Source of the DNA: Cellulosimicrobium cellulans
Lineage (GTDB): Bacteria > Actinomycetota > Actinomycetes > Actinomycetales > Cellulomonadaceae
Assembly: GCF_016921195.1 (NCBI RefSeq)
Contig: NZ_JAFGYF010000009.1
Span: 62,001-126,000, forward strand
DNA length: 64,000 bases
Direction: 5' to 3'
Part shown: one piece after another, positions 1 through 64,000 of the stretch
Position numbering within the stretch: position 1 is the stretch's first letter
Layout of the letters: every line of letters starts with the position of its first letter
The notes under the pieces: model-generated
What the model saw: only the letters and a program-made list of their open reading frames with translations
Databases searched by the model: none
What the model was told of the DNA's origin: nothing
Program-made: the position numbers and the translations under genes

Positions 1-40
1 TGCGCCGCTGACCCTCCCTGCCCCTGGCACCTCGGTCCAG

Positions 41-97
41 CCGAGCACGACGTTGCTGTCGTGATCCGCCGGATGACGACAGCAACGTCGTGCTCGG
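41..97. terminator. Perfect 22-bp inverted repeat, likely terminator
   Basis: Arms at 41-62 and 76-97 pair without mismatch around a 13-nt loop (63-75). It lies just past the stop codon of the GH87 gene on the minus strand. There is no T-tract, as is usual for high-GC actinobacterial terminators. The arm and the loop sequence CCGGATG recur at 59186-59243, so this is one copy of a repeated hairpin. Confidence 0.7.
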
Positions 98-145
98 CCG
101 CGCGCCACGTCGTGGTTGAGCGTGCACGATCGCGAGCGGGTCGGG

Positions 146-3100
146 TCAGAAGCCCGAGTTGCCGCTCCCACGGTGCAGCGTGAAGCCCATGTCGTTGAGC
201 AAGCCGCCGGAACCCGAACCCGACACCGTGGTGTTCGCGAACGACGCGCTGCCCGTCGCGTGGATCTCGATGCCGTGGGTCCCCGAGCCCGTGACGCTCA
301 CCCGGTCGAAGCTGACCTGCTGGATCGACTTCTGCCAGGACATGAGCACGCCCGCGTAGGTGCTGTCGACGATCTCGACGTCCCGGACCACGATCGGCGC
401 GTCGATCGCGTGCACGTCCGCGTAGATCCACAGCGCGCCGAGCTCCGCGGGCCAGTTGGGCTCACGGCTGCCGGTCCGGACGAGCGTGTTGCGCTGGACC
501 GTCGTCGTCCCGCTGAACGGCACCCCGAAGCGCGTGCTGATCGCGATGCCGGCGGCGGCGTTGACCGTGTCCGCCACGACGTTGTCCTCGACCCGGTTGC
601 CCGTCCCGCCGTACACCGCGAGGCCGTTGGCGAGCGCCGGCGCCTGCACGGTGTTGAACGCGAACACGCTGTTCGTCACCGGGCCGCCGTCGGACCACAT
701 GGCGAGGGCGTCGTCGCCGGTGTTGCGGAACGTGGACTGCACGACGCGCGAGTTCGACACGTCGGTGCGGAAGTTCACGCCGTCCGCGTACGTGTCGCGC
801 ACGCGCAGCCCGACGGCGAGCACGTCCCTCGACCCCGGTCGCACCCACAGCGCGACCTTGGTGTGCTGGACCCACACGTTCTGGATCAGCGTGTCGCTCG
901 CGAAGTCGCCCTCGATCGCGGCCTGCGAGTTCGCGTCGTCACGGACTGTCGCGTCCCCGAGGATCGCCAGGTCGGCGATCGTGACGCCACCGCCCGTCCC
1001 GTAGAAGCCACCCTTGGAGCCGGTGCCCTGGAGCACCGAGTGCCACGGTCCGGCGCCGAGCACGGTGACGCCCTGGACCTGGACCGCGTCGTTGACGTGG
1101 AACGTCCCCGCCGGGATCCACACGGGAACGCCGGTGCTCCTCGCCTCGGCGACGGCGGCCCGGATCGCGGCGGTGTCGTCCCCACCGCCCGACGTCGCGC
1201 CGTGCGTCGTGATCGACACGGCGCCCGCGGGCGGCGTGAGCGGATCGGGGACGACCTCCGCCTCGACGAGGTCGACGTCGACGTACGGGACGGTCGCCGT
1301 GTCCTTGCGCAGCATGATGACGGTGCCGGCCGGGTGGTCGCCGATCGCGACGCGGAGCTCGTCGTAGTAGCGGTGCGGGCTGCCGAGCGAGGGGTCGTCG
1401 TGGAACGGATACTCGCCGTAGACCCACGCGTGCTTCGAGGTGAGCGTCGCGTCGGTGACCTTGGTGCCGTTCGCGTAGATCCCGAGCGAGGAGGTGAGCC
1501 CGCCACCCGCCGGGGCGTCGGGGATCGAGTAGCGCAGCACGAGCCCGCTCGCGGGCTTGGTCAACGTGATGCTGACCTGCTCACCCGTCGCGTCGAGCCG
1601 CACCGCGCGGCGCCCGCTCGACTCGGCCTGGACGGTTCCGTACGTGCGCGACGCCGCGAGGACGCTGCCGCTCGTCGAGCCCGCCTCGGCCTCGTACTGG
1701 GTGTACGGGGTCGTGGCTCCGCGCTCCGCGAGCGCGCTCTCGCCGGTCGCGACGAGGCTGTCGACCGCGACGTCCGCGCCCGACGTCGTCGCGCGCAGGG
1801 CGACGGTGTTGACGCCCGCGCGCAGCGGCACGGCCGCGGTCGCCGTGCGCCACCCGGAGCCGGACGACAGGGCGACCGTCCCCTCGGTGCGGCCGTTCAC
1901 CACGAGGCCGAGCGTCCGCGTCGACCCCGAGGTGTTCGCGAAGCGGACGGTGAGCGTCTGCGCCCCGGCCTCCTCCGCGGCCAGGGTCCGGACGACACGG
2001 GCACCCGCCGTCGTGAAGCCGGTCGCATACCCGTCGCCGGTGTAGCCGGCGACGGCCGTCGACGCCGTCACGCCACCCGCGAGGAAGGCGGCCTCCGCCT
2101 CACCCGCTCCGCCGGCCGGCGCCTCCGGCTCCTCGGGGTCCGTCCCCGCTGCCGTGACGGTCAGGTTGTCGAGGTTGGCGTTGCCGTCGTCCGCCGTGCC
2201 GTACGCGTACGAGATCGTGTGGTTGCCCGCGGCGAGGGTGACGCGCGTGGTGACGGTGCCCCAGGCCGCCCAGCCCGACGTCGGGGCGAGCGCGACCTGC
2301 TGGGCCGTGCCGCCGTCGACCTGCAGCGAGAACGTGCGGGGCGAGCCGGTCCCGTTCGCGTACCGCAGCGCGAGGTCGTACGACCCGGCGGACGCGGTCG
2401 CGACGGCGAACGTCACCGTCGCCGAGCCGCGGTTGGCGTCGGTGAAGCCGGCGACGAAGCCGGCGCCCGTGTACCCGGCGTGCTCGGTCGACACGACGGC
2501 GCCGCCGGAGAGCGCCGCCTGCTCCGCCTCGAACAACGGTCCTGCGCTCGCTCCGGAGCCGGGAGAGGGCGGCGTCACGTCGAGATGGTCCAGGTTGACG
2601 TTGCCGGAGTCCGGCGAGCCGAACCGGTACGCGACGGAGTGGCTCCCGGCGGTCAGCTCGACGCTCGTCGAGACCGTGCCCCAGGTGCCCCAGCCCGCGG
2701 TCGCGGGGAGCGTCACCTGGCGCGCGGCGCCGCCGTCGACGACGAGGCTCAGGGTCTTCGGCGCGGTCGTGCCGTTGGCGTAGCGCAGCGTGAGCGTGTG
2801 GCTCCCGGCGGAGCCGGCGGAGACCGCGAACGTGGTCGTGGCCGAACCCTTGTTGCCGTCGGTGTAGCCGCCGACGAAGCCGGCGCCGGTGTACCCGGCG
2901 TGGTCGCTCGCGACGACGGCTCCGCCGGACAGCGCCGCGGCCTCGGCCTCGTAGCGGGTAGGAGCGGCGCTCGCGGGTGCGACGACTGCGCCGAGCAGCG
3001 TCGCGACGAGTGCGCTCGTCGTCAGCGCGGCGAGCGCGCGGGCGAGGTGTCGGGGTGCTCGGCGACGGCGTCGACCGTCGTGCCCGGGGGGCGCGGCCGT

Positions 3101-3157
3101 CCGGATGGTGCGGGTCGGCGTCGGACGGGGTGCAGCGTGCTCGAGGATGAGTCGCAC
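146..3157 (-). CDS. Secreted GH87 alpha-1,3-glucanase (mycodextranase-type) with three CBM35/CBM6-like modules
   Basis: A secreted enzyme predicted to cut alpha-1,3-glucan, a polymer of fungal cell walls and dental plaque. From the GTG at 3157, an arginine block (residues 29-36) and a hydrophobic stretch lead to a PASA cleavage site near residue 64. Three similar beta-sandwich modules follow (about 68-190, 205-325, 335-450), each opening with EAE and containing AGYTG, typical of CBM35/CBM6. Residues 460-1003 form a parallel beta-helix with the GH87 pattern NTGDDALAMW. D792, D815 and D816 have the same 23/24-residue spacing as the three catalytic aspartates I recall for Paenibacillus AglFH1. 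AGGAAG lies 10 nt before GTG 3157; an ATG at 3232 would add 25 residues but has no visible ribosome site. The gene stands alone. Confidence 0.85.
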   Translation of the reverse strand: MRLILEHAAPRPTPTRTIRTAAPPGHDGRRRRRAPRHLARALAALTTSALVATLLGAVVAPASAAPTRYEAEAAALSGGAVVASDHAGYTGAGFVGGYTDGNKGSATTTFAVSAGSAGSHTLTLRYANGTTAPKTLSLVVDGGAARQVTLPATAGWGTWGTVSTSVELTAGSHSVAYRFGSPDSGNVNLDHLDVTPPSPGSGASAGPLFEAEQAALSGGAVVSTEHAGYTGAGFVAGFTDANRGSATVTFAVATASAGSYDLALRYANGTGSPRTFSLQVDGGTAQQVALAPTSGWAAWGTVTTRVTLAAGNHTISYAYGTADDGNANLDNLTVTAAGTDPEEPEAPAGGAGEAEAAFLAGGVTASTAVAGYTGDGYATGFTTAGARVVRTLAAEEAGAQTLTVRFANTSGSTRTLGLVVNGRTEGTVALSSGSGWRTATAAVPLRAGVNTVALRATTSGADVAVDSLVATGESALAERGATTPYTQYEAEAGSTSGSVLAASRTYGTVQAESSGRRAVRLDATGEQVSITLTKPASGLVLRYSIPDAPAGGGLTSSLGIYANGTKVTDATLTSKHAWVYGEYPFHDDPSLGSPHRYYDELRVAIGDHPAGTVIMLRKDTATVPYVDVDLVEAEVVPDPLTPPAGAVSITTHGATSGGGDDTAAIRAAVAEARSTGVPVWIPAGTFHVNDAVQVQGVTVLGAGPWHSVLQGTGSKGGFYGTGGGVTIADLAILGDATVRDDANSQAAIEGDFASDTLIQNVWVQHTKVALWVRPGSRDVLAVGLRVRDTYADGVNFRTDVSNSRVVQSTFRNTGDDALAMWSDGGPVTNSVFAFNTVQAPALANGLAVYGGTGNRVEDNVVADTVNAAAGIAISTRFGVPFSGTTTVQRNTLVRTGSREPNWPAELGALWIYADVHAIDAPIVVRDVEIVDSTYAGVLMSWQKSIQQVSFDRVSVTGSGTHGIEIHATGSASFANTTVSGSGSGGLLNDMGFTLHRGSGNSGF

Positions 3158-3255
3158 CGGGTGTCTGCTTCCTGTCGGGAGCCGCCCTCGTTGGCGGCTC
3201 GGGGCACCGCAGGCTTTCAGGGGCATCCGCACCGATGCCCGCGTCGACGCAGCGA

Positions 3256-3268
3256 TTTAGCGTTAAAC
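3256..3268. promoter_or_regulatory. Possible LacI-type operator upstream of the GH87 gene
   Basis: TTTAGCGTTAAA is an A/T-rich near-palindrome (10 of 12 positions symmetric, CG-type centre) in otherwise very GC-rich DNA, about 100 bp upstream of the GH87 start. LacI-family operators often have a central CG flanked by TTA/TAA half-sites, so sugar-responsive control is plausible. No regulator is adjacent. This is inference from one short site. Confidence 0.35.
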
Positions 3269-3415
3269 CTGCGGGATGATCATGAACCTACCACCGGATC
3301 GGAGGTCGTGACCAGTGCCGAGCCGACTCCCGGGGCTGCGTCCCGATGAGTTCCGGCCGGCTCCGCAGTCCATCCCGAACGTCGACCCCCACCATCCCGA
3401 CCGGAAGGCCACCTC

Positions 3416-4039
3416 ATGACCGCGAGGCTCGTGTCCACCCTGTTCCTCTCGCTCGACGGCGTCGCCGAGATCGACCCGGCCTGGCACTTCCCGTACTTCG
3501 ACGACAACATGGCGGCCGCCGTCGACGAGGACTACCAGGACGTCGACGCGCTGCTGCTCGGGCGGGTCACGTACGACAGCTTCGTCGGCGCGTGGCCCGA
3601 GCGGGAGACCGCCGGGGGCGAGGACGCGTCGTTCGCCGCACGGCTGGGGGACATGCGCAAGATCGTCGCGACGCGCGGCGACCAGGACCTCGGGTGGCGG
3701 AACGTCGAGCGCGTCGACGGCGACCTCGTCGACGCCGTGCGCGCGCTCAAGGAGGAGCCAGGCCTGGGCAAGGTTCTCGTCGCCGGGTCGATCTCGGTCG
3801 TCCGCCAGCTCCTCGCCGCCGGGCTGCTCGACGAGCTGCGGCTGCTCGTCCACCCCGTCGCGGCGCGCACGGGCGAGCGCCTGTTCGACGAGGGCGAGCC
3901 GGTCTACCCGCTCACGCTCCTGCGCTCCGAGACGTTCCCGACGGGCGTCGTGCGCCTGGTCTACGCGCCCGCCGAGGCACCGGGCGAGGTCGCGTACGAG
4001 GACGTCGCGGGCACGGTGCCGTCCGGGAACGCGGACTGA
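3416..4039 (+). CDS. Dihydrofolate reductase family protein (RibD C-terminal domain-like)
   Basis: A 207-residue cytoplasmic protein with the RibD C-terminal/DHFR-like fold. It opens with a beta strand and SLDGVAE, the usual start of this family, and continues with LLLGRVTYDSF and VLVAGSISVVRQLLAAGLLDELRLLVHP in two segments, the typical nucleotide-binding GS motif and LxDELxL signature. Members are NADPH-dependent reductases of unknown substrate, not confirmed folate enzymes. It is monocistronic, followed after 110 bp by a lipoprotein gene. The ATG at 3416 is preceded by GGAAGG. Confidence 0.8.
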   Translation: MTARLVSTLFLSLDGVAEIDPAWHFPYFDDNMAAAVDEDYQDVDALLLGRVTYDSFVGAWPERETAGGEDASFAARLGDMRKIVATRGDQDLGWRNVERVDGDLVDAVRALKEEPGLGKVLVAGSISVVRQLLAAGLLDELRLLVHPVAARTGERLFDEGEPVYPLTLLRSETFPTGVVRLVYAPAEAPGEVAYEDVAGTVPSGNAD

Positions 4040-4149
4040 GCCCCTGCCGACGCGGGGAGGGCGTACGCCTCGCCCTCGCGTCTCCGGCCCGCCCCGGTCA
4101 CCTCCCGCGCGGGATGCAAGGACCCGCGACACCACGACACGGTGGGGGC

Positions 4150-4605
4150 ATGAGGACGACGACGGCCGCGGTCGTGATCCCGGCGGTGCTGGGGCTCCTC
4201 GTCGTCGCGGGGTGCGCGACGACAGGCACGCCCGCGCCGGCCGACGACGCCTCCACGTCGCCGGGCGCCGACGTCGTGGGGGAGGCGGCCCCGCCGTCGG
4301 CGTTCGTCAACCGGGATCCGCTCGACTCCTGCGGTGACCTGCGGCTCGACCAAGGGGAGTCCGTCCCGGACGATGCCTACCGCTGCCTCGACGACGCTGC
4401 GGCGACGGGCGCGGAGCTCGTGGTCACGCTGCCGACGACGGAGGGCGACCCGATCGTGAACTACTACAGGGTCGGCCCGGGGATCGAGGGTCTCGAGATC
4501 TTCGTCGACGCGACCCGAGACACGTACGGCTCCGGGCAGTGGGCGCACCTGCGCTGCCCCGCCGCGGAGTCGGCGTCGGAGCCGGGGGAGTGCCGCGCGG
4601 CCTGA
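4150..4605 (+). CDS. Small secreted lipoprotein of unknown function
   Basis: A 151-residue protein. The N-terminus has a short hydrophobic stretch and a lipobox VVAGC with the lipidated cysteine at about residue 22, followed by a Thr/Pro/Ala-rich spacer. The mature part has four more cysteines (in DSCGD, YRCLDD, LRCPA and GECRA), which could form two disulfides. A segment with NYYRVGPG may be a small beta-sheet domain. I do not recognise the family. The ATG at 4150 follows GGTGGGGG. The strong hairpin at 4641-4682 ends transcription from this gene and from pgi. Confidence 0.65.
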   Translation: MRTTTAAVVIPAVLGLLVVAGCATTGTPAPADDASTSPGADVVGEAAPPSAFVNRDPLDSCGDLRLDQGESVPDDAYRCLDDAAATGAELVVTLPTTEGDPIVNYYRVGPGIEGLEIFVDATRDTYGSGQWAHLRCPAAESASEPGECRAA

Positions 4606-4640
4606 GCCCCGGAGAGGACGACCCTGCTCGCCCGCGAGGA

Positions 4641-4682
4641 CGACATGGGGGACGTCATCCGGCGGATGACGTCCCCCTGTCG
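4641..4682. terminator. Bidirectional terminator between lipoprotein gene and pgi
   Basis: Arms 4641-4660 and 4664-4682 pair over about 19 bp with one bulge and a 3-nt loop. It sits between two convergent genes (stop codons at 4605 and 4699). Its centre, GTCATCCGGCGGATGAC, resembles the loop region of the hairpins at 41-97 and 59186-59243. Confidence 0.8.
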
Positions 4683-4698
4683 TGTTCGGCGGGTGCGG

Positions 4699-6426
4699 TC
4701 AGTTGCGCAGGTCGAGGTAGCGGTCGATGAGGGCGGCAGTGGACGGGTCCTGCGCGGCGAGCGCGTCCTCGTCGCCCGCGACGGCCGGCGCGATCTCGAG
4801 TGCGAGCTTCTTGCCGAGCTCGACGCCCCACTGGTCGAAGCTGTCGATGCCCCACACGACGCCCTGCACGAACGTGATGTGCTCGTAGAGCGCGATGAGC
4901 TGGCCCAGCACCGACGGCGTGAGCGCGGGCGCGAGGATCGACGTCGTCGGGCGGTTGCCCGGGAACGTGCGGGCGCTGACGAGGTGCTCCGCCGTTCCCT
5001 CCGCACGGACCTCGTCCGCCGTCTTGCCGAACGCGAGCGCCTTGGTCTGGGCGAAGAAGTTCGCGAGGAACAGCCCGTGGACGTCCGCGCCCGGCTGGAC
5101 GGCGCCGCCGTCGCCGACCTCGTCCGTCAGCGGGTGCGCCGGGTTGGCGACGGCGATGAAGTCCGCCGGGATGAGCCGGGTGCCCTGGTGGATGAGCTGG
5201 TAGAACGCGTGCTGGCCGTTGGTGCCGGGCTCGCCCCAGAAGATCTCCCCCGTCTCCGTCGTCACGGGCGAGCCGTCCCAGCGCACGCGCTTGCCGTTGG
5301 ACTCCATGGTGAGCTGCTGGAGGTACGCCGGGAAGCGGTGCAGGTACTGCGCGTAGGGCAGCACCGCGTGCGTGTGCGCGTCGAGGAAGTTGACGTACCA
5401 CACGTTGAGCAGCGCCATGAGGACGGGCACGTTGCGCTCGAACGGCGTGCGGCGCACGTGCTCGTCGATCGCGTGGAAGCCCGCGAGCAGCTCGGCGAAG
5501 CGGTCCGGGCCGATCGCGATGGCGAGCGACGTCCCGATCGCCGAGTCCACGGAGTAGCGCCCACCGACCCAGTCCCAGAACCCGAACGCGTTCGCCGGGT
5601 CGATGCCGAACGCCGCGACCTTGTCGAGCGCGGTCGAGACGGCCACGAAGTGCTGCGCGACGGCGGCCTGCCGCGACTCGTCCGTGTCCTCGAGCGCGCC
5701 GACCGCCGCGAGCTCCGTCCACAGCCAGTCGCGCGCGAGGCGCGCGTTGGTCAGGGTCTCGAGCGTGCCGAACGTCTTCGACGCGACGATGAACAGCGTC
5801 GTGCGCGGGTCGAGGCCCGCCGTCTTCTCCGCGACGTCCGTCGGGTCGATGTTGGAGACGAACCGGACCTCGATGTCCTGGTGCTTGTAGGGCAGCAGCG
5901 CCTCGTACGCCATGACGGGGCCCAGGTCGGAGCCGCCGATGCCGATGTTCACGACCGTGCGCACGCGCTCGCCCGTGACGCCCGTCCACTCGCCCGAGCG
6001 GACCTTGTCCGCGAACGCGTAGACCTTGGCGAGCTCGGCGTGAACGTCCGCGTCGACGTCCTGGCCGTCGACGACGAGGTGCTCGTCGTCGCCGAGCGGG
6101 GTCGGTCGGCGCAGGGCGGTGTGCAGGACGGCGCGGTCCTCCGTGACGTTGATGTGCTCGCCCGTGAACATCGCCTCGAGGCGGTCGTCGAGGCGGACCT
6201 CCTCGGCGAGGCGCACGAGCAGCTCGAGCGTCTCGTCCGTGACGAGGTTCTTCGACAGGTCGACCGTGAGGTCGGCGGCCTGGTGCGTGAGGCGCCGGGC
6301 GCGGTCCGGGTCGGCCGCGAACCAGGTGCGCAGGTCCGGCTCCACGGTGTCGCGGTGCACGGTCAGCGCGGTCCAGGACGGGGTGGAGGTGGGGTCGATC
6401 GGCGGCGGCACGGGCTGCGAGGTCAT
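4699..6426 (-). CDS. pgi: Glucose-6-phosphate isomerase
   Basis: A 575-residue cytoplasmic enzyme interconverting glucose 6-phosphate and fructose 6-phosphate in glycolysis and gluconeogenesis. Family signatures are clear: the phosphosugar-binding GIGGSDLGP segment, VSNIDPTD, the glutamate-containing [16 protein letters not shown] signature, and [26 protein letters not shown] in two parts with the catalytic Glu/His region. The length is slightly above the usual 550. It is a single gene, convergent with a lipoprotein gene. The first methionine (6426) is followed by [18 protein letters not shown], an N-terminus typical of actinobacterial Pgi. Confidence 0.97.
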
Positions 6427-6552
6427 GACCCCAAACTACTGACCGCCGTCGGCGCTCGCCCACCTCGACCGTCCCGCGGTCGATGGTCCGGTGGCCTGAC
6501 GAACGGCCCCGTCGGTCCCTGGCGCCGGGTGGCGTGGTGCGGGCGAGGGTGC

Positions 6553-7428
6553 TCAGGCGGCGTCGTGACGGCGGAGGAACCCCTGGACGACCGGCAGGAC
6601 GTGCTCCGGCAGCTGCCACAGGACGCCGTGCCCTCCACCCGCGACGAGCTCGACCTCCGCGTCCGGCACGTGGTCGAGCACGCGCCGAGCCGCCGCCCGC
6701 GGGTCGCCGAGCCGGGTCTCGGCGCCGAAGAACGCGAGCGTGGGGGTCGTGATCGCCGCGAGGCCCGCATCGTCGAGCGGGCTCGGCCAGGGCGTACGAC
6801 GGCGGAAGCGCATCGCCGCGCGCGCGAGCGCCCGGTCCTCGGCGGTGGGCTCCGCGCCGGGGCTGAGCCACGCGTCGAGACGGGCGAACCGCCGCTCGGT
6901 GGGCCACAGCGAGGTGGTGACCATGCGCGCGAGCACCCTCGGCGACGGCTTGACGAGGGTCGTGATCCCCTCGCCGAGGGTGAGGCTCGCCAGCCGTTCC
7001 GGGGCACGTCCCCCGAGGAGGGCGGCGAACCAGGCGCCCTCCGAGTAGCCCAGGACGTGCGCGCGCTCGAGACCGAGCCCGTCGAGCAGCTGCTCGCCCC
7101 ACGCGCCGTAGTCGGTCGGCCGGGTCAGCGGGGCGGTCTGCACGCTCCGCCCGGCGGTCCCGACGACGTCGGGTGCGTGGACGACGCGGTCCTCGGCCAG
7201 GCGTGCGACGACGGCGTGCCAGCTGAGGCCGGTGCCGAGAAGACCGTGCAGCAGCACGAGCGGGGTCCGCTCCCCGGTGCCGGACGTGCGGACGTGGGTG
7301 GTCCCGAACGCCGTGCCCACCTCGGTCTCGGTGGACGGGAGCGGCCAGCGGGTGGCCAGCTTCACGTACGCGCGCTCGTAGGCGCGCCGTGCGGCGTCGT
7401 CCCGGAACGCCCCGAGGGAGGTGGTCAT
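6553..7428 (-). CDS. Alpha/beta hydrolase
   Basis: A 291-residue cytoplasmic hydrolase of the alpha/beta fold. LVLLHGLLGTG forms the oxyanion-hole segment, GYSEGAW is the nucleophile elbow (Gly-x-Ser-x-Gly), and a late GGGHGVLW carries the catalytic histidine. The substrate cannot be deduced. The start at 7428 has GAGGAG just upstream; an in-frame codon at 7464 would run into the operator and is less likely. The gene is divergent from a TetR regulator, and the operator at 7448-7485 lies between them, so the regulator probably represses both. A small hydrolase under a TetR repressor often serves detoxification or esterase roles; that is inference. Confidence 0.85.
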   Translation of the reverse strand: MTTSLGAFRDDAARRAYERAYVKLATRWPLPSTETEVGTAFGTTHVRTSGTGERTPLVLLHGLLGTGLSWHAVVARLAEDRVVHAPDVVGTAGRSVQTAPLTRPTDYGAWGEQLLDGLGLERAHVLGYSEGAWFAALLGGRAPERLASLTLGEGITTLVKPSPRVLARMVTTSLWPTERRFARLDAWLSPGAEPTAEDRALARAAMRFRRRTPWPSPLDDAGLAAITTPTLAFFGAETRLGDPRAAARRVLDHVPDAEVELVAGGGHGVLWQLPEHVLPVVQGFLRRHDAA

Positions 7429-7447
7429 GGTGGGCTCCTCGACGTAG

Positions 7448-7485
7448 TGATATGCCCGTACCATAATGGTGGTACGGGCATATCA
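7448..7485. promoter_or_regulatory. TetR operator, perfect 16-bp dyad
   Basis: Arms 7448-7463 and 7470-7485 are exact reverse complements separated by 6 nt. The half-site begins TGATATGCCC and ends GTACCA. It fills the gap between the hydrolase start (7428) and the TetR start (7538). The A/T-rich ends (TGATAT, ATATCA) may also serve as promoter -10 elements. Confidence 0.9.
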
Positions 7486-7537
7486 TCAAGCGGGTGGCGG
7501 AGCCGGGCCGGACCGGGAGCGCCGGAGGGGAGCAGGG

Positions 7538-8173
7538 ATGCCGCGGCTGGTTGACCACGCGGAACGGCGCGAGCAGATCACCGACGCGGCGCGCCGCGTC
7601 ATCGGACGGGAGGGGCTCGACGCCGCCACGTTCCAGGCGGTCGCGGCCGAGGCCGGCGTGTCGGTACGCCTGGTCCAGTACTACTTCGGCAACAAGGAGG
7701 GACTCCTCGCCGCGACGCACCGGGCGGTGATCGACGCCTCCGCCGCCCGCTTCGGCACCGGCGGGCCCGCACCCGGGCCGCCCCCTCCGCCGCGCGACGT
7801 GCTGCGGGGGGTCGTGGCGGGGCTCCTGCCGCTCGACGCCCAGCGACGGGAGGACGCCGTCGTGCTCGCCGCGTTCCATGCCGCCGCGCTGACCCGGGAC
7901 GCCGCGGCACGGGAGGCGCTGCTGCCTGCGCCCCGCGCGCTCGTCGACGTCGTCGCCGCCCAGCTCGACCGGGCGCGCGGCGCCACCCCCACGGGGCGTG
8001 GCGAGCGAGACGTGGGGACGGGCCGGGACGCCGAGCTCGTGCTCGCGACCCTCGCGGGCCTCACGCAGTCGGTCGTGGCCGGCCACCTGGAGGCGGGGCA
8101 GGCGCTCGCCGTGGCCGATCGGCTGCTCGACCACCTGTTCGCCGCGCCGACGGGCGGGCCTACGCCGACGTGA
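7538..8173 (+). CDS. TetR-family transcriptional repressor
   Basis: A 211-residue regulator. Residues 8-58 are the TetR helix-turn-helix: RREQITDAARRVI, then FQAVAAEAGVSVRLVQYYFGNKEGLL, with the family's YYF-x-NKE ending. The remainder is an Ala/Arg-rich ligand-binding domain of unknown specificity. The start at 7538 is supported by GGAGGGG a few bases upstream; an earlier in-frame GTG would overlap the operator. It is divergent from an alpha/beta hydrolase and about 105 bp upstream of a second hydrolase gene on the same strand, so the regulator may control both. Confidence 0.92.
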   Translation: MPRLVDHAERREQITDAARRVIGREGLDAATFQAVAAEAGVSVRLVQYYFGNKEGLLAATHRAVIDASAARFGTGGPAPGPPPPPRDVLRGVVAGLLPLDAQRREDAVVLAAFHAAALTRDAAAREALLPAPRALVDVVAAQLDRARGATPTGRGERDVGTGRDAELVLATLAGLTQSVVAGHLEAGQALAVADRLLDHLFAAPTGGPTPT

Positions 8174-8278
8174 CCCCCGGGAGCGCGCGTGGGTGGCCGG
8201 GGCCACGATGGGCTCGGCGCGTCCACCGGCGCCCACCACGCCCGCCGCTCGCGGGCGTCCGAGTCCGAGGGAGGACCG

Positions 8279-8857
8279 ATGGCTGAGGTAGTGCTGTTCC
8301 ACCACGTGCAGGGGCTGACGGACGGCGTGCGCACGATCGCCGAGGCGCTGCGGGGCGCGGGGAACGTCGTGCACACGCCCGACCTGTTCGAGGGGCGCAC
8401 GTTCGCGACCCTCGACGAGGGCATGGCGCACGTGCAGGAGCTGGGCTTCGGCACCGTCCTGGAGCGGGGACGGGCCGTCGCCGACGGCTACGACGCGAGC
8501 GTCGTCTATGCGGGGATCTCGCTCGGTGTCCTGCCCGCGCAAATGCTCGCCCAGACGCGCGCCGGCGCGAAGGGCGCGGTGCTGCTCGAGGCCTGCGTAC
8601 CGGTCTCGGAGTTCGGCGAGGCCTGGCCCGACGCCGTCCCCGTGCAGGTGCACGGCATGGACGCCGACCCGTCGTTCGCGGGGGAGGGCGACCTCGACGC
8701 CGCGCGTGAGCTCGTGGACTCCACGCCCGACGCCGAGCTGTTCGTCTACCCCGGCGACCGGCACCTGTTCACCGACCCGAGCCTGTCGTCGTACGAGCCG
8801 GAGGCCGCCGCGCTCGTCACCGAGCGGGTGATCCGCTTCCTCGACGGCATCCGCTGA
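8279..8857 (+). CDS. Dienelactone hydrolase family protein
   Basis: A 192-residue alpha/beta-fold hydrolase of the dienelactone hydrolase family. LFHHVQGLTDGV matches the early strand-turn, TPDLFEG the second strand, and GISLG the nucleophile elbow. A serine replaces the cysteine seen in classic chlorocatechol-pathway enzymes, as in many actinobacterial paralogues. VHGMDADPSF precedes the acid and GDRHLFTDP carries the histidine. The ATG at 8279 follows GAGGGAGG. There is no pathway partner nearby, so the substrate is unknown. Confidence 0.85.
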   Translation: MAEVVLFHHVQGLTDGVRTIAEALRGAGNVVHTPDLFEGRTFATLDEGMAHVQELGFGTVLERGRAVADGYDASVVYAGISLGVLPAQMLAQTRAGAKGAVLLEACVPVSEFGEAWPDAVPVQVHGMDADPSFAGEGDLDAARELVDSTPDAELFVYPGDRHLFTDPSLSSYEPEAAALVTERVIRFLDGIR

Positions 8858-8885
8858 GCGGCCGACGTCGCGGCGGCCTCCGGGG

Positions 8886-10079
8886 TCAGGGGGTCGCGCC
8901 GGGTTGCTGTCCGGGCTCTCCGGCGGGTGCCGCGTCGAGCTCGAGCTGCCACTCGGCGTCGACGCTCGCGGGCGCGAAGCCGAGCGCGACGTTGATCGCG
9001 AGCATGTGCCCGTTCTCCTGCGCGTTCCACGTGTGGACCCGGCGCGACGACGGCCGCGCCCGCGCGAGCTCGTCGAGCACGGCGATCTTGACGAGCATCC
9101 CGAGGCTGCGGCCACGGTGCTCGCGGAGCACGAGCGTGTCCTCCTGGAACACGACCTCGGGCCGGTCGTGCGGGTACGCCACCATCGAGAACGCCGCGAG
9201 CGTGCCCGACGCCGCGTCCTCCGCCGCGGCGATGACGTAACCCTGGCCGCGGTCGTGGATCTCCCGGGACGCCGTCCGGACGCGCTGGGCGTCCCACGGG
9301 TCCTCCTCGAGGTCGAGGCCCCCGCTCGGGGCGTCCGTGCTCATGCGCGTCTCGAGCAGCGCGAACTGGTCGATCCACTTCTCGGGGACCTCGTCCGTCC
9401 ACACGTGCACGCGGTAGCCGTCGGCCCGCTCCGTCGCAGCCGCGCGCAGCGGGTCGAGCACCGCGGGCGCGACCGGGAGGTCGAGCACCGAGTGGCGCAC
9501 GACCTGCTCGAGCGTGAAGCCGCGGTGCAGCGCGAAGGCGGTCGCGTCGTCGTGCGCCGGGACGCGGCCGCTGCCCGTCGGGGCCTCCAGCGCGCCCGGC
9601 CCGGGCGGCGGCTCCGGCGCGAAGGACGAGTCCGACAGGACCACGCGCCGACCTTCCGCGCGCGCGACCTCCAGCGCCGCGTCCCACAGCGCGGAGCCGA
9701 CGCCGCGGCGCCGGTGCGCGGGGTCCACGCCCACGTAGACGACCGCCACGTGCGTGTTGCCACGCTGCGGGAGCGCCACCATGGACCGCCCGACGACGTC
9801 CTCGGGCCGGGGCACCGCGCCGTGCGGGGCGTCGTCGAGCACCGCGACCCAGCGCAGCACGCGGCGGTAGCCGGCGCTCGCCACGGTGCCCGCGACGGTC
9901 GCCGCGTCCAGCGCGAGGTCCGTGTGTCCGTAGATCGCGCGGTCGATCGCGACGCCCACCCGGACCGTCCCGTCGACGGCCCAGGAGCCCGGTGCGTCGA
10001 GGCTCCCCGGGACGGGCTCGATGCGCACGCGCACGTCACGCGCGGCGGTGGTGGCGGGTCCCGCCTGCGGTGCGGTCAC
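8886..10079 (-). CDS. GNAT-family N-acetyltransferase, two-domain type (paralogue 1)
   Basis: A 397-residue protein with two GNAT folds. The N-terminal half has VVYVGVDPAHRRRGVGSALW, an acetyl-CoA-binding RRxGxG segment. The C-terminal half has EDTLVLREHRGRSLGMLVK followed by HTWNAQENGHMLAINVALGF, the typical second GNAT core. The GTG start at 10079 overlaps the TGA of the upstream gene by 4 bp, implying translational coupling. It is clearly a duplicate of its neighbour (10076-11260). Such tandem GNAT proteins acetylate small amines or antibiotics; the real substrate is unknown. Confidence 0.85.
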   Translation of the reverse strand: MTAPQAGPATTAARDVRVRIEPVPGSLDAPGSWAVDGTVRVGVAIDRAIYGHTDLALDAATVAGTVASAGYRRVLRWVAVLDDAPHGAVPRPEDVVGRSMVALPQRGNTHVAVVYVGVDPAHRRRGVGSALWDAALEVARAEGRRVVLSDSSFAPEPPPGPGALEAPTGSGRVPAHDDATAFALHRGFTLEQVVRHSVLDLPVAPAVLDPLRAAATERADGYRVHVWTDEVPEKWIDQFALLETRMSTDAPSGGLDLEEDPWDAQRVRTASREIHDRGQGYVIAAAEDAASGTLAAFSMVAYPHDRPEVVFQEDTLVLREHRGRSLGMLVKIAVLDELARARPSSRRVHTWNAQENGHMLAINVALGFAPASVDAEWQLELDAAPAGEPGQQPGATP

Positions 10080-11260
10080 TCGCCGTCCTCGGGTGTCGTC
10101 CTGCGCTGCCACGCGGCCCACACGCCCGCGGGCCGGAACCCGAGAGCGACGTTGATCGCGAGCATGTGGTCGTTCTCCTGCGCGTTCCACGTGTGGACGC
10201 GTCGGGTCCTGGGGCGCTCGCGGGCGAGCGCGTCGAGGTTGGCCACCTTGACGAGCATCCCGAGGCGCCGTCCGCGGTGCTCACGGAGCACGAGGGTGTC
10301 CTCCTGGAACGCGACGTCGTCGCGGTCGCGCGGGTGCAGGAAGACGGTGAACGCGGCGAGCGTGCCGGTGGGCACGTGCTCCGCGGCGCTCAGGAGGAGG
10401 CCGTTCCGCTTCTCGGCCTGCTCGCCGACCCACGTGCGCACGCGGCGCACGTCCCACGGGTCCTCGCCGTACTCGACGCCTCCGGTGGGCGGGTCGGTGC
10501 TCATGCGGGTGAAGAGCACGGCCACCTGGTCGAGCCAGGCGTCGGGGACCTCGTCGGTCCAGGTGTGCACCCGGTAGTCGGCGCCGGCGTGCTCCCGGGC
10601 GTCGGCGCGGTGGGCGCCGAGAGTCTCGGGGACCACCGGGAGGTCCAGCACCGAGTGGCGTTCGACCTGCTCCAGGGCGTACCCGCGGGCGCCGAGGAAG
10701 CGCGGGCCGGGGGCGTCGGCGGGGACGCGGCCGGCGCCGGTCGTGGCGTCGAGCGCGCGCGGGCCGGGCGGCGGCTCGTCGCCGTGCGAGGTGTTCGCGA
10801 GGAGCACGGTACGGCCGGCGTCCACGGCGAGGCGCTCGGCGAGCGTGAGCAGCGCCGTCCCGATGCCGCGCCCGCGCTCCGTCGCACGCACGACGGCGAA
10901 GGTCTCGCTCAGGTGCTCGTTGCTCGTGGTGGGGTGGATCACGACCAGGTGAGCGACGACGTCGGGCACCGAGGGCGGGACGCCGTCGGCGAGCAGGGCG
11001 CGCGCAGCCGGGGAGCGCACGACGACGAAGCGGCGCTTGGCCGCGTACTCCTGGTGGTCCATGCCCGAGAGCACGTCCCGAGGCCGGAGCGCGAGGTCGT
11101 CGTAGCCGTGCACCTCGAGCTCGTGCTCGCGCTCGAGGTCGGCGACGGCGTGGTACGCCCACGCGTCGGGGGCGTCGAGCGACGAGGGGTGCGGGGCCTC
11201 GACGAGCGCGTACCCCGGCGGGACGGACACCTCGGGGGCGGTGCGGGCGACGCTGCTCAT
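10076..11260 (-). CDS. GNAT-family N-acetyltransferase, two-domain type (paralogue 2)
   Basis: A 394-residue protein, first gene of a two-gene operon. It has the same two-GNAT architecture as the downstream paralogue: VVRATERGRGIGTALLTLAE in the N-terminal half and DTLVLREHRGRRLGMLVK plus HTWNAQENDHMLAINVALGF in the C-terminal half. I chose the ATG at 11260 because the protein begins there with a normal MSSVART lead and the sequence upstream is intergenic. The shared WNAQEN-HMLAINVALGF block shows recent common ancestry with the neighbour. Confidence 0.85.
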   Translation of the reverse strand: MSSVARTAPEVSVPPGYALVEAPHPSSLDAPDAWAYHAVADLEREHELEVHGYDDLALRPRDVLSGMDHQEYAAKRRFVVVRSPAARALLADGVPPSVPDVVAHLVVIHPTTSNEHLSETFAVVRATERGRGIGTALLTLAERLAVDAGRTVLLANTSHGDEPPPGPRALDATTGAGRVPADAPGPRFLGARGYALEQVERHSVLDLPVVPETLGAHRADAREHAGADYRVHTWTDEVPDAWLDQVAVLFTRMSTDPPTGGVEYGEDPWDVRRVRTWVGEQAEKRNGLLLSAAEHVPTGTLAAFTVFLHPRDRDDVAFQEDTLVLREHRGRRLGMLVKVANLDALARERPRTRRVHTWNAQENDHMLAINVALGFRPAGVWAAWQRRTTPEDGE

Positions 11261-11358
11261 GCCGTCCAGCGTCGCCGCGCGGGCCGGGCTTGTCCACGGA
11301 TTTCGCTCGCCGCCCGGCGCGGTGCCGGCCCGGGCGTCGTCGCCCGGCACGACGACGA

Positions 11359-11382
11359 CCCGGGCTCCCGCAGGAGCCCGGG
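11359..11382. terminator. Terminator hairpin downstream of the YeaQ-like gene
   Basis: A perfect 10-bp stem (CCCGGGCTCC paired with GGAGCCCGGG) with a CGCA tetraloop, 37 bp past the stop of the minus-strand gene that ends at 11419. Confidence 0.8.
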
Positions 11383-11418
11383 CCGTGGAGGCCTCCGGTC
11401 GAGGCGGTCGTGCGACGC

Positions 11419-11688
11419 CTACTTGCGCGCGGAGCGGCGCGAGATGGCGCCCCAGATGAGCAGCACGAGCAGCGAGCCGACGAAGGCCCAGAACCACGTG
11501 GTGAGCGAGAAGAACTCGTCGTTGGCGTCCGCGCCGAACAGCGCGCCGCCGATCCACCCGCCGAGGAGGGCTCCGAGCACGCCCACGATCAGCGTGACGA
11601 TCCAGCCCCCGGCTGCCTTGCCCGGCAGGATGGCGCGTGCGATCGCGCCCATGATGAGGCCGATGAGGATCCACCCGATGAAGCTCAT
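11419..11688 (-). CDS. GlsB/YeaQ/YmgE-family small membrane protein
   Basis: An 89-residue inner-membrane protein of the transglycosylase-associated (GlsB/YeaQ/YmgE) family. Three hydrophobic helices cover nearly the whole chain: FIGWILIGLIMGAIARAIL, a Gly-rich helix with GGWIVTLIVGVLGALLGG, and WAFVGSLLVLLIWGAI. The family motif GxxAGxIAR/PGKxxGG is seen as GAIARAILPGKAAGGW. These proteins are linked to envelope or acid stress; the mechanism is not established. The start at 11688 is preceded by GGAGACAGG. It is divergent from the S4-domain gene. Confidence 0.9.
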   Translation of the reverse strand: MSFIGWILIGLIMGAIARAILPGKAAGGWIVTLIVGVLGALLGGWIGGALFGADANDEFFSLTTWFWAFVGSLLVLLIWGAISRRSARK

Positions 11689-11855
11689 CCCTGTCTCCGT
11701 TCTCTGGGGGGACGAAACGGTCATACAGTCCAACTGCCCCGTATGCCTGTCTTCACGGTGGCACGGTGCGAGCCGGTTCGCACGCGGAAGCGGTGCTGCA
11801 CGGGTCGTGGCGCCGCAGACGCCGTCGTGCGGACGCCGGTCGTTAGGCTCGAGGG

Positions 11856-12236
11856 ATGGCGATGGCGGAAGCGACGAGCGCGCGCGTCGACAGCTGGCTC
11901 TGGGGCGTCCGGGTGTTCAAGAGCCGCTCGCAGGCGACCGCGGCGGTCAAGGCCGGCCACGTGCGGGTCAACGGCGAGCGCGCGAAGCCCGCGACGAGCG
12001 TCAAGGTCGGTGACCGCGTCGTCGTGCGCGGCGGCCCGGCGGAGCGGATCCTCGTGGTCCGCAAGGTGCTGGTCAAGCGCGTCTCGGCGGCGCTCGCCGC
12101 GGAGGCCGTCCTCGACCAGAGCCCGCCCCCGCCGCCCCGGGAGCTCACCGTCCGCGTCGCCGTCCGCGACCGCGGCGCCGGGCGCCCGACGAAGCGCGAG
12201 CGTCGCGACCTCGACCGTCTCCGGGGCCGCGGCTGA
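11856..12236 (+). CDS. RNA-binding S4 domain protein (HslR/Hsp15-like)
   Basis: A 126-residue basic protein. Residues 9-70 form an S4 RNA-binding domain: RVDSWLWGVRVFKSRSQATAAVKAGHVRVNGERAKPA in consecutive strands, then VKVGDRVVVRG. The C-terminal tail is Arg/Lys-rich. This matches the Hsp15 family, which in E. coli binds stalled 50S subunits carrying nascent chains. The tail sequence TKRERRDLDRLRG is typical of the family in actinobacteria. Start ATG 11856; a second ATG two codons on is possible. It ends at the hairpin 12253-12310. Confidence 0.88.
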   Translation: MAMAEATSARVDSWLWGVRVFKSRSQATAAVKAGHVRVNGERAKPATSVKVGDRVVVRGGPAERILVVRKVLVKRVSAALAAEAVLDQSPPPPPRELTVRVAVRDRGAGRPTKRERRDLDRLRGRG

Positions 12237-12252
12237 CCCCGGTACACCGAGC

Positions 12253-12310
12253 GCTGCGTCTGCGCCCGAACGATGCGTTCACGGACGCAGCGCTCGAACG
12301 CAGACGCAGC
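12253..12310. terminator. Bidirectional terminator (imperfect 17-bp stem)
   Basis: Arms 12253-12269 and 12294-12310 pair with two mismatches around a loop that itself contains TGCGT-type sub-hairpins. It lies between the convergent S4-domain gene (stop 12236) and DUF559 gene (stop 12326). Confidence 0.7.
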
Positions 12311-12325
12311 ACTCGACTGTCACCC

Positions 12326-13267
12326 TCAGTGCAGACCGGGGCGCGCGACCTGGGGCGCCGTCCTCAGGGCGGGGACCATCCGCCGGACGCGGTCGGCGAC
12401 CTGCTGCTCGCTGCGCAGGTCAGGTGTGGTGACCCGCAGGATCCGCCAGCCCTCCTCCTCGATCGCCTCCTGCCGACGCTTCTCCCGGTAGAGGACTCTC
12501 GCCGGGTCGCCGCCGGCGAGCTCGCCGTACTTGACGAACCCGTCGAACTCGACGAGGAGCCGCCACTCGTCCCACCCCATGTCGGCCCGGAACGCGCCGA
12601 GGCGCGTGGCGACGACGAGCTGCGTCCGGGGCGCCGGGAGGCCGTGGCGCAGGATCGCGTACCGCGTGACCGACTCCCCGGGACTCTCTGCCCCGGCATC
12701 GGCGACGGCGAGCACCGCCCGGGCCCGCACCGCGCCACGGCTGCGTGCTTCGCGCGACCTGCGTCTCAGCTCCTCGGGGTCTGCTCCTCGTCGTAGCGCC
12801 GCGTCGGCGACGACGAGCCCGTCTCGCGCCGGGAGGACCCTCGCGCAGTCGAGCACGGTGCGCTCGAGCGTGGTCACGGGCAGACCGGAGACCTCGGTGA
12901 GGTCTTCGGGCACGACCGCGACGCGATGGCGGACCAGGTCGGACGCCCCGCCACGGCCCGGCACGTTGCGCTGCACCACGTGCACCTGCGCCGGTGCGCG
13001 CCAGAGGGGCAGCCCCCAGACGAGCGCCGCGGTGGGCCCGTAAAAGCAGAAGCTGCCCACGAGCTGGTGCGCGACGGCCTGGATCCGGGCCTCGGCGATC
13101 CGACGCTCCGCTCGGGCTGCGGGCAGGTGCCGGCGCGGGTCGGCACCGAGGAGGTAGGCACCGCGGCGGAGCCGGAACGCGGTGCCCGCGTCGAGCGCGG
13201 CGAGGATCTGAGGGCGCGGGACCTCGGCGGCGAGGACGGTGCGCGGGAGCGGCTCTGATGCGGTCAC
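12326..13267 (-). CDS. DUF559 domain-containing protein with AbiEi-like N-terminal region
   Basis: A 313-residue cytoplasmic protein of a family common in actinobacteria. The N-terminal part (RPQILAALDAGTAFRLRRGAYLLGADP) resembles the winged-helix start of AbiEi-type antitoxins. The middle has TTLERTVLDCAR. The C-terminal third (RADMGWDEWRLLVEFDGFVKYGE ... VLYREKRRQEAIEEEGWRILRVT) has the DUF559/Vsr-like endonuclease-fold pattern with ExD and KxR-type residues. No AbiEii toxin gene is adjacent, so a toxin-antitoxin role is unsupported. I chose GTG 13267; upstream codons run into a terminator hairpin. Confidence 0.75.
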   Translation of the reverse strand: MTASEPLPRTVLAAEVPRPQILAALDAGTAFRLRRGAYLLGADPRRHLPAARAERRIAEARIQAVAHQLVGSFCFYGPTAALVWGLPLWRAPAQVHVVQRNVPGRGGASDLVRHRVAVVPEDLTEVSGLPVTTLERTVLDCARVLPARDGLVVADAALRRGADPEELRRRSREARSRGAVRARAVLAVADAGAESPGESVTRYAILRHGLPAPRTQLVVATRLGAFRADMGWDEWRLLVEFDGFVKYGELAGGDPARVLYREKRRQEAIEEEGWRILRVTTPDLRSEQQVADRVRRMVPALRTAPQVARPGLH

Positions 13268-13390
13268 GAGCGGAACGATGGCAGCGCCGCCGCGGCGATG
13301 ACGGGACTGCACGGAAGCCCTGTGGACAGAGCGGTCCTGTGGTCGGCGCAGACGGCCGGAGGTGGGCCGAACCGAGCCGGGAGCGAGAGA

Positions 13391-13444
13391 TGCGTCAGCG
13401 GCCGACGGATGCGTTCGGGGACGCATCCGTCGGCCGCTGACGCA
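13391..13444. terminator. Perfect 24-bp hairpin, terminator of the first LPMO gene
   Basis: Arms 13391-13414 and 13421-13444 are exact reverse complements with a 6-nt loop. It starts 17 bp past the stop of the LPMO gene ending at 13462, in its direction of transcription. Confidence 0.85.
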
Positions 13445-13461
13445 GCGTTCGGTGGGTCAGG

Positions 13462-14190
13462 TCAGCAGGGGCCGAGGTCCTTCCAGACGCCCCACTGGCC
13501 GCTCTGGGCCGGGTTCTCGCCGGTGGTCCACCACTTGGCCTGGTAGTTGCGGCCGTCGTGGGAGACGTTCGCGCCGCCGAGGTAGACCGAGCCGGCGGAC
13601 CAGGCGGGGGCGGTGCACTCGCCGGGCTCGGGGTCGGTGGGCTCGGGGTCCGGGTCGCCCGGGTCGGTGCCACCGCTGCCGATCTTCAGGTCGACGCAGT
13701 TGTAGAACGCGTTCACGGTGTTCGACACGTTCCAGCGCGCGAGGATCGTGTGGTTGCCCTCGGGCAGGCCGGTCAGCGTGTGGGAGATGTTGCTCGGGGG
13801 CTGTGCGCCGCCCTGGTTGAACGTCTTGAACAGCACGCCGTCGACGAAGTACTCCCACGTGCTGGTGTTGTGCGCCGCGGTGAGGTTCCACTGGAACGTC
13901 ACCGACGTGCCGGTCTGCGTGCGCGGCCACGGCTTGCTGTTGTCGTCGAGGATGCTGAAGCCGCTCCCGCCGGAACACTGCATCGAGCCCTTGGGGGCCT
14001 CGACGGACTGCGGCTCGTACTTGATGCTGCCGCAGTCGAACGACGTGGTGCCCTTCGCGCAGTGGTCCTGCCGGCTCGGCGGGGACGTGATCCAGCCGTG
14101 CGCGCTCGCGCTGGGCGCGATCGCCACGGGGGCGATGATCGCGACCGCGCCGACGACGGCCGCCAGGAGTACCGCTCTCAGTCTTCGCAT
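13462..14190 (-). CDS. AA10 lytic polysaccharide monooxygenase with C-terminal CBM5/12 (paralogue 1)
   Basis: A secreted copper enzyme that oxidatively cleaves crystalline chitin or cellulose. The 242-residue precursor has a signal peptide ending APSASA, so mature His31 becomes the N-terminal histidine of the copper brace. H107 (in LTAAHNTS) is the second brace ligand, and F162 in NAFYNCVDL fits the axial position. A Pro/Asp/Glu linker (about 175-190) joins a 50-residue CBM5/12 module (APAWSAGSVYLGG ... YQAKWWTTGENP ... WGVWKDLGPC). The start at 14190 is set by the signal peptide. Substrate preference (chitin more likely, from the CBM5/12) is inference. Confidence 0.93.
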   Translation of the reverse strand: MRRLRAVLLAAVVGAVAIIAPVAIAPSASAHGWITSPPSRQDHCAKGTTSFDCGSIKYEPQSVEAPKGSMQCSGGSGFSILDDNSKPWPRTQTGTSVTFQWNLTAAHNTSTWEYFVDGVLFKTFNQGGAQPPSNISHTLTGLPEGNHTILARWNVSNTVNAFYNCVDLKIGSGGTDPGDPDPEPTDPEPGECTAPAWSAGSVYLGGANVSHDGRNYQAKWWTTGENPAQSGQWGVWKDLGPC

Positions 14191-14361
14191 GAGATGTCTC
14201 GCTCTCCATCCGGTGCTGCATGGGTCCTGCGGCGCGCTTCGTCGCGGGCCGCTCTCGGATCGGGCACGTTCGACGCTACGAAACGTGAGGAGTGCGGACA
14301 ATCGGGCGAAGCCCGTACGTGCTTCCTCGTACCCGGCGTGCCGTCCGCTCCCGGGGACGCA

Positions 14362-14405
14362 CGACGGCGGGTGCCTCGCCCGGAGGACGAGGACACCCGC
14401 CGTCG
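14362..14405. terminator. Terminator hairpin of the second LPMO gene
   Basis: Arms 14362-14378 and 14388-14405 pair over 17 bp with a one-base bulge, just downstream of the stop at 14421 on the minus strand and upstream of the first LPMO gene. The two LPMO genes are therefore probably separate transcripts. Confidence 0.75.
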
Positions 14406-14420
14406 CGGGGGTTCAGCGGG

Positions 14421-15170
14421 TCAGCAGGCGCCGACCAGCTTCCACGGGCCCCACGCCTCGGCGCCCGGGACGTTGTTCAGCGTCCACCACTTCGCCTCGT
14501 AGATGTTGCCGTCGTGCGAGACCTTCGCCCCGCCGGTGTACGTCGCGGTCGACGACCACGCCGCGTCGGTGCACTCGCCCGGCTCGCCGCCGCCGGGGTT
14601 CTCACCGCCGGGGTTCTCCCCACCAGGGTTCTCGCCACCGGGGTTGGTCCCGTCCGCCGTGACCGTGAGGTCGACGCAGTTGTAGAACGCGTTCACCGTG
14701 TCCGCGACGCTCCAGCGCGCGAGGATCGTGTGCTCGCCCAGGGGCAGGCCCTTCAGGGTGTGCGAGATGTCCTTGGGGGGCTGCACGCCGCCGCCGTCGA
14801 ACGACGCGAAGAGCTGGCCGTCGACGAAGTACTCCCACACGCTCGTCGCGTGGTTGGCGGTGAGCTTCCACTGGAAGGTCACGTCGCGGCCGGTGGTCGT
14901 GCGCGGCCAGGGCTTCGACTCGTCGTCGAGGATCGTGTAGCCGCTGCCGCCGGAGCACTTCATCGAGCCCTTGGGCGCCTCGACGGACTGCGGCTCGTAC
15001 TTGAGGCCGCCGCAGTCGAAGGACGTGGCGCCGGTGGCGCACTGGTCCTGCCGGCTCGGGGGGGACGTGATCCAGCCGTGCGCCGAGGCGCTGGGGGCGA
15101 TCGCGATCGGGGCGATGATCGCGGTCGCGCCCACGACGGCGGCGAGGAGCGCCGCGCGAAGTCGCTTCAT
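14421..15170 (-). CDS. AA10 lytic polysaccharide monooxygenase with C-terminal CBM5/12 (paralogue 2)
   Basis: A tandem duplicate of the neighbouring LPMO: a 249-residue precursor, the same APSASA cleavage site, copper ligands H31 and H107, F162 and the conserved ARW-V--TVNAFYNCVDL block. It differs in its linker, which has three NPGGE repeats and a variant encoded by near-identical 15-bp DNA units (about 14587-14646), and in a more diverged CBM5/12 (TDAAWSSTATYTGG ... YEAKWWTLNNVPG). The variable linker suggests repeat-driven length change. It has its own upstream region and its own terminator. Confidence 0.93.
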   Translation of the reverse strand: MKRLRAALLAAVVGATAIIAPIAIAPSASAHGWITSPPSRQDQCATGATSFDCGGLKYEPQSVEAPKGSMKCSGGSGYTILDDESKPWPRTTTGRDVTFQWKLTANHATSVWEYFVDGQLFASFDGGGVQPPKDISHTLKGLPLGEHTILARWSVADTVNAFYNCVDLTVTADGTNPGGENPGGENPGGENPGGGEPGECTDAAWSSTATYTGGAKVSHDGNIYEAKWWTLNNVPGAEAWGPWKLVGAC

Positions 15171-15445
15171 GGGGGACTCGCTTCCTGTGTCGGGGAGGGC
15201 CGACACCGTGCGGAGCCCGCACCGTCGGCCGTGACGGGGTGGACCGTAGGCAGCCGCGCGACGTCCGCTCAACGACTACGCACGCCCGGCCTCGGGTACG
15301 GGAAGTCCCGTACTCAGACGGGTCGGTTCGCCGGGATCGTGCGCCTGCGACGGCGCTCCGCCCCCGTCGTACCCCGGTGCGGAGGGACGGCGAGCGGGTG
15401 AAAACATGTGGTGATCACGTAGGGCCCGCGGGTGGTGCACCGGTG
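15171..15445. other. Intergenic region upstream of LPMO 2
   Basis: These 275 bp separate the LPMO start (15170) from the stop of the acyltransferase gene (15446), both on the minus strand. It should contain the LPMO promoter. I see no clear -35/-10 pair; GTGATCAC (near 15410) is a short palindrome. Confidence 0.5.
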
Positions 15446-16072
15446 TCAGGCGGCCGCGTCCTCCTCGCGCAGCCGCGGCTCGGTGCGCAGCGCCGGGCGG
15501 AGGCCCGACTTGTCGGCGTAGAACGCGCGGACGACGTCCATGTCGGCGCGCACGTCGCCCGTGAGCTCGATCGTCGGGCCGAGGCCGGTCGTCATGGTGG
15601 TGCGGTCGACGTACCCGAGGGTCACGGGCAGGTGCGCCTCGCGCGCGATCCGGTAGAAGCCCGACTTCCAGTACGACCCCGCGCCGCGCGTGCCCTCGGG
15701 CGTCACGACGAGAGAGAACACCTCGCCGGCCTGGAGGCGCGCGACGACGTCGGCCACGACCCGGCTCGGGTCGCGCCGGTCGACGGGGATGCCGCCCAGC
15801 GCGCGCATGAGCGGGCCTGCGGGGCCGGCGAACAGCGTGTGCTTGCCCAGCCAGCGCACCTGGACGCCCGTGCTCCACGCGATGGCGAGCATGAGGACGA
15901 AGTCCCAGTTCGACGTGTGCGGGGCGCCGACGAGGAGCGTCGGGCGGCGGGTGTCGTACGGCTCGGAACGCAGGGACCACCGACTGGTCGCCCAGTAGGC
16001 GCGGGCGAGGGCTCGGCGGATCACGACGCCACCGTACAGGGCCGTCCACAGGCGGCCGGTCGCCGTCGACAA
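15446..16072 (-). CDS. 1-acyl-sn-glycerol-3-phosphate acyltransferase-like protein
   Basis: A 208-residue PlsC-type acyltransferase. GAPHTSNWDF gives the H-x4-D catalytic motif, GGIPVDRRDPSR the second motif with the FPxGxR-like region, and VTPEGTRGAG the EGTR motif for glycerol-phosphate binding. It is shorter than full PlsC and matches the small family of lysophospholipid acyltransferases often found outside lipid operons, so the acceptor is uncertain. The longest start is TTG 16072; GTG 16024 is an alternative. It is divergent from the ROK regulator. Confidence 0.82.
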   Translation of the reverse strand: MSTATGRLWTALYGGVVIRRALARAYWATSRWSLRSEPYDTRRPTLLVGAPHTSNWDFVLMLAIAWSTGVQVRWLGKHTLFAGPAGPLMRALGGIPVDRRDPSRVVADVVARLQAGEVFSLVVTPEGTRGAGSYWKSGFYRIAREAHLPVTLGYVDRTTMTTGLGPTIELTGDVRADMDVVRAFYADKSGLRPALRTEPRLREEDAAA

Positions 16073-16096
16073 CCACAGGGAGCCCGGCTAGTCTCC

Positions 16097-16120
16097 GGGC
16101 GGGTAGGCAACCTCCCGCCC
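16097..16120. promoter_or_regulatory. Inverted repeat in the plsC-like/ROK divergent promoter region
   Basis: GGGCGGGTAGG (16097-16107) pairs with CCTCCCGCCC (16111-16120) with one bulge. It lies between the divergent starts at 16072 and 16176 and could be an operator for the ROK regulator or a 5' leader hairpin. Its position is the only support for function. Confidence 0.35.
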
Positions 16121-16175
16121 TACCTGCACGGCCCGGACATGTCGGCTCGACCACCCACTGCTCGACGGAGACCAG

Positions 16176-17383
16176 ATGGACACCACTCCCGCCGGTACAC
16201 CCGCCCTCCTGCGCACCCTGAACGCGCGTGCCGTGCTCGACGTTCTCGCCACGGGCGCGCAGGTCGCCCGGCCCGACGTCGTCGCGGCGACCGGGCTGTC
16301 CAAGACGACCGTGGCGCAGACGCTGCGTGCGCTCGAGGCGACGGGTGTCGTCACGCAGGCCGGGCTCGACCGCGACCGTCGCGGTCCGGCCGCGACGCTG
16401 TACCGCGTGGACCCCGACTACGCGTTCGGGCTGGGGGTCGACGTCGCACGCGACCGGGTGCGCGTCGCGCTCGTCGACGTCACGGGCTCGATCCGTGCCC
16501 GCGCGGAGCGTCGCGACGTCAAGCCCACGACGACGTCGCGTGCCCGCGCGGCCGCCGAGCTCGCGCGCGCGTGCGTCAGCGACGTCGCCGCCCGGCTCCC
16601 CGAGGGCACCGCGGTCGAGGTGACGCGCGCCTTCGCGGCGGTCCCGCTGATCGTCGGCTCGGACCGGCGGACCATCCGGCGCGTCCCCGGCTTCGAGAAG
16701 GGCGGGACCGACCTGGTCGAGGCCCTCGAGGACTCGCTGGGCTGCCCGGTCTCGCTCGAGAACGACCTCAACCTCGCGGCGCTCGCCGAGCAGCGCGACG
16801 GGGTCGCCACAGGCGTGAGCTCGTTCGCCGTGCTCGGCCTCGGCGACGGGTTCGGAGCGGGGCTGGTGCTCGACGGGAAGCTCCACCGCGGGTTCGCGGG
16901 CGGTGCGGGCGAGGTCTCGTTCCTGCCGCACCCCGCCCGGGCGCTGGGCTCCGAGACGTTGGGCGCGTCGTCGCTCGCGGTGCTCGCGAAGGAGCACGGC
17001 CTGCCCGACGACGTCACGGTCAAGGAGGTCGTCGACCGCGCCGAGCACGGCGACGGCGCCTCGAACGATGCGCTCGACGAGATCGCCGAGCGCATCGGGG
17101 TCGTCGCGGCGTCGGTCGCGCTCGTCGTCGAGCCCGAGCTGTTCGTCCTCACGAACCAGGCGGCCCGCGCTCCGATCTCGGACCGGGTGACGCGCTTCCT
17201 CACGGAGAAGATCGCCGTGCTCCCCATCCAGGTCGTGCCGTCGGAGCTCACGTGCGACGCCGTCGTCGTCGGCGCCGCACGCTCGGCGAGCGACGCGCTG
17301 CGCGACGAGGTGTTCCGTTCCGCGGCCGCCCACCCCGCGTCGGGCGAGGGCGACGCCGCGGACGAGCGCGAGGAGGCGGCGTC

Positions 17384-17387
<4 letters not shown>
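16176..17387 (+). CDS. ROK-family transcriptional regulator
   Basis: A 403-residue sugar-responsive regulator, first gene of a three-gene operon. The N-terminal winged helix-turn-helix (RPDVVAATGLSKTTVAQTLRALEATGVV) is followed by a ROK domain with an ENDLNLAALAE segment and GLGDGFGAGLVLDGKLHRGFAGGAGE. The zinc-binding CxCGxxGC motif of true ROK kinases is absent, and the region after GAGE has no cysteine, consistent with a pure repressor. The stop overlaps the next start by 4 bp (GTGA). The operon context (ChbG-like deacetylase, sugar symporter) suggests control by a chito- or beta-glycoside. Confidence 0.9.
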
Positions 17388-18330
<943 letters not shown>

Positions 18331-18334
<4 letters not shown>

Positions 18335-19776
18335 GCGCCCTCGGGACGCCGTCGGGCAGCGCGCCGACGGCGGGCCGCGGGCTCGTCGCCCGCATCCGGG
18401 ACCGCCGGCTCGTCGGCACCCCCTCGCGCGCGCGAACGGTCGCGTACGGCGCGTCCGCGTTCCCGTCGAACCTGCTCATGCAGACGTTCTCGGCGTTCGT
18501 CGTCTACTTCTACGTCGACCACCTCGGCGTGCGCGCCGGCTGGGTCGCGGGCGCGATGGTCGCGCACGGCATCCTCAACGCCCTGCTCAACCCGCTCGTC
18601 GGCGCGGTCTCCGACCGGCGCCGCACGCGCTGGGGCCGGCGCGTCCCGTGGATCGTGCTCGGGATCGTCCCGCTCGTCGTCGCGTTCGCGCTCGTGTGGA
18701 CGCCGCCCGCCGTGGGGCCGACCGGTCTCGTCGTGTGGTTCCTCGTCGTCGTGGCGCTGTTCGACGTCGCGTACGTCGTCGTCGCGCTCAACGTCTCGGC
18801 GCTCTTCCCCGAGATCTTCCGCACGACGGCCGAGCGCGCCCGCGGCAACACGCCGCGCCAGATCTTCGGCCTCGTCGGGATGATCCTGGGCACCGCGGGC
18901 GCGCCGCTGCTGTACGGCACGCTCGGGTGGACCTGGATGGCGCTCCTGCTCGCCGTCGTGAGCCTCGCGTTCTTCGTGTGGTCCCTCGCCGGCATGGTCG
19001 AGCGCCCCGTCGACGTCGCGGCGGTGCGCTCGCGCGAGGCCGGGGTCGGGCTGGGCGACCAGCTCCGGTACACGTTCGCCAACCGCGCGTTCGTCACCTA
19101 CGTGCTCGGGTCGCTCCTGCTCCAGAGCACGACCGCCATCGTGCTCGCCGCGATCCCGTTCTACGTGCGCTACACGGTGGGCGGCGTCGAGGCCGACGCG
19201 ACGCTGCTGCTCGCGCCGATCTTCGTCGCCGCGATCCCGTCGATCGTCGGGTGGTCGTGGGTCGTGCGGAAGATCGGCCCGCGTTCCGCCATGCTGTGGG
19301 TCGTCGCGGTGTACGGCCTCGCGACCTGCCTCTACCTCGTCCCCTCCACCGTCCTCGGCGCCGCGCTCGCGGGCCTCGCCGTGGGTGTCGGCGTCGCGGG
19401 GCTCATGCAGGTGCTCGAGGTCGCGCTCGCGCAGGTCATCGACGACGACGAGCGCCGCACGGGCCTGCGCCGCGAGGGGATGTACTTCGGCGCCAACGGG
19501 TTCGTCGTGCGCGGGTCCGTCATCGTCCAGGCCGTGCTCGTCGCGGGCGTGCTGTCGGCGAGCGGGTACGTCGAGGGGGCGGGCGACGTCGTGCAGCCGG
19601 ACAGCGTCGCGACCGGCGTGCGCCTCCTCCTGGGCGGAGTCCCCGTCGTCCTCGCGACGCTCGCGTTCGTGTGCTTCTGGTTCTACCCCCTGCGCGGCCG
19701 CGACCCCGAGAACACCGACGCCGCCCTCACCGAGGCCGACGCCTCGCCCACCGCCGCGGACCCGCTACCGAGGTAG
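18331..19776 (+). CDS. GPH-family sugar:cation symporter (MelB-like MFS transporter)
   Basis: A 481-residue, roughly 12-helix membrane transporter. The N-terminal VAYGASAFPSNLLMQTFSAF and NALLNPLVGAVSDRRRTRWGRRVPWI correspond to the GPH signature (D-P-x-x-G-x-x-x-D-R-x-x-x-R-W-G-R-R-R-P), here with N-P-L-V-G-A-V-S-D. Its partners suggest it imports the oligosaccharide processed by the ChbG-like enzyme. The GTG start at 18331 overlaps the previous stop. Its C-terminal Arg codon and TAG stop (19771-19776) are part of the first 21-bp repeat unit of an intergenic array, so the array has defined the end of the protein. Confidence 0.9.
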
Positions 19777-19853
19777 ACCCCTGGTCTGCCGAGGTAGACC
19801 CCTGGTCGCGCGAGGTAGAGCCGCGGTTGCGCGAGGTAGAGCCGTGGTCCTAG
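19770..19853 (+). repeat. Four tandem 21-bp units (GAGGTAG family), forward
   Basis: Four directly adjacent 21-bp units start at 19770, 19791, 19812 and 19833. Each opens with GAGGTAGA and carries a CC-x-x-GGT core; the end of the unit varies (GCGC or TGCC). The TAG inside unit 1 is the stop codon of the symporter gene. There are no spacers and the unit is too short for a CRISPR. The same unit recurs in reverse at 20113-20217 and at 24128-24205, 28063-28203 and 60275. Confidence 0.95.
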
Positions 19854-20028
19854 TGCCGACGGCGCTCTGGTCACCTGGGGTGGTCGGGGTGGGTGGTGGT
19901 GCTGCGTCTACCATCCGCCGCTCGTTCCTCGCGGCTCCCGCCAGGCCCGACCACGACGCGGCACCACCACCCACCCCGACCGGCGTCGTCTCGCCGTGGT
20001 CGGTGCTCGCCCCGGCGACTGCCCGCGG
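19833..20028. repeat. Palindromic dispersed element, copy 1 (about 196 bp)
   Basis: Homologous to 60275-60471. Its core is a 27-nt arm (19882-19908) pairing with 19955-19981 with one mismatch around a 46-nt loop. The loop is also conserved between copies (about 42 of 46 positions). One 21-bp GAGGTAG unit forms its left edge. I see no convincing gene in it; one minus-frame peptide segment (RMVDAAPPPTPTT) is shared by both copies but may only reflect DNA identity. Confidence 0.85.
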
Positions 20029-20112
20029 TGCCAGGTTCGCCCTCGTCGCGCCGCTGGCCCGTGCCACCGCCGTGTCGCACCGCTTGATCGGGTGCGACTA
20101 CGGCCCCCCTTC

Positions 20113-20217
20113 GGGTGACCAGGGTTCTACCTCGGCGGACCGCGGCTCTACCTTGGCGGACCGGGGTTCTACCTCGGCGGACCGGGGGTCTACGTCGGCG
20201 GAGCGCGGCTCTACCTC
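20113..20217 (-). repeat. Five tandem 21-bp units (GAGGTAG family), reverse
   Basis: Units at 20113-20133 (degenerate), 20134-20154, 20155-20175, 20176-20196 and 20197-20217 are on the minus strand, facing the forward array at 19770. The TAG in the last unit (20211-20213) is the stop codon of the MarR gene. Together the two arrays and the palindrome fill the whole 434-bp gap between two convergent genes. Confidence 0.95.
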
Positions 20218-20768
20218 GTGCGGGTGCGGTTCTCGTTCGGCGGGGTGGTGCCAGCGAGGGTGTGCTCCGCGACGGTGCAGGGGTCGGTGGTGGCGTCGAC
20301 GTCGCGGAGGTCGCACGCGACGCGGCGCATGAGCGTGCGGAAGATGCTGCGCTCGCCGGGCGAGAGCATGCCGAGGAGCTCCTCCTCGGCGTCGTGCACG
20401 GCGGTGGCCCACGCCGCGAGCCGACGGCGGCCCTCAGACGTCGCGACGACGCGGCGGGCGCGGCGGTCGGCGGGGTTCTGCCGGCGCTCGACGAGGCCCG
20501 CGGCGACGAGGTCGTCGACCAGGTAGGTCATGACGGTCCGGTCGATGCCGTGGTGCTCGGCGAGGGCGAGCTGGGTGGGGTGGTCGCCCTGCGCGACGGT
20601 GACGAGGACCTGGTAGCCGCGCGCGCCGTGCGGGACGTCGTCGAGCGCCTGCTCGACCGTCGCGCGATAGGCCCGCAGCAGCACGCCGAGGTGCCAGCCG
20701 AGGTCCTCGAGGCGACCCGGAAGCTCGGCCGGGGCCGTGGCGGCCGCTGTGGTCGTGGTCGTGCTCAT
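20211..20768 (-). CDS. MarR-family transcriptional regulator
   Basis: A 185-residue winged-helix regulator. GYQVLVTVAQGDHPTQLALAEHHGIDRTVMTYLVDDLVAAGLVERRQNPADRRARRVVATSEG, read in sequence, has the MarR recognition helix followed by the DxRARxV wing. It is divergent from the luciferase-like oxidoreductase pair, which it probably represses in response to a ligand. The ATG at 20768 and the GTG at 20771 are both possible. Its C-terminal RTRTR and stop are supplied by a 21-bp intergenic repeat. Confidence 0.92.
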   Translation of the reverse strand: MSTTTTTAAATAPAELPGRLEDLGWHLGVLLRAYRATVEQALDDVPHGARGYQVLVTVAQGDHPTQLALAEHHGIDRTVMTYLVDDLVAAGLVERRQNPADRRARRVVATSEGRRRLAAWATAVHDAEEELLGMLSPGERSIFRTLMRRVACDLRDVDATTDPCTVAEHTLAGTTPPNENRTRTR

Positions 20769-20859
20769 CACGCCAGCCTACCGCCGGGAATGTGGTTGCA
20801 CCATCTATCTGTTACAGATATGTTCTGCACGACAACGCATTCTGAGATCGCGAGGAGCC
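20769..20859. promoter_or_regulatory. MarR/LLM divergent promoter region
   Basis: A 91-bp region unusually A/T-rich for this genome (CACCATCTATCTGTTACAGA at 20799-20818, then TATG and TTCTG). TATCTGTTACAGATA (20806-20820) is a 7-bp-arm palindrome centred on one base, a good candidate MarR operator overlapping the promoter. Confidence 0.65.
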
Positions 20860-21810
20860 ATGCCCGACTACGGCCACGACCTGCGCTTCGGGTCCTTCGT
20901 CACGCCCACCGCGGCGGCACCGCACCAGGTGGTCGCGCTCGCGCAGCTCTCCGAGGAGGTCGGCCTCGACCTCGTGACGTTCCAGGACCACCCGTACCAG
21001 GCGGCGTTCCTCGACACGTGGACGCTGATGTCCTGGGTCGCCGCGCGCACCGAGCGCATCCGGATCGCGGGCAACGTGCTCAACCTGCCGCTGCGCCCGC
21101 CGGCCGTGCTCGCTCGCGCCGTGGCGAGCCTCGACCGGCTCTCGGGCGGCCGCGTCGAGCTGGGCCTGGGCGCGGGCGGGTTCTGGGACCCGATCGTCGC
21201 GATGGGCGGGGAGCGCCTGACGCCGGGGGAGTCGGTCGACGCGCTCTCCGAGGGCATCGACATCATCCGCGGGCTGTGGGACACGTCCACGCGGGACCGC
21301 CTCGTCGCAGGCGGGACGCACCACCGCGTCGACGGCCCCAAGCGCGGCCCGGCCCCCGCGCACGACGTCGAGATCTGGGTCGGCGCGCTCAAGCCCCGCA
21401 TGCTGCGCCTCGTCGGGGCGAAGGCCGACGGCTGGCTCCCCTCGCTCCCGTACCTGCAGAGCTTCGAGGCGCTGGCGAGGGGCAACGCGACGATCGACGA
21501 CGCCGCCGAGGCCGCCGGCCGCGACCCGCGCGCCGTGCGTCGTCTCCTCAACGTCGGGGGCCGGTTCACCGCCGACGGCGGCGCCGGCTTCCTCCAGGGC
21601 TCGCCGCGGCAGTGGGCCGAGCAGGTGGCGGAGGTGACGATCGAGCACGGCGTCTCCACCTGGATCGTCATGGGCGACGACCCGACGACGCTCGCCGTCG
21701 TCGGGCAGGAGGTCGCGCCCGCGGCGCGCGAGCTCGTCGCGGCCGCGCGCGGCACCGCGCCCGGCGGCCCGGCGTCGGGCGTCACGGCGGACGGCGGGGT
21801 CCGCGCATGA
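20860..21810 (+). CDS. LLM-class (F420-dependent type) oxidoreductase
   Basis: A 316-residue TIM-barrel enzyme of the luciferase-like monooxygenase superfamily. LVTFQDHPYQAAFLDTW, RLSGGRVELGLGAGGFWDPI and EIWVGALKPRMLRLVGAKADGW are the usual cofactor-binding strands of F420-dependent members. The substrate is unknown. ATG 20860 has GAGGAG upstream. Its stop overlaps the start of the next gene, whose N-terminal half is a close paralogue (for example, shared DLVTFQDHPYQ and PGESVDAL), so this operon arose by duplication followed by fusion. Confidence 0.9.
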   Translation: MPDYGHDLRFGSFVTPTAAAPHQVVALAQLSEEVGLDLVTFQDHPYQAAFLDTWTLMSWVAARTERIRIAGNVLNLPLRPPAVLARAVASLDRLSGGRVELGLGAGGFWDPIVAMGGERLTPGESVDALSEGIDIIRGLWDTSTRDRLVAGGTHHRVDGPKRGPAPAHDVEIWVGALKPRMLRLVGAKADGWLPSLPYLQSFEALARGNATIDDAAEAAGRDPRAVRRLLNVGGRFTADGGAGFLQGSPRQWAEQVAEVTIEHGVSTWIVMGDDPTTLAVVGQEVAPAARELVAAARGTAPGGPASGVTADGGVRA

Positions 21811-24134
21811 CCGACTACGGCCACCCCCTCCGGTTCGGTACCTTCGTCACGCCCTCGGCGCAGGACCCGGAGACGACGGTCGGGCTCGCGCGTCTCGCCG
21901 AAGACCTCGGCTACGACCTCGTGACGTTCCAGGACCACCCGTACCAGCCGCGCTTCCTCGACACGTGGACCCTGCTGTCGTACGTCGCGTCCGCGACGGA
22001 GCGCATCCACGTCGCGCCCGACGTCGTCAACGTCCCGATGCGTCAGCCGGCCGTGCTCGCGCGCGCGGCGGCGAGCCTCGACCTGCTGTCCGACGGCCGC
22101 GTCGACCTCGCGCTGGGTGCGGGCGCCTTCTGGGACGCCATGGTCTCGATGGGCGTCGAGCGGCTCAGCCCGGGCGAGTCGGTCGACGCGCTCGCCGAGG
22201 CGATCGAGGTGGTCCGGGCGATCTGGGGCGAGGACGGCGACGGCGAGCTGTTCGTCCCCGGTCGCCACCACCGGCTCGACGGCGCGACGCCCGGCCCCGG
22301 CACCACGCGCCGCATCCCCGTGTGGCTGGGCGCGCTCGGCCCGCGCATGCTGCGCCTCGTCGGCGAGAAGGCTGACGGCTGGCTCCCGTCGCTGGGCCGC
22401 GTCGGCCGGGACGGGTTGCGTGCGGGCAACGCGCGCATCGACGAGGCCGCGACCGCCGTCGGGCGCGACCCGCGGGAGATCACGCGTCTGCTCAACGTGT
22501 CGGGCACCTTCGAGGGCGACGGCGGCAGGGGCGGCCTGGGTGGTGCGCCCGACCTCGCCGGACCGCCCGAGGCCTGGGTCGAGCGGCTCGTGCCGCTCGT
22601 CCTGGAGGACGGCGTCTCGACGCTGATCCTCGCGACCGACGACGAGCGCACGACCCGCCGGTTCGCGGAGGAGGTCGCGCCCGCGCTGCGTGACGCCGTC
22701 GTCGCCGCGCGCGCGGAGCGCGGCACCGACACGTCCCGCGTCGTGCCGCTCGCGGTCCGCGCCGCGCGCCGCGACGGCATCGCGTACGACGACGTCCCCG
22801 CCGCGCTCGCCGAGCGCGCGGTCGAGCCGGGCGACGCCGAGTACGCGGGCGTGCGCTCGAACTACCTGCGCGGCGGCTCGCCGGGCCTCGTGCTCCGCCC
22901 GCGCGACACCGCGGAGGTCGTCGAGGCGCTCGCGTTCGCGCGCGCCCAGCCGGTGACGCGCGAGGTGCCGCTGTCCGTCCGTTCGGGCGGCCACGGCATC
23001 AGCGGGCGCTCGACGAACGACGGCGGGATCGTCCTCGACGTGGGAGCGCTCGACGCCGTCGAGGTGCTCGACGACGCGGAGCGCCTCGTGCGCGTCGGGC
23101 CCGGCGCGCGCTGGGGCGAGGTCGCGGCGGCGCTCGCGCCGCGCGGGTGGGCGATCACGTCGGGCGACTACGGCGGCGTGGGCGTGGGCGGGCTCGCGAC
23201 CGCGGGCGGCATCGGGTTCCTCGGTCGTGCCCACGGCCTGACGATCGACCACGTGCGCGCCGTCGAGATCGTCCTGGCCGACGGCTCGGTCGTGCGCGCG
23301 AGCGCGGAGGAGAACCCGGACCTGTTCTGGGCCGTGCGCGGCGCCGGGGCGCAGGTCGGGATCGTCACCTCGTTCGAGCTCGTCGCCGACGAGGTCGCTG
23401 CGGTCGGGTTCGCGCAGATGGTGCACGAAGCCTCGGACCTCGCGGGGTTCCTCGAGCGCTGGGGCGCGACGGTCGAGGCGTCGCCGCGGGACACGACGAG
23501 CTTCCTCATCGTGGGCCGCCCGCGGCCGGGACAGCCGGTCGTCGCGCAGTCCATGACGATGGTCGACTCCGACGACCCGGACACCGTCCTCGCCCGGCTG
23601 CAGCCGTTCGCGGCGATCTCCCCGCTGCTCGCGCAGGCGACGGCGCAGATCGTGCCGTACGACGCCGTCGTCTCCGCGCCCGCGCCGGGTCCGCACGGCG
23701 GCCAGGGCGAGCCGGTGTCGCGGTCCGGGCTCCTGGAGCACCTGACGCCCGAGGCGTCCGCCCGGCTGGCAGGCCTCGTCGCGAGCGGGGACACGTACTT
23801 CTTCCAGATCCGCTCCACGGGCGGCGCGGCGTCGGACGTCCCCGCGGACGCGACGGCGTACGCGTACCGGTCGGCGAACTTCTCGGTCGTGGCGATGGGG
23901 GCGAGCCGCTCGCGGCTCGACGCCCGGTGGGACGCACTCGCCGACGTGTTCGAGGGCATGTACCTGAGCTTCGACACCGACCGTCGCCCCGACCGCCTGG
24001 CCGACGCGTTCCCGCCCGCGACGCTCGAGCGGCTGCGCGAGATCAAGCGCCGCGTCGACCCGACGAACGTCTTCCGCGACAACCTCCCCGTCCTCGGTCC
24101 AAACCCGCTCGAGCCGGCGGCATCCACGAGGTAG
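21807..24134 (+). CDS. Fusion of LLM-class oxidoreductase and berberine-bridge-type FAD oxidase
   Basis: A 775-residue two-domain enzyme. Residues 1-300 are a complete LLM TIM barrel, paralogous to the upstream gene. After a short linker, residues about 345-775 are a PCMH-type FAD oxidase with the BBE C-terminal motif (VDPTNVFRDN). H396 in VRSGGHGISG is the histidine that covalently anchors FAD. Y455 sits where bicovalent enzymes have the second anchoring cysteine (GDYGGVGVGG), so FAD is predicted to be held by His only. The ATGA overlap with the upstream gene implies coupling. The TAG stop (24132-24134) lies in a 21-bp repeat. Confidence 0.88.
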   Translation: MTDYGHPLRFGTFVTPSAQDPETTVGLARLAEDLGYDLVTFQDHPYQPRFLDTWTLLSYVASATERIHVAPDVVNVPMRQPAVLARAAASLDLLSDGRVDLALGAGAFWDAMVSMGVERLSPGESVDALAEAIEVVRAIWGEDGDGELFVPGRHHRLDGATPGPGTTRRIPVWLGALGPRMLRLVGEKADGWLPSLGRVGRDGLRAGNARIDEAATAVGRDPREITRLLNVSGTFEGDGGRGGLGGAPDLAGPPEAWVERLVPLVLEDGVSTLILATDDERTTRRFAEEVAPALRDAVVAARAERGTDTSRVVPLAVRAARRDGIAYDDVPAALAERAVEPGDAEYAGVRSNYLRGGSPGLVLRPRDTAEVVEALAFARAQPVTREVPLSVRSGGHGISGRSTNDGGIVLDVGALDAVEVLDDAERLVRVGPGARWGEVAAALAPRGWAITSGDYGGVGVGGLATAGGIGFLGRAHGLTIDHVRAVEIVLADGSVVRASAEENPDLFWAVRGAGAQVGIVTSFELVADEVAAVGFAQMVHEASDLAGFLERWGATVEASPRDTTSFLIVGRPRPGQPVVAQSMTMVDSDDPDTVLARLQPFAAISPLLAQATAQIVPYDAVVSAPAPGPHGGQGEPVSRSGLLEHLTPEASARLAGLVASGDTYFFQIRSTGGAASDVPADATAYAYRSANFSVVAMGASRSRLDARWDALADVFEGMYLSFDTDRRPDRLADAFPPATLERLREIKRRVDPTNVFRDNLPVLGPNPLEPAASTR

Positions 24135-24205
24135 AGCCCTGGTCACGCGAGGTAGAGCCCTGGTCATGACCACGCCTCTACCTCGCGTGACCGGGGCTCT
24201 ACCTC
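24128..24205. repeat. Head-to-head 21-bp GAGGTAG units between two convergent genes
   Basis: Forward units at 24128-24148 and about 24149-24168, then two reverse units ending near 24184 and at 24205, form a long palindrome (about 78 bp). The TAG of the first forward unit stops the fusion oxidase (24134), and the TAG of the last reverse unit stops the BenE gene (24199-24201). The structure would act as a bidirectional terminator. Confidence 0.93.
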
Positions 24206-25386
24206 GCGACTTCGGGTGCCCGACGGCGCACGGTGAGCACCGCGTGGACGGCGAGCCCGGCGAGGATCGCCCAGAACGCGGCGCCGATGCCCCCGACGAC
24301 GGTGCCGCTCGCCGCGACGAGAAAGGTCACGACGGCGGCCTCGCGCCCGCGCGGCTCGGCGACGGCTCCCGCGACCGCGGCGCCCAGCGTGCCGACGAGC
24401 GCGAGGCCGGCGGCCGCCTCGACGAGGCCCGAGGGCGCGGCGGCGACGAGCGCGGCGAGGCCCGCGGAACCGACGGCGAGCACGACGTACGCCCACCCGG
24501 CGGTGTGCGCGGCGAGCCACCGGCGCCGGGGGTCGGGGTGCGCCTCGGGCCCCGCGGCGAGCGCGGCGGAGATCGCGGCGAGGTTGATCGTGTGCCCGCC
24601 TGCCGTCGCGCCGGCGAGGGTCGCGAGCCCGGTGACGGTCATCGCCTCGCGCCAGGGCACGCGGTACCCGAACGACGCCATGACGGCGACGCCCGGGACG
24701 TTCTGCGACGCCATCGTCACGACGTAGAGCGGGACGGCGAGCCCGACCACCGCCTGCCACGAGAGCGCGGGTGCCGTGAGGTCGACGCGCGGGACGGCGT
24801 CGGACCACGCGAGCGTGCCCCCGTGCACGGCCTCGTACCCGACGATCGCGAGCGTCACCGCGAGCGCGGCGGGCGCCGCCCAGCGCGGCGCGACCCGCAG
24901 CAGCACGAGCCACGTGAGGATCACCGGCGCGACGAGCAGCGGCGTCGTGACGACCGCTCGCACGGGCGCGAGGCACAGCGTGAGGAGCACGCCGGCGAGC
25001 ATCGCCTGCGCGATCGGGGTCGGGATGGCGGCGACGAGGTCGCCGAGTCGTGGCCAGAGCGCGGTGAGCAGCACGAGCCCGCCGACGACGCAGAACGCGC
25101 CGACCGCGGCGGGCCACCCGCCCGCGACGGCGCCCGTGCTCACGAGCAGCGCGGCACCGGGCGTGGACCACGCGAGCGTGAGCGGGGTGCGGTGCCTCGT
25201 CGTCAGCCAGAGGATGCCGACGGCCTGCGTGACGCAGAGCGCCAGGAGACCGGACGCGGCCTGGTCGGGGGTCGCGCCGACGGCACGCAGCCCGGCGAGC
25301 ACGACGGCGAACGAGCTCGTGAAGCCGACGAGGGCGGTGACGAGCCCGGCGAGGACGGGGCGCAGGCGGTCCGAGGCGGGGTCCAT
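24199..25386 (-). CDS. BenE-family benzoate/H+ symporter-like transporter
   Basis: A 395-residue membrane protein with about 12 hydrophobic helices. AGLVTALVGFTSSFAVVLAGLRAVGATPDQAASGLLAL near the N-terminus, GAALLVSTGAVAGG, and TMASQNVPGVAVMASFGYRVPWREAMTVTGLATLAGATAGGHTINLAAI, in consecutive segments, match the BenE family. A named member transports benzoate in Acinetobacter; YdcO of E. coli is a homologue of unclear substrate. The divergent XRE-cupin regulator mirrors the E. coli ydcO-ydcN pair. ATG 25386 follows CAGGAG. The last Arg codon and stop belong to a repeat unit. Confidence 0.9.
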   Translation of the reverse strand: MDPASDRLRPVLAGLVTALVGFTSSFAVVLAGLRAVGATPDQAASGLLALCVTQAVGILWLTTRHRTPLTLAWSTPGAALLVSTGAVAGGWPAAVGAFCVVGGLVLLTALWPRLGDLVAAIPTPIAQAMLAGVLLTLCLAPVRAVVTTPLLVAPVILTWLVLLRVAPRWAAPAALAVTLAIVGYEAVHGGTLAWSDAVPRVDLTAPALSWQAVVGLAVPLYVVTMASQNVPGVAVMASFGYRVPWREAMTVTGLATLAGATAGGHTINLAAISAALAAGPEAHPDPRRRWLAAHTAGWAYVVLAVGSAGLAALVAAAPSGLVEAAAGLALVGTLGAAVAGAVAEPRGREAAVVTFLVAASGTVVGGIGAAFWAILAGLAVHAVLTVRRRAPEVAR

Positions 25387-25415
25387 GCTGCTCCTGGCGG
25401 GCGGCGAAGGAAGAG

Positions 25416-25433
25416 CGTTCTGTTCGTGGAACG
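25416..25433. promoter_or_regulatory. Candidate operator between BenE and XRE-cupin genes
   Basis: CGTTC (25416-25420) and GAACG (25429-25433) form an inverted repeat, with a further TTCG/TTCTG core between them, in the 90-bp divergent promoter region. Its position and symmetry fit an XRE-type dimer site. Confidence 0.4.
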
Positions 25434-25476
25434 GTATCAGAGGCCGGGCGACACGGGCGCCGGTAGGCTGCGGCGC

Positions 25477-26109
25477 GTGAGCGACGGGGCAGGGCGCGCG
25501 GGACGACGGCCGGACGGCGAACCCGGGGGAGCGCCCGGGCGCCCGTCCGAACGGACCGGGGACGGGACGCTCGCGGCGGTCGCCGCGCAGCTCCGGGCGC
25601 TGCGTGGCGAGCGCGGGCTCTCGCTCTCGGCGCTCGCCGCCGCCGCGGGCATCGGCAAGGGCTCGCTCTCCGAGATCGAGCACGGCGCGCGCAACCCCAC
25701 GCTCGCGACGCTCTACGCGCTGGCCGGGGCCCTCGGCGTCCCGCTCGCGACGCTGCTCGCCGAGCGGGCCGGTACGGAGGTCTCGTCCGAGGGCGTCACC
25801 GCACGCCTGCTCGACGCGCACCACCTGCCGGGCGGCACCGCCGTCGAGGTCTACCACCTGCACCTCGAGGCGCACGCGGACCGGACGTCGCCGCCCCACG
25901 GACCGGGCGTCGTCGAGCACCTGCTCATCACGCGCGGCCGCCTGCGGGCCGGGCGCCGCGGCGCGGAGGCGGTCGTCGAGGAGGGCGACGAGCTGCGCTG
26001 GGTGTCCGACGCCGACCACTCCTACCGGGCGCTCGACGGCGCCCCGGTCGACGCCGTGCTCGTGATCCGGACGCCGCCGCGGTCCGCGGGCGGGCCGTCG
26101 TCGGCCTAG
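25477..26109 (+). CDS. XRE-family regulator with C-terminal cupin domain
   Basis: A 210-residue regulator. After a Gly/Arg/Pro-rich lead, residues about 35-90 are an XRE helix-turn-helix (RALRGERGLSLSALAAAAGIGKGSLSEIEHG-RNPTLATLYALAGALGVPLATLL in order). The C-terminal part is a small cupin (VEHLLITRGRLRAG ... EEGDELRW). This architecture equals E. coli YdcN/SutR, encoded next to the BenE homologue ydcO, as here. Start GTG 25477. The stop overlaps the convergent PrsW gene by a few bases, so no terminator separates them. Confidence 0.88.
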   Translation: MSDGAGRAGRRPDGEPGGAPGRPSERTGDGTLAAVAAQLRALRGERGLSLSALAAAAGIGKGSLSEIEHGARNPTLATLYALAGALGVPLATLLAERAGTEVSSEGVTARLLDAHHLPGGTAVEVYHLHLEAHADRTSPPHGPGVVEHLLITRGRLRAGRRGAEAVVEEGDELRWVSDADHSYRALDGAPVDAVLVIRTPPRSAGGPSSA

Positions 26110-27398
26110 TAGGCGCCCTGGCCGGGCACCCACGCGTCGGACGTGAATCCGGACGGCGCACCCGGCGACCACGGTGCGGGCGGCGGTTGCGGCGTCCGGA
26201 CCAGGAAGGCCTGGCGCGCCGTGAGCATGAGGTGCAGCAGCGCGCGGCGCTGACCCTCGACGCGCCACGCCTCGACCGCGCCGCGCGCGACCCGGTCGTG
26301 GAGCAGCGCGAGCTCCGTCGCCGCCTGCTGGTAGTCGCGCATGGCGTGGGCGGCGCCGGCGCCGCCGGTGCGCCGGGCCCAGTCGCGCGCCTGGCGTCGG
26401 GTCGCGAGCGTCGAGAGCATCGTGAGGTCCGCGGGCGTGACCAGGCCCGTCGGGACGTACGGGACGAGCTGGCGCCGGATCGTCGCGACCGTGCGGCGCC
26501 GGTCCTTGACGAGCAGCACGACCAGCGTGATCAGGACCCCGAGCCCCGCGAGGTAGGCGACCCCGAGCGCGAGCGTCCCGAAGCCGGTCGAGGCGTTCCA
26601 CAGCATGTGGAGCGCGATCGCCGCCGCGAGGCCGCCGATCGGCGCGAGCACGCGGCGCGGGCCGGGCGGGCTCGTGGCCGCGCTCGCGACGCCGAGGCCC
26701 GTGAGCGCCGTGCACAGCGGGTGCAGCAGGGGGGTGACGAGCGCGCGCAGCACGAACGTCGGGCCGAGCGTGCCGTCCTGCGCCGCCATGATGAAGTACG
26801 TGACGTTCTCGACCGCCGCGAACCCGAGCGCCACCATCGCGGCGTAGATGACGCCGTCGGTCCAGCCGTCGATCTCGTGCCGGCGGAACCAGAGCATCCC
26901 GAACAGCACCGCGCCCTTGAGGACCTCCTCGACGAACGGCGCCCCGAACGACGCGACGACGTACCAGCCGACCTCCTCGCCGAACAGCGGTGCGGTGAGC
27001 AGCTCCAGCCCGAGCGTGTTGAGGATCCCCGCGACGAGGGTCGCGATGCCCGCACCCCACAGGAACGCCACGACGAGCGCGCTCGGCGGCTCCGGCTCGA
27101 GCCGGTCGAGCGCGAGCACGACCGGCAGCCAGATGCCGAGCGGCACGAGCGCGAGCAGGAGGCCGACCGTGAACGTCCCGACCCCGGACAGCGCCGCCAG
27201 CACGAGGCCCACGAGCAGGCACAGGCTCGCGACCGCGATCGTCACGATGATGCCGACGCGCGCCCGGCCCGGGGGGCGACCCTCCAGGACCGCGCGCGGG
27301 TCGAGCGGCACCGCGGCACCCGCAGGACCCTGCGGGTGGGGGTGCACCGGCTGCGGGTGCGGCGGAGGGGCGGCGGGCCCGTGCGGCGGGAAGGTCAC
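26106..27398 (-). CDS. PrsW-family intramembrane metalloprotease
   Basis: A 430-residue membrane protease. A Pro/His-rich cytosolic N-terminus (about 45 residues) precedes 8-9 membrane helices. GAPFVEEVLKGAVLF contains the EExxK motif of the active site; AAVENVTYF and a histidine-containing helix (LHMLWNAS) supply the other conserved residues. In Bacillus, PrsW cleaves anti-sigma factor RsiW; here no clear partner is adjacent, although a membrane anti-sigma domain exists at 50472-55733. GTG start at 27398. The C-terminal roughly 130 residues are a cytosolic Ala/Arg-rich helical extension. Confidence 0.9.
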   Translation of the reverse strand: MTFPPHGPAAPPPHPQPVHPHPQGPAGAAVPLDPRAVLEGRPPGRARVGIIVTIAVASLCLLVGLVLAALSGVGTFTVGLLLALVPLGIWLPVVLALDRLEPEPPSALVVAFLWGAGIATLVAGILNTLGLELLTAPLFGEEVGWYVVASFGAPFVEEVLKGAVLFGMLWFRRHEIDGWTDGVIYAAMVALGFAAVENVTYFIMAAQDGTLGPTFVLRALVTPLLHPLCTALTGLGVASAATSPPGPRRVLAPIGGLAAAIALHMLWNASTGFGTLALGVAYLAGLGVLITLVVLLVKDRRRTVATIRRQLVPYVPTGLVTPADLTMLSTLATRRQARDWARRTGGAGAAHAMRDYQQAATELALLHDRVARGAVEAWRVEGQRRALLHLMLTARQAFLVRTPQPPPAPWSPGAPSGFTSDAWVPGQGAY

Positions 27399-27482
27399 GG
27401 TCGGTAAGGCTACGCACCCGGGCGCAGCGGGGAAAAGGCGTCCACCGCCGGCGGCGCCGACCCGGCGTCATGGGGACCGCGG

Positions 27483-27546
27483 CCGCCGAACCCGGGGATG
27501 TCGCCGGGCTCGGCGCGAGACGTGCCGACAACTCCGGGTTCGGCGG
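27483..27546. terminator. Terminator hairpin of the hexapeptide-repeat gene
   Basis: Arms 27483-27503 and 27526-27546 pair over 21 positions with two mismatches. It starts 13 bp beyond the stop codon of the minus-strand gene ending at 27559. Confidence 0.75.
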
Positions 27547-27558
27547 GCGGTGGGCGTG

Positions 27559-27978
27559 CTAGGCGGCGACGTCGTAGCCGGACCGGACGCCGCCCCGACG
27601 GCGCACGGTGGCGTCGTCGGGCACGATCTCGTCCGACGGGACGACGGCGCCGGGCTCCACGAGCACGCGCCGGCCGACGCGCGCGCCGCTGCCGACCCGG
27701 GCACGGTCGCCGACCCGGGTCTCGGGGGAGAGGCGCACGTTGTCGCCGATGCGGACGTCACGGCCGAGGACGACGTCGCGGTCGATCCAGCTCCCCTCGC
27801 CGAGCCGGCACCCGTGCCCGACGACGGCTCCCTTCTCGACGTACGTGCCCGACCCGACGGGGACGGACTCGGGGACGCGGGCGTGCGGCGACACGAGGCC
27901 GCCGCCGGTGTGGCGCTCGTAGTGCAGGATCTCGCCGTAGTCGTTCTCGACCTGGACGCGGCGTGCGAGGCGGGCCAT
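27559..27978 (-). CDS. Hexapeptide-repeat (left-handed beta-helix) protein
   Basis: A 139-residue protein made of imperfect hexapeptide repeats (VGSGTYVEKGAVVGHGCRLGEGSWIDRDVVLG-DVRIGDN in consecutive turns), the left-handed beta-helix of acyl/acetyltransferases and gamma-carbonic anhydrases. It lacks the three metal histidines of carbonic anhydrases: I see only one histidine in the repeat region. The function is therefore unassigned; it may be a scaffold or an acyltransferase. ATG 27978 is preceded by a strong GGAGG site. Monocistronic. Confidence 0.8.
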   Translation of the reverse strand: MARLARRVQVENDYGEILHYERHTGGGLVSPHARVPESVPVGSGTYVEKGAVVGHGCRLGEGSWIDRDVVLGRDVRIGDNVRLSPETRVGDRARVGSGARVGRRVLVEPGAVVPSDEIVPDDATVRRRGGVRSGYDVAA

Positions 27979-28062
27979 GCGACCTCCTCAAGGTCTGTCG
28001 GCAGTGGTACTGCTGACATAACGTCGGGGAGGTGCCCAGGATTCCAGCCCCGCCGGCGCCGC

Positions 28063-28203
28063 GTTCGAACCGCGGTCGCGCGAGGCAGAGCCCTGGTCGC
28101 GCGAGGCAGAACCGCGGTTGCGCCGGGTAGAACCCTGGTCGCGCGACCACGGTTCTACCTCGGCGGACCAGGGGATTGCCTCGCGGGCCACGGTGTTCTT
28201 CCC
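28063..28203. repeat. Array of 21-bp GAGGTAG-type units, forward then reverse, degenerate
   Basis: Forward units at 28063-28081 (19 bp, degenerate), 28082-28102, 28103-28123 and 28124-28144 are followed by reverse units at about 28145-28161, 28162-28182 and 28183-28203. Two units read GAGGCAG, losing the TAG. Unlike the other loci the flanking genes both read minus and neither stop codon lies in the array. The rest of the 255-bp gap (27979-28233) holds only the promoter of the hexapeptide gene. Confidence 0.88.
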
Positions 28204-28233
28204 CGGCGGCCGGGCGGCCCGGAGGTCGGAGCG

Positions 28234-29235
28234 TCAGAGGGGGCGCGTGGTGCCGCGGACGACGAGGGTCGTGGGGAGGCGGACGTGGGGTTCGCGGGTG
28301 TTGCCCTCGACGAGGTCGACGATCAGGCGCAGGGCCTCGGCGCCCATGCGGTGGATCGGCTGGTCGACGGTCGTGAGGGGCGGGGTCGTCAGCGCGGACT
28401 CGGGGATGTTGTCGAACCCGACGACGGAGACGTCGTCGGGCACGCGCAGGCCGAGCTCCGCGGCGACCTCCATGGTGCGGATGGCCGACAGGTCGTTCGC
28501 GGCGAAGATCGCGGTGGGGCGGTCGGGGAGCGAGAGCAGCTCGTGCGCGGGGGAGTCGGCGAGGTCGGGGCGGTAGCCGCCGACGCGGACGAGGTCGGGG
28601 TCGAACGGGACGCCGGCGTCGGCGAGCGCCTCGCGGTAGCCCTGCTCGCGCAGGCGCGCCGACTCGAGGTCGGGTCGCCCGGCGAGGAACCCGATGCGGC
28701 GGTGGCCGAGGGAGAGCAGGTGCTCGGTCGCGGCGCGCGCGCCGGCGAGGTTGTCGGAGTCGACGGTCGGCGGGCCCGAGGGGCCGCGGTGCGGGTCGAC
28801 GGCGACGACGGGGATCGAGTTCCCTGGCGCGACGACGGTCGGCGTGACGAGGATGGCGCCGTCGATGAGGGTGCCGCCGAGGCGCGAGAGGTAGCGCTGC
28901 TCCCAGCCGACGCGGTCGTCGCGGCGCAGCCCGCCGGAGTAGGCGAGCAGCTCGTAGCCGGTGCCGTCGACGGCCTCGGAGATGCCCTTGAGCAGCTCGG
29001 TCGAGAAGGGCTCGAACTCGGCGACGAGGATGCCGATGACGTTGGTGCGGCGGCTGCGGAGGCTGCGCGCGACGATCGACGACTCGTACCCGAGCTGGTC
29101 GATGACCTCCTGGACGTGGCGGGAGGTCTCGAGGGCGACGCCGTAGCGGCCGTTGATCACCTTGGAGACCGTCGCGACCGAGACGCCGGCGGTGCGCGCG
29201 ACGTCGCCGATCGTGACTCTTCCCGTGGAGCGCAT
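28234..29235 (-). CDS. LacI-family repressor of the sugar importer operon
   Basis: A 333-residue regulator. Residues 5-55 are the LacI helix-turn-helix: VTIGDVARTAGVSVATVSKVINGRYGVALETSRHVQEVIDQLGYE in order, with hinge residues RSLRSRRTNVIG. The effector domain is a periplasmic-binding-protein fold ending VDQPIHRMGAEALRLIV. The start at 29235 matches the family start; upstream codons are intergenic. It is divergent from the ABC importer operon and likely binds the palindrome at 29375-29388. From the operon content, a xylo- or gluco-oligosaccharide effector is inferred. Confidence 0.93.
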   Translation of the reverse strand: MRSTGRVTIGDVARTAGVSVATVSKVINGRYGVALETSRHVQEVIDQLGYESSIVARSLRSRRTNVIGILVAEFEPFSTELLKGISEAVDGTGYELLAYSGGLRRDDRVGWEQRYLSRLGGTLIDGAILVTPTVVAPGNSIPVVAVDPHRGPSGPPTVDSDNLAGARAATEHLLSLGHRRIGFLAGRPDLESARLREQGYREALADAGVPFDPDLVRVGGYRPDLADSPAHELLSLPDRPTAIFAANDLSAIRTMEVAAELGLRVPDDVSVVGFDNIPESALTTPPLTTVDQPIHRMGAEALRLIVDLVEGNTREPHVRLPTTLVVRGTTRPL

Positions 29236-29374
29236 GGGGAGACAGTAGCCCGTGCCGCGGCGCGTCGGCGGCGCCCCGCCGCGCGCCCCGTCCGGGGTGC
29301 GGCTGCGCCGACGGAGCATGCACGCACCCTCGCGCGCGCCCGCGCCGGCCGTCCGTGCCACATCGTGTGTAAAA

Positions 29375-29388
29375 CGTTATCGATAACG
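29375..29388. promoter_or_regulatory. LacI-type operator
   Basis: CGTTATCGATAACG is a perfect 14-bp palindrome with a central CG. Flanks AAA and ATT extend the symmetry with one mismatch to 20 bp. It abuts the -35 element at 29390, so binding would block RNA polymerase at the importer promoter. Confidence 0.9.
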
Positions 29389-29389
29389 A

Positions 29390-29419
29390 TTGACACGACG
29401 CCCCTCCGTTTGCCAGAGT
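29390..29419 (+). promoter_or_regulatory. Promoter of the sugar importer operon
   Basis: TTGACA (29390-29395), an 18-bp spacer and CAGAGT (29414-29419) form a sigma-70/HrdB-like promoter directly after the operator. The leader to the ATG at 29504 is about 80 nt. Confidence 0.65.
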
Positions 29420-29503
29420 CGCGGTGGCGGCCCCGACGCGGAGGCGGCCCGGCGCGCTCGAGGCAGCGTGCGCCCTGTGCGACTCGACGAAGAGGACGGA
29501 ACG

Positions 29504-30790
29504 ATGAAGTCTCGGAAGCTCCTGGCGGCGACCGCCGTCGCGATGGCGGGCACGCTCGTGCTCTCGGCCTGCGGAGGCGGAGGCGACTCCGGCTCGGACG
29601 ACGGCTCGGTCTCGATGACCTTCTGGCACAACTCCACGACCGGTCCCGGCATGGAGTACTGGAAGGCGACGGCCGAGGCGTTCGAGGACGAGAACCCCGG
29701 CGTGACGATCACGATCCAGTCGATCCAGAACGAGGACATGGACGGCAAGCTCCAGACCGCCCTGAACTCGGGCGACGCCCCCGACATCTTCATGGCGCGC
29801 GGCGGCGGCAAGCTCGCGGACGTCGTCGAGGCGGGTCAGGTCAAGGACCTGACCGACCTCATCGACCCGGCGGTCGAGGAGGCGGTCGGCGGGTCGCTGA
29901 GCGCGCTCTCGGTGGACGGCAAGGTCTACGGCATGCCGGTGTCGATCCTGCCCGGCGGCATGTTCTACAGCACCGACCTGTTCGACCAGGCCGGCATCAC
30001 CGAGACCCCGGCGACGATCTCCGACCTCGAGGCGGCGACCGAGAAGCTCAAGGCCGCGGGCATCGCGCCCATCGCGCTCGGTGCCAAGGACGCGTGGCCC
30101 GCCGCGCACTGGTACTACTTCTTCGCGCTCCGGTACTGCTCCCAGGACGCGATGAACGAGGCTGCCGAGACGCGGACGTTCGACGACCCGTGCTGGCTCG
30201 ACGCCGGCAACGCGCTCGAGGACTTCGCGGCGACGGAGCCGTTCAACGAGGGCTTCCTCACCACGTCCGCGCAGCAGGGGGCCGGCTCGTCGGCCGGCCT
30301 GCTGGCGAACCACCAGGCGTCGATGGAGCTCATGGGCGCGTGGGACCCGGGCGTCATCGCGTCCCTCACGCCGGACGAGCAGCCGCTGCCGGACCTGCAG
30401 TGGTTCCCGTTCCCCGAGGTCGAGGGCGGTGACGGCGAGCCCGGCGCGATGATGGGCGGCGTCGACGGCTACTCGTGCTACGTGGACGCCCCGGACGCGT
30501 GCGCCGACTTCCTCAACTTCGCCATGTCGAAGGAGTCGCAGGAGGCCTACGCCACCGCGTTCCAGACGCTGCCCGCGAGCAAGGAGGCGCAGGGCGCGGT
30601 CGTCGACCCGGCCCTCGTCTCGATCCTCGAGGCGTACAACGAGGCGCCGTACGTCTCCGTCTGGCTCGACACGCTCTACGGCCAGAACATCGGGAACGCG
30701 CTGAACACGGCCGTCGTCAACATGCTCGCCGGCCAGGGCACGCCCGAGGACATCGTCACCGCTGTCAACGACGCGGCCGCCAAGGAGTAG
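29504..30790 (+). CDS. Sugar ABC transporter substrate-binding lipoprotein
   Basis: A 428-residue extracellular lipoprotein. LVLSACGGGG is the lipobox with Cys23. The mature protein is a family-1 solute-binding protein: MTFWHNSTTGPGMEYW at the start, then GDAPDIFMARGGGKLADVVEAGQ, GKVYGMPVS and GMFYSTDLFDQAGI, which are characteristic segments. Four cysteines in YCSQDA, DPCW, YSCY and DACAD could form two disulfides. It delivers oligosaccharides to the two permeases encoded immediately downstream. The ATG at 29504 has AGAGGA upstream. The operon's enzymes suggest xylo-oligosaccharides. No ATPase gene is present; a shared MsiK-type ATPase elsewhere is expected. Confidence 0.93.
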   Translation: MKSRKLLAATAVAMAGTLVLSACGGGGDSGSDDGSVSMTFWHNSTTGPGMEYWKATAEAFEDENPGVTITIQSIQNEDMDGKLQTALNSGDAPDIFMARGGGKLADVVEAGQVKDLTDLIDPAVEEAVGGSLSALSVDGKVYGMPVSILPGGMFYSTDLFDQAGITETPATISDLEAATEKLKAAGIAPIALGAKDAWPAAHWYYFFALRYCSQDAMNEAAETRTFDDPCWLDAGNALEDFAATEPFNEGFLTTSAQQGAGSSAGLLANHQASMELMGAWDPGVIASLTPDEQPLPDLQWFPFPEVEGGDGEPGAMMGGVDGYSCYVDAPDACADFLNFAMSKESQEAYATAFQTLPASKEAQGAVVDPALVSILEAYNEAPYVSVWLDTLYGQNIGNALNTAVVNMLAGQGTPEDIVTAVNDAAAKE

Positions 30791-30798
30791 TCCCTTCC

Positions 30799-31818
30799 AT
30801 GAACGTGTCCCAGGGCGAGATCTCGCCGAGCACGACGACGCCCGAGGACAGGGCCGGGGGCGGCGTGACGTCGCCCCCGGCCGCCCCGGTCGCCGCGCGG
30901 CGCCCCCCGCGCGGCGGCCGTTGGGTCCAGCGAGCGGAGATCGCGGTGCTCGCCGGGCCGGCGCTCGTCGTCTTCCTGACCTTCGTCATCGTCCCCGTGG
31001 TGATGGCGGCCTACTACGGGTTCTTCAAGTGGAAGGGCTTCGGGCCGCCGACGGACTTCGTCGGCCTCGAGAACTACCTCATCATCTTCCGCGACCCCGA
31101 GTTCCTCGCGGCGCTGCGGCACAACGCGTTCATCGTCGTGATGTCGCTCGTGCTCCAGGGCCCGGTCGCCGTGGTCGTGGCGCTCATGCTCAACCGGCGC
31201 ATCCGCGGCCGCTCGCTGATCCGGGTGCTCGTGTTCGTGCCCTACGTGGTGTCCGAGGTGATCGTCGGGACGGGCTTCAGCCTCATGCTCGCGACGACGG
31301 GTGCCGTGAACGACCTGCTCCACAAGATCGGTCTCGGCTTCCTCGCGGTCGACTGGCTCGCCGACCCCGACGTCGCGATCTGGACCCTGCTGCTCATCAT
31401 CACGTGGAAGTACATCGGCTTCGCCGTGATCCTCTTCCTCGCGGGTCTCCAGGGCATCCCCGACGAGCTGGGCGAGGCGGCCGCGATCGACGGCGCGTCG
31501 TACTGGAAGACGCAGCGCTACGTGACGCTCCCGCTGCTCGGCCCGACGGTCCGCATCTGGGCGTTCCTGTCGATCATCGGCTCGCTCCAGCTCTTCGACC
31601 TCGTCTACATCATCTGGGGCCAGTACGTGGCCTCGACGGCGGGGACCTCGACCATGGCGACCTACATGGTGGCGAACGGCCGCAACGCGGGGAACTACGG
31701 GTACGGCAGCGCGGTCGCCGTGGTGCTGTTCCTCATCTCGCTCGCGGTGGCGCTCGTCTACCAGCGGTACGTCCTGCGCCGCGACACCGAGGGCGCGATC
31801 ACGGAAGGGAAGAAGTGA
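30799..31818 (+). CDS. Sugar ABC transporter permease 1 (MalF type)
   Basis: A 339-residue inner-membrane permease with a cytosolic N-terminal tail of about 45 residues and 6 helices. The EAA loop GEAAAIDGASYWKTQRYVTLPLLGP, which docks the ATPase, is intact. It begins 8 bp after the binding-protein stop, and its stop codon overlaps the next start (TGATG). Confidence 0.94.
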   Translation: MNVSQGEISPSTTTPEDRAGGGVTSPPAAPVAARRPPRGGRWVQRAEIAVLAGPALVVFLTFVIVPVVMAAYYGFFKWKGFGPPTDFVGLENYLIIFRDPEFLAALRHNAFIVVMSLVLQGPVAVVVALMLNRRIRGRSLIRVLVFVPYVVSEVIVGTGFSLMLATTGAVNDLLHKIGLGFLAVDWLADPDVAIWTLLLIITWKYIGFAVILFLAGLQGIPDELGEAAAIDGASYWKTQRYVTLPLLGPTVRIWAFLSIIGSLQLFDLVYIIWGQYVASTAGTSTMATYMVANGRNAGNYGYGSAVAVVLFLISLAVALVYQRYVLRRDTEGAITEGKK

Positions 31819-32711
31819 TGGCCACCGTCACCGCCGCACCCGCGCCCGAGCGTGCCGCCGGCGTCCGGACGCCGAAGGAGCCGCGCGGCTCCGGCATCGG
31901 CCGGGGCGGCCCGCTGACCTACGTGGTCGCGTGGCTGCTCGTGGGCGTGTGCCTCGCCCCGATCGCGTACATCGTGGTCGGCGGGTTCCGGACGAACGCG
32001 CAGATCACCGCGGACCCGTCGGGCCTGCCCGACCCGTGGCAGATCGGGAACTACGTCAGCGTCCTGACGAGCTCGCTGTTCTGGCAGCAGCTCGGGAACT
32101 CGCTCGTGGCCGGGCTCCTCACGACCCTCGGTGTCGTCGTCCTCGGCCTCATGGCGAGCTACGTCATCGCGCGCTACTCGTTCGCCGGGCGCGGGGCGCT
32201 GTACGCGCTGTTCGCCGCGGGCCTCATGTTCCCCATGACCGTCGCGATCACCCCGCTGTACATCATGATCCGCTCGCTCGGGCTGATGAACTCCGTGGGC
32301 GGCCTGGTGCTGCCACAGATCGCGTTCGCCCTCCCGACGACGGTCATCATCCTCGTCCCGTTCCTGCGCGCCATCCCGCGCGAGATCGAGGAGGCGGCGT
32401 CGATCGACGGGGCGAGCCGGCTCGGCTTCTTCTTCCGCATGGTCGTGCCGCTGTCCCTGCCGGGCGTCATCACCGTGGGGATCCTCGCGTTCGTCGCGAG
32501 CTGGAACAGCTACATGCTCCCGCTCTTCATCCTCAACGACGAGACGTCGTACACGCTCCCGCTGGGCGTGCAGGCGTTCGCGTCGCAGTACTCCGTGGAC
32601 ACCGCCCGCGTGCTCGCCTTCACGTCCCTGTCGATGATCCCCGCGCTCGTCTTCTTCTCGCTGTTCGAGCGGCGCATCGTCGGCGGCCTGACCGGAGCCG
32701 TGAAGGGCTGA
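31818..32711 (+). CDS. Sugar ABC transporter permease 2 (MalG type)
   Basis: A 297-residue permease with 6 helices and the EAA loop EIEEAASIDGASRLGFFFRMVVPLSLPG. It pairs with the upstream MalF-type permease. The helix LFAAGLMFPMTVAITPLYIMIRSLGLMNS is typical of carbohydrate-uptake family 1. It ends 79 bp before the GH3 gene, the largest gap in the operon, which holds a GC-rich stretch without a clear terminator. Confidence 0.94.
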   Translation: MATVTAAPAPERAAGVRTPKEPRGSGIGRGGPLTYVVAWLLVGVCLAPIAYIVVGGFRTNAQITADPSGLPDPWQIGNYVSVLTSSLFWQQLGNSLVAGLLTTLGVVVLGLMASYVIARYSFAGRGALYALFAAGLMFPMTVAITPLYIMIRSLGLMNSVGGLVLPQIAFALPTTVIILVPFLRAIPREIEEAASIDGASRLGFFFRMVVPLSLPGVITVGILAFVASWNSYMLPLFILNDETSYTLPLGVQAFASQYSVDTARVLAFTSLSMIPALVFFSLFERRIVGGLTGAVKG

Positions 32712-32790
32712 CCGCCCGCCCGTCCGCGCACCCCGTCCCTGCCCCGCGCCGCGCGCGGGGCAGGGCCACCCATCGAAGGAGAACGGTCCC

Positions 32791-35361
32791 GTGACCGACG
32801 TCGTCCCTGCCGTCCCGACGGCACCCACCGGCTCCCCGGAGCCGGCCGTCCAGGCGCCGCGCAGCCCGCGCCCGGCACCTCCGCAGCCGCCCACGGTCTC
32901 GGAGCGCGTGCGCGCTCTGCACGCCCGCATGACGCTCGACGAGAAGCTCGCCCAGCTCGTGGGCTACTGGCTCGACCAGAACGGCACCGTCGCCCCGATG
33001 CAGTCGGAGATGACGGCGGGCCAGCAGGACGGCGGCCGGCTCGCCGAGATCACGCGGCACGGCATGGGGCACTACACGCGCGTCTACGGCACGCGGCCCG
33101 TCGAGCCCGCAGAGCGCGCCGCGTGGCTGTGGGCGGAGCAGCGCCGCCTCCAGGCGGAGACCCGCCTCGGGATCCCCGCGATCGTGCACGAGGAGTGCCT
33201 CACGGGCCTCGCCGCGTGGCGGGCCGCGACGTACCCGACGCCGCTCGCGTGGGGCGCGTCGTTCGACCCGGCGCTCGTCGAGGAGATGGCGCGCGAGGTC
33301 GGGGAGTCGATGCGCGCGCTCGGCGTGCACCAGGGCCTCGCGCCCGTGCTCGACGTCGTGCGCGACCCGCGCTGGGGCCGCGTCGACGAGTGCGTGGGCG
33401 AGGACCCGTACCTCGTGGGCACCGTCGGCACGGCGTACGTGCGCGGCCTCCAGGACGCGGGCGTGCACGCGACCCTCAAGCACTTCGTCGGGTACTCGGG
33501 CTCGCGCGCCGGTCGCAACCACGCGCCGGTGAGCGCGGGGCCGCGCGAGCTCGCGGACGTCTACCTCCCGCCGTTCGAGATGGCCGTGCGCGACGGCGGC
33601 GCGCGCTCGGTCATGGCGTCGTACGTCGACGTCGACGGCGTGCCGCTGCACGCCAGCCCCGAGTACCTCACCGAGATCCTGCGCGAGCGCTGGGGGTTCG
33701 ACGGCGTCGTCGTCGCCGACTACTTCGGCGTCGCGTTCCTCGAGGTCATGCACCGCGTCGCGGCCGACCGCGGGGAGGCCGCGGCGCAGGCGCTGGAGGC
33801 CGGCCTCGACGTGGAGCTCCCCACGGGCGACGCCTACCTCGCGCCGCTCGCGGAGCGCGTGCGCTCGGGCGCCCTCGACGAGGCGTGGGTCGACCGCGCC
33901 GTCCTGCGCCTCCTCAACCAGAAGGAGGAGCTGGGCCTGCTCGACCCGACCGCCTACGCCGACGAGCCGCCGACGGCGGTCGACCTCGACACCCCGCAGC
34001 AGCGCGCGACCGCACGCCGCCTCGCGCAGGAGTCGCTCGTGCTGCTCGCGAACGACGGCGTGCTCCCGCTCGTGCGGCGAGGTCGTGCCCGCGCCGACAG
34101 CGCTGACGACGGGTCGCTCGCGCCCCGTCGCGTCGCCGTGGTCGGGCCCACCGCGGACTCGTCCGAGGCGCTCATGGGCTGCTACTCGTTCGTCAACCAC
34201 GTGCTCGCGCACCACCCCGGCACCCCGGCGGGCATCGCGCTGCCGACGGTCCTCGAGTCGCTGCGCGACGCGCTCGCCCCGACCGGCGCCGAGGTGACGC
34301 ACGCGGTCGGCTGCGCGGTCGACGGCTCCGACACCTCGGGGATCCCCGAGGCGGTGGACGTCGCGCGCGCCGCGGACGTCGCCGTGGTCGTCGTCGGCGA
34401 CGAGGCGGGCCTGTTCGGGCGCGGCACGGTCGGCGAGGGCAACGACGTCGAGTCGCTCGAGCTCCCGGGCGTGCAGCGGCAGCTCGTCGAGGAGGTCGTC
34501 GCCACCGGGACGCCCGTCGTCCTGGTGCTGCTCACGGGCCGCCCGTACGCGATCGGCTGGGCCCTCGGGGACGGCGCCGCCGGCACGACCCCGACCCGGC
34601 CCGCCGCCGTCGTGCAGGGCTTCTTCCCCGGCGAGGAGGGTGGCCGCGCTGTGGCCGACGTGCTCGTCGGTGCCGTGAACCCGTCGGGTCGCCTGCCCGT
34701 GTCGCTGCCCCGCGCGGGCGGCGCGCAGCCCTACTCGTACCTGCACCCCGTCCTCGGCGGGCCGTCCGACGTGACGTCCACGGACCCCACGCCGGTGCGG
34801 CCGTTCGGGTTCGGGCTGTCGTACACGCAGTTCGCGTACGCAGACCTCGAGGTCGACGCGGAGGTCGCGGCGGGTGGGACGTTCCGCGCCGCGGTCACCG
34901 TGACCAACACGGGCGACGTCGCGGGGACGGACGTCGTGCAGCTCTACGCGCGCGACGTCGTGGGCTCCGTGCCGCGACCCGTCGCGCAGCTCCTCGGCTA
35001 CGCGCGCGTCGACCTGGGCGCGGGCGAGTCGCGCCGCGTGACCTTCCGCGTCCCGACGACACGCCTCGCGTTCTCGGACCGCCGCCTCGTGCGCGTGGTC
35101 GAGCCGGGCGACGTCGAGGTGTGGGTCGGGGCGCACGCCGGCGCGGTCGACGCCGCGCCCGGCACCGGCGACCTCGGGTCGACGACCGGTGGCGCGATCG
35201 TCAACGAGTCGGCGCCGGCCGAGCGCAGGGTCGTGCCCGGTGCGGCCACGCCCCGCGCGACGCTCGCCGTCACCGGCTCGGTGCACGAGGTCACGGCCGC
35301 AGACGAGCGGCTCGTCGCGGTCGAGGTCTCCGAGCGGGTCGAGGCGGGGGAGCGCGCGTGA
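32791..35361 (+). CDS. GH3 family beta-glycosidase (beta-xylosidase/beta-glucosidase type)
   Basis: An 856-residue cytoplasmic enzyme (no signal peptide) that releases sugars from the non-reducing end of imported oligosaccharides. The catalytic barrel carries [17 protein letters not shown] and the nucleophile Asp310 in [11 protein letters not shown]. An alpha/beta sandwich follows ([30 protein letters not shown]), then a fibronectin III-like domain ([21 protein letters not shown]) and an extra C-terminal strand region. GTG 32791 follows GAAGGAG. The stop overlaps the GH43 gene by 4 bp. Pairing with GH43 favours beta-xylosidase activity; beta-glucosidase is the alternative. Confidence 0.92.
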
Positions 35362-36938
35362 CCCTCGTCCCGAACCCGATCCTGCCCGGCTGCTTCCCCG
35401 ACCCCTCGGTCTGCCGCGTCGGCGACGACTTCTACCTCGTCACCTCGACGTTCGAGTACCTGCCCGGCCTGCCCGTGCTGCGCAGCCGCGACCTCGCGAC
35501 GTGGGAGCACGTCGGCGACGTCGTCGACCGGTCGGGGCAGCTCGACTACGACGGCATCCGCTCGTCGGGCGGCCTGTACGCGCCGACGCTGCGCCACCAC
35601 GACGGCACGTTCTGGCTCGTGTGCACGCTCGTGGACCCGGCCGACGACTCCCGCGGCGGCAACTTCGTCATGACGGCGACCGACCCGGCCGGGCCGTGGT
35701 CCGACCCGGTCTGGCTGCGCGACGAGGACGGCGAGCGGGTCGCCGGGATCGACCCGTCGATCTTCTTCGACGACGACGGTCGCGCGTGGCTGCACGGGAC
35801 CCGGCTCGCGGCCGACCCGGAGTGGTTCCACCAGACCGAGGTGTGGGTGCGCGAGCTCGACCTCGCGACGCTCGCACTGGTCGGCCCGGAGCACGTCGTG
35901 TGGACGGGGGCCGTGCGCGGTGCCGTGTGGGCCGAGGGCCCGCACCTGTACAAGGTCGACGGCACGTACTACCTGCTCGCGGCCGAGGGCGGCACCGACT
36001 TCCACCACGCGGTGTCCGTCGCGCGCGCGTCGTCCGTGACCGGCCCGTACGAGGGCAACAAGGCCAACCCCGTGCTCACGCACCGGCACCTCGGGCGCGG
36101 CGCGGACGTCGTCGGCGTGGGCCACGCCGACCTCGTCGAGGCACCCGACGGCTCGTGGTGGGCCGTGCTGCTCGCCATGCGCGTCTACGGCGGCTATCAC
36201 TACCCGCTCGGGCGCGAGACGTTCCTCGTCCCGGTCGTGTGGGAGGACGGCTGGCCCGTCCTCGCTCCCGGCGAGGGGCGCGTGCCCGACGTCGTGGAGG
36301 TCCCGTTCGCGAGCACGGCGCCCCGGCCGGCGGTCCAGGGCGGGGCGAGCGGCGTCGTCGGCCCGGACGACCCGCGCTGGTGCGCGGTGCGAGCCCTGCC
36401 CCGGGACGTCGCGACCCCGGCGGGCGAGGGCTGGGACCTCCCCGTGCGGCCCGCCACGCTCGCGGAGCAGACCGTGCCCGCGTTCCTCGGGGTCCGCCAG
36501 CAGCACCGGGACGTCGACGTGACCGTCACGCTGCGCGTGCCGGAGGTCGCGGGGGAGCGGGCGGGCGTCGTCGTACGCCAGTCCGAGCGGGACTACGTGC
36601 GGCTCCTTGTCGACGGCGGCCCGGGGGACGAGCGGCGCGTCGTCGCCGTGCACCGGCGCGGCGGCACGGACGCGGTGGTCGGGGAGACGACGGCGACCGC
36701 CGCGCAGGGGGAGGCGGTCGCCGTCGGGCTGCGCGTGCGGGGGCAGGACTACGGCCTCGTCGCGGGCCCGGTGGACGGGCCGCTCACCGAGGTCGCGACC
36801 GTCGACGGCCGCACGCTCGACAGCGCCGCGGCGGGCGGGTTCCTCGGGCTCTGGCTCGGGGTGCACGCGACGAGCGAGGGCCGGCCGACGACGTCCGTCG
36901 TGCGTGTGGAGCGGTTCGCCTACGAGCCCGTGGGCTGA
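35358..36938 (+). CDS. GH43 family beta-xylosidase/alpha-arabinofuranosidase
   Basis: A 526-residue cytoplasmic enzyme. The five-bladed propeller carries the expected catalytic trio: D15 in GCFPDPSV (base), D132 in GIDPSIF (pKa modulator) and E193 in VWAEGPHL (acid). Residues about 330-526 are a beta-sandwich of the type appended to GH43 subfamily 11/12 xylosidases. There is no signal peptide, so it acts on imported xylo-oligosaccharides together with the upstream GH3 enzyme. The GTG start overlaps the GH3 stop (GTGA). Last gene of the operon. Confidence 0.93.
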
Positions 36939-36985
36939 CGCGACGCCTGGCGTGCGGGACGGTCCGGCCGGGCTACGGTCGGGGC

Positions 36986-38515
36986 ATGTCGAGCGAACGG
37001 ACGCGCACCGAGGTGGACCTGCTGGGACCGAAGGAGGTGCCGGCCGACGCCTACTACGGCGTCCACACGGTGCGCGCCATGGAGAACTTCCGCATCTCCG
37101 GGACGACGGTCAGCGACGTCCCCGAGATGGTCCGGGGCATGGTCCTGGTCAAGAAGGCGTCCGCGCTCGCGAACCGCGAGCTGCGGACGATCCAGCGCGA
37201 CATCGCCGACGCGATCGTCGCCGCGTGCGACCAGATCCTCGACCACGGCCGGTGCCTCGACCAGTTCCCCGTGGACGTGTTCCAGGGCGGCGCGGGGACG
37301 AGCGTCAACATGAACACCAACGAGGTGGTGGCCAACCTCGCGCTCGAGATCGCCGGGTTCGAGAAGGGCCGCTACGACGTCATCAACCCCAACGACCACG
37401 TCAACCGCTCGCAGTCGACCAACGACGCGTACCCCACGGGGTTCCGGCTCGCGGTGCACGAGCTCGTCGGTGCGCTCCAGGGCGAGGTCCGGCGGCTCGA
37501 GCGCGCGCTCGACGAGAAGGCGTCGGAGTTCGCCGACGTCCTGAAGATGGGCCGCACGCAGCTCCAGGACGCGGTCCCCATGAGCCTCGGCCAGGAGTTC
37601 GCGGGGTTCGCGGTGAACGTCGGCGAGGAGATCCGTCGGCTCGAGGTCGCGGGTGAGCTGCTGCTCGAGGTCAACCTCGGCGCGACGGCGATCGGCACCG
37701 GGCTCAACACGCCGCCCGGGTACCCGAAGGTCGCGACGCGACGCCTCGCCGAGGTCAGCGGTCTCCCGACCGTCCCGGCCGAGAACCTCGTCGAGGCGAC
37801 GTACGACAACGGCGCCTACCTCGCGGTGCACTCCGCCCTCAAGCGGCTCGCGGCGAAGCTCTCGAAGATCTGCAACGACCTGCGCCTGCTCTCCTCCGGA
37901 CCGCGCGCGGGGCTCGGCGAGATCAACCTGCCCGAGCTCCAGGCCGGGTCGTCGATCATGCCCGCCAAGGTGAACCCGGTGATCCCCGAGGTCGTCAACC
38001 AGGTGTGCTTCAAGGTCATGGGCAACGACGTGACCATCACGCACGCGGCCGAGGCGGGCCAGCTCCAGCTCAACGTCATGGAGCCGGGGCTCGCGCAGGC
38101 CATGTTCGAGTCGCTGCGCCTGCTGACCAACGCGTGCGTCGCGCTGCGCACCAAGTGCGTCACCGGAATCACCGCGAACGTCGAGGTGTGCCGCCGCCAC
38201 GTGCTCGACTCGATCGGCATCGTCACGTACCTCAACGAGATCATCGGCCACCGCAACGGCGACCTCGTGGGCGCCGAGGCCGCCCGCACCGGTGCCTCGG
38301 TGCGCGACGTCGTCGTGGCGCGCGGGCTGCTCACGGCCGAGGAGGTCGACGCCGTGCTGACGACCGAGAACTTCCTGCGCCCGCGCTACACCGGCCGCTA
38401 CTACGAGCCCGACGAGCGCGGCCTCCCCGAGCGCGGCGACGAGGGTGAGTCGTCGCGCGTCGTGGAGTCCGACGACGCCGTCGGCGCGCCGTCCGACCCG
38501 GAGCCCGAGGCCTGA
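36986..38515 (+). CDS. aspA: Aspartate ammonia-lyase
   Basis: A 509-residue cytosolic enzyme that deaminates L-aspartate to fumarate. Diagnostic segments: [43 protein letters not shown] and the fumarase/aspartase signature [11 protein letters not shown] near residue 321. Aspartase is preferred over fumarase because of the [13 protein letters not shown] region and the length above 470. The C-terminal roughly 40 residues are an acidic extension ([15 protein letters not shown] ... EPEA). It starts 47 bp after the GH43 stop at ATG 36986 with its own leader, and is probably not functionally part of that operon. Confidence 0.95.
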
Positions 38516-38537
38516 CGCCGAGGTCGACCCGCCGGTC

Positions 38538-39407
38538 TCATCCTCGGACGAGGCGGACGATCTCCGTGCCGTCGGCGTCGAGGAGCACGAGCCGGCCCCC
38601 GTCCGACGCGGCGCGGGCCGCACCGCTGACGGCCCCGGGCACTCCCGCCCCGTCGCACGCCATCAGGGTCTGCGGGCCGGCGGTGGCGAGCAGGCGACCG
38701 CCGTCGTCCAGGGCCCACGCGCCCCCGGCGCCGTTGCACCCGTCGGAGCCGGACCACGTCCCGTCCTCGTGGAAGACCACGTGGGGGTCGGTGGCGAAGG
38801 ACCCCGACGGCTCCCAGCGCCCGACGACGTCCCGCACGGCGGCGGGCGCGAGGCCGTCCGGCAGCGGCGCGGGGTCGTCGAACGCCGCGCGCACGTCGTC
38901 GGTCACCTCGGGTGCTCGTGCGTCGTGCTCCGCGGCGTCGGGGATGGGGGCCGGGGCGCCGTCGACCCGCAGACCGGCGACGACGTCGCCGTCCGCGTCG
39001 AGCAGACGCCAGCCCTCGCCGGCGGGCTCGTAGGCGACGACCGCACGCAGCCACGGGACCTCGCGGATCCCGTCCGCGCCGCACGCCGCCACGGCGCCGT
39101 ACGGGTCCGAGGCGACGAAGGCCCGGCCGGCCGCCTCCCAGCCGCCCTCCACGTACCCGTCGCAGCCGCCCCACAGCATGTACCGCCCGGCGTCGAGCCG
39201 CAGCCACGTGTCCGGGCCCTCCCCCTCCGCGCCCGAGACCCGCCACATCCCGACGAGGCCGACCGGGTCCGACCCGGCCCCGCCGTCACGCGGGCTGCCG
39301 ACCGTCCCGCCGTCGGGAGCCGTGCAGGCCGCGGCAAGACCGGTGACGAGGAGGGCCGCGGCGGCGACCAGCGCTGCCGGCGCGCGCGTGGGCTCGTGTC
39401 CGGTCAT
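38538..39407 (-). CDS. META-like lipoprotein with duplicated domain
   Basis: A 289-residue lipoprotein. The signal peptide ends TGLAAAC (lipobox). The mature part holds two similar beta-barrel-like repeats: LVGMWRVSG ... YMLWGGCDGYVEGGWEAAGRAFVASDPYGAVAAC and VVGRWEPSG ... WSGSDGCNGAGGAWALDDGGRLLATAGPQTLMAC. Each has the W-x-G-x-x-G-C-N/D-G pattern of META/HslJ domains with paired cysteines. The function is unknown. It is convergent with aspA, with only 22 bp between the stops, and about 70 bp downstream of a TetR gene that reads the same way. Confidence 0.8.
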   Translation of the reverse strand: MTGHEPTRAPAALVAAAALLVTGLAAACTAPDGGTVGSPRDGGAGSDPVGLVGMWRVSGAEGEGPDTWLRLDAGRYMLWGGCDGYVEGGWEAAGRAFVASDPYGAVAACGADGIREVPWLRAVVAYEPAGEGWRLLDADGDVVAGLRVDGAPAPIPDAAEHDARAPEVTDDVRAAFDDPAPLPDGLAPAAVRDVVGRWEPSGSFATDPHVVFHEDGTWSGSDGCNGAGGAWALDDGGRLLATAGPQTLMACDGAGVPGAVSGAARAASDGGRLVLLDADGTEIVRLVRG

Positions 39408-39475
39408 GCCCCGATCATGTCCCCGGCCCTGCTCGTCTTGCAGCGGGTCCGCGGGGGAGCCCTTGTCGGGCGGGG

Positions 39476-40030
39476 TCACGACGCCGCGAGCGCGCGCACG
39501 GCACGTTCGACGGCGGGCCGCAGGTCGAGGCCGGGGTCGACGGTGAGGCGGTGCAGGAGCAGCCCGTCGCAGAGCCCCATGAGCGCCCGGGTCGCGGGCA
39601 CCGGATCCGGGATGCCGACGGACACGACGATCCGCTCGGTCCATCGCTCGAACGCGTGGCGCTGCTGCCGCAGGGGCTCGCCGAGCTCGGCGTCGCCCGC
39701 GAGCTCGAGGAAGAGCGCGTAGCGCGCGCGGGTGCGCGTGGCGAACGGCCCCGCCTGCACCTCGGTCATGGCGCACAGGCCGTCGACGAGCCCGTCGACG
39801 CCGGCGATCTCCGGCATCGACCCCGGGTCGAAGTCGGCGCGCTCGCGCTCGGCGATCCAGTCGACGACGCCGGCGAGCAGGGCACGGCGGGTGCGGAACC
39901 AGTTCGACGTCGACCCCGGGGGGAGGCCGGCCCGCCGGTCCACCCGCGCGTGGCTCAGCGCGCGCACGCCGTCCGTGCCGAGCACCTCCACGGCCGCGTC
40001 GAGCGCCCGTTCCCGGGTGGCTGCGGCCAT
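39476..40030 (-). CDS. TetR-family transcriptional regulator
   Basis: A 184-residue regulator. The N-terminal helix-turn-helix TRERALDAAVEVLGTDGVRALSHARVDRRAGLPPGSTSNWFRTRRALLAGVV, in sequence, is TetR-like with the SNWFRTRRALL variant of the usual YYHF-x-sK-x-L ending. It is divergent from an alpha/beta hydrolase gene, with a perfect operator-like palindrome at 40052-40069 in the 62-bp gap. The likely role is autorepression and control of the hydrolase. Start at ATG 40030. Confidence 0.9.
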   Translation of the reverse strand: MAAATRERALDAAVEVLGTDGVRALSHARVDRRAGLPPGSTSNWFRTRRALLAGVVDWIAERERADFDPGSMPEIAGVDGLVDGLCAMTEVQAGPFATRTRARYALFLELAGDAELGEPLRQQRHAFERWTERIVVSVGIPDPVPATRALMGLCDGLLLHRLTVDPGLDLRPAVERAVRALAAS

Positions 40031-40051
40031 GGACTCCCTCCTTCGGCGGGT

Positions 40052-40069
40052 CTACTATGGACATAGTAG
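40052..40069. promoter_or_regulatory. TetR operator (8-bp perfect dyad)
   Basis: CTACTATG and CATAGTAG are exact reverse complements separated by GA. The site lies between the divergent starts at 40030 and 40093. TACTAT also reads as a -10 element, so repressor binding would cover the promoter. Confidence 0.88.
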
Positions 40070-40092
40070 TCCGGCCGCACGAAGGAGTCGCC

Positions 40093-41001
40093 ATGACGAC
40101 GCCGCAGCCCCGCACCGCCCGTCCCGGCGACGTCGAGGGCTGGTCGCCGCCGCTCCCCGAGGCACCGGGCTTCCAGCATCTCGTCGTCGAGACCCCGGGC
40201 CTGCGCACGCACGTCGCGGCCCTCGGCACGGGGGACCCGGTCGTGCTGCTGCACGGCTTCCCCGAGCACTGGTGGCAGTGGCGCGCCGTCGCCCCGCTGA
40301 TCGCCGCCGCGGGCCACCGCGTCCTGTGCCCCGACCTGCGCGGCGCGGGCTGGACCGTCGCCGACGACCCCCGGATCGACCGTGAGACCCGCCTGCACGA
40401 CCTGCTGGCGCTCCTCGACGTCCTCGATGTCGAGCGCGCCGACGTCGTCTCCCACGACATGGGCGTCCTCACCGCGATGCAGCTCACCTACGACCACCCC
40501 GAGCGGGTGCGCACCGCGGTGCAGCTCTCGGTGCCGCCGGGCTTCTTCGCGTTCAGCCCGAGGCTGCTCCCCGCCTTCGAGCACCTGCCGCCGTTCGTCT
40601 GGCACCGCCCGGGCGCCTCGTTGCGCGGCACGTTCTCGGCCCGGTACGTGGCGCGCCCGATGTCCGAGGCGACGGTCGACGCGCACCTCGCCCCGTTCCG
40701 GCGCCCCGAGATCGACGCCGCGGTGCGGCCGCTCACCCGGCGCGTGGTCCTGGCCGAGGCGTGGCGCATGATGCGCGGGGTCTACCGCAGGCGGCGGCTC
40801 ACCGTCCCGACGCTCGTCGTCTACGGGCGTCGCGACCACCCCACGACCGAGGAGCTCATGGGCCGCATCTGCCGCCACCCGGAGCGCTACGCCGACCGCG
40901 TCGAGTTCGCGTGGGTCGACGACGCGGCGCACTTCATCACGGACGACGCCCCGGAGGCCGTGGCCGAGCTCGCGCTCGACTGGTTCGAGCGCGCGGCCTG
41001 A
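40093..41001 (+). CDS. Alpha/beta hydrolase, epoxide hydrolase-like
   Basis: A 302-residue hydrolase. VVLLHGFPEHWWQWRAVAPLI is the classic HGxP-containing oxyanion segment of epoxide hydrolases. SHDMGVLTAMQL holds an aspartate nucleophile (H-D-M-G), also typical of epoxide hydrolases and dehalogenases. WVDDAAHFITDDAPEAV carries the catalytic histidine. The ATG at 40093 is preceded by GAAGGAG. It is controlled by the divergent TetR regulator. Epoxide hydrolase is favoured over haloalkane dehalogenase by HGFPEHWWQW; the physiological substrate is unknown. Confidence 0.88.
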   Translation: MTTPQPRTARPGDVEGWSPPLPEAPGFQHLVVETPGLRTHVAALGTGDPVVLLHGFPEHWWQWRAVAPLIAAAGHRVLCPDLRGAGWTVADDPRIDRETRLHDLLALLDVLDVERADVVSHDMGVLTAMQLTYDHPERVRTAVQLSVPPGFFAFSPRLLPAFEHLPPFVWHRPGASLRGTFSARYVARPMSEATVDAHLAPFRRPEIDAAVRPLTRRVVLAEAWRMMRGVYRRRRLTVPTLVVYGRRDHPTTEELMGRICRHPERYADRVEFAWVDDAAHFITDDAPEAVAELALDWFERAA

Positions 41002-41012
41002 CGGGCACCCGG

Positions 41013-42269
41013 TCAGGGTCGGACGCGCACCGCCCGGAGCGCGACGCCGACGGCCAGCACCGCCGCCCCCGCCGCGACGCTGGCGAGCGGGAGCGTGACG
41101 ACGAGCGCGACGCACCCGAGCGCGCCCAGCGCCTGCAGCGCGCGCGGGTACAGCCGGTGCGGTGCGGTCTGGCGCAGCGCGGACAGGTTCGCCACGAGGT
41201 AGTACACGAGCACCCCGAACGACGAGAACCCGATCGCTCCCCGCAGGTCCGTGGTGAGGACGAGCACCACGACGACTGCCCCGACAGCGAGCTCGGCCCG
41301 GTGCGGCACACCGTGCACGGGGTGGACGGCCGCGAACCACCCGGGCAGGTCGCCCGTGCGCGCCATCGCGAGCCCCGTCCGGCTCACGCCCGCGAGCAGG
41401 GCGAGCAGGGCACCGGCGCTCGCGGCGACGGCACCGACGCCCACGACCGGGCCGGCCCACGCCCACGACCCGCCCGCGACCGCGTCGGCCAACGGCGCCG
41501 CGGACGCCGCGAGCCCGCGCGGCCCCAGCACCGCGAGCAGGGCCACCGCCACGACGGCGTAGAGCACGACGACGGCCCCCAGCGACACCAGGACGGCGCG
41601 CGGGATCGTGCGGCGTGGGTCGCGTACCTCCTCGCCGAGCGTCGCGACGCGCGCGTACCCGGCGAAGGCGAAGAACAGCAGCCCCGCGGACTGCAGGACG
41701 CCGTACCAGCTGCCGTGCGCGCCGGCAGGGTCGAGCACCGCCGACCAGCGCGGCGCCGTACCCGCGAGGCTCGCGACGACGGCCGTCGCGATCGCGAGGA
41801 GGGCCACCGCGACGATCGCCCGGGCGACGCGTGCCGTCCGCGTCACGCCGCGGTAGCCCACGGCCGTGAGCACCACGACCGTGGCGGCGGCGACGGGGCG
41901 CTCCCACCCGGGCGGTGCGGCGTAGGCCGCCAGCACGAGCGCCATGGCCGCGCAGCTCGCCGTCTTGCCCACGACGAACCCCCACCCGGCGAGGTACCCC
42001 CACCAGGGGCCGAGGTGCTCGCGCCCGTACACGTACGTGCCGCCCGACGTGGGGTGCTGCGCCGCGAGCTGTGCGGACGACGTCGCGTTCGCGTACGCGA
42101 CGACCGCCGCCAGGCCGAGCCCGACGAGCAGCCCCGTCCCCGCGGCGGCGGCGGCCGGGGCGAACGCGGAGAACACGCCCGCGCCGATCATGGACGCGAG
42201 CCCGACGACGACGGCGTCCGACGTGCCGAGGCGGCGCACGAGCGCGGGCTGGCCCGGTGGGGTGCTCAT
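41013..42269 (-). CDS. APC-superfamily amino acid permease
   Basis: A 418-residue membrane transporter with about 12 helices. LGTSDAVVVGLASMIGAGVFSAFAPAA is the APC signature helix with the unwound GAGVF. GLAAVVAYANATSSAQLAAQHPTSGGTYVYGREHLGPWWGYLAGW continues the family pattern. Substrates are usually amino acids or polyamines; no specificity can be read. ATG 42269 and GTG 42275 are both possible. It is convergent with the hydrolase gene, with only 11 bp between the stops. Confidence 0.9.
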   Translation of the reverse strand: MSTPPGQPALVRRLGTSDAVVVGLASMIGAGVFSAFAPAAAAAGTGLLVGLGLAAVVAYANATSSAQLAAQHPTSGGTYVYGREHLGPWWGYLAGWGFVVGKTASCAAMALVLAAYAAPPGWERPVAAATVVVLTAVGYRGVTRTARVARAIVAVALLAIATAVVASLAGTAPRWSAVLDPAGAHGSWYGVLQSAGLLFFAFAGYARVATLGEEVRDPRRTIPRAVLVSLGAVVVLYAVVAVALLAVLGPRGLAASAAPLADAVAGGSWAWAGPVVGVGAVAASAGALLALLAGVSRTGLAMARTGDLPGWFAAVHPVHGVPHRAELAVGAVVVVLVLTTDLRGAIGFSSFGVLVYYLVANLSALRQTAPHRLYPRALQALGALGCVALVVTLPLASVAAGAAVLAVGVALRAVRVRP

Positions 42270-42445
42270 CCGCACAGCGTGCCAGGGCGAGGTGTCCGGA
42301 GGGTGTCCGACGGCCCGGTTCCTCCCGCCGGTCGTGCCCGGGGACGGGCGTCGCGACCCCGGTTGTGTGTCACGGTGGCCGACCTACCGTCGAGAAGGTA
42401 CGCCGGCCGTCGACGAGGCCGGGTGAGACCTGAGGAGGACGGACC

Positions 42446-42700
42446 ATGAGCGAGTCGCAGCCGGAGGGCGGCCGGGGCACCGGCGAGGAGCAGGACTGGC
42501 GGGGCGAGGACGAGGCCGTGCAGGGTGCCCCGGACATCGGGACGGCCGGTGCGTTCCCCGCGCTCGCCAACGACTCCCTGCCGAAGGACCCCGACGTCCC
42601 GACGGACGTCGACCCGGGCGACGAGCGGAGCTGGAGCGGCGACGACGTCGACGATCCGGGTGCGGATCCCCGCGCCGGCGCGTCCGGCACCGGCGGTTGA
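42446..42700 (+). CDS. Small acidic, disordered protein of unknown function
   Basis: An 84-residue protein rich in Asp, Glu, Gly and Pro, with no hydrophobic core (for example DVPTDVDPGDERSWSGDDVDDPGADP). Strong ribosome site GAGGAGG upstream of ATG 42446. I do not recognise it; it resembles the short hypothetical proteins conserved in actinobacteria upstream of other genes. Coding status is supported by the good ribosome site and by biased codon use, not by homology. Confidence 0.6.
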   Translation: MSESQPEGGRGTGEEQDWRGEDEAVQGAPDIGTAGAFPALANDSLPKDPDVPTDVDPGDERSWSGDDVDDPGADPRAGASGTGG

Positions 42701-42787
42701 GGCCGGCCGAGCGGTCCTCCGGCGCTGGGCCGCGGCGCCGTCGGGGACACTAGGAGCAGCACTGTCTGTCGATGCAAGGAGTCCTAG

Positions 42788-43735
42788 GTGCCCCAGGGAA
42801 CTGTCCGATGGTTCGACGCCGACCGAGGGTTCGGCTTCATCGACCTCGGGAACGAGGCCGAGGACCTGTTCGTCCACGCGTCCGAGATCGTCGGCGACGA
42901 CGGGCCGAAGCAGCTGCGCGAGGGCCAGGTCGTCGAGTTCGAGGTGGGCGAGGGCGACCGTGGCCCGCAGGCGCGCCGCGTCCGCGTCACGGGCGACCGC
43001 GCCGCCGACGCGCCCCTGGGCGTGCTCGGCACCGTCGCCTGGTACGAGCCGACCAAGGGCTACGGGTTCGTCACCCCTGACGGCGGTAGCGCCGAGATCT
43101 TCCTGCACAGCTCGGCCATCGTCGGGGGCGGCGTCGTCACGGAGGGGCAGCGCGTGGCGTTCCTCGTCGTCGAGGGCGAGAAGGGGCCGCAGGCGGACCA
43201 CCTCCTCCCGCTCGGGGCGGAGGCCGGACGGGCGGCGTCCGACGGCGCGGACGGCACGGTGTCCTGGTACGACGACGTCAAGGGCTTCGGGTTCATCGTT
43301 CCCGACGGCGGCGGCGACGACGTCTTCGTCCACGTCAGCGCGCTCGGCCACGGGCTGACCGAGCTCGCGGAGGGCGCTCGCGTGACGTACGACGTCGTGG
43401 AGGGCGACAAGGGACCGAACGCCCGCAACGTGCAGCTCGTCCGCGGCGCGGGAGGCGGGCGGCCGTCGGCTACCCGTGGGCGCCCCGACCGCCAGGGCCG
43501 CCCGGACCGCCCGGGCGGGTCCGGCCGGCCGGTGCGCGGAGGGGAGGGCACCGTCGCGCGCTACGACGCGGACCGGGGCTTCGGCTTCATCACGCCCGAC
43601 GCCGGGGGCGAGGACCTGTTCGTGCACGTCTCGGTCGTGCGGGGCGACGAGGTGCTCGAGGAGGGCGACCGGGTCCGCTACGCGGTGCGCCAGAGCGACC
43701 GCGGGCCGCAGGCCGACCGCGTGGAGCTGCTCTGA
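42788..43735 (+). CDS. Protein with four tandem cold-shock domains
   Basis: A 315-residue protein with four cold-shock domains, at about 3-67, 80-140, 155-218 and 252-315. Each has the RNP1-like GFGF or GYGF and an RNP2-like F-x-H segment: [41 protein letters not shown] and [14 protein letters not shown]. An Arg/Gly-rich stretch (221-251) links domains 3 and 4. Bacterial cold-shock proteins normally have one domain of about 70 residues, so this is unusual. The likely role is single-stranded nucleic acid binding or chaperoning. GTG 42788 follows AAGGAG. Confidence 0.9.
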
Positions 43736-43762
43736 GCGGGGAATAGTCCGCCCTCCGTGAAG

Positions 43763-43783
43763 GTTGAGCCAGGTGGACTCAAG
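43763..43783. promoter_or_regulatory. HAIR element 1 (HspR-binding site)
   Basis: GTTGAGC-N7-ACTCAAG matches the HAIR inverted repeat (CTTGAGT-N7-ACTCAAG), with two substitutions in the left half. It lies about 120 bp upstream of dnaK. Confidence 0.85.
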
Positions 43784-43825
43784 TTCGGTCGGGCGAGGTT
43801 GCGCGAGCACCGTCCCCGTGCCTAC

Positions 43826-43846
43826 CTTGAGTGAAGCAGACTCAAC
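43826..43846. promoter_or_regulatory. HAIR element 2 (HspR-binding site)
   Basis: CTTGAGT-N7-ACTCAAC matches the HAIR consensus in 13 of 14 positions. With element 1, centred 63 bp upstream (six helical turns), it should let the HspR-DnaK complex silence this operon until heat shock. Confidence 0.95.
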
Positions 43847-43906
43847 CCGGTGTGCCCGGGCGCGCGTGCGCCGTCGGGCACCCCATCCGCAACGGAGGCA
43901 GCACAC

Positions 43907-45790
43907 ATGGCACGAGCAGTCGGGATCGACCTGGGCACCACCAACTCGGTGGTCGCCGTCCTCGAGGGCGGAGAGCCCACCGTCATCGCGAACGCCGAGG
44001 GGTCGCGCACGACGCCGTCGGTGGTCGCCTTCTCCAAGACCGGCGAGGTCCTCGTCGGCGAGGTCGCCAAGCGCCAGGCGGTCACGAACGTCGACCGCAC
44101 CATCAGCTCGGTGAAGCGCCACATGGGCACCGACTGGTCGGTGGAGATCGACGACAAGAAGTACACCGCGCAGGAGATCTCCGCGCGCATCCTCGGCAAG
44201 CTCAAGCGCGACGCCGAGGAGTACCTGGGCGAGCCCGTCACCGACGCGGTCGTCACCGTGCCGGCGTACTTCAACGACGCCGAGCGCCAGGCGACCAAGG
44301 ACGCCGGGCAGATCGCGGGCCTCAACGTGACCCGCATCGTCAACGAGCCCACCGCGGCCGCGCTCGCGTACGGCCTGGAGAAGGGCAAGGAGGACGAGCT
44401 CATCCTCGTCTTCGACCTGGGCGGCGGCACGTTCGACGTCTCGCTCCTCGAGGTGGGCAAGGACGAGGACGACTTCTCCACGATCCAGGTCCGCGCGACC
44501 TCGGGCGACAACCGCCTGGGTGGTGACGACTGGGACAACCGCATCGTCGAGCACCTCATCAAGCAGGTGAAGAACAGCTCGGGCGTCGACCTGTCCAAGG
44601 ACAAGATCGCGCTCCAGCGTCTGCGCGAGGCCGCCGAGCAGGCGAAGAAGGAGCTCTCGTCCGCGACGAGCACCAACGTCTCGATGCAGTACCTCTCGAT
44701 GAGCGAGAACGGCCCGATCCACCTCGACGAGAAGCTCACGCGCGCGCAGTTCCAGCAGATGACGCAGGACCTGCTCGACCGGACGAAGGCCCCGTTCCAC
44801 AAGGTCATCTCCGACGCGGGCGTCTCCGTCTCCGACATCGACCACGTCGTGCTCGTGGGTGGTTCCACCCGCATGCCGGCCGTGACCGACGTCGTCAAGG
44901 AGCTCACGGGCGGCAAGGAGCCCAACAAGGGCGTCAACCCGGACGAGGTCGTCGCCGTCGGCGCGGCGCTGCAGGCCGGCGTCATCTCCGGTGACCGCAA
45001 GGACGTCCTGCTCATCGACGTCACCCCGCTGTCCCTCGGCATCGAGACCAAGGGCGGCGTGATGACCAAGCTCATCGAGCGCAACACGGCCATCCCGACC
45101 AAGCGCAGCGAGATCTTCTCGACGGCCGAGGACAACCAGCCCTCGGTGCTCATCCAGGTGTTCCAGGGCGAGCGCGAGTTCGCGCGCGACAACAAGCCGC
45201 TCGGCACGTTCGAGCTCACCGGCATCGCGCCGGCCCCGCGCGGCGTGCCGCAGATCGAGGTCACCTTCGACATCGACGCGAACGGCATCGTCCACGTCGG
45301 CGCCAAGGACCGCGGCACCGGCAAGGAGCAGAAGATGACCATCACGGGCGGCTCGGCGCTGCCCAAGGAGGACATCGACCGCATGGTCAAGGAGGCCGAG
45401 GAGCACGCGGCCGAGGACAAGAAGCGTCGCGAGGAGGCGGAGACCCGCAACCAGGCCGAGGCGTTCGTGTACTCGACCGAGAAGCTCGTCTCCGAGAACA
45501 AGGAGAAGCTCCCCGCCGACGTCGTCACCGAGGTCGAGGCCGACATCGCGTCGGTCAAGTCCGCGCTCGAGGGCGAGGACGCCGACGCCGTGAAGACCGC
45601 GCACGAGAAGCTCGTCGCGTCCTCGCAGAAGATCGGCCAGGCGCTCTACGCCTCGGCCGAGCAGGAGCAGGCCGCCGGCAACCCCGGCGCCGCGCAGGAC
45701 GACGCCACCGCTGCCGCGGGCGCGACGTCCGCTCCGGACGAGGACGTCGTCGACGCCGAGATCGTGGACGACGAGGACGACAAGAAGTGA
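43907..45790 (+). CDS. dnaK: Molecular chaperone DnaK (Hsp70)
   Basis: A 627-residue Hsp70. The nucleotide-binding domain starts [17 protein letters not shown], with [16 protein letters not shown] and [13 protein letters not shown]. The substrate-binding domain ([32 protein letters not shown] in sequence) is followed by the helical lid and an acidic C-terminus ending DDEDDKK. It folds proteins with GrpE and DnaJ encoded downstream, and is also the co-repressor of HspR. ATG 43907 follows ACGGAGG. Two HAIR sites lie upstream. GrpE's GTG start overlaps its stop. Confidence 0.99.
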
Positions 45791-46458
45791 CGTCCCCCGA
45801 GAACCGGGGCCCCGAGGAGCAGGCCGGGCGCGAGCCCGGTCAGGGCCCCGAGGACAAGCCCTTCCAGTTCACCGACAAGCGCAAGGTCGACCCGGAGGCC
45901 GGCCGCCCGCGCGAGAGCGCGGACGCCGGGTCCGCCGGCGGCTCGGCGGGGGACGACTCACCGTCCTCGGCGACAGATCCGCTCGCGGGCCTCGACTTCG
46001 AGCCGTCCGACGAGGCTGAGGTCGACGCGGCCGTCCTGGCCGCGAAGGCCGAGGCCGCCGAGCACCTCGACGCGCTCCAGCGTGAGCGGGCGAGCTTCAC
46101 CAACTACCGCAACCGGTCGCTGCGCGACCAGGAGGCCGCGCGCACGAAGGGGATCGAGGACGTGCTCACCGCGCTCCTCCCGGTCCTCGACGACATCGAC
46201 CGCGCGCGGCAGCACGGCGAGCTGACGGGGCCGTTCGCGGCCATCTCCGACAAGCTCGACGCGTCGCTCGAGAAGTTCGGGATCGAGCGCTACGGCACGG
46301 TCGGGGACACGTTCGACCCCACCGTCCACGAGGCGCTCATGCACCAGCCCGACCCCGAGGCCACCGTCACCACGGTGAACCTCGTCATCGAGCCGGGCTA
46401 CCGGATCGGGGACCGCGTCGTGCGCGCCGCGCGCGTCTCGGTCGTCGGCCCCGAGTAG
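45787..46458 (+). CDS. grpE: Nucleotide exchange factor GrpE
   Basis: A 223-residue partner of DnaK. A long acidic, disordered N-terminus (about 95 residues) precedes a helical dimerisation part ([51 protein letters not shown], read in order) and the beta domain [56 protein letters not shown]. It starts with GTG 45787, overlapping dnaK by 4 bp. A strong hairpin (46481-46533) follows before dnaJ. Confidence 0.98.
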
Positions 46459-46480
46459 GCGGGCCACCGGATCCCCCACG

Positions 46481-46533
46481 TGCCCCGACGGCGGGCGCAC
46501 CTCCCGCGCGGGGGTGCGCCCCGCCGTCGGGCA
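46481..46533. terminator. Strong intra-operon hairpin between grpE and dnaJ
   Basis: TGCCCCGACGGCGG pairs with CCGCCGTCGGGCA and the stem continues inward (CGCACC with GGTGCG), enclosing a GC-rich loop. It could attenuate transcription so that dnaK-grpE exceed dnaJ-hspR, or terminate fully with dnaJ on its own promoter. Confidence 0.7.
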
Positions 46534-46624
46534 CGCGAGGATCGCAGCACCAGTACCCCCAGCACCCCGACGACCCCACGACACGAAGGACCAGGACCAC
46601 GACCACCGACAGGAGGGAGGCGCC

Positions 46625-47611
46625 GTGACCGGACAGGACTGGATGGAGAAGGACTTCTACGCCGCGCTCGGCGTCCCCAAGGACGCCGACGACGCCACGA
46701 TCAAGAAGGCCTACCGCAAGCTCGCGCGCCAGTACCACCCCGACCAGAACCCGGGAGACGCGAGCGCGGAGGCGAAGTTCAAGGAGATCGGCGAGGCGTA
46801 CGCCGTCCTCTCGGACGCCAAGGAGCGCGAGCAGTACGACGCGATCCGGGCGATGGCCGGTGGTGGCGCGCGCTTCTCGGCCGGCCCCGGTGGTGCGGGC
46901 GGCGCGGGCTTCGAGGACGTGTTCGGCGGCATGTTCGGCGGCGGTGGCCCGGGCGGCGCCCGCGTGCGGTACTCGACCGGCGGCCAGGCTGGCGGCTTCG
47001 AGGACATCCTCGGCTCGATGTTCGGTGGCGCGGGAGCGCAGTTCGGCGGTGGCCCCCGTCCCCGGGCGGGGGCGGACATCGCCGCGGCGACGACCCTCCC
47101 GTTCCGGCAGGCGGTCGAGGGCTCGACCGTCACGTTCACCGTCGACGGCCGCACCGTCACGACGCGCATCCCGCCGGGCGTGCGCGACGGCCAGAAGATC
47201 CGGCTGCGCGGCAAGGGCCGCCCCGGCCTGGCCGGCGGACCCGACGGCGACCTCGTCGTCACGGTGCACGTCACCCCGCACCCCGTGTTCTCCCTCGACG
47301 GCACCAACCTCCGCGCGACCGTCCCCGTGACGTTCGCGGAGGCGGCGCTCGGGGCGACGATCAGCGTGCCGACGCTCGACGGGACGTCGGTCAAGGTCAA
47401 GGTCCCCGCCGGGACGCCGTCGGGCCGCACGCTGCGCGTCAAGGGCCGCGGGGTGCAGACCGCGAAGGCGACGGGCGACCTGCTCGTCACCGTGCAGGTC
47501 GCGGTGCCGCAGAAGCTCTCCAAGGCCGCGCGCGAGGCGGTCGAGACGTTCGCCGCCGAGACGGACGGCCAGGACGTGCGCGCCGACCTGGTCCGCCAGG
47601 CCGCGGAGTGA
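46625..47611 (+). CDS. dnaJ: DnaJ co-chaperone without zinc-finger domain
   Basis: A 328-residue J-domain co-chaperone. The J domain (residues 7-72) has the essential HPD in YHPDQNP. A Gly/Phe-rich region (80-150) includes repeated FEDVFGGMFGG and FEDILGSMFGG. The C-terminal peptide-binding domains (RTVTTRIPPGVRDGQKIRLRGKG and HPVFSLDGTNLRATVPVTFAEAALG) are present. The four CxxCxGxG zinc repeats of canonical DnaJ are absent, giving a CbpA/type II form. GTG 46625 follows GGAGGGAGG. It is coupled with hspR (11-bp gap). Confidence 0.95.
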   Translation: MTGQDWMEKDFYAALGVPKDADDATIKKAYRKLARQYHPDQNPGDASAEAKFKEIGEAYAVLSDAKEREQYDAIRAMAGGGARFSAGPGGAGGAGFEDVFGGMFGGGGPGGARVRYSTGGQAGGFEDILGSMFGGAGAQFGGGPRPRAGADIAAATTLPFRQAVEGSTVTFTVDGRTVTTRIPPGVRDGQKIRLRGKGRPGLAGGPDGDLVVTVHVTPHPVFSLDGTNLRATVPVTFAEAALGATISVPTLDGTSVKVKVPAGTPSGRTLRVKGRGVQTAKATGDLLVTVQVAVPQKLSKAAREAVETFAAETDGQDVRADLVRQAAE

Positions 47612-47622
47612 GGAGGGCCGCG

Positions 47623-48153
47623 ATGGCCCAGCGGAAGACTCACCACCTCCCGGTCGACGACGACGCACGTGGTGCCGGGCGGGTGCCCGGGAGCGACGTC
47701 GACCAGGACGCCCCCGTCCTCGTCATCTCCCAGGCCGCGGCGCTCGCGGGCATGCACCCGCAGACGCTGCGCCAGTACGACCGCCTCGGCCTCGTGGTGC
47801 CGCGCCGCACGGCGGGCCGGGGGCGGCGCTACTCGCTGCGCGACGTCGCGAAGCTGCTCGAGGTGCAGCGGCTCAGCCACGACGAGGGCATCAACCTCGC
47901 GGGGATCCAGCGCATCCTCGCGCTCGAGACCCAGGTCGAGCGCCTGGAGCGCCGCATCGAGGCGCTCTCCGCGCGCGTCGAGCCGGGCGGCCGGGTGTTC
48001 GCGGCGGCGGCGAGCGGCGACGTCGTCGTCGTGCCGCGCGGGCGCAGCGTGCGCCGCGGGGTCGAGGAGGCGCTGCGCGAGACGCTCGTCGAGCACGGTG
48101 AGGCGCGCGCGCTCGTCATCTGGCGGCCCCGGCCGGACGACGCGGGGTCCTGA
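47623..48153 (+). CDS. hspR: MerR-family heat-shock repressor HspR
   Basis: A 176-residue repressor. Residues about 33-100 are a MerR-type winged helix: VISQAAALAGMHPQTLRQYDRLGLVVPRRTAGRGRRYSLRDVAKLLEVQRLSHDEGINLAGIQRIL in order. A coiled segment (LETQVERLERRIEALSARV) and a C-terminal extension follow; the extension is longer than in Streptomyces HspR. It binds HAIR sites with DnaK as co-repressor. ATG 47623 follows AGGAGGG. Last gene of the operon. Confidence 0.96.
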   Translation: MAQRKTHHLPVDDDARGAGRVPGSDVDQDAPVLVISQAAALAGMHPQTLRQYDRLGLVVPRRTAGRGRRYSLRDVAKLLEVQRLSHDEGINLAGIQRILALETQVERLERRIEALSARVEPGGRVFAAAASGDVVVVPRGRSVRRGVEEALRETLVEHGEARALVIWRPRPDDAGS

Positions 48154-48173
48154 CCCCGCGGTCCGCCCGCGTC

Positions 48174-48905
48174 TCAGCTCCGGCGCGCCTCGCGCGCCAC
48201 GAGTGCCGCCGCGGCCGGGACGAGCGCGGCCTCCGAGGGGTCGAGGCCGGGGTCCGCGGCACGCGTCCGCGCCGCGGCGTCGAGATGCCGCAGGAGTGCC
48301 GGGTCGGCGAGGTGGAGGAACGCGTCCAGCAGGACCCGCGCGCCCGGAGCGAGCTCGTCGTCCTCGTCGGCGGCGACCTCCGCGAGGACGACGGCGGTCA
48401 CGGCGAGGTCGAGTCCGGCCGGCCCGAGCCGGGCGTTCGTCCAGTGGAGAACTGCCGGACCGTCGGCCGTGAGCACGACGTGCGCCGGGTGCAGGCCCAG
48501 GTGGAGGATGCAGGGCTGCACGGCGGGGTCCGGGTCGTCGAGCGCCGCGAACGACGGCGCGGTGAGCGCGGCGTGGGCCGGCGCACCAGGTGCCGGGGGC
48601 GGGACGGCGTGCAGCGCGTCGTGCAGCGCCACGAGGGTCCGGGCACAGCCGGCCAGCGAGGTCCGGCCGCCGAGGATCGACTGCAGGAGCGTCGGCCCGC
48701 GCAGGAGCTCCATGGTGAGATCGCCGTCCGTCGCGCCGTCGACGCGCGGGGCGGGGAAGCCTGCGGCCCGCACGTGGCGCATGACCTCGGCCGTGCCGAC
48801 CGTGTCGGCCCCCGAGCGCGAGCGACGGAGCACACGGTCGGCGCCGACGGCGTACAGGTCGGCGTCGGCACCCGAGAACAGCGGCGCGCCGAGCGAGGGG
48901 GCCAT
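48174..48905 (-). CDS. Aminoglycoside phosphotransferase-fold protein, probable pseudokinase
   Basis: A 243-residue protein with the APH/choline-kinase fold: ADLYAVGADRVLRRSRSG (lysine-region strand), VMRHVRAAGFPAPRVDGATDGDLTMELLRGPTL (hinge), LVALHDALHAVP. The catalytic loop that should read HGDLHPGN reads HLGLHPAH (residues 135-142), so the catalytic Asp and the Asn are lost. The metal-binding Asp of the usual IDW motif is His154 (VLHWTNA). All three catalytic positions are changed together, which suggests a folded but inactive kinase with a binding or regulatory role. It is convergent with hspR and monocistronic. Confidence 0.75.
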   Translation of the reverse strand: MAPSLGAPLFSGADADLYAVGADRVLRRSRSGADTVGTAEVMRHVRAAGFPAPRVDGATDGDLTMELLRGPTLLQSILGGRTSLAGCARTLVALHDALHAVPPPAPGAPAHAALTAPSFAALDDPDPAVQPCILHLGLHPAHVVLTADGPAVLHWTNARLGPAGLDLAVTAVVLAEVAADEDDELAPGARVLLDAFLHLADPALLRHLDAAARTRAADPGLDPSEAALVPAAAALVAREARRS

Positions 48906-49016
48906 GAGCCGACGCTACGCCTTCTCTGCCCTCGTGACGAGGGCCCGGGCATCGGCCCTGGTCACGCATTTGCGAAAGAATGTCGTGCGCTAATTCCGTG
49001 CTATTCCTGCATTTCT

Positions 49017-49036
49017 TAGCAAGGCCTTCCTTGCTA
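49017..49036. promoter_or_regulatory. A/T-rich dyad upstream of the DUF1540 gene
   Basis: TAGCAAGG (49017-49024) and CCTTGCTA (49029-49036) are exact reverse complements with a 4-nt gap. The surrounding 48955-49070 is the most A/T-rich stretch of this part of the window. It probably marks an operator in the divergent promoter region between the pseudokinase and DUF1540 genes. Confidence 0.55.
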
Positions 49037-49113
49037 TACACGTCGGCATTCCAGGAATACCGTGGACACGGAAGCCCGGCCCCCGACGGGTCCTCGGAGA
49101 ACAGGAGATCGCG

Positions 49114-49422
49114 ATGAGCAGCCTCACGGAGATGCCCCAGGTCGTCGAGTGTTCCATCGACGGTTGCGGGTACAACCACGACCACGGGTGCCACGCCGGC
49201 GCGGTGACGATCGCCGGCCATGCGGGCGACGCGGAGTGCGCGACGTTCATCCCGCTCGGGACCAAGGGCGGCCTCGAGAAGGTGCTCGCGCACGTCGGGG
49301 CGTGCCAGCGCACCGAGTGCGTCCACAACGCGTCGCTCGAGTGCTCCGCCCCGTCGATCCGCGTGGGTGCCGGCGCGTCCGGCGAGGACAAGGCCGACTG
49401 CCTCACCTTCACCCCGCGCTGA
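49114..49422 (+). CDS. DUF1540 domain protein with two cysteine-rich repeats
   Basis: A 102-residue protein. Two repeats, each with a C-x4-C-x(1-2)-N-x(3-5)-C pattern: VVECSIDGCGYNHDHGCHAGAVTIAG and GACQRTECVHNASLECSAPSIRVGAG, each closed by a later C in CATFIP and CLTFTPR. DUF1540 proteins are short, Cys-rich and probably bind a metal; the function is unknown. ATG 49114 follows ACAGGAG. Upstream lies an A/T-rich region with the dyad at 49017-49036. Confidence 0.88.
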   Translation: MSSLTEMPQVVECSIDGCGYNHDHGCHAGAVTIAGHAGDAECATFIPLGTKGGLEKVLAHVGACQRTECVHNASLECSAPSIRVGAGASGEDKADCLTFTPR

Positions 49423-49498
49423 CGCCGCCGCACGACGACGCCCCCTGACACGCCCCGGACCGCGCGCTCGCCCGCGTGGCCGGGGCGTCGTCGTGCGG

Positions 49499-50296
49499 TC
49501 AGCGCTGGAGCGCGTCGAGGAGCTGGACGGCGGCGGAGTGGGTGCGGGGGAGCGGTTCGAGCCAGACGCGCGGCGGACGGCGCAGGATCGCCGTGACCCC
49601 CAGCGCGAGGCCCGTGCGCTCGATGTTGTGGCGGAGCACGGTGCGCAGCGTGTCGTCGTCGGCGCCGCGCTCCCCGAGGACCACGAAGAGCCCGTTGCCG
49701 AGGGACGCCATCGGATGGCCGTCGCCGAAGGTGTGCGTGAGCGCGCGGCCCATCGCCGCCGACCGCGCGAAGCGTTGCCACCCGGTGAGGTCGTCGAGCG
49801 CGACGTCGACCACGAGGAGCCCGTGCGTCCGGGTCGCGTCCCCACCCGCGCGCTGCGCGACGCCGTACGTCTCCCGGAGCCGGTGGACGAGGTACTGGGC
49901 CGTCGCCAGGCCCGACTCGGGGTCCATGACCTCGGGTGTCGTCGGCGTCGCCTCGTACCCCTCGGACCAGCCGACCGCGACCGCGCGCAGCAGCTCGACC
50001 ACGGGCTCGCGGTCGTGCGTCCGGTACAGGCACACGACGTCGTCGATGGCCTCGCCGATCCCCACGCCGGCCTCGGCCCGCACCCTCCCGAGCCGCTCGG
50101 CGGCCGGTGTCCCGTCCCGTTCCTCGCACAGCGCCTCGACGAGCGCGTCGACGGCGGGGTGGTACCAGTCGCCCGGCCGCAGCCAGATGCTCGCCGCGCT
50201 CGCGTGACGCCAGCGTTCGCGCACGCTGTCGGGAGCGGGCACGGCGTACCCGTGGAGGTGGTCCATGTCGATGAGACGGGCGACCGGGCGATCCAT
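49499..50296 (-). CDS. Protein with degenerate GGDEF-like C-terminal domain
   Basis: A 265-residue cytoplasmic protein divergent from the giant sigma factor gene. The N-terminal roughly 140 residues are helical (ALVEALCEERDGTPAAERLGRVRAEAGVGIGEAIDDVVCLYRTH in sequence) and unassigned. The C-terminal part (GLLVVDVALDDLTGWQRFARSAAMGRALTHTFGDGHPMASLGNGLFVVLGE in order) follows the strand-helix pattern of GGDEF domains, but the signature GGDEF is replaced by LGNGLF, so it cannot make cyclic-di-GMP. The assignment to GGDEF is by pattern only. Shared promoter space suggests a link to the sigma factor. Confidence 0.6.
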   Translation of the reverse strand: MDRPVARLIDMDHLHGYAVPAPDSVRERWRHASAASIWLRPGDWYHPAVDALVEALCEERDGTPAAERLGRVRAEAGVGIGEAIDDVVCLYRTHDREPVVELLRAVAVGWSEGYEATPTTPEVMDPESGLATAQYLVHRLRETYGVAQRAGGDATRTHGLLVVDVALDDLTGWQRFARSAAMGRALTHTFGDGHPMASLGNGLFVVLGERGADDDTLRTVLRHNIERTGLALGVTAILRRPPRVWLEPLPRTHSAAVQLLDALQR

Positions 50297-50471
50297 GACG
50301 CGGATCGACGAAGAAGTTTCCGGGACGCCGCGTCCGGGATGAAAACGGGCGAACGGGGAGGACTCCGGCCGTTACCGTTCCGTCGTCGGAAGCCCCCTGC
50401 CCCGCCGTTGGACTGACGTCTACTATGGCCACCGTACGCCTCGGAGCGGGGCGGTCTCCGGGGCGGGTGAC
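50297..50471. promoter_or_regulatory. Divergent promoter region of the giant sigma factor
   Basis: This 175-bp gap contains TACTAT at 50412-50417, a good -10 for the sigma factor gene. A matching -35 is not obvious. GGAA at 50388 is a possible ECF-type -35 but the spacing is not canonical. Confidence 0.4.
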
Positions 50472-53400
50472 ATGACGCAGGCGCAGGAACGGGTGTGGAG
50501 CGAGGCGTTCAGCGACGCCGAGCTCATCACGGCCGTGCGCGAGGGCGACACGAGCGCCTACGGGGTCCTCTACGAGCGGCACGCCGCGGCGGCCCGCACG
50601 GTCGCGCGCCAGTACGTCCGGTCCCCGGCCGACGCCGACGACGTCGTGTCCGACGCGTTCGCCCGGACGTTGTCCGTGCTGCAGGCCGGCGGCGGGCCCG
50701 ACGTCACCTTCCGCGCCTATCTCTTCACCGTCGTCCGGCGCCTCTCCTACGACCTCGTCAACGGCGCCCGGCGCACCCAGCCCACCGACGACGAGCGCAC
50801 GTTCGAGACCGCGTTCGGCCCCATGGCGTCCACCGAGGACCCGACGCTCGAGGGCTTCGAGCGCTCGACGGTCACGCGCGCCTACCAGGAGCTCCCCGAG
50901 CGCTGGCGTGCCGTCCTCTGGTACACGGAGGTCGAGAACCTGTCCCCGGCCGAGATCGCGCCGATCCTCGGACTCACCGCGAACGGCGTCTCGGCGCTCG
51001 CCTACCGGGCGCGCGAGGGGCTCCGCCAGGCGTACCTCCAGCAGCACCTGACCTCCGTGCCCGCCGAGGAGTGCCGCACGGTCAACGCGCTCCTCGGGTC
51101 GTACGTGCGCGGTGGGCTCGCCAAGCGCGAGACTGCACGCGTGGAGTCCCACCTCGACGGGTGCGCCGAGTGCCGCGCGCTCGTGCTCGAGCTGGGCGAC
51201 GTGTCGCACGGCATGCGGGCCGTCATCGCGCCGCTCGTCCTCGGTGTCGGCGCGCTCGGCCTCGTCGGGACCGCCCTCCCGACTGCCGGGGGCGCGGCGG
51301 TCGCCGGCGGGGTCGGTGCCGCGCTGCAGGGCTCGTCGAGCGGCGGCGCGGGGTCCGCGGGCGGGTCCGGTGCCGCCGGCGGCTCGGGCGGGGCGGGGGC
51401 CGGAGCAGGTGCGGGCGGAGGTGCGGGCGCCGCCGGGACGAGCGCTGCCGGGACCGGCGTCGTCGGGGGTGCCGGCGCGGCGGCGGGCGCGGCCGGCGGA
51501 GCAGGCGGCGCGGCCGGAGCCGGCGCGGCTTCCGTGGGCGGCGCGGCGGCAGCGGCCGGCGGCGCCGCGGCAGGCAGCGGCGCGCTCGCCATGGCCGGAG
51601 CCGGGGGGCTCGTCGCCCTCGTCGCCTCGGCGCCGGTGGCGGTGGCCGCCGTCACCGTCGGCGTGCTCGCGGTCGCGGGGCTGGGAGTCGCGGGCGCGCT
51701 CGGGGCGTTCTCGCCCGACCCGGAACCGACGCCTACCTCGCAGTCCTCGCCGTCGTCGAGCGGCTCGCCCACGACGTCACCGACCTCCGAGGCGACCAGC
51801 GCGCCGACCGACCCGAGCGCGGACCCGACCGCACCGACCAACATCCCGACCGCGCCGACCGACGGCGCCACCGCCGGGACCGGTGACACGACCGGGGCCG
51901 GCGGCGGGTCGTCCACCGGCGGCACGACGCCGGTCGGCTCGACGCCCGGGACCACGACCCCGGGCGGGTCCACCGACCCCGGCACCGGCACGCCGGTGCC
52001 CACGGACCCGGGGACCGGGAACCCCGAGCCGACCGATCCCGGTCCCGGGACACCCGAGCCCGCGCCGGCGGCGCTCGAGCTGTCGCTCGCCCCCGTCACG
52101 CTCGCGGCACGCGTTCCTGCCGACCTCGTCATCACCGCGTCGAACACCGGCGGACGCGCGGCGGAGGAGGTGTTCGTCGACCTCACCCTCCCGGCGGGCG
52201 TGTCCACCCCCGGTTCCTCGCTCGTCGCGCGTGGCACTGCCGTCGGCGGACCGCTGTCGACGGCCTCGCTCCCGTGCGGCAGCGCGGTGCCCCAGGCGGA
52301 CGGGACGAGCCAGGTCACGTGCTCGGTCGGAGTCCTCGCGCCGCGAGCGACGCAGGACCTCTCCGTGCAGGTGCGCGCCGACTCGGGCGGTGAGTACGCC
52401 TTCGCCGCGTCGCTGCGCGCCAAGGGCATCGAGCCGTCCCAGCGTTCGTTCCCGCCGACGCAGGTCTCCTACTGGGGCGCAGAGCTGCGGGTCACCGCGG
52501 AGCCCACGCTCGCGTTCGACAACCCGGGCGACGCGACGCTGCGGCTCTCCCTGCGCAACAGCGGCGACCAGCCTGCAGTGGAACCGCGCGTGACCGTCGA
52601 CCTCCCGGACGGACTGAGCCTCGTCGGCGGAGGACCGGCGGGCTGGACCTGCGAGGCGGGCGACGGATCCGTGTCGTGCGCCTCGCCGCCGGGCACGACG
52701 CTCGCCCCGCGCGCCGGCGTGGACGTCCCGGTGCGTCTGCTCGCGGACCTCGAGACCGTCCCGGACGACTTTCCCGACCTCCAGGTCCGGGCGACGGCGG
52801 GCGACGCCCGCTCCGGCACCGCGTCCGTCGGCACGGACGTCGACGACCACTGGGCAGGCGCCGCCGACGGTCTGCGCGGGGAGGACGGGTCGCCCCGGGC
52901 CGTCGTGCCGCAGTGCACGGCGACCGAGGAGGGCGACGTCGCGTCACTCGTCGCGACGTACACCAACACCACCTCCTACGACGACCTCGACGTGACGGTC
53001 GAGGCGGCGGGCTCCCGCGCCACCACCCCCGCGGTCCGGTCCGGCCAGGAGGTGAAGGTCCGGGTCGACGACGGCGTGCGCTTCCCCGCCGGGCGTGCGG
53101 CCGTCGTGCTCTCGACGACCGTCGCGGGCGAGACGTTCGAGCACCGCCTCGACGCGGGGCCGTTCGACGCGCTCGACTGCTGGACCCCGCCGCCATGGCT
53201 CACGGCTGCGGACGTCCGGGTCGTCGCCGACAACGACCGCGGAACGGTCCGCTGGACGGCGAGCGTCACGAACAGCACCGGTGCCGGGCTGGACGTTCGT
53301 CTCCTGGCGCCGGGGACCGAGGGCTGGTCGAGCGTTCCGGACTCTGCGGAGATCGCCCCGCTGCTCGACGGCCGCACCGCTGACCTTGTCCTCGACACCG

Positions 53401-55733
53401 GCTCGGCCGTGACGCCCCAGGGCAACGCCGTCCTGCGCCAGTACCGCTGGCACCAGGACGCTGACGGCGACGGCAAGGGCTACCAGAGCCTCCTGCCCGT
53501 CCTCCTCGAGGAGCAGCGGATCGCACCCGCGGTCCCGGAACCGACGGTGGGCCAGTGCCGGTTCGACCCGGAGACGGATGCGTCGTGGGCCCCGGCGACG
53601 CTGTCCTACGACAACTCGGCGTCGACCCTGCCGGTGGTGTTCTCGGTCGACGGGCACGCCGGACTCTCGAAGACGGTCCCGGCGGGCGAGACGTCGGACG
53701 TCGAGCTGCCCCGAGCCGGCGCGGAGGCGGCCACGTACGTGGTGCGCGCCGACGGCCACGAGCTCGGGACGCGCACGGTCGGCGCCGTCGACTGCTTCCG
53801 GTGGTCGGTGACGGGAAGCGCGGCGACGCGCTGGTCCGCGCAGACCCGGTCGGTCGTCGTGCAGGGTGAGTTCCGCAACGGCCACGTGGCGACGGCACTG
53901 CGCGTGACCATGGACGGTGGCGAGCTCGGCGTGACGCAGGCCGTGGACGTCGCCCCGGGCGAGAGGGTGACGGTCGCGCTCGACACGGGATCGCGCGACG
54001 TCGCGGCCGGAGAGGTCGTCTTCCACGCGACGCGGCTCGACGGGTCGGCGGGGTCGCACTCCGTGACCGCGTCGTACGACGCGGTCCGGCACGTGCCCGC
54101 CGTGGACGTGCCGGTCGTCGGGAAGTGCCACCTCGACCCGAGGACCGAGCTGTCCTCCGCCGCGCTCTCGCTGCGCTACGACAACACGCGCTCGACCGTC
54201 CCCGTCGTCTTCTCGGTCGAGGGCCGCCAGGACCTGACGCGCACGGTCGCCGGTGGTCGTGCGGCGACCGTCGACGTCCCGGGCGGCGTGGCGCAGAGTG
54301 CCGTGACGTTCGCCGTGCTCGCCGACGGCGCCCCGCTCGCGAGCCACACCGTCGCGGGCGTCGACTGCTTCGACTGGAAGCAGGTCGCGCACGCGGCCGA
54401 CGCCGAGACGTCCTGGGTGGTGGCGCCCGGGGCCGACGTCGGCACGTCCGTCGTGACGGGCACGTTCCGCAACCCGTACGCCGCGACGACGCTCCGCGTC
54501 GGGATGTCGACACCGCACGGCGACGCCGCCCCGAGCGAGGTCGCACCGGGTGCCGAGGCGACGTTCACCGTGGACGCGAAGGCCCTGTCCGTCCCGGCCG
54601 GGACGGCGACGTTCACGGTCGAGCGCGCGGCGCCGTCGGGCCCGGGCCGGGAGACGGTCGAGGCCCGCTACCGTGCCCTCGAGTACAGCCCGGAGTGGGC
54701 GCGGACCGCGACGGTCGACGCGCGCTGGCTGGACGGCTCGGTCAAGCTCGTCGGCACGTTCACCAACGACTCGCCCGAGGCGGTGGACGTCGTCATGTCC
54801 GCCGAGGGCTACGGGGAGTCGGAGCCCGCGCGCCAGGTCACGCCCGGCGCGACGGCCACGTTCGTGGTCGACACCCGCTCGCTCGACGTGAAGGCCGGGA
54901 AGGTCGTCTTCCGCCAGTCCCGCTCGGTCCTCGGCACGGCGTTCACGGACGCGGGGCTGACGGCGAGGTACCAGGGCGACGGCTACGAGCCCGACTGGAG
55001 CGCCACCCCGACGGTGGTCGCGCAGTGCGCCGCCGGGAGCGACGGCGTCGTCCTCACCGTGGGCCTGCGCAACGACTCGCCCGAGGCGATGCACGTCGTC
55101 GCGCGCACACCGTTCGGCGACCGCGACCTGGGCGACCTCGCCCCCGGGGCGAGCGTGAGCGCGACCGTCGCGGCGGGTGCTCTCTCGACCAAGGCCGGGA
55201 CGGTCGAGCTCGAACTCTCGCGCACGGTGCTCGGGGTGTCGTTCACCGAGACGCTCTCGGAGCGCTTCGAGGCGTTCGACTGCACGGTCGAGGCGCCGAC
55301 CGCGAGCCTCGTCCTCGGCGACCCGTACTACGACGCGCAGCGGGACCACTCCTACCGCGCCGTCTCCGTGCTGCTCGACAACTCGCGCTCGAACGTTCCC
55401 GTGACGTTCCGTGTCACGGGACAGGCCAAGGGCGAGTGGGTCGTCGGAGCGGGGGAGCGGCGCACCGAGAGCCTGGGCGAGGCGCCCTGGTCCGGCGCGA
55501 CCTACGTCGTCCACGCGGGCAGGACGACCGAACAGCTCCGGGTCGAGGGCTTCACCGCGGCTCCCGCCTGCTACGCCGAGTGGGAGGCGGGCACCTGGTA
55601 CGGCCGGTCCGCCGAGGTCTCCTACCGCGGCTGGAACTACGCGGCCCGGAACGACTACGCGCTCGTCCGTCCCGACGACCCGGTGCTGGGCTGGTTCTTC
55701 TGGGAGCGCGTGTCGCGCTGCGGCGAGGGCTGA
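50472..55733 (+). CDS. Giant ECF sigma factor fused to anti-sigma-like zinc domain, membrane segment and large carbohydrate-binding ectodomain
   Basis: A 1753-residue protein. Residues 12-90 are sigma region 2 (DTSAYGVLYERHAAAARTVA, DADDVVSDAFARTL) and about 135-192 sigma region 4 (LSPAEIAPILGLTANGVSALAYRAREGLRQAY). Then comes a zinc anti-sigma motif H227-x3-C231-x2-C234 (HLDGCAEC) with a possible fourth ligand at C200 (ECR). A hydrophobic segment near 245 and a Gly/Ala-rich stretch lead to a membrane helix at about 372-412. Residues 413-530 are a Pro/Thr/Ser linker. From 530 to 1690 are repeated Ig-like beta domains of two alternating types (DNxxSxxPVxFxV, and GxFxNxxxxxLRV with PGxxxT). Residues 1700-1753 look like a CBM5/12 module (CYAEWEAGTWYG ... 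YRGWNYAARND ... GWFFWERVSRC). It probably signals the presence of a wall polysaccharide to transcription. Confidence 0.88.
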   Translation: MTQAQERVWSEAFSDAELITAVREGDTSAYGVLYERHAAAARTVARQYVRSPADADDVVSDAFARTLSVLQAGGGPDVTFRAYLFTVVRRLSYDLVNGARRTQPTDDERTFETAFGPMASTEDPTLEGFERSTVTRAYQELPERWRAVLWYTEVENLSPAEIAPILGLTANGVSALAYRAREGLRQAYLQQHLTSVPAEECRTVNALLGSYVRGGLAKRETARVESHLDGCAECRALVLELGDVSHGMRAVIAPLVLGVGALGLVGTALPTAGGAAVAGGVGAALQGSSSGGAGSAGGSGAAGGSGGAGAGAGAGGGAGAAGTSAAGTGVVGGAGAAAGAAGGAGGAAGAGAASVGGAAAAAGGAAAGSGALAMAGAGGLVALVASAPVAVAAVTVGVLAVAGLGVAGALGAFSPDPEPTPTSQSSPSSSGSPTTSPTSEATSAPTDPSADPTAPTNIPTAPTDGATAGTGDTTGAGGGSSTGGTTPVGSTPGTTTPGGSTDPGTGTPVPTDPGTGNPEPTDPGPGTPEPAPAALELSLAPVTLAARVPADLVITASNTGGRAAEEVFVDLTLPAGVSTPGSSLVARGTAVGGPLSTASLPCGSAVPQADGTSQVTCSVGVLAPRATQDLSVQVRADSGGEYAFAASLRAKGIEPSQRSFPPTQVSYWGAELRVTAEPTLAFDNPGDATLRLSLRNSGDQPAVEPRVTVDLPDGLSLVGGGPAGWTCEAGDGSVSCASPPGTTLAPRAGVDVPVRLLADLETVPDDFPDLQVRATAGDARSGTASVGTDVDDHWAGAADGLRGEDGSPRAVVPQCTATEEGDVASLVATYTNTTSYDDLDVTVEAAGSRATTPAVRSGQEVKVRVDDGVRFPAGRAAVVLSTTVAGETFEHRLDAGPFDALDCWTPPPWLTAADVRVVADNDRGTVRWTASVTNSTGAGLDVRLLAPGTEGWSSVPDSAEIAPLLDGRTADLVLDTGSAVTPQGNAVLRQYRWHQDADGDGKGYQSLLPVLLEEQRIAPAVPEPTVGQCRFDPETDASWAPATLSYDNSASTLPVVFSVDGHAGLSKTVPAGETSDVELPRAGAEAATYVVRADGHELGTRTVGAVDCFRWSVTGSAATRWSAQTRSVVVQGEFRNGHVATALRVTMDGGELGVTQAVDVAPGERVTVALDTGSRDVAAGEVVFHATRLDGSAGSHSVTASYDAVRHVPAVDVPVVGKCHLDPRTELSSAALSLRYDNTRSTVPVVFSVEGRQDLTRTVAGGRAATVDVPGGVAQSAVTFAVLADGAPLASHTVAGVDCFDWKQVAHAADAETSWVVAPGADVGTSVVTGTFRNPYAATTLRVGMSTPHGDAAPSEVAPGAEATFTVDAKALSVPAGTATFTVERAAPSGPGRETVEARYRALEYSPEWARTATVDARWLDGSVKLVGTFTNDSPEAVDVVMSAEGYGESEPARQVTPGATATFVVDTRSLDVKAGKVVFRQSRSVLGTAFTDAGLTARYQGDGYEPDWSATPTVVAQCAAGSDGVVLTVGLRNDSPEAMHVVARTPFGDRDLGDLAPGASVSATVAAGALSTKAGTVELELSRTVLGVSFTETLSERFEAFDCTVEAPTASLVLGDPYYDAQRDHSYRAVSVLLDNSRSNVPVTFRVTGQAKGEWVVGAGERRTESLGEAPWSGATYVVHAGRTTEQLRVEGFTAAPACYAEWEAGTWYGRSAEVSYRGWNYAARNDYALVRPDDPVLGWFFWERVSRCGEG

Positions 55734-55776
55734 GCCCCGGGTTCGACGCGTCGGGGCACGTCCCGGCGGCGCCGCG

Positions 55777-56499
55777 CTACGGCAGGACGTCCGCGAGCGC
55801 CTCGTCGACGGGGCGCTCGCCGCCCACGAGATCCAGCACGAGGCCCGCCGAGCGCGGTTCGTGGAGGACGGCGGCGAGGACGAGCGCGACGTCGTCGCGC
55901 GTCACGTCCGACCTCTCGCCCACGGCGGCCCCGGGCTTGCGTCGTTTGCCCCGCGGCTTGTCGCCGTCCCCGACGGGCGCGAGCGCGACGAGGCCGACGC
56001 CCGGCTCGTCCGTGAGGCGACCAGGTCGGACGATGGTCCACTGCAGGTCGGTCCGTGCGCGCAGGTCGTCCTCGGCCGCGGCCTTGGCGCGCAGGTACGC
56101 CCAGAACACCTCGTCGACGTCGTCGGGTCGCTCGTCGGCGCGCGCCGCCTCGACGCCGCGGGAGGAGACGAGGACGTAGCGTCCGACGCCCGCTCGCTCG
56201 GCGGCGTCGGCCAGCAGCGCCGCGCCCGCCCGGTCGACCGTGTCCTTGCGCGGTGCTCCGCTCCCTGGACCGGCGCCGGCCGCGAACACGACGGCGTCCA
56301 CGCCTTCCAGCTCGAACGACACCGCGACCGCGTCGTCCTTCTCGAGGTCGATGAGCGCCACGTGCGCGCCGAGCTCGGTGAGGTCCGTGATCTGCGCGGC
56401 GGACCGCACGAAGGCGACGACGTCGTCTCCGCGCTCCACCAGGGTTCGGGCCAGGCGACGGCCGACCTGGCCGTGACCTCCCGCGATGACTGTGCGCAT
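55777..56499 (-). CDS. NAD(P)-binding protein, atypical SDR (NmrA/HSCARG-like)
   Basis: A 240-residue Rossmann-fold protein. MRTVIAGGHGQVGRRLARTLVERGDDVVAFVRS has the G-x-x-G-x-x-G dinucleotide motif of atypical SDRs, followed by GVDAVVFAAGAG, YVLVSSRGVEAAR and WTIVRPGRLTDEPG. Catalytic Tyr-x-x-x-Lys appears as YLRAKAA. It resembles the YwnB/YtfG group of stress-related reductases. Single gene, convergent with the giant sigma factor. Confidence 0.88.
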   Translation of the reverse strand: MRTVIAGGHGQVGRRLARTLVERGDDVVAFVRSAAQITDLTELGAHVALIDLEKDDAVAVSFELEGVDAVVFAAGAGPGSGAPRKDTVDRAGAALLADAAERAGVGRYVLVSSRGVEAARADERPDDVDEVFWAYLRAKAAAEDDLRARTDLQWTIVRPGRLTDEPGVGLVALAPVGDGDKPRGKRRKPGAAVGERSDVTRDDVALVLAAVLHEPRSAGLVLDLVGGERPVDEALADVLP

Positions 56500-56596
56500 G
56501 GGCCGAACGTATCGCCGTGCGCGCGTCCGCGCCCGACGAAGCGGCGTCCTCCGGGCGGCGTCACCGGCGTGACGGCGGGCGTGCTCGCGCGGGGGT

Positions 56597-56656
56597 AGCG
56601 CTGCCGGGCGCGCGGTCCCCCACGTACCCCCACGTCGACCGCGGCCCGGCAGCGCT
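56597..56656. terminator. Terminator of the winged-helix regulator gene
   Basis: Arms 56597-56617 and 56637-56656 pair over about 20 bp with one bulge around a 19-nt loop, 6 bp after the stop at 56662 on the minus strand. Confidence 0.85.
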
Positions 56657-56661
56657 GGTCC

Positions 56662-57348
56662 TCAGGCGGCGTCCCCCGTGCCGCCGAGGACGACGGGGGT
56701 CTGCGGGTCGAACCGGTAGCCGAGCCCGCGGACCGTGGTGATGACGTGCTCCAGCCCGAGCTTCTCGCGCAGGCGACGCACGTGGACGTCGATGGTGCGG
56801 CTGCCCGCGGCGACCTCGTGGTCGGCCCACACGGTCTCGAGCAGCTCGGCCCGGGTCACGACGCGGTGCGCCGTGCGGGCGAGGTAGGACAGGAGCTCGA
56901 GCTCCCGGAACGTCAGGCGCGCGGAGCGACCCTCGACCGTGACGGTGCGGCCCGCGGGGTCGATGACGACGCGCGGCACGGGCGACAGCGTCGCGAGCCG
57001 CTCACGGAACGCCGCGATGTCCTGCACGGGCGACGACGTCGCGGTCGTGGGCTCGGCGAGCGCGAGGGCCGTGTACGTCTCGGCGCTCGGCAGCCAGTCG
57101 CGCGCGAGCTCGCCGAGCGCTTCCGCGAGCTCGACGAGCTGTGCCTGCGGCTGCTCGCCGGGCGCGGCGTCCACGCCGACGTAGAGCACGAAGCCGGGGT
57201 TGCGGCGGGGTGCGGCCGGTTCCGGCGGGGTCGCGCGGGCCGGTGCGACCGCGGTGTGCTGCGCGCCGGGGTGCTGCGGTGCGAGGGCCCGGGGCGCGGC
57301 GGTACGCGCGGAGGTGCGGCGGGCGGGACGGGTAGCGGTGAGCGTCAT
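56662..57348 (-). CDS. Orphan winged-helix DNA-binding protein (OmpR/PhoB-type effector, no receiver)
   Basis: A 228-residue regulator. A Pro/Ala/Arg-rich N-terminus (about 50 residues) precedes a short alpha/beta region (FVLYVGVDAAPGEQPQAQLVELAEALGEL) without the phosphoacceptor aspartate of response regulators. Residues about 128-212 are a PhoB-type winged helix: VEGRSARLTFRELELLSYLARTAHRVVTRAELLETVWADHEVAAGSRTIDVHVRRLREKLGLEHVITTVRGLGYRF in order. It may be phosphorylation-independent, like GlnR-type regulators of actinobacteria. No sensor kinase is nearby. It starts at ATG 57348 in a gene-free leader. Confidence 0.88.
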   Translation of the reverse strand: MTLTATRPARRTSARTAAPRALAPQHPGAQHTAVAPARATPPEPAAPRRNPGFVLYVGVDAAPGEQPQAQLVELAEALGELARDWLPSAETYTALALAEPTTATSSPVQDIAAFRERLATLSPVPRVVIDPAGRTVTVEGRSARLTFRELELLSYLARTAHRVVTRAELLETVWADHEVAAGSRTIDVHVRRLREKLGLEHVITTVRGLGYRFDPQTPVVLGGTGDAA

Positions 57349-57672
57349 GGGTGGCTCCGGGTGCGTCGGGCCGACGCCAGCGCCGCGAAGCGGCGGGTCG
57401 GCAGGGGTCGAGGACTGAACCGAGGTGCGGGAGAGGGTTCAGGCCTGACAACAGACGCACATGACCGCGCCCGGGAGCGCGCCGGACGGCGCGCTGGCGG
57501 GACGGGTCGAGGTGCTCACGGGAGCGAGCATGGCAGCGCACCGCGTGGTGCGCCAAGAGGAGCCGGGGAACTTCTCAGCATGCGGACCTGCAATGTCTCG
57601 CGTTCCGGGCTCGGGCGTCGACGACGGACGCGCGACCCGGGCCGGTCGTGCGCGTCCGTGCAGGTGGGAGAG
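57349..57672. other. Gene-free region between winged-helix gene and upp
   Basis: These 324 bp lie between two minus-strand genes. GCGCACC (57536-57542) pairs with GGTGCGC (57547-57553), possibly a terminator for upp. A 75-codon reading frame here overlaps the end of upp, has no ribosome site and resembles nothing, so I do not call it. The rest should hold the promoter of the winged-helix gene. Confidence 0.5.
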
Positions 57673-58308
57673 TCAGACGACGCCGTAGAGGCGGTCGCCG
57701 GCGTCGCCGAGGCCGGGGACGATGTACGCCTTCTCGTTGAGGCGCTCGTCGACGGCGGCGACCACGAGCTGGACGTCGACACGGTCGCCGACGGCATTCT
57801 CCAGCACCTGGATCCCCTCGGGCGCCGCCAGCAGGCAGACCGCCGTGACGTCCCGTGCCCCGCGCGCGAACACGTAGTCGATCGCGGCGACGAGCGTGCC
57901 GCCCGTCGCGAGCATCGGGTCGAGGAGGAACACGTGGCGTCCCGTGAGGTCGTCGGGGAGGCGGTTCGCGTAGGTGACGGCCTCGAGCGTCTGCTCGTCG
58001 CGCTGCATGCCGAGGAACCCGACCTCCGCCGTCGGCAGGAGGCGCGTCATCCCCTCGAGCATCCCGAGGCCCGCGCGCAGGATGGGGACGACGAGGGGGC
58101 GGGGCTCCGCGAGGCGCACGCCGACCGTGGTCGTCACGGGCGTCTCGATCTCGTGCGGCTCGACGCGCACGTCGCGCGTGGCCTCGTAGGCGAGGAGCGT
58201 GACCAGCTCGTCGACGAGGAGGCGGAACGTCGGGGACGCCGTCTCCTTGTTCCGCAGGACGGTCAGCTTGTGGGCCACGAGCGGGTGGTCGGCGACGTGC
58301 AGGCGCAT
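57673..58308 (-). CDS. upp: Uracil phosphoribosyltransferase
   Basis: A 211-residue pyrimidine salvage enzyme making UMP from uracil and [39 protein letters not shown] is the conserved N-terminus, [14 protein letters not shown] the flexible substrate loop, [17 protein letters not shown] the PRPP-binding motif, and [32 protein letters not shown] the uracil-binding C-terminus. The start at 58308 matches the family start. It is divergent from tadA, as is common in actinobacteria. Confidence 0.98.
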
Positions 58309-58372
58309 GGCGACAACGGTATCCGACCGCGCGTGCCCCGTACCGCCCGGTAACCCGCCCGCGCCGCGCGAG

Positions 58373-58400
58373 TTGTCAGCGTCACGTCGGTCTATAGCCT
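58373..58400 (+). promoter_or_regulatory. Promoter of tadA
   Basis: TTGTCA (58373-58378), a 16-bp spacer and TAGCCT (58395-58400) form a sigma-70-like promoter about 90 bp before the GTG start of tadA. Confidence 0.55.
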
Positions 58401-58488
58401 GGTGAGGCGCTGACGGACCTCCGTACCACGAGCCGTCGGCACGTCGTCGCGGCATGGCGCGACGAGCCGCTGACACCTCGGAGGTCCC

Positions 58489-59112
58489 GTGCCCGACGAC
58501 GTCGCTCACCCCGGCGACCCCGCCCACCGAGGCGAGGGGCCGACGCCGGGCACCGACGGGCCGGCCGGCACGACGGCGGGCGCCGGCTCCTCGGGACCGC
58601 GCGGGCTCGACCAGCCGTGGGCGGACGGGACGTTCCCGCCGGACACGGTCGCGGGGCGCCGCCAGGTCTGGGACGCGCTCATGGGACTCGCGCTGCACGA
58701 GGCGACCCACGCGCTCGCGAGCGACGACGTGCCCGTCGGTGCGCTCGTCGTCGGGCCGGACGGAAGACTGCTGGGCGTGGGGCGCAACCGGCGCGAGGAG
58801 ACCGGCGACCCGACCGCGCACGCCGAGGTGCTCGCGCTGCGCCAGGCCGCCGCGACGCTCGGCGAGTGGCGGCTCGAGGGGTGCACGCTCGTCGTCACGC
58901 TCGAGCCGTGCGTCATGTGCGCCGGGGCGCTCGTCCTCGCACGCGTCGAGCGGCTCGTGCTCGGGGCGTGGGACCCCAAGGCCGGCGCGACGGGCTCGGT
59001 CTGGGACCTCGTGCGCGACCAGCGCGCCAACCACGCGGTCGAGGTCGTCGGCGGCGTCCGCGAGGACGAGTGCGGCCGCCTCCTGCGCGACTTCTTCGCC
59101 GCCCAGCGCTGA
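58489..59112 (+). CDS. tadA: tRNA-specific adenosine-34 deaminase
   Basis: A 207-residue deaminase that makes inosine at the wobble position of tRNA-Arg(ACG). The zinc site is complete: H111 and catalytic E113 in [11 protein letters not shown], then C141 and C144 in [11 protein letters not shown]. The family motif DVPVGALVV precedes it. The N-terminal 55 residues are a low-complexity extension absent from most TadA proteins. GTG 58489 has GGAGG upstream, so the extension is probably real; ATG 58681 is too close to the fold to be the start. Confidence 0.94.
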
Positions 59113-59185
59113 CCCGCTGCTGGCGGCGGTCGCCGGACCGCCGGCGCCTGGCCGCGACGCCAGCGGCCGGCGACCCTGCACCCGG

Positions 59186-59243
59186 CCGAGCGCGACGTCG
59201 CTGTCGCTCTCGGCCGGATGACGACAGGCGACGCCGTGCTCGG
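59186..59243. terminator. Bidirectional terminator between tadA and the sirtuin gene
   Basis: Arms 59186-59206 and about 59221-59243 pair with a few mismatches and one bulge. It lies between convergent genes (stops 59112 and 59246). Sequence and loop (CCGGATG) are shared with the hairpin at 41-97. Confidence 0.75.
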
Positions 59244-59245
59244 CG

Positions 59246-60259
59246 TCAGCGGGCGAGGGCCGCGGCGAGCGTCGTGAGGGTCTCGGTGGTGCCGGCGTCG
59301 ACCTTGAGCGTCGCGAGCGGGTCGCCGCGCGTCCAGCCGCGGTTGACGATGACGACCGGCTTCTCCTGCTTCGCCGCGTGGCGCACGAACCGCAGCCCGC
59401 TCATCACCGTCAGCGACGACCCCGCCACGAGCAGCGCGTCACCCTCGTCGACCATCGCGTACGCGCGGTCGACCCGCTCGCGCGGCACGTTCTCCCCGAA
59501 GTACACGATCTCCGGCTTGAGCACCCCGCCGCAGAACTCGCACGGCGCCGGGCGAAAGTGCGACGTCTGCTCGATGACGGCGTCCGCGTCCGGGGCGATC
59601 TCCACGTCCGCGACGTCGCCGATGCTCTCGACGAACCCCGGGTTGAGCTCCGTGAGCCGGTCCGCGAGGTGCTCGCGCGAGATGACGCGACCGCACTGGA
59701 GACAGATCACGCGGTCGTACCGGCCGTGCAGGTCGATGACGTTCCGGCTGCCCGCGTCCTCGTGCAGCAGGTCCACGTTCTGCGTGATCAGCCCCACGAG
59801 CACGCCCGCGTCCTCCAGCCGAGCCAGCGCGCGGTGGCCCGCGTTCGGCTGCGTGCGGTGCACGTGCTGCCAGCCCACGTGGTTGCGCGCCCAGTAGTGG
59901 CGGCGGAACGCCTCGTCCTGCACGAACTGCTGGTACGTCATCGGGTTGCGCGGCGGCGAGTCGGGGCCGCGGTAGTCCGGGATACCGGAGTCCGTCGAGA
60001 GCCCCGCCCCCGTCAGCGCCGTGATCCTCAGTCCGCGCAAGAGCTGCACGGCGTCCTCCGCCGTCCCCAGCGGCGGCTCCGGCTCCGTGCCCGACGGCGG
60101 CGGCTGGCTCGGGCGCCACGCGAGCCGCGACGTCAGGGTCGGGACGGCTGACGGCGGCAGGTCCGCGGAGGACGTCGCCACGTGCGCGGGGGACGCGGTC
60201 GAGGGTTCGGTGGAGTCGCTCGGGTACGGCGCGGTCGGGTCGGAGGGCACGTCTCCCAC
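59246..60259 (-). CDS. Sir2-family NAD-dependent protein deacetylase
   Basis: A 337-residue sirtuin. After a Pro/Ser-rich N-terminus (about 65 residues) come [20 protein letters not shown] (NAD pocket), [13 protein letters not shown] and the catalytic histidine in [14 protein letters not shown]. The zinc site is CLQC plus CEFC ([23 protein letters not shown]). [15 protein letters not shown] and [10 protein letters not shown] close the fold. It removes acyl groups from lysines using NAD, probably adjusting acetyl-CoA synthetase and other enzymes. GTG start at 60259 lies only 15 bp from the dispersed element at 60275. Confidence 0.95.
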
Positions 60260-60274
60260 GGTACGACGGCCCGC

Positions 60275-60471
60275 GAGGTAGAGCCGTGGTTCTTGTGCTC
60301 GACGGCGCGTGGCTGGGTTGGGTGGTCGGGGTGGGTGGTGGTGCCGCGTCTACCATCCGCTGCTCGTTCCTCGCGGCTCCCCCCAGGCCCAGCCACGACG
60401 CGGCACCACCACCCACCCCGACCGGCGTCGTCTCACCCTGGTCGGTCCTCACCGTGGGCGACCGCCCGCGG
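60275..60471. repeat. Palindromic dispersed element, copy 2 (about 197 bp), with one 21-bp unit
   Basis: Homologous to 19833-20028. A GAGGTAG unit (60275-60295) forms the left edge. Arms 60324-60350 and 60397-60423 are exact 27-nt reverse complements with a 46-nt loop. Identity fades after the shared GCCCGCGG at 60464-60471. It lies directly upstream of the sirtuin start, so it could influence that promoter. Confidence 0.85.
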
Positions 60472-60972
60472 GTGGGTTCGGCCCAGGCCGCGCGACCTCG
60501 CGCCCGGAACGGTTGCCGGTCGCGGCGCCGTCACGTCGAGCAGGTGATTCCGGCGCGTCCGGCGCCCGGGACGCGTCCTTGTCGCCTGCTCGACCCACCA
60601 GGACGGCCTGGTCGGCCTCGCGCCGAGCCGCCACGGGCACTCTGCTCCGGCGGGCAACCCGATGGTCGCGAGCGGCGACCGACGTCCCCGGGCGAGACGA
60701 TCGCCAAGCGGTGGGGGTGGGCTCGGATGCGGAGGGGCGTCAGAGCGGCGCTCCTCGAACCGACGGCCGAGGGACCAGGGTGACGGCGCCGCAGCCCCGA
60801 GCACCGAGGCCACCCGCGCCGCGGACCCGACCCGCGGGCTTGAGACTCGAGGACGCGCCGCGGACCCGACTCCGCAAGGCTGAAGAGACGACCACGGTTC
60901 AGCGTCGGCGGGCAGCGTTCTGCCCGACGGCCTGTGGTGGCCGCCGGGCAGAGCGTTTCGGGCCTGGACGGG
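60472..60972. other. Gene-free region with terminator
   Basis: Five hundred base pairs without a believable gene: overlapping open frames on both strands are Arg/Pro-rich and lack ribosome sites. A direct short repeat (CGCGGACCCGAC at about 60830 and 60860) is visible. The terminator at 60909-60926 lies at the right end. Confidence 0.55.
60909..60926. terminator. Terminator of the beta-helix lipoprotein operon
   Basis: CGGGCAG and CTGCCCG pair perfectly around CGTT, 46 bp past the stop at 60973 on the minus strand. Confidence 0.75.
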
Positions 60973-63024
60973 TCAGGACTCGGTGGTGCCGTCCTGGGTC
61001 GTGCCGTCCTGGGTGCCCGGGCGGCCCCCGCCGGTCCGGCCGCCCATGCCGCCGCCGGTCCACTCGCCCGCGACGGCGGTCACCGTGCCCGCGGGGGTGG
61101 TCACCGTGTAGGTCTCGCCGGCCGTCACGTCGGGTGTGGAGACGACGACGTTCGCGGTGTCCTTGGTGACCGCGTACTCCGTGAGGACGGTGCCGTCGGC
61201 GGTCGTGACGGTGACGGCGTCGCCGGCGCTCGCGGACACGTCCGCCGCGAGCCAGCCCTGCTCCGAGTCGGTCGACGGCACGACGACCATGCCCGCGCTG
61301 CCCGCCGCGACGAGCGAGCCGCCGCTGATCGTGAAGGTGCCGTTGACGTCCAGCGCGCCGTTGCCGTCGTTCGTCGGTCCCTGGACGACGATCTCGCCGC
61401 CCGTGACGGTGAGCGAGCCGTTCGAGTCGATCCCGTCGCCGCCGGCGTCGACGGTCAGCGTGCCGCCGGAGATCGTCAGCGTCGAGCCGTCGTCGGTGTC
61501 CATGCCGCCACCCATGCCGCCGCCCGCGCCACCGGGGCCGCCCTGGGGCATCTCCGTGCCGTCGGGGAGCTCGCCGCCCTGCGGGGGCTCCGACATCTGG
61601 CCGTCGGACGGCATCTCCGGCGGGGTGCCGCCGGCCGCGGCTCCGTCCGGGGGCTCGGGCATCGTGCCGTCCGCGGAAGCGCCGGGCGCGGCACCGTCGG
61701 GCGTCGAGTCGGCCGCGGCATCGCCGCCCGTCGAGCCGTCATCACTCGCCGTGCCGTCGGTGCCGGTCGACGTCTCGTCGGTCGTCGATCCCACGGTCGC
61801 ATTGAGGCCGTCGTCGCTCGCCGTGACGTCGAGGTCGCCGCCGGAGATGGTGATGGCCGCGCCTTCGATCCCCTCGACGGACGTCGTGACGGTGAGGTCG
61901 CCGCCCGAGACGGTGACGTCGCCGTCCGCGTGCACGCCGTCGTCGCCCGACGACAGCTCGACCGTCCCGCCCGAGACGGACACGGCGCCGTTCGAGTGCA
62001 GCGCGTCGTCGGCGGCGCCGACCGTGACCGACGCGTCGTCACCGACCACGACGCCGACGTCGCCCTTGAGGCCCTTCGCGGAGGCGTCCTCGGCGACGGT
62101 CGCGCCGGCGCCGCCCGCGGCGGTCACGGCCAGCGTCCCGCCGGAGACGATGACGTCGGTGACCGCCTGCACGCCGTCGTCGCCCGACGCGACGGCGATC
62201 GACCCGCCGCGCACGTCGACGAACCCGAGGGTCTCGTCGCCGTCCTCGGTCGACTTGAGCCCGTCCTTCGCGGCGGTGACGTCGAGGGTGCCGCCCGTGA
62301 CGACGAGGTAGTCCTTGCCGCGGATCCCGTCGTCGCCCGCGTCGACCGTCAGCTCGCCGCCCGCGACGACGAGGCCGTCCTTGGAGACGATGCCGTCGTT
62401 CCCGTGCGACGTGACGCTGAGCGCGCCGCTGCCGCCGATCACGAGGTCGGCCGTCGAGAACAGCGCGCCGTCGGGCTCGCCGTCGGCGTCCTGGGCGGAG
62501 TACGTCTCGGCGTCGGTGAGGCTGTTGGTCGAGCCGCCGGCGAGGATCACGGCGACCTTCTCCGCGTCCTGCACGTTCACGGCGGCGTTCGTCGTCGCGG
62601 TGATCTCCGCGCCGTCGAGGACGAGCTGGACCAGCCCGTCCTCCGCGGCGTCCACGACGACCTGCCCCTCCAGGGTGCCGCTCAGCACGTACGTGCCGGG
62701 GGCGGTGATCGTGACGGTCGAGCCGTCGACGGTCACGCCGTCGCCGTCCGTCGTCGCGGTGTCGTCGCTGAGCGCGACGGTCACGGCGGACTGCTCGTCG
62801 TACGCGAGGTCGGCGTCGTCCACCGTCACCTCGGCGTTGTCCGCGCGGGCCTCGTCGGGGGTCAGCCCGGCGACGGCGTCGGAGACGACGCTCGCGGTGG
62901 TCGCCGCGTTCGTGTCGGTCGAGGTGGTGCCGGTGGTCGCGCCGCTCCCCAGCACGGAGCAGCTCGCGAGGACGGCGGCCGCTGCGGCGGCGGTGAGAGT
63001 GGTCAGGGGTCGGCGGATGCGCAT
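60973..63024 (-). CDS. Carbohydrate-binding beta-helix lipoprotein (Cthe_2159-like)
   Basis: A 683-residue lipoprotein; the lipobox is LASC with Cys22. The mature chain is built of short repeats of the form SGGxLxVTxxxDGI/L (for example VVAGGELTVDAGDDGIRG, VTGGTLDVTAAKDGLKS, VSGGTVELSSGDDGVHA), giving a right-handed parallel beta-helix like the Clostridium thermocellum Cthe_2159 polysaccharide-binding family. Asp-rich turns (DDG) likely bind calcium. A Pro/Gly/Met-rich insert (about 440-540) interrupts the helix. The start at 63024 shares one base with the stop of the VTC gene (TGATG), so both are in one operon. Confidence 0.85.
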   Translation of the reverse strand: MRIRRPLTTLTAAAAAAVLASCSVLGSGATTGTTSTDTNAATTASVVSDAVAGLTPDEARADNAEVTVDDADLAYDEQSAVTVALSDDTATTDGDGVTVDGSTVTITAPGTYVLSGTLEGQVVVDAAEDGLVQLVLDGAEITATTNAAVNVQDAEKVAVILAGGSTNSLTDAETYSAQDADGEPDGALFSTADLVIGGSGALSVTSHGNDGIVSKDGLVVAGGELTVDAGDDGIRGKDYLVVTGGTLDVTAAKDGLKSTEDGDETLGFVDVRGGSIAVASGDDGVQAVTDVIVSGGTLAVTAAGGAGATVAEDASAKGLKGDVGVVVGDDASVTVGAADDALHSNGAVSVSGGTVELSSGDDGVHADGDVTVSGGDLTVTTSVEGIEGAAITISGGDLDVTASDDGLNATVGSTTDETSTGTDGTASDDGSTGGDAAADSTPDGAAPGASADGTMPEPPDGAAAGGTPPEMPSDGQMSEPPQGGELPDGTEMPQGGPGGAGGGMGGGMDTDDGSTLTISGGTLTVDAGGDGIDSNGSLTVTGGEIVVQGPTNDGNGALDVNGTFTISGGSLVAAGSAGMVVVPSTDSEQGWLAADVSASAGDAVTVTTADGTVLTEYAVTKDTANVVVSTPDVTAGETYTVTTPAGTVTAVAGEWTGGGMGGRTGGGRPGTQDGTTQDGTTES

Positions 63025-63902
63025 CAGAGGCTCCAGTCGTCGTGCCCGGGGGTGGTGCGGGCGGGGTGTGTGGTTCCGGCAGGCGCGGTGGCGCCGGGGG
63101 AGAGGTGGCGGCGGATCACGCGGCGCCACGGGCCGTCGGGCAGGTCCGGGCGCAGGAGCGCCAGGCCGGTGCCGTACTTGGAGATCCGCTCGGGCCGGTG
63201 GCCGTGCCGCCACAGCAGGCGGTCGAGGTCCGACGGCGTCGAGCCGCCCTTCGTCTCGACGACCACCAGGTGCGGGACCGTCCAGGTGAGGGGCGCGTGC
63301 GCGCCCGGCTGGTCGAGCTCCCACATGAGCCCGGTGTCGACGGTGGCGCGCGCGGCGCCGTCGGGCCGGGGGAGGAGGAGGGTCGTGCGGCGGTACCGCG
63401 AGACGAGGCCGGGGGCGAGCGCGTGCTCCGGGACGCCGTCGATCCCCTCGGCCGCGAGGGTCCGGCCGACGAACGTGCGGCCGGAGCCGAGCGCCGTGGG
63501 GCGCGCGTCGTGCGCGACCCGCTGCTTGAGCGTCGCGCCCCGCGCGGCGCGGGTCTTGACCTCGAGGAAGCTCGCGCCCGAGTCCAGGTAGGTGCGGGTG
63601 CGGACCTTGAACCGCCGACGGCGGCGCGTCGCCGTGAGGCGGAACGACGCGAGGTCGGGGGTGTCGAAGTACACCGACTCGTACGCCGAGCTGCGGGCGC
63701 CGTCGATCTCGAGGACGCGGGCGGGAGTCGTGCGGGCGAGCGCGTCGAGCACCGTCACCGCGTCGTCGACCGGGAGGACGTACTTGCGGTCGACCCGGGT
63801 GAGCAGCGCGGCAGCGTCCACGAGCTCGTCCAGGCCGACGCCGTCGAGCGGGTAGAGGACGGCGCGGACGCGGTCGTCGGCCGTCACGTTCCGGGGGCTC
63901 AT
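63024..63902 (-). CDS. VTC-domain (polyphosphate polymerase-like) protein
   Basis: A 292-residue cytosolic protein of the VTC/CYTH triphosphate-tunnel group. LLTRVDRKYVLP and YESVYFDTPDLASFRLTATRRRRRFKVRTRTYLDSGASFLEVKTR, in order, hold the R-K, Y-F-D-T and R-x-R/E-x-K tunnel residues. VSRYRRTTLLLP and VVVETKGGSTPSDLD, with the E-x-K strand, complete the tunnel. Yeast Vtc4 makes polyphosphate from ATP; the bacterial homologues linked to membrane DUF4956 proteins are uncharacterised. The ATG at 63902 overlaps the upstream stop (ATGA). The C-terminus is Pro/Thr-rich. Confidence 0.88.
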   Translation of the reverse strand: MSPRNVTADDRVRAVLYPLDGVGLDELVDAAALLTRVDRKYVLPVDDAVTVLDALARTTPARVLEIDGARSSAYESVYFDTPDLASFRLTATRRRRRFKVRTRTYLDSGASFLEVKTRAARGATLKQRVAHDARPTALGSGRTFVGRTLAAEGIDGVPEHALAPGLVSRYRRTTLLLPRPDGAARATVDTGLMWELDQPGAHAPLTWTVPHLVVVETKGGSTPSDLDRLLWRHGHRPERISKYGTGLALLRPDLPDGPWRRVIRRHLSPGATAPAGTTHPARTTPGHDDWSL

Positions 63903-64000
63903 GCGCGCACCTCGGTCCGCGCGGGCCGGCCCGCCGGCGCGGGCGTCGTGGCCGCTGCCGGGCTCGGCGGCGTCGGAGCGGTCGCCGGGGCGAACGACGC
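63899..64000 (-). CDS. C-terminal end of a gene running off the window (possibly DUF4956)
   Basis: Thirty-three codons plus TGA (63899-63901) remain open to the window edge. They encode an Ala/Pro/Thr-rich tail ending RPARTEVRA. The stop overlaps the VTC start by 4 bp, so it is the upstream gene of the same operon. DUF4956 membrane proteins usually occupy this place next to VTC genes; that identity is inference from context, not seen. Confidence 0.5.
   Translation of the reverse strand, partial: ASFAPATAPTPPSPAAATTPAPAGRPARTEVRA

Follow-up and report, generated by a model that had tools for sequence, protein, structure and literature searches.

We report that a 64,000-nucleotide stretch of DNA from Cellulosimicrobium cellulans, hereafter the window, encodes a one-piece membrane ECF sigma factor with a fused ZAS anti-sigma domain, an architecture that our analysis supports. 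We consider it reasonably probable that this protein is a single-pass, membrane-tethered one-component regulator that reports on the cell surface, and that its sigma part is released to transcribe from promoters of the form CGTCA-N17-CGTCTC. The fusion of sigma and anti-sigma factors is itself of an already known kind (ECF48/52/53; SCO4117), and the informative features of the locus are a divergent partner gene and the promoter in front of it. The fused gene is laid out as follows.

50472..55733, + strand: fused ECF sigma/ZAS/membrane/ectodomain protein, 1753 aa
50568..50774, + strand: sigma-70 region 2, residues 33-101
50874..51017, + strand: sigma-70 region 4, residues 135-182
51072..51176, + strand: zf-HC2 / ZAS anti-sigma finger, residues 201-235, H227-x3-C231-x2-C234
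51213..51281, + strand: first hydrophobic segment, residues ~248-270, in which one P and one G are conserved
51282..51611, + strand: uncharged Gly/Ala-rich linker, residues ~271-380
51636..51704, + strand: membrane-spanning segment, residues 389-411, from hydropathy and a 75-protein comparison
51705..52070, + strand: Pro/Thr/Ser-rich linker, residues 412-533, read from the sequence
52080..55571, + strand: ectodomain, residues 537-1700, a pair of DUF11-like modules followed by A and B repeats, cysteines paired by position
55560..55730, + strand: C-terminal aromatic module, residues 1697-1753, C1700/C1750

Architecture and topology of the fused sigma factor

The reading frame is uninterrupted across 1753 codons, and third-position G+C is high in 17/17 blocks tested, which bears out the single open frame with consistent codon use seen in a preliminary description of this DNA. 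The same holds for sigma regions 2 and 4 and the ZAS motif: Pfam detects sigma region 2, sigma region 4, zf-HC2 and DUF11 above cut-off, and the ZAS residues H227, C231 and C234 are invariant in 42/42 aligned rows (window protein included). Membership in the ECF group is indicated by a TIGR02937 match (1.8e-19) by the presence of sigma regions 2 and 4 only, and by structure matches to sigma-E, SigW and SigL. The nearest loci are found in C. cellulans (91% identity over query residues 1-263) and C. arenosum (86%). The host genome contains 9 sigma matches, counting the window sigma and two fused paralogues that lie elsewhere (L086:1435-3372 and L102:3297-6395).

Two hydrophobic segments follow the ZAS finger, separated in the window protein by 119 residues. 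Structure prediction had been suggested for residues 190-420; when residues 1-415 were modelled, the sigma domains and the ZAS domain folded well, but the pTM of 0.36 makes interdomain packing unreliable, so the sigma-ZAS packing cannot be read from it. The first segment is modelled within a helix (232-262) along which confidence falls, and we propose that it is probably anti-sigma helix 4 and not a membrane helix; the fourth helix of ZAS domains, which comes after a flexible linker, binds sigma region 2 (PMC7406223). Of the two stretches, the second has the higher hydrophobicity in 75/75 relatives (window included), a comparison biased by its being the best stretch of a longer region. Positive charge around it favors the N-terminal side in 66 of these 75 proteins, is equal in 6 and reversed in 3, while cysteines beyond it are even in number in 55, odd in 6 and absent in 13 of 74 proteins. 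In addition, the ectodomain is of an evidently extracellular type in three of the nine relatives scanned (NPCBM; Ig plus ricin-B lectin; pilin plus LPXTG). Hydropathy, charge bias, cysteine parity and these ectodomains together argue for one span, at residues 389-411, with the ectodomain outside, which agrees with the earlier expectation of at least one membrane helix. Were both segments to span the membrane, as simple hydropathy would allow for each and as the one to two helices mentioned for the ECF48/52/53 groups (PMC8999054) might suggest, the repeat domain would be cytosolic. Charge bias, cysteine parity and the sortase, lectin and NPCBM ectodomains of relatives all speak against a second membrane helix, and we give this topology hardly any credence.

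At 1345 residues, the window ectodomain is the longest among 74 measured, whose median length is 260. Both the Pro/Thr linker described previously (residues 412-533) and the repeats of two types were recovered, the latter as families A and B, within whose modules 14 cysteines pair by position. The last 57 residues are aromatic, with one cysteine near either end, and had been taken for a CBM5/12-like module. This did not survive profile tests: PF02839 (CBM5/12) gave no match in the window protein while recognizing 17 such domains elsewhere in the same genome, and neither NPCBM nor any other carbohydrate-binding Pfam matched it at E<=10 (sequence profiles only). On profile evidence we therefore ruled out a CBM5/12 identity, although the module may yet be a remote relative; in an Isoptericola homologue, CBM_5_12 is matched weakly (E 0.057). 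Elsewhere in the window, two adjacent genes encode LPMO_10 plus CBM5/12 proteins (13465-14301 and 14424-15272, both on the - strand).

A divergent GGDEF-like partner and its promoter

Two further features lie upstream of the sigma gene.

49499..50266, - strand: divergent partner, degenerate GGDEF-like, 255 aa from the start used; first ORF start at 50296
50273..50300, - strand: ECF-type promoter directed at the partner gene, CGTCA (-35-like), 17 nt, CGTCTC (-10-like); partner ATG 6 nt beyond

The partner has a GGDEF fold, and a Pfam scan did not recognize the window copy. Since the catalytic GG[DE]EF motif is present in 0/32 partners, we rejected the idea that it is an active diguanylate cyclase. 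Among 197 genomes there are 27 strong partner matches, 26 of which adjoin a fused sigma gene, and the pair is kept together in two orientations. At L104:2294-5338 (- strand), a family-f24 sigma whose ectodomain combines Ig repeats with a ricin-B lectin, the partner lies upstream and is co-directional. In the Streptomyces clade, neither partner nor promoter motif was found. A second, unlinked partner copy is present in the host genome (L101:6634-7464, on C6), with the promoter motif ahead of it and beside genes that we take to resemble exosortase and glycosyltransferase genes. The partner would be a cytosolic, dedicated regulator of the circuit, acting in feedback or as an adaptor, and is perhaps nucleotide-responsive.

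Upstream of the partner, GCGTCA occurs in the partner direction in 31/38 regions (200 shuffles averaged 5.9 and reached 12 at most) and toward the sigma gene in 8/38 (shuffled mean 6.4, maximum 13), the 38 regions being 37 partner-linked loci plus the window, with L051 not entered. When 35 sites were aligned, one per region chosen by eye where there were several and with L012, L023 and L039 dropped, a second block, CGTCTC, appeared 17 nt after CGTCA, its third-position T being kept in 33/35; CGTCA is present in 35/35 by construction, so only the CGTCTC block counts as a result. This fixed spacing and the several start codons found just after CGTCTC suggest CGTCA as the -35 and CGTCTC as the -10 element of an ECF promoter, a reading that replaced our earlier one (GAAA as -35, GCGTCA as -10). 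In several Micrococcales the partner ATG or GTG starts 6-7 nt past CGTCTC (e.g. L005, L006, L009-L012, L014, L042; 6 in the window), and the partner message is therefore probably leaderless, with the first ORF start overlapping the promoter. An automatic scan of 84 loci, allowing <=1 mismatch in 11 with the two T fixed, found a site on the partner-facing strand in 35/84 (shuffled mean 0.3, maximum 1), most of these loci having helped define the motif, and on the sigma-facing strand in 5/84 (shuffled mean 0.7, maximum 2). In 5 of the 35 partner-facing cases no partner was found (L031, L037, L045, L052, L059).

The motif is also found away from the partner. It lies ahead of the sigma gene in L045, L047, L070, G094 and G117, at all of which no partner was found, and just upstream of the fused paralogue L086:1435-3372 (C18) in the host genome. 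A scan of nine loci placed it in five distinct positions, including two that are unexplained (L107 and L101:293). It is mainly because the motif precedes sigma genes, the C18 paralogue and the unlinked partner copy that we assigned it to the fused-sigma family. Toward its own sigma gene the window has no motif with <=2 mismatches, and the co-directional loci L104 and L105 have none with <=1. Since a loose version (CGTCAY-N16-CGTCTC) is present in 157/197 genomes, single matches mean little; the strict motif yielded 16 sites in 13 genomes across the class, with 5 in a reversed control.

Relatives, predicted targets and a possible mechanism

Sortase, lectin and NPCBM ectodomains occur among the relatives, and one of these carries a whole pilin. 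In an 864-aa protein of Arthrobacter alkaliphilus (L043:7944-10538), encoded by a single ORF, the sigma, ZAS and membrane-helix parts are followed by an entire Gram-positive pilin, including an LPXTG anchor. A separate pilin gene ~3.7 kb downstream (14212-15708) is 79% identical to the sigma-linked pilin over 450 residues, which argues against an assembly duplicate. At this locus no partner was found and motif matches do not exceed chance, so it backs the topology and a surface role, not the partner or the promoter. On an Arthrobacter alpinus plasmid (L004:1479-16702), two fused sigma genes are surrounded by genes for SpaA-type pilins and class C sortases. In a quick tree, 22 rows that are nearly all Streptomycetaceae, together with L003, form a branch without the window protein (SH-aLRT 96); we took the Streptomyces rows as ECF52 because L065 carries NPCBM.

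We searched for genes that the motif might control. Across 17 genomes of the genus there are 82 perfect sites (2 in a reversed control), and the 30 that we opened, six of them picked for recurring letters, precede the partner (6), a membrane protein (5), an adhesin (2) or no assigned gene (17). The membrane proteins are orthologous, of ~228 residues, with a host copy at C5, and the one copy tested has no Pfam or NCBIfam match. The adhesins, from two genus genomes, are secreted choice-of-anchor-A proteins (TIGR04215, 8.8e-41 and 2e-36), and in G117, which belongs to another family of the same order, a choice-of-anchor-A gene likewise follows the motif (2.7e-42). None of the host genome's own six perfect sites is ahead of an adhesin. 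Ten of the 16 strict class sites were inspected: 2 precede a fused sigma, 1 an adhesin, 2 a small conserved frame and 5 are unassigned. The small frame (L125, L140; G094, G117) has C-x-C and DHWYS motifs in both copies. No CAZyme is among the targets assigned so far (partner, membrane protein and adhesins).

From the computed architecture, partner linkage and conserved promoter, we infer cis-inhibition, release, promoter recognition by the window sigma and a function for the partner, in the following way. The fused ZAS domain would hold the N-terminal sigma domains inactive in cis, while the flexible Gly/Ala linker would lead to the single membrane helix and place the repeat ectodomain outside. 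A wall or surface event, be it a ligand, tension or an assembly state, would free the sigma part, most likely through proteolysis near the membrane. Once free, the sigma would transcribe genes that carry a CGTCA-N17-CGTCTC promoter, among which the divergent partner gene would be the most conserved target; further targets in the genus would be the ~228-residue membrane protein and, in part of the genomes, large surface adhesins.

Some regulators, such as CadC and ToxR, act from the membrane, and the sigma might similarly never be released, the signal unlocking ZAS by conformational change. No protease gene is linked to it, and the long uncharged linker, with 119 residues between the two segments, might allow the sigma to contact DNA while still tethered. 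The case for PrsW, previously proposed as the releasing protease, is one of co-presence: its gene (26106-27398, - strand, 1.2e-43) lies 23 kb away, and we rejected it as a linked protease because a homologue occurs in 1/84 sigma loci (L066; loci at most ~17 kb). We nonetheless think permanent tethering unlikely. Release is proposed for the ECF48/52/53 groups (PMC8999054, PMC5826349), with proteolysis as the reviewed model and as the mode used by IutY (PMC8999054), and the truncated SCO4117 sigma domain is partially active on its own (PMC5826349).

Less likely still is that another ECF sigma reads the conserved promoter and that the partner is a mere neighbor. There are other sigma matches in the genome and recognition by the window sigma is predicted, but the motif tracks the fused sigma even where no partner was found, it also precedes a fused paralogue in the host genome, and the sigma-partner pair stays together in both orientations. 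The preliminary description, in which neither the divergent partner nor its promoter had been noticed, suggested a sensor of fungal or plant polymer, with CBM5/12 binding by the terminal module and release by PrsW. The two LPMO_10 plus CBM5/12 genes in the window, the aromatic C-terminus with its flanking cysteines and the weak Isoptericola match would fit such a role; that proposal leaned, however, on a CBM5/12 identity that failed and on an unlinked PrsW, and the predicted targets include surface adhesins in relatives and no CAZyme, which makes it improbable. We regard a role at the cell surface as likelier than the sensing of fungal walls. Of the preliminary description, then, the fusion was confirmed and the tethered sigma supported, but not CBM5/12, PrsW or the wall polymer.

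A tentative extension of the tethered, surface-reporting sigma is a class-wide actinobacterial circuit, in which the sigma would bear, as its outer half, a piece of surface machinery like that under its control, sortase anchoring or assembly of this piece would report directly to transcription, and the GGDEF-like protein would act as a gate, perhaps via a nucleotide. It draws on outer halves that are adhesin-like modules here and a whole LPXTG pilin in A. alkaliphilus, and on a gating protein without catalytic motif that would be made from the sigma's own promoter. If true, the sigma-pilin fusion would connect a surface polymer directly with RNA polymerase. A literature search, with the main ECF surveys outside its reach, found no degenerate GGDEF partner, promoter or pilin-bearing member; within that search, the partner linkage, the fixed-spacing promoter, its adhesin and membrane-protein targets and the sigma-pilin fusion are new. 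The control and targets of fused membrane-bound sigma factors are largely open as a field, and a linked partner, a specific promoter and a list of candidate targets make the question of surface sensing testable.

Comparison with known systems

LapD and FimX are degenerate GGDEF proteins, from which the partner differs in its short length, its helical N-terminal part and its lack of an EAL domain. Among sigma factors, the fused C-terminal domain of ECF41 is soluble. The ECF41 group is similar in logic and in promoter letters, with a fused regulatory domain, a neighboring gene as main target and a bipartite promoter (TGTCACA-n16-CGTC) that is the nearest we know to the motif here, CGTCA(T/C)-N16-CGTCTC, which is similar but different; its neighbors, as described, are of COE type, in contrast to the ZAS domain, membrane helix and GGDEF-like neighbor here (PMC3426412). 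IutY (ECF243) of Pseudomonas putida is also a one-piece sigma/anti-sigma protein, whose regulated proteolysis has been characterized experimentally, but it serves Gram-negative iron-starvation surface signaling with Prc and RseP, and the account available to us mentions no GGDEF-like partner (PMC8999054). ECF53 and ECF48 share a zinc-finger, transmembrane anti-sigma extension fused to sigma; compared by description only, their extensions reach up to 400 residues versus ~1550 here (PMC8999054).

The closest architecture is that of ECF52, the group of SCO4117 from Streptomyces coelicolor and one that, with ECF53, had been rightly named in the preliminary description as a precedent (PMC8999054, PMC5826349). 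Sigma, zinc finger, membrane region and Pro-rich linker are likewise combined there in one actinobacterial protein, and the SCO4117 extension includes a carbohydrate-binding module (PMC5826349); the predicted carbohydrate domains of ECF52/53 still await experimental validation (PMC10766802). Unlike the window protein, the Streptomyces rows, whose ECF52 identity we inferred, sit on a separate branch without partner and motif, and in place of a carbohydrate-binding profile match the window protein carries a 1345-residue repeat array.
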